Source: Falciphora oryzae
Taxonomy: Eukaryota > Ascomycota > Sordariomycetes > Magnaporthales > Magnaporthaceae
Assembly: GCA_000733355.1 (NCBI GenBank)
Contig: JNVV01000125.1
Coordinates: 1-12,832 of the forward strand
DNA length: 12,832 nucleotides
Direction of reading: 5' to 3'
Below the pieces are notes generated by a model, which searched no databases, was not told where the DNA came from, and saw only the letters and a program-made list of their open reading frames with translations. The translations under genes were made by a program, and so were the position numbers. Below, in pieces: positions 1 to 12,832 of this stretch (positions are counted from its first letter, which is position 1; each line of letters begins with the position of its first letter).

Positions 1-103
1 ACCCCATACAAAATAATTTTTCGGAAAATCGCTTGCGGCACCGGAAGCCCCCACGGCGGAGAACCCGCGGGATCGATGTCGGTGGGTATATGAGGGAAGC
101 GAT

Positions 104-264
104 TGTTGGCGCCCCTCAACTGCAATACAAGCCTATTCACCCCACTAAGCTTGGGGCCCCGACAGCGCTATTTATAGCGCCTGTCAGGGCCCAATCCAAC
201 TAACCGAGACCCTGCTGGCCACTGTGACTGCGCTGCAAATCCCCGATTTGACCTCCCAATATCA
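104..264. repeat. LTR-like terminal sequence of a further element (uncertain)
   Basis: This GC-rich block abuts the AT-rich copia RNase H, whose homology stops near 265. Read on the minus strand it starts TGATATTGGG and ends GGCGCCAACA, so it has TG...CA ends, and it contains TATAAATAG. Read on the plus strand it starts TGTTGGCGCC just after a short purine run (GAGGGAAG, 92-99). Both readings suit an LTR whose internal region continues left out of the window. The flanking pentamers (GCGAT at 99-103, AATAA at 265-269) do not match, so a solo LTR with a target duplication is not supported. Bases 1-103 show nothing I recognise. The right boundary is approximate. Confidence 0.35.
151..194. repeat. 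Imperfect 44-bp palindrome with TATA-like centre
   Basis: The left arm TTGGGGCCCCGACAGCGCTA (151-170) and right arm TAGCGCCTGTCAGGGCCCAA (175-194) are complementary apart from a C/T position and single-base indels. They are separated by TTTA. The centre reads CTATTTATAG on the plus strand and CTATAAATAG on the minus strand, so a TATA-like box lies at the axis. The palindrome is inside the LTR-like block. It may be a promoter element or a hairpin in the transcript. Confidence 0.7.
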
Positions 265-497
265 ATAATAACGTAGCTTTTTAAAAAGTGCTTTGTTTTG
301 GGGTCGTTTGCAAAGGAAAAATCTCCCGCAATTTTTAAGTGCTTAGTTTTTCGGCTCCGACCATACTTAATATTCAGGAACCTCGTTCCGTGCAGGTATT
401 TAATCGTTTGGTTTGCGGCTTTATAATACGCAGGCGAGGGGTTGGTTAGGTATTTGGAAAGCGCTGTAGTTGCGTGCGTAACGTCGGGTTTAACCAT
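265..497 (-). pseudogene. Copia RT C-terminus / RNase H fragment
   Basis: From the methionine at 497 the minus frame shows the end of the copia RT and the start of RNase H: an MVKPDVTHA segment, then NPSPAYYKAANQTIKYL, a YGRSRKTKHLKIAGD stretch and SFANDPKTK. These match the usual order of the family (R-PD-A, NP...H...A...YL-GT, L-ASD-SFAD). Homology ends near 'KSYVI', about 265, just where the GC-rich LTR-like block begins. The remaining RNase H, including the Ser/Thr-rich STTEAE region, is absent. The frame is the same as that of the RT to its right, separated only by stop codons near 500-533. Confidence 0.7.
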
Positions 498-1560
498 AAT
501 AGCTGTATAAAGTATCGACCTTACTTTTTCCTAAAAAATTAGTATTTTTTGCGTAGTAGCCGTGCTTAAATGCTTCGTAAGCTTTTTAACGGGGAGCGGG
601 ATGCTTAGGGAAATTGCTTTATTATTAAGGTTAAAGCGGTAGGCGATTTTTTTAATATAGGAGTTATGCAATAGGGTAACTGTACGGTCCTTTTTATTCC
701 TAACGATCCTTATGCCTAAAAACCACTCCAGTAATCCTTTTCGCATTTCGTATTTGTCGCGGAAACCTTCCAAAACGCGTTGTGCTTTGCCCGTATGCTT
801 TTTACAGTAAAAAAGCACGATATCGTCGATATAAAAAAGCAGGAACATTTAGCGCGTTTCGTTTATAAATAGGCAGGGCTCGTTTGCAGCCGCTTTTAAG
901 CCAAACTCCCTAAGGGTTGCTACTAACTTTCGATACCAAAGTAAAGGAAAGTTTCGCATTCCGTAAAGGGCTTTTCGAAGGCGTGCTACGTAGTTTGGCT
1001 TTGTAAAGCCAGGTGGAAGGTTAACGTAAATTGGTTCGTGGTTTGTACCGAGCTTTACGTATAGGAACGCGTTGTTTACGTCCATTTGGTGCGCTTCCAA
1101 ATTAAAAAAAGCTATAATCGCCATTATGATCTGGAACGTTCGAGCAGCGAGCGTTGCGGCATAGGTGTTTTATAGCGAGTTAACCGGTTGTTAGTTACCC
1201 CTAACCACTGCCTTCGCTTTAAATTTTTCAAGGTATCCGTTTTCGTTAAATTTATAGGCAAATACCCATTTAATATCGAGCGCTTTATTAAAGGCTTTAG
1301 AACGTGGTAGCTTAGCTCAAATGCCTTTTTTTATAAACCCCGTCATTTTTGCCAAAGCGGCTTTTTTGAACTAGGGTCCTAACGGGTGCTTATTAAGGTT
1401 TTTTTAGGATTTGGGGACGCTTTATAAAGCATCCCGGTGTATTTTTTTACCTATTTGGTACTTAAGCCTGTTTGCCGTTTTTAAGGTTATGGCCGTAACG
1501 ACCTCGTAAAAGGGACGGTGGCTTTCGAAGCTTTTTGTTATCGCTTTTTAATGATTAAGC
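498..1560 (-). pseudogene. Copia reverse transcriptase, stop-riddled
   Basis: One minus-strand frame runs through the RT fingers and palm. It shows KWVFAYKF near 1270, then QMDVNNAFL, IYVNLPPGF, RLRKALYGMR and LLWYRKL in 849-1124. A TAA at 849-851 follows, then the catalytic FYIDDIVLF (the YxDD box) just downstream, and EWFLGIRIV near 720. Pieces 849-1124 and 531-848 share a frame and are separated by that single stop. More stops lie at 531-533 and upstream of 1124. The N-terminal part near 1500-1560 (SHRPFYE) is faint. The catalytic Asp pair is intact, but the number of stops makes this a pseudogene. Confidence 0.85.
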
Positions 1561-2560
1561 AAATACGTGCAAAAAAAGTCGTCCTACCGCTATTTAAGTG
1601 GTTTCCTTTTAAAGGGTTGATTTGTTGGCTTTTTGCTTTGCAACGTGGCGAACACGTAGTTAATAAGGTTCCTTTGCTAATTGGCCTTCCTTTTTAGGGA
1701 TCGTTTTTTTTAGCCTTTGCCTTTTTGCCGCCCTTAAGTTTTTGGCAAACTGTTAAGCGGTTGGTATTTGAGGAGCAGGTGGTGCTTGCGCCGGTGTTTG
1801 TAAAACATTCGCTAATTGTTGCGGCGTAAATGAAAGGGGCCGTTGTTGATTTTTTTAATTAGTAGTTAATCGGTTTTAATTATAATAATGTTTCAGATTT
1901 CCGGGTTTTCGTTAGGTTTCGGAATATTTGGTTGGTGTTTCCGCGTATCCGAGTAACGTGCGGGAAAGCGCGCTATAGGAAGCGAGCGTTAACGCCCTCT
2001 TTGCGGTTTATTTTCGTTACCCCTTAGGTTGGTAGGGCCACCCCTTACCTTATTAGGGCTGCTATCGGAGTCGCTATCCGGTTCCTAACCGCGCACCGGC
2101 TTTTTTGCTTGGCTGCTTTTTAAAGCATTTGGAATCGGGATTTTTTACGCGGTTTAACGTCGCACGTTTACGGCGTTTTCCGCGTTTTTTTAGGCCAGTT
2201 TTACAATTTGCTTTTTAGGAGGTTGGTCGTTAACGATCTTTTTTAGCGCCCGCACCCCCGAATTTTAACCCGGATATTCGGTTACTGTAATGGGTGCTTC
2301 CGGAATTTCTGGCGTTAAAAATTCGAATGCATTTGCAAGTTCTTTTCGGAATTGAAAAGGTTTTTCCTGCTTATTTATTGCCAAAAGCATATCGTATATT
2401 TCTTAGGCGATAAAAGGCTCCTTTTCCAGCCTTAAAAAAAAGGTTCTTTTATCGAAACGCACGTCGCGGGATACTATAATACGTGCTTTGTTTGGTATTT
2501 AAATCTTGTAAATATGCGAGGCTTTGTAGCCTATTAGGTATCCGATATGCCCACGCGGTT
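1561..2560 (-). pseudogene. Copia linker between integrase and RT, heavily decayed
   Basis: This 1-kb stretch has no open frame of note on either strand. On the minus strand it can be read as the poorly conserved region between copia integrase and RT, with many stops. Recognisable scraps are VSRDVRFDKRTFF near 2450, which is the usual end of the integrase/start of linker motif, and EKEPFIA just downstream. Base composition is AT-rich like the rest of the copia. I see no other gene, RNA or repeat here. Confidence 0.5.
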
Positions 2561-2721
2561 ATATTTTAAATTCAGTGCGTTTGTTATTTTTAGCTTTTTC
2601 CCGGTTAAGCACGTAAGCTCGGCAGCCGTAAGTATAAACCCCGTCCCAATTCGGGCGCAAATCCGTTTTTAGCCCCTTAATAAGCTCCGGGGTATAGTAA
2701 CGGAAATACCCTTTGAACTAG

Positions 2722-2726
2722 GAAAG
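2722..2726. repeat. Target-site duplication GAAAG (left copy)
   Basis: GAAAG immediately precedes the 141-bp TG...CA element and is repeated at 2868-2872 immediately after it. Confidence 0.7.
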
Positions 2727-2867
2727 TGTGACGAGCGTGGCGTACAACCCCGCACGCACCGTCCTGGCACCTTCATAAGTCAGCTTCAGTGACTGTGCAG
2801 ACAGTCCTGAATCGTACCCTTTTGTGGGTGTGTAGTGCATTGGGAGTGACTTATGCCGATCGTTACA
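2727..2867. mobile_element. 141-bp TG...CA insertion, probable solo LTR
   Basis: The insert starts TGTGACGAGCG and ends CGATCGTTACA. These ends are inverted copies matching at 9 of 11 positions. It is flanked by the 5-bp direct repeats GAAAG (2722-2726 and 2868-2872). TG...CA ends with a 5-bp duplication are the signature of LTR retroelement integration. It interrupts the copia integrase frame, and precise removal restores that frame, so the boundaries are well supported. It is less AT-rich than its host copia, suggesting later arrival. It has no ORF of its own. It could instead be a very short TRIM/SMART-like element or a MITE. Its strand cannot be fixed. Confidence 0.75.
2774..2855. repeat. 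Internal inverted repeats of the 141-bp element
   Basis: CATAAGTCA (2774-2782) is the exact reverse complement of TGACTTATG (2847-2855). Inside lies a second perfect inverted repeat, GACTGT (2791-2796) and ACAGTC (2801-2806), around GCAG. They would let the short element fold as a hairpin. Confidence 0.75.
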
Positions 2868-2872
2868 GAAAG
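2868..2872. repeat. Target-site duplication GAAAG (right copy)
   Basis: GAAAG follows the final CA of the small insertion and matches 2722-2726. The copia integrase frame resumes from here. Confidence 0.7.
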
Positions 2873-3493
2873 TATGGCTTCGTTAGGCGAGCGCATCCCT
2901 TTCGAAGGCGAAGGGCTTATATTTTTAAGCCAAATGGCTGCGTAAACGGTTTCCGGCCAAAGCTTTTTAGGAAGGTTGGCGCTTTGCCGCATACGTATCG
3001 AACGAATAATAACGTCCTGTCCTGCGCGTTTTATTTTGCTATTAGGTTTATAAGTATCCAACGGTGGGTTTTCCAGCTCGATATTTATGGATTTACACCA
3101 CTTTTAGTACCATGTTTTCCCTTTATGCGCGATCAGGGTTAGCTCGTTGTTATACCGGAAAATAGCGACTTTTAAACCGTACTAACGGGCGACCCAAGCT
3201 TCCCAATTAATTAGCAAAAGCGTAAGTTTATTAGCACTTTTGCCGGATATCGTATACCTTTAAAATTTGCCATTAAAGTCGTTTTTTAGTAGTAAAAGGA
3301 CCTTTTGTTTATTTCCGCTGGATGGAAAATGGAATAGGTCTAACCAAACCTTCCAAAATGGCCTGGGGGCCGGGTCCATTTTGCGTCGAAAAATAAGCGC
3401 TTTAGCATACGTTATCGCGCAATCCTCGCATTCGATTTGCCGTATCCTTTTAATCCGTACATTCCGAGCGCTTTAAACCATGGCTTTAAGTGC

Positions 3494-3922
3494 TTATTGA
3501 CCTAAATGCCCATTCCGCAAGTGCCATAAATATGCCGTATCTTCCTTAGGTTTAGTGTGATCGATGTTAGGGCGCCAGGTCGGATTGGCGCGCACTCGCC
3601 GAAAGTATTCGCTGCGTATAGCCATTACGAGCTTTGGTAAGAACTGTTCGAATGCTTTTAAAGCACGATTGTAAAAGGAAAAATGCTTGTATTCGAAAAA
3701 AACAATATTGTTTTTGCGTTTTAACTGCCTAACGAAAAGGTTCGAATTTAAAGGTCCAATACGCAAAGTGCAATTTAGGCCACAAAACCAGACGCTTGTA
3801 GCCCTAAATTTCGCTTCGGAAATGATATTAACGTAAAAACTATCCATAAATGCGACGTCGTTAAACACCAGGTCCTTATCGCCGAAAAGCGATTTTTTAA
3901 AAGTGCGCTTTCCTTTGCCCAA
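3494..3922 (-). pseudogene. Copia GAG-pre-integrase domain
   Basis: This 142-codon open segment runs from GKGKRTFKKSLFGDKDL to DTAYLWHLRNGHLGQ. It ends in the LWH-R-GH-G signature of the GAG-pre-integrase domain that joins copia protease to integrase. Within it, NDVAFMDSFYVNIISEAKFR matches the usual 'V-Y-P-L--NLISV--L' stretch in position. It is the longest surviving open piece of the element and sits between the protease remnant on its right and the integrase core on its left. A stop at 3494 and one just upstream of 3922 (GT-stop-TLPILGKGK) break the polyprotein. Confidence 0.8.
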
Positions 3923-4404
3923 TATCGGGAGCGTTTAGGTACCGCATTTTACGGTTTTGTTACCGTCGTTCAGTAAAAAAGATCCTAAGTCCAGCTTATT
4001 AATGGAATTAACCAAATATATTACACCGCAATTATTTAGGAACGTGCTATACCAATGCGCGCTATGCACCGGGCTAATCGTTAAATACACCGCATTAGCG
4101 TTGCTAATGTTTTCGAAAATTGCCGCGTTAATATGGTTTAGTTTGGGCTAGTTTTGGTTGTTTTTTAAACTTTACTAGTGTTTCCCCCAATCGGAATTAG
4201 CGAAACGATTAATTCTTAGTAGGGTTTTTTTAAAGCCTTTCCATTATGGCTTTTTAAGTTCTTTTTTAATCGTTTTAACCTTTTATTCGGTAAAAGGTTT
4301 GCCGCGTATCGCAAACTTTATAAGGGCGTACTATATGGTCCAGCACCATTTTAGCTTTTATAGGTAATTTTTATAGCTAGCCGGGTAATTAACGTGGTTC
4401 ATTA
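3923..4404 (-). pseudogene. Copia gag C-terminus / aspartic protease remnant
   Basis: On the minus strand, near 4080-3930, the frame reads HWYSTFLNNCGVIYLVN, then KLDLGSFLLND and NKTVKCGT-stop-TLPILGKGK. This is where copia proteases carry their DSGAS-type catalytic loop and the following 'I-GxGT' strand. The catalytic Asp is not visible: NNCG stands at the expected place, so the site is decayed or the family is divergent. Farther right (4150-4404) the frame is riddled with stops and has only scraps rich in Lys, such as KKELKKP. It ends abruptly at 4404 where the Fot1/pogo element begins. Confidence 0.55.
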
Positions 4405-4434
4405 GTGAGTGGCGCACATCAGCGAGTGGCGCAC
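4405..4434. repeat. Tandem subterminal repeats of the DNA transposon
   Basis: GTGAGTGGCGCAC (4405-4417) and GCGAGTGGCGCAC (4422-4434) share GAGTGGCGCAC, spaced 17 bp apart. Repeated motifs at the ends of Fot1/pogo elements are common and may bind the transposase. They sit next to a TA dinucleotide, the expected target. Confidence 0.6.
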
Positions 4435-4537
4435 CCAAACTCGACCATTTAACAATCGACGCGCATACTAACCCAATAACGCTAGGAATCCATTCAAACT
4501 ACTCAAAACTATATACATCAAACATTTCTACTTCTTC

Positions 4538-5156
4538 CTAACAGGTGCGCGCATTGTGTCCGGTTTTGCCGCAGGTGCCACATCGCCGACGAGTCGTCGT
4601 CGCCCTCCTTTTTTAACCCCCATGGTCGCGCATTTTTTGCTATAGCTATCCATCCAGCTCCTGCTGGTCCAAAACATCTCGTACCTCGTTGATAGTAAGT
4701 AACCCTCCAAATCGAACACGTGTTTTTTTAGCCCTCCGGCGTTTGCTTAGTGCTTCGTTCGCCTTTCGTAGCCTGGAGCACTCTTCTTTTAAAAGGTTAA
4801 TTTAATGCATAATTGCTTTGGCCCTTTTCGCAAACTAGTCCACAACCGCTAGCATGGATGTTGGAAAACTGCTTTAGTAATTAGAAATTCGAATTTTAAT
4901 ATGTTCGGATTGCGAAATTGCTTCCCTGGCTGTCCGGGGCGTTTTGGAAGTCCAAAGTTCGGGATCGTTCAAAAGCGTCCTTAGGGGGGTTGGAGTCCGT
5001 AACTTTACATCCAGCTTTTCCAAAACCGAATCCGGATTAAAAGGAGTAAGGCTAGCCCTTCGGAAGCCTTCTTAAATGTTTTCCTTAGTTATAAAAGCAA
5101 AGAATGCCGCTTTAAACGCTAAAAGGAACTCGACTTTAGTTACGTAATTAACGTGC
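4538..5156 (-). pseudogene. Fot1/pogo-like transposase C-terminal fragment
   Basis: One minus-strand frame starts at the LTR junction with HVNYVTKVEFLLAFKAAF, then FNPDSVLEKLDVKLRTPTP, WTSKTPRTAREA, RLRKANEALSKRRRAKK and ends RRCGTCGKTGHNARTC. This is the order of fungal Fot1/pogo transposases after the DDE catalytic core: the ITK--FL-AF-AAF linker, the N-P--VL--L-V-LRTPTP segment, a Lys/Arg-rich coiled coil and a C-terminal CCHC knuckle (C-x2-C-x4-H-x4-C, 4541-4585). The frame holds about nine TAA/TAG codons. Catalytic residues are not in the window, being on the far side of the gypsy insertion. Confidence 0.8.
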
Positions 5157-5188
5157 TGTTAGAGGGCTGGATCCCATTGGCTCAGCCA

Positions 5189-5248
5189 CGGGCTCGTGCC
5201 CGAGGCCTGCGCCTTTGGGTCCGCGCCACAACGCTCGGGCCCCCGAGC
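5189..5248 (+). promoter_or_regulatory. Palindromes upstream of the LTR TATA box
   Basis: CGGGC-TCGT-GCCCG (5189-5202) and GCTCGGG-CC-CCCGAGC (5233-5248) are perfect inverted repeats. The second ends two bases before the TATA box. Such symmetrical GC motifs are plausible binding sites for dimeric zinc-cluster regulators. That role is inference. The same sites are present in the 3' LTR. Confidence 0.45.
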
Positions 5249-5250
5249 TG

Positions 5251-5257
5251 TATATAG
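5251..5257 (+). promoter_or_regulatory. LTR TATA box
   Basis: TATATAG is the only TATA-like motif in the LTR. It lies about 50 bases before the segment (5305-5316) that would be the RNA 5' end if the element primes on itself. The motif also reads TATATA on the minus strand. Confidence 0.6.
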
Positions 5258-5308
5258 CGGATTCCGCGCGTGGCCCTGCGGAGCAGGCCACCCTCCCCTT
5301 TACCCCTC

Positions 5309-5377
5309 GTAGTTCGACAATACAACCAAGTCCCTACAAGCGCGCCAACGTTGTAGGACCCTTACAATACGAACTAC
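5309..5377 (+). other. Putative self-primer and primer-binding site
   Basis: GTAGTTCG (5309-5316, in the LTR) is the exact reverse complement of CGAACTAC (5370-5377), which begins three bases after the likely LTR end CTTACA. CCTC (5305-5308) could add pairs with GAGG (5386-5389) across a bulge. A TGG-starting tRNA primer site is absent after the LTR. Tf1 of fission yeast, a chromovirus, folds the first 11 nt of its RNA onto a primer site next to the LTR. The position downstream of the TATA box fits the same scheme. The pairing is short, so this remains an inference. Confidence 0.5.
5333..5357 (+). repeat. U5 hairpin in the LTR
   Basis: CCTACAA (5333-5339) and TTGTAGG (5351-5357) form a perfect 7-bp stem around an 11-base loop near the LTR end, between the two halves of the putative self-priming duplex. 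It is repeated in the 3' LTR at 12796-12820. Confidence 0.6.
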
Positions 5378-5397
5378 CAAATCACGAGGAACACAAG

Positions 5398-5415
5398 CCG
5401 CAAGTAGGCTTGCGG
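5398..5415 (+). promoter_or_regulatory. Hairpin abutting the gag start codon
   Basis: CCGCAAG (5398-5404) and CTTGCGG (5409-5415) pair perfectly around TAGG, and the stem ends on the base before the gag ATG. An alternative, exclusive stem is AAGCC (5395-5399) with GGCTT (5407-5411). It might slow initiation or take part in RNA packaging or dimerisation. Function is not known. Confidence 0.5.
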
Positions 5416-6978
5416 ATGTCGCAGCCGCAGCCTCCCCAGCCAGGAAAAACATTCACGGTCCCTGAAGGTAGCTCCTCAGAAGACTCGGATTCCGCATCTG
5501 AGCTAGGGGTTAGCGCCTTCGAGGGTAGTGCGTTACAACAGCTTCTAAGGCTAGGCACCGAGGAAGAGGAAGAGGAAGGGCCCATCCCTAAAAAAGTGGA
5601 ATTCGTTCCATCAGAGGATAGCGGCCCAGAGGACGAGGCCGAGGACGGGGTAGCACCCCCAAGCAAAGAAGAGGAAGCACCGGGACCTGCGGGTTCCGCG
5701 TCACAAAAGGAGGAATCAACAGATTCAAAAGAAGAGGGAAGCGAGGCCCGGATGGCTGATAACCACGCCATGGACGAGGCACCCGCACAGCAGACGACGG
5801 CCTCTCAGGGGATCACCGAAACGGCACAGAAGCTTCGAGCGAGAGAGGAACTTAAGCAGCTGATCAAAGAGGCGCTATCCGCCGAACATCAAGCGGCCGG
5901 AAGAGAGACCTACCTATTGGAGGTTAAGAAGGATGGCGGCGCGGTACGGTCGAAGGACTACAAAGAAAGGGCGACGCCGTGGCCCACCTGGGACGGTGCG
6001 CAATCCACCTTTCACGCCTACATGAAGGAAATGATCTTCAAGTACAACCTTAACCGGGAGTTGGGCATGCTAGGGCCCAACCACAAAGTTTGGCTGGAGA
6101 TTTATCAAACGCTTCCCCAAAGGCGGAAAAAGCAGGTGGAACACTTCTGGGAATCTGGAGGCCCCGGTCAGGAGTGCGACCCGACCACCTTTTTGGAAAA
6201 ACTTCGCTCTACCTTTGGGACCGCACAGGACAAGGCACAAGCGATACTACAAATGCGGGACCTCAAACAAAAGGAGGGGCAAACATTCAGCGAATTCGCC
6301 CCTATTTTCGAGGACGTGTTGGGAAGGGCCGGCGGAAGCAGCTGGCCAGACGAGGCAAAGCTCGCATACCTAAAGGGATGCCTTAATCGCAGCTTTTCCG
6401 ACGCCTTAGCGGTGGTTAAGCTACCCGACGATTTCCAATCCCATTTGGCGGAGCTCCATAGTATTACAGTTAATTGGGAGCGCACGCAGCAGTTCGCAAA
6501 ACTGCGCAAGGAGCGACAGAAGAAGCGGAAGGGAAAAGGGAACAACGAAAGGGGGGAGGGCCAGAAACCCCAATTTCAAACCCACTCCAACCCCGCTCGA
6601 GGCCCCGCGTCCGCAGCTGCGGATATCGCCAATGGAGATGCGCGCCGAGACTCCGATGGGGATATGATTATAAGCTCCACCCGCTTTACCCGCGGACGGG
6701 GGAATAGGGGCGGGACACGCGGAACGCGAGGAGGTGCGCCCGGCAAAGGGTTTTTACGGGGCCGAGGAGGCTCCTCCTCAGCCGGCGCCCGCAAAGCGCA
6801 GTGGGTTTCCCAAAAGGAACGCGAGCGCCGCCAAGAGTCGGGCCGCTGCTTAAAGTGCGGTGCAGGTAACCACTATGTGGGAAGCTGCCCGTATTTACCG
6901 GCCACCCGGCCCCGTAGCGGCGAAAGCGATGCCGCGATCCGAAAAATGGGGACGGCCGAAACGGAGTACCCCCCATAG
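5416..6978 (+). CDS. Gag polyprotein of the chromovirus
   Basis: Gag forms the virus-like particle and packages the element RNA. The ATG at 5416 (MSQPQPPQPGK) is the first ATG after the presumed RNA start. The frame is open further upstream only through the LTR. The 520-residue product has an acidic Ser/Glu-rich N-terminal third, then a retrotransposon gag/capsid-like region (about residues 190-360: WPTWDGAQSTFHAYM, FLEKLRSTFG, LKQKEGQTFSEFAPIFEDV, LAYLKGCLNRSF). Next come a Lys/Arg-rich segment, an RGG-type stretch (RGRGNRGGTRGTRGG) and one CCHC knuckle (C-x2-C-x4-H-x4-C, 6847-6888). It ends at TAG 6976-6978. The frame continues open to TAA 7033-7035, so the TAG may be a mutated Trp codon and the ancestral end may be 7035. 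Confidence 0.9.
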   Translation: MSQPQPPQPGKTFTVPEGSSSEDSDSASELGVSAFEGSALQQLLRLGTEEEEEEGPIPKKVEFVPSEDSGPEDEAEDGVAPPSKEEEAPGPAGSASQKEESTDSKEEGSEARMADNHAMDEAPAQQTTASQGITETAQKLRAREELKQLIKEALSAEHQAAGRETYLLEVKKDGGAVRSKDYKERATPWPTWDGAQSTFHAYMKEMIFKYNLNRELGMLGPNHKVWLEIYQTLPQRRKKQVEHFWESGGPGQECDPTTFLEKLRSTFGTAQDKAQAILQMRDLKQKEGQTFSEFAPIFEDVLGRAGGSSWPDEAKLAYLKGCLNRSFSDALAVVKLPDDFQSHLAELHSITVNWERTQQFAKLRKERQKKRKGKGNNERGEGQKPQFQTHSNPARGPASAAADIANGDARRDSDGDMIISSTRFTRGRGNRGGTRGTRGGAPGKGFLRGRGGSSSAGARKAQWVSQKERERRQESGRCLKCGAGNHYVGSCPYLPATRPRSGESDAAIRKMGTAETEYPP

Positions 6979-7022
6979 CTCGAAGGAAAAGACGACCCAG
7001 CGGAATCCTTTGCCCAAAAGGA

Positions 7023-7062
7023 GGGAAAAGAGTAACCCCGGAGCAAAGTCGTGCCCCGGGGT
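7023..7062 (+). promoter_or_regulatory. Candidate -1 ribosomal frameshift signal, gag to pol
   Basis: The heptamer G GGA AAA (7023-7029) is in the gag frame in the canonical X XXY YYZ phase, one codon before the TAA at 7033-7035. After a 5-base spacer comes a perfect 7-bp stem, ACCCCGG (7035-7041) with CCGGGGT (7056-7062). It can extend by two more pairs inside a 14-base loop. A -1 slip moves ribosomes from the gag frame exactly into the pol frame. In this copy gag stops earlier at 6976, and pol has a TAA at 7086, so the signal is probably not used now. Confidence 0.6.
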
Positions 7063-7088
7063 CGGCAGAGCTCCAACAGCTCCCATAA

Positions 7089-7400
7089 GTGCGGATAAAA
7101 GTACAGGAGACGTATTCAACATACATTGCAGCGATAATCAATGGTACAAAATTGTTCGACGCATTGGTGGACGAGGGTTGTAAGTGTTACGCAGCTATAA
7201 ATAAAGAAGCCGCAGCCGAGTCTGAGCTGCCGGTGTACCGCATCCAACCCAGGAGGTTGAAAAAGGCTACGACGGGGAAAAGGGAGGTTATCCGCGAAAT
7301 CACAACCTTCACCCTCGAAACGGGAGCCGGTATTAAGGAAAGGGTACACGCATATATAGTGCCGGGCCTTACACAACCCCTAATACTAGGGAAGCCATAG
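7089..7400 (+). pseudogene. Pol: aspartic protease domain
   Basis: The segment has the retroviral-type protease outline: a beta-strand YIAAIINGTKLFDALVDEG, then YIVPGLTQPLILGKP, the usual end of the fold (the 'ILG-PWL' motif). It would cleave Gag-Pol. The catalytic triplet is D-E-G (7170-7178) where the family has D-S-G or D-T-G. The Asp is kept but the second residue is not, so activity is doubtful. The frame stops at TAG 7398-7400, exactly where Trp is expected, and continues in frame beyond. Confidence 0.75.
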
Positions 7401-7826
7401 CTTATACGCCATCAAACCGCTTCGGTGCCGCATATGTCCAAAATTTGGATCGGTACCACGCGTTCCTAGGTGCGGCATCTGCTGCCCGAAAAGCGCCTAA
7501 AGAGGAAAAAGGCCAACGCCAACGTAGCCGAAGTTCTAGTGGCAACCTTTCGCCGTCATTACGAAACAATAGCTACGACAAACGGGGAACCCGCTGCTCG
7601 GAACGCTATTTTCGCAGCATCCATAGCGGATATCGAAAGGGCCTTGGAGAAAAAAGTCCCTAAAACGGAAGCTCAATTGCGGAAGCTAATCCCGCCGGAA
7701 TTCCATAACCTCCTTCCGCTATTCCTAAAAAAGGAAGCCGAAAAGCTAAACCCACACAAGCCCGGCATCGACCACGAAATCAAAATCAAAAAGGACGCTA
7801 ATGGGATAAAGTATCCCCTTCCCTAA
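7401..7826 (+). pseudogene. Pol: protease-RT connector
   Basis: The frame continues from the protease through a TAG at 7467-7469 into a Lys/Arg-rich linker. It then reaches IPPEFHNLLPLFLKKEAEKL and KPGIDHEIKIKKDANG. The latter matches the conserved lead-in to gypsy RTs ('LP-H---DH-I-L-----P'). It ends at TAA 7824-7826, directly before GPLYSMSREEL. Relatives have Trp, Tyr or Phe before GPLY, so the stop lies within the RT start rather than at a real protein end. Confidence 0.75.
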
Positions 7827-8489
7827 GGACCGCTTTACAGCATGTCGAGGGAGGAACTCCTAATGTTAAAAAAAACCCTAAGGGACCTCCTGGACCGGGG
7901 GTTTATTAAAGCTAGCAATTCGCCAACGGGAGCCCCCATCCTGTTCGTGCGGAAACCGGGAGGAGGGCTGCGCTTTTGCTGCGACTATCGGGGATTAAAC
8001 GCCATCTCGGAAGCAGACCGATACCCCCTTCCACTAATTCCGGACACTCTCCGCAACCTGGCAAGCGCCGAGTGGCTTACCAAAGTGGACGTGGTGGCGG
8101 CTTTCCACAAAATCAGGATTAAAGAGGGCCACGAATACAAGACCGCGTTCCGCACGAGGTACGGGTTATTCGAATGGACCGTCACTCCATTCGGGCTTTC
8201 CGGAGCCCCAACGACGTTCCAACGCTATATAAACACTATACTCAAAAACTTCCTAAACGAGTTTTGCTCCGCCTACCTGGACGATATCGTCGTTTATTCG
8301 CGCGGGAGTCGGCGGGACCATCTCGAAAAAGTGCGAAAGGTCCTAAAGCGCCTAAAAGCACATGGACTCCATTTGGACCCCGATAAGTCTCAATTCGCGG
8401 TAAAAAAGATCAAATACCTCGGGTTTATCGTTAAAGCAAGCGTAAGCGTAGGCCCCGACCCTGAGAAAGTGGAAACCATCCAACGGTAG
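7827..8489 (+). pseudogene. Pol: reverse transcriptase domain
   Basis: The RT copies the RNA into cDNA in the particle. All RT blocks are visible in order: GPLYSMSREEL, FIKASNSPTGAPILFVRK, LRFCCDYRGLNAI, RYPLPLI, WLTKVDVVAAFHKIRI (first catalytic Asp), AFRTRYGLFEWTVTPFGL, TTFQRYIN, YLDDIVVYS (8274 onward, Asp pair at 8280-8285) and KYLGFIV. The catalytic Asp residues are intact. Changes such as Lys after GFIV, where relatives have Glu, are G-to-A like. The frame ends at TAG 8487-8489, a usual Trp position, and runs on in frame into RNase H. Confidence 0.9.
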
Positions 8490-9047
8490 GAGGCCCCCAA
8501 ATCGACAAAAGGAGTCCGGAGCTACCTAGGATTCCTCAACTTTTATCGGATATTTATTCCCGGGTTCTCTAAAGCGGCGGCACCCCTAACCGCTCTTACA
8601 AAAAAAAGCGCCCCTTTTACATGGACGGAAAAGCATCAAACGGCATTCGATCATTTAAAGCACCTGTTCTTATCCGCAAGGGTATTAACGGAATGGGACC
8701 CCGATGCCCCGACATTCTTAGAGACAGATTGTAGCGGGTTCGCTTTGGGAAAAGCGCTATTGCAGGAGCGGAACGGAACGAAGCGGCCAATGGGATTCCA
8801 TTCCCGCAAACTAAAAAGCGCCGAAAAAAATTACCCAATCCACGACAAGGAGATGTTGGCAATCGTCGACAACTTAAAACACTAGGACGCGGAACTCCGC
8901 AGCTGCAATAGCTTTACCATCCTTACGGATCACCGGAACCTAAAGTATTTCATAAAGGTCCAGCGCCTATCGGAAAAACAAGCTCGTTAGGCAAAGGACC
9001 TGTCAAAATACAACTTTAAACTTTGGTATCGCCCCGGCAAAGAAAAT
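8490..9047 (+). pseudogene. Pol: RT thumb and RNase H domain
   Basis: The frame shows VRSYLGFLNFYRIFIPGFS (the gypsy RT connection), PFTWTEKHQTAF, then RNase H: LETDCSGFALG with Asp at 8727-8729, YPIHDKEMLAIV with Glu at 8850-8852, ILTDHRNLKYF with Asp at 8928-8930, and YRPGKENVVADALSKR with its Asp. The DEDD set appears complete. Two TAG codons (8883-8885 after LKH and 8988-8990 after QAR) fall where relatives have Trp. RNase H would degrade template RNA and, in a self-primed element, also make the primer cut. Confidence 0.85.
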
Positions 9048-10310
9048 GTGGTCGCCGACGCACTCTCAAAAAGGGAACAAAACGCCCCAAATGCGGACGA
9101 GAAATACGAAACTAGGGAAATGCAGCTGCTCCCCAAAAACACCCTCACGTGGATTCGAAGAATCCAAATCCTAAGCAACGGACCGGCCACACAGGAAGGG
9201 GAGGACCACGGAGTACCGGATGATATCCGTTGGCTCGAAGACCCGGAGTTGCAACAACAGTGGGAAAAAACAATAACGCAAAACAGCCTCTACCAATCAG
9301 TATATCGCTCGGTTAAACTCGGAAAACGGACGTTGGATCCTAGTTTGAACTTAAAGGTTCAAAGAGCGGAATGCCGCATCGATAACGAGGGCAGACTACG
9401 GTTCAAAGATAAGCTATGGGTTCCGGGAGCACCCTTCGCAACGGAAGCCGCAGTCGCAGCGGCGGGAGGGGAAAACGACCCGAGGAACGAGCTCAAAGGA
9501 AAGCTTATCCAAAAAGTCCACGACGCGTGCACTATTGGCCATCCGGGTCGAGACGGCACCCTTTACGCGGTAGCCAGGGACTTTTATTGGCCCCTGATGC
9601 ACAGGAGCGTAAAACGCTTCGTCCGCAACTGTAACGTCTGCGGCCGCTCTAAAATCTGGAAGGACCTCAAACAAAGCTTATTGCAACCTCTCCCCGTACC
9701 GGACCGTTTCCACAGGCACCTACAAATGGACTTTATAACCGACCTCCCTCTAGCGAACGGAAACACCTCCTTATAGGTAATAACCGACCGCCTATCAAAA
9801 GAAGTAATCCTTAAAGCTATGCCGTCGATAAAGGCAAAAGCCTGCGCGGACCGCTTTACAACAAGCTTCGTCCGCTATCACGGTTGGCCCTCCTCGATAA
9901 TCTCTAATAAAGGCACTAACTGGACAAGCGAGTTCTGGCAGCAGCTATGCAAGCAGCTAGAAATTAAGCAGCTTCTAAGCACCGCTTACCACCCCCAGAC
10001 AGATGGGGGTACCGAAAGATTAAACCAGGAAGTGCAAGCCGCTTTAAAAGCCTACATCCACTATACTCAAACCGATTGGGACCAGTGGCTTCCCGCAATC
10101 CAGCTTGCGCTCAACTCACGCCCGCATTCCACTATTGGCACTTCCCCCTTCTTTGCCAACCACGGCTACGAACCGCCCTCAGTTATCGCCCTAGCGGAAA
10201 CGGATCCCAAACCGACCGCAACGTCTCCTACGGCCAGAGCTAAAGCATATATAAAAAAGCTGGCTCAAATTACGGATATGTGCCAAGCGGCGATGGCAGC
10301 GGCGGCGTAA
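9048..10310 (+). pseudogene. Pol: integrase, zinc-binding and catalytic domains
   Basis: The HHCC zinc domain is intact: His at 9519 and 9540, Cys at 9630 and 9639, with the block GHPGRDGTLYAVARDFYWP between. In the catalytic core the first Asp (QMDFITDLP, 9729-9731) and the Glu (GGTERLNQE, 10014-10016) are present. The second catalytic Asp is replaced: the block reads SNKGTNWTSEFW, with AAT at 9906-9908 where relatives have SDRG. That is a one-base G-to-A change from GAT, and it should abolish strand transfer. YHPQTDG and LALNSRPHSTIG are conserved. Stops lie at TAG 9774-9776 and TAA 10308-10310. Confidence 0.9.
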
Positions 10311-10977
10311 CAGGCGGAACGGTTCGCGAACCAGAAAAGGCGCCCCGCAAAGCAGTACCGTCCTGGCGACAAAGTGTGGCTAGATTTAACCAATTTCCAA
10401 TCCAAACGTCCGAAAAAAAAGCTGGACTGGTTGCGGGCCAAAGTGACGGTAACCAAAGTGATCGGCCCCAACGTAGTAGAGGTGGAAGGCCTACCTACAG
10501 GTGCGCACAACCGGTTTAATGTGGATAAGATCAAAAAAGCCAGCTCAAATCCGGTTCCCGGACAACAGGTAGCGGACCCTCAGCCCCCAGCGGTAATAGT
10601 GGAAGGCGATAAACAGTGGGTAGTAAAGGAAATCGACGCGGCCAGAACGGTAAAAGTCGGAAAAGGGAAGCAGAAGCAGGTCCGCGTTTGGTGGGAGGGA
10701 CACATGGATCCTACGTGGGAACCGCTAGAAAGCGTATCGGATTTGGAAGCGCTGGATCGTTTCAAAGCAAAGCACGGCGATGCGCGGATTAATAATGGGA
10801 ACTACGTTAAGCAAACGGAACCGCAAATAGAAAAGAGTAAAAAGGTTCCTAAACGGAAACGCGGGAGACCACGGAAAAACAACGCCGAACCTAAAGTGGG
10901 AATCCAACTCTCGAACGTCGGAAAAAATTCAACCCAACAGCCCTCAGCTCCAAACAATAACGACGAAAACGAAGCTT
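10311..10977 (+). pseudogene. Pol: integrase C-terminus with chromodomain and AT-hook
   Basis: After the TAA at 10308 the frame reads QAERFANQKRRPAKQYRPGD and KVWLDLTNFQ, then a GPY/F-like module (KVIGPNVVEVEGLP...HNRFNVDKI). It continues with a chromodomain at about 10614-10779 (QWVVKEIDAAR, VRVWWEGHMDPTWEPLESV, LEALDRFKAKHG). Chromodomains of this class target insertion by binding modified histone H3. The Trp residues of WWEG and TWEP could form part of the aromatic cage. It is followed by KRKRGRPRK (10851-10877), an AT-hook with the GRP core, a DNA minor-groove binder. The real C-terminus is unclear because the frame stays open until 11432 opposite the antisense gene. Confidence 0.85.
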
Positions 10978-11002
10978 ATCCCGCACAAACAACGAAGGGC
11001 TT

Positions 11003-11741
11003 TCAATCGAAACCTTCGAAATCAGTTTCATTCTCATCCTCATCCCCATCCTTATCCTCATCTTCATCCTCATCACCATCCTCCTCTTCCTCCTCCTCAC
11101 TCCCATCGTCGCCCTCCTCACTCTCACTAGTGTCATCCTCACTCTGGGAATCCGCCAATTCGATAGGCCGGTCGGGGCGCGAGCCGGCGGCAGGTGCACG
11201 AACTACAGCTTCGGAAACCGGAGCCACCGACTGGGCTCCCCGGAACTGGGGGCGAGGAATGTCGGCGATATCGATCCGCACTCCAAAAGCGGCTAGAAAA
11301 GGGCGAGGAGAGGCGGATCCCAGCTCGACAAAAGGGGACCAAACAGCAGCCTGCGCGCGCCGGACACGAACAGGCGGAAGGGGCGGCGGCGGAACCATGG
11401 ACCGAATAAAGGCCTCTCGAACCGAGTTGTAAGGAGGACCGAAAGCAGGCGGAAGCAGCTGGGTGGACGCGGATGCCGACGGGAGAGGCAGGGGAGGTCC
11501 CACGTCAAGACGGCGGCGACGGGAAGGCGAGGTCTGGAGGTTAAGGCGCGCCATCTCAGGGCTGGCGAGCGTGCGCTTCCCAAAGGTCGGAATGGCGGGG
11601 GGCAGGCCACGCTGGTCGGCCTTAGCTTTGGAGTCGCGAGCCGTTTTCTCCAAAGCGGCCAAGCGAGCTTCGATCGATGCAGCGGAGGACGAGGCAGAAG
11701 GGTCGGCTGCGCGAGGAAAAAGAGAAAGCACCGCGGTGCCA
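11003..11741 (-). CDS. Last exon of the antisense gene (open)
   Basis: This 245-codon exon has no stop before TGA/TAA-type termination at 11003. It begins with SGTAVLSLFPRAADPSASSS after the acceptor and holds the coiled coil at about 11690-11615. A Pro/Arg-rich middle with a PPPPLPP run (about 11390) follows. The last 50 residues are almost wholly Asp, Glu and Ser, with a run of Glu and alternating Glu-Asp. Acidic tails of this kind occur in transcription activators and histone-binding proteins. The opposite strand shows only a Ser-rich shadow here. Composition and splice logic favour the minus strand as the coding one. Confidence 0.65.
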
Positions 11742-11802
11742 CTAACGGAAAGACCGGTTAGCAAAGGCATTAAAGGGAGCGCACAGGGAAGCGAGGACGT
11801 AC
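11742..11802 (-). other. Intron 3 of the antisense gene
   Basis: The 61-nt intron has donor GTACGT, branch TTTGCTAAC about 15 nt before the acceptor, and acceptor GTTAG. Splicing moves the cysteine-cluster frame into the long acidic-tail frame, which is otherwise unreachable. Confidence 0.75.
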
Positions 11803-12143
11803 GAAGCCACATATCCGGCGTTCTCCAGCCTCTCCAGCTATCGCTAGGCCGAAACGGCCGAGGTAAAAAGCACGCGCTTGGCCTTCTTGTCCTTGTCTCC
11901 GCTGGCGGATTGCTACTCCGCATAAGCGCGAGACACGACAGGAAGAGCGCGAGTGCACTTGCGGTTGGCCTCATGGCACTCCCAGCAGGCGGTCCGGCCC
12001 TTGCCCGTCTGGTCGTGACAGGCCGAGTCCTGACTGACGCAGCGGAAGCACGGCTCCGCGCGCGCAGCGCCACGCTGCTCTTGCGGCTCCTTCTCGTCCT
12101 CCGAGGGAGAGAAGGGATCCGGGGACGAAGGAGGGTACGGCGG

Positions 12144-12200
12144 CTGGCGCAAACTGGTTAGCTAGGGCCTCAAGTAGAACGAGGGAAAAGGAAAGCTTAC
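12144..12200 (-). other. Intron 2 of the antisense gene
   Basis: The 57-nt intron has donor GTAAGC, branch-like TAGCTAAC 13 nt before the acceptor, and acceptor GCCAG. Its length is a multiple of three and it holds an in-frame TAG, so unspliced RNA would terminate. The nearer CAG acceptor at 12154 lies only about four bases past the branch A and would break the frame. Confidence 0.65.
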
Positions 12201-12258
12201 CATATCGGCGGCGGCAAGCGGAAGATCGGGCGGGAAGAGCTTGGAGCACTGGAGGGCG

Positions 12259-12349
12259 CTGAAGTAGTAGTGAAGTTAGCGGAGGTCGCGGAGGAAGCAG
12301 GACGGGACGCGCCCGCGCCTCTGGGAACGCGGGCCTGGGAAATGCTTAC
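12259..12349 (-). other. Intron 1 of the antisense gene
   Basis: The 91-nt intron has donor GTAAGC, branch-like CCGCTAAC about 20 nt before the acceptor, and acceptor TTCAG. It joins a phase-2 exon end to an exon start that completes the codon. Confidence 0.65.
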
Positions 12350-12387
12350 GGGAACGACGGGACCTAGCGCGACGGATTGAAGCGCAT

Positions 12388-12597
12388 ACTGGGAAAAGGT
12401 TAGCGAGGGCAGGGCAGAGGGAGGGGAGGCTATCACGAACCGGAGGCGGTAGCAGAGGTGCGGTTGGTGTTGTGGTGAAGGAAAGGAAGTAGGGAAGTTG
12501 GGTTGAGGGCCGAGGTAAGGGAAAAGGTAGGCAGAATTGGGTGCTGAGCCCTGATTGGGCAGGAGGGGGCGAGTGGGTCCGTGCGGGATCCCCTCCC
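12388..12597 (-). promoter_or_regulatory. Pyrimidine-rich leader of the antisense gene
   Basis: On the minus strand the 200 bases upstream of the antisense ATG are rich in C and T (for example CCCTACTTCCTTTCCTTCAC near 12487). This is typical just upstream of start sites in filamentous fungal genes. No TATA box lies within it. The nearest is the LTR TATATA at about 12714-12720, which is readable on both strands. Confidence 0.4.
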
Positions 12598-12614
12598 AAA
12601 AGGGAAGGAGGGGG
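12598..12614 (+). other. Polypurine tract before the 3' LTR
   Basis: Seventeen purines (AAAAGGGAAGGAGGGGG) lie five bases before the 3' LTR and would prime plus-strand DNA. The 14-mer AGGAGGGGGCGAGT at 12606-12619 also occurs at 12561-12574, so the end of the tract is duplicated 45 bp upstream. Confidence 0.75.
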
Positions 12615-12619
12615 CGAGT

Positions 12620-12832
12620 TGTTAGAGGGCTGGATCCCATTGGCTCAGCCACGGGCTCGTGCCCGAGGCCTGCGCCTTTGGGTCCGCGCCACAACGCTCG
12701 GGCCCCCGAGCTGTATATAGCGGATTCCGCGCGTGGCCCTGCGGAGCAGGCCACCCTCCCCTTTACCCCTCGTAGTTCGACAATACAACCAAGTCCCTAC
12801 AAGCGCGCCAACGTTGTAGGACCCTTACAATA
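12620..12832 (+). repeat. 3' LTR (window ends at or in it)
   Basis: It is identical to 5157-5369 in every base, including TATA box, palindromes and U5 hairpin. The window stops at the base that corresponds to the one just before the putative primer-binding site, so the outer flank and target duplication cannot be seen. Confidence 0.93.

Follow-up and report, generated by a model that had tools for sequence, protein, structure and literature searches.

The window analysed in this study is one entire contig of 12,832 bases, from a genome assembly of 50 Mb in 123 contigs, and holds an LTR retrotransposon with a candidate gene on its antisense strand. Two copies of a 210-bp terminal repeat (D1; TG...CA) lie on the plus strand, the 5' LTR at 5157..5366 and the 3' LTR at 12620..12829, with 0 differences over 210 bases. 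Between them, also on the plus strand, an open gag frame (5416..6978) is followed by pol frames broken by stops (7089..11432), which cover a protease-like part, reverse transcriptase (RT), RNase H, integrase, and a chromodomain-like part. Strong Pfam matches in pol are those to RVT_1 (E 6e-37), RT_RNaseH_2 (3.8e-28), and Integrase_H2C2 (6e-17); those to rve (3.2e-6), gag-asp_proteas (0.02), and Chromo (0.082; 13.3 bits against a cut-off of 25.1, at about 10623-10769) are below cut-off, as is the match of the gag frame to Retrotrans_gag (E 0.0093, 16.6 bits). With LTRs around gag and pol, and with protease, RT, RNase H, and integrase in that order, the element is a Ty3/gypsy LTR retrotransposon, although its protease and gag matches are below cut-offs. 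A chromovirus, as the element was first called, has a chromodomain at the end of pol; with the Chromo match below cut-off, that label is a possible one. Each of the five pol stops compared among copies is a sense codon in at least one other copy. The RT has no relatives among viral contigs.

The contig ends three bases beyond the 3' LTR, and these bases (12830-12832) are the same as the first three following the 5' LTR; the repeat is probably where the assembly broke. Upstream of the Ty3 element, the minus strand at 168-4400 contains fragments resembling a degraded Ty1/copia element, a name given from reading the translation, with reverse-transcriptase-like stretches among them (531-848, for example). 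The sequence CGAACTAC lies within the bases following the 5' LTR (5367-5390), and its complement GTAGTTCG lies inside the LTR (5309-5316), approximately 58 bases past a TATATA at 5251. Tf1 has a self-priming arrangement, and by analogy the pairing of CGAACTAC with GTAGTTCG is possibly an arrangement of the same kind.

Upstream of the 3' LTR, the minus strand can be read from an ATG at 12387 to a stop codon at 11005-11003 as four exons totalling 353 codons. Exon 1 (12350..12387) is followed by a 91-nt intron (12259..12349; GTAAGC...CTAAC...TTCAG), exon 2 (12201..12258) by a 57-nt intron (12144..12200; GTAAGC...CTAAC...GCCAG, an acceptor at 12154 being possible but shifting the frame), and exon 3 (11917..12143), which bears a cysteine cluster, by a 175-nt intron (11742..11916; GTAGCA...CTAAC...GTTAG). 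Exon 4 (11003..11741) is open in the window copy. All three introns can thus be placed on the minus strand with CTAAC in each, and their phases agree across the changes of frame. The original prediction of a spliced antisense gene with four exons and three introns stands as far as the introns, the CTAAC motifs, and the phases are concerned, but exon 1 of the window copy is interrupted by an in-frame stop (12366-12364), and the third intron can be placed in more than one way. The agreement of phases had been called unlikely by chance. When the corresponding region of one other copy was shuffled, a spliced open reading frame with a length of 600 nt or above and at least three CTAAC introns appeared in 0 of 2000 shuffles and any chain in 1 of 2000. 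The best chain in that copy is 1160 nt and lacks the zinc cluster; its zinc-bearing chain is the one of 353 codons. Under the same rule (at least 600 nt, at least three CTAAC introns) no chain was found in the window, presumably because of the exon 1 stop, nor in the four other complete copies. Codon usage does not single out the antisense frame: among the minus frames of exon 4 it has the highest score, but the plus strand does as well (-0.057 antisense against -0.053 for the best plus frame).

The ambiguity of the third intron lies in its donor. By consensus the best donor is GTACGT (11802), which would end exon 3 at 11803 and give an intron of 61 nt, but would also leave in-frame stops. One of these, at 11915-11913, is common to all six complete copies, and parallel RIP hits in every complete copy would account for only about 0.06 such shared sites across the entire region, so this donor is disfavoured. 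The donor that avoids the stops, GTAGCA at 11916, is weaker and is the one favoured here. In one copy, nine chains of at least 200 codons start from the same ATG, and the GTAGCA chain alone keeps the zinc cluster, the other eight being without it. Less favoured is the alternative that the founder of the family already had the stop at 11915-11913, with a product ending past the zinc cluster.

The gene of the window family occurs at eight places in the genome, six complete and two with a middle stretch that reads N. Eight integrase matches, at 66 to 100% identity, are assigned to the family, the match that follows them being at 44%, and at 8/8 of these the gene lies 843 bases downstream of the integrase on the opposite strand; it is therefore present in all or most copies. 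Long stretches of N occur in L007, L008, and L071, two such stretches lying inside the antisense gene of the window family. On contig C116, two integrase matches of equal score, at 6291-6620 (plus) and 16715-17044 (minus), are inverted relative to each other and are perhaps an inverted duplication or an assembly artefact.

The exon 1 stop of the window is absent from five of the seven other copies, and stops in the 353-codon model are distributed unevenly among the six complete copies: one copy has none, the window has one, and the other four have five to nine each. Some of these four also have altered splice sites, and one has an altered start codon. The alignment of copies has 1720 columns, of which 482 are variable and 478 of those are transitions. 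Summed over seven copies and both strands, C-to-T changes relative to the window number 469 at 247 CpT sites, 310 at 161 CpA sites, 143 at 338 CpC sites, and 69 at 325 CpG sites, which is the pattern expected from RIP-like mutation. This pattern and the fungal relatives of a sister gene (below) indicate that the window comes from a fungus. Nearly all differences among the copies are thus transitions of the RIP type, with CpT and CpA as the most frequent sites, and dN/dS among the copies, which had been suggested as a check, is uninformative and was ruled out.

Exon 3 carries the cluster C-x2-C-x6-C-x10-C-x2-C-x6-C (11955..12050, minus strand). The Zn2Cys6 (PF00172) pattern is C-x2-C-x6-C-x5-12-C-x2-C-x6-8-C, and the spacing of the antisense product fits it. 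This is the single match in the three minus frames of the region, and none of 3000 dinucleotide shuffles produced the pattern; the Zn2Cys6 spacing originally described is present and canonical. The Pfam Zn_clus match (E 0.0011) is below the gathering cut-off of 21 bits, at 19.4 for exon 3 alone and 13.1 for the whole product. Structure prediction, proposed for the cysteine cluster, gave a poor model of the window exon (mean pLDDT 51); a model from a sister class is considered below. A short coiled-coil-like stretch can be read at 11612..11686 (minus strand), with a weak match to Sugarporin_N (E 0.0013, below cut-off), and the product ends in an acidic tail with 31 of 48 residues D or E (11006..11149, minus strand). 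No bZIP family is among its Pfam matches at E <= 1, no relatives were found in 5.8 billion proteins (a collection that includes fungi) or in viral contigs, and sequence searches of solved structures returned nothing convincing. Gal4-type proteins favour CGG...CCG pairs; the LTR has 3 such pairs against a mean of 2.6 in shuffles, which is chance level.

The gene had been placed between pol and the 3' LTR. It is antisense and upstream of the 3' LTR, but in the window, and in one more of the eight rows compared, the last pol frame continues beyond the chromodomain-like part without interruption until a stop at 11430-11432; the other six rows have an earlier stop. Pol and the antisense gene may therefore share the final 430 bases of the latter, since the open frame runs opposite exon 4 at 11003-11432, acidic tail included. 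The pol frame opposite the tail reads mostly serine. A coiled coil and an acidic tail are both readable as originally described, but the serine-rich sense frame may in part be what gives the tail its composition, as a shadow on the other strand; the zinc cluster and the coiled-coil-like stretch are outside the overlap. The pol stretch past the chromodomain-like part (10983-11432, plus strand) contains the serine-rich run, and upstream of this stretch is an AT-hook-like match (E 0.031, below cut-off).

Three other Ty3 families of the genome also have antisense cysteine-rich genes downstream of integrase. The four families together have 64 gene places. Within 4 kb of 38 of them there is an integrase row, among the best 150 of 399 candidate integrase rows, and the other 26 places have no such row. 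From one set of 26 gene rows, three were dropped from the count of places as second rows of places already counted. In 38/38 places with an integrase row, the gene is downstream of the integrase on the opposite strand. LTRs were mapped for the window family, and positions in the other families are given relative to integrase. In the Ty3 family next closest to that of the window (L063 and kin), an antisense frame includes a stretch rich in cysteines, which are not in Zn2Cys6 spacing. The L069 family has a spliced-looking antisense gene with seven cysteines in its first exon; between L069 (C3:2425600-2430600) and L073 (C42:228090-229500), the intron places and all seven cysteines are kept, and the protein is 43% identical (127/293 residues). 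The L063 and L069 classes were missed by the pattern searches and were seen by eye in translations. In the L070 family the gene consists of one exon and encodes a zinc-like cluster together with a long coiled coil. This class has 24 relatives at E <= 0.001, the named ones from Gaeumannomyces, Pyricularia, and Microdochium, and the six cysteines are invariant in the 12 of 24 relatives aligned. For one relative, the structure model reaches pLDDT values of 87 to 98 across the cluster and the first coiled-coil helix, and its fold matches, few and weak, include the DNA-binding domains of Leu3, Gal4, and Put3. The 3' parts of L067 and L068 have no cysteine-pattern match and no recognisable antisense cysteine gene, and L071 is mostly N. 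Two comparisons among the classes detected no homology.

Transversions cannot come from RIP and so provide a measure of constraint that is immune to it. In the L070 class, transversions at codon positions 1, 2, and 3 number 26, 18, and 49 (P 9e-5) and 28, 21, and 47 (P 0.001) in two pairs, and 15, 12, and 22 (P 0.06) and 11, 7, and 21 (P 0.007) in two shorter pairs, all pairs being about half identical in protein and sharing sequences, so that they are not independent. The L069 class (L069 and L073) has no third-position excess: the counts are 56, 61, and 71 in 293 codons (by exon 22, 15, 16; 14, 19, 18; 8, 8, 12; and 12, 19, 25), with 35 transversions in 208 bases of intron stretches. Of these two classes, constraint at the protein level is therefore found in L070 and not in L069. 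The same test is a way to measure constraint wherever RIP spoils ordinary dN/dS.

The explanation placed foremost, at close to even confidence, is that the window holds a mutated copy of an antisense accessory gene whose intact protein tunes the transcription or silencing of its own element. The intact gene would be transcribed from a promoter in or beside the 3' LTR, and splicing of the antisense transcript would give a protein of approximately 350 residues that begins with a zinc-cluster-like module at its N-terminus, continues with a short coiled coil, and has an acidic tail. Such a protein could act as a small nuclear dimer that binds DNA or chromatin, with the zinc module for DNA, the coiled coil for dimerisation, and the acidic tail, if real, for activation or contact with chromatin. 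The anatomy of the predicted product is what makes a nuclear regulator encoded by the element its most likely identity, and control of LTR transcription or of host silencing, as first suggested, may be its function. HBZ of HTLV-1 is a bZIP protein of a retrovirus. The comparison with it, on which the original prediction drew, is an analogy, since no bZIP family was found; what is supported is an antisense gene with a zinc-cluster-like motif in a fungal Ty3 element, with a similar layout in three other families and, in one of these, constraint and relatives in other genera.

If the antisense gene is real, its product might instead serve the replication cycle, in nuclear entry of the integration complex, in the choice of integration site, or in nucleic-acid chaperoning. 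A zinc cluster and a coiled coil would suit several nucleic-acid roles, and the antisense product of the plant element Grande goes to the nucleus, according to a statement in PMC7264820; nuclear entry or integration competes closely with regulation. The weak fold matches of the sister-class model point to transcription-factor DNA-binding domains instead, and a replication role is considered unlikely, if still a serious contender. A further step down in probability is the proposal that no protein is involved, that antisense transcription yields double-stranded or small RNAs that silence the element, and that the frame is incidental, with exon 4 partly a shadow of the tail of pol. The overlap with pol increases the weight of this proposal and reduces that of regulation; codon usage no better than on the plus strand, the tendency of GC-rich DNA to yield long frames on both strands, and the small RNAs of which Botrytis Ty3 elements are sources (reported in PMC8365987) are consistent with it. 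Against it are the shuffles, in which neither the Zn2Cys6 spacing (0/3000) nor the spliced chain (0/2000) arose, the position of the zinc cluster outside the pol overlap, and the constraint and six invariant cysteines in the sister class L070.

Two other proposals have much lower probability. The antisense gene could be real but read in another frame (f0) across exons 3 and 4 (12143-11003), in which case the protein would be basic and rich in proline and would have no zinc cluster; this frame is open over 384 codons, and eight of nine long chains in one copy are likewise without the cluster, but the canonical zinc spacing in the other frame would then be due to chance, and the other families have cysteine-rich products downstream of integrase, so that this reading is very improbable. 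Least probable of all is an origin as a captured host gene. LTR elements are able to take up genes, as noted in PMC7264820, but 8/8 places adjoin integrase, a processed host mRNA would be intronless, and no further copy exists in the genome at E <= 0.001, the only other rows being two weak ones (E 0.74 and 0.87). A broader generalisation is doubtful but worth stating: fungal Ty3/gypsy elements as a group may carry antisense DNA-binding proteins with zinc clusters and coiled coils, which they gained downstream of integrase on more than one occasion, by acquisition or by evolution, and which act as transcription regulators, a fungal counterpart of retroviral antisense regulators such as HBZ.

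Antisense genes of LTR retrotransposons are a recognised group. If those of fungi regularly encode zinc-cluster regulators, the question of what the group does becomes testable, as the products look suitable for expression and for assays of DNA binding. Relatives are already present in annotated genomes as hypothetical proteins, and some hypothetical zinc-cluster genes of fungi would then be element genes.

HBZ and the fungal product are both antisense and regulator-like in layout, but HBZ is a bZIP protein and no bZIP family was found for the fungal one. HTLV has an antisense promoter in its 3' LTR (cited in PMC7264820). Antisense genes at this site in fungal Ty3 elements are already known from brtn, the antisense gene of Boty, a Ty3/gypsy element of Botrytis cinerea (work by Zhao et al. 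in 2011, cited in PMC7264820, PMC8365987, and PMC4227169). It is mentioned as an additional ORF of BcGypsy1 (PMC8365987) and in a Boty-like element, with a BRTN-like transcript in Monilinia (PMC4227169, PMC5987419). Like the gene studied here, brtn is an extra antisense gene in a fungal Ty3/gypsy element, and PMC7264820 classes it among the antisense frames that lie between pol and the 3' LTR; the likeness is one of description, and the passages on it in PMC7264820, PMC8365987, and PMC4227169 mention no zinc cluster. Listings of open-licence PMC papers yielded no account of an antisense gene for a zinc-cluster protein in Ty3 elements of fungi. The plant aORF-3R genes (Grande gene 23, RIRE2, Retand, and PvRetro13) resemble the gene studied here in being antisense and in being retained by all or most copies; as summarised in PMC7264820, they lie between pol and the 3' LTR and are proposed to be regulatory. 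They differ in belonging to plant elements and in having products that, in the same summary, are without clear similarity to known proteins, except for an SMC domain in PvRetro13. Zn2Cys6 factors of the Gal4 class (PF00172) share the cysteine spacing and a coiled coil past the cluster, and the sister-class model weakly matches Leu3, Gal4, and Put3. The fungal product differs from them in scoring 19.4 against the cut-off of 21, in having no basic residues between its second and third cysteines, and in being encoded by a retrotransposon.
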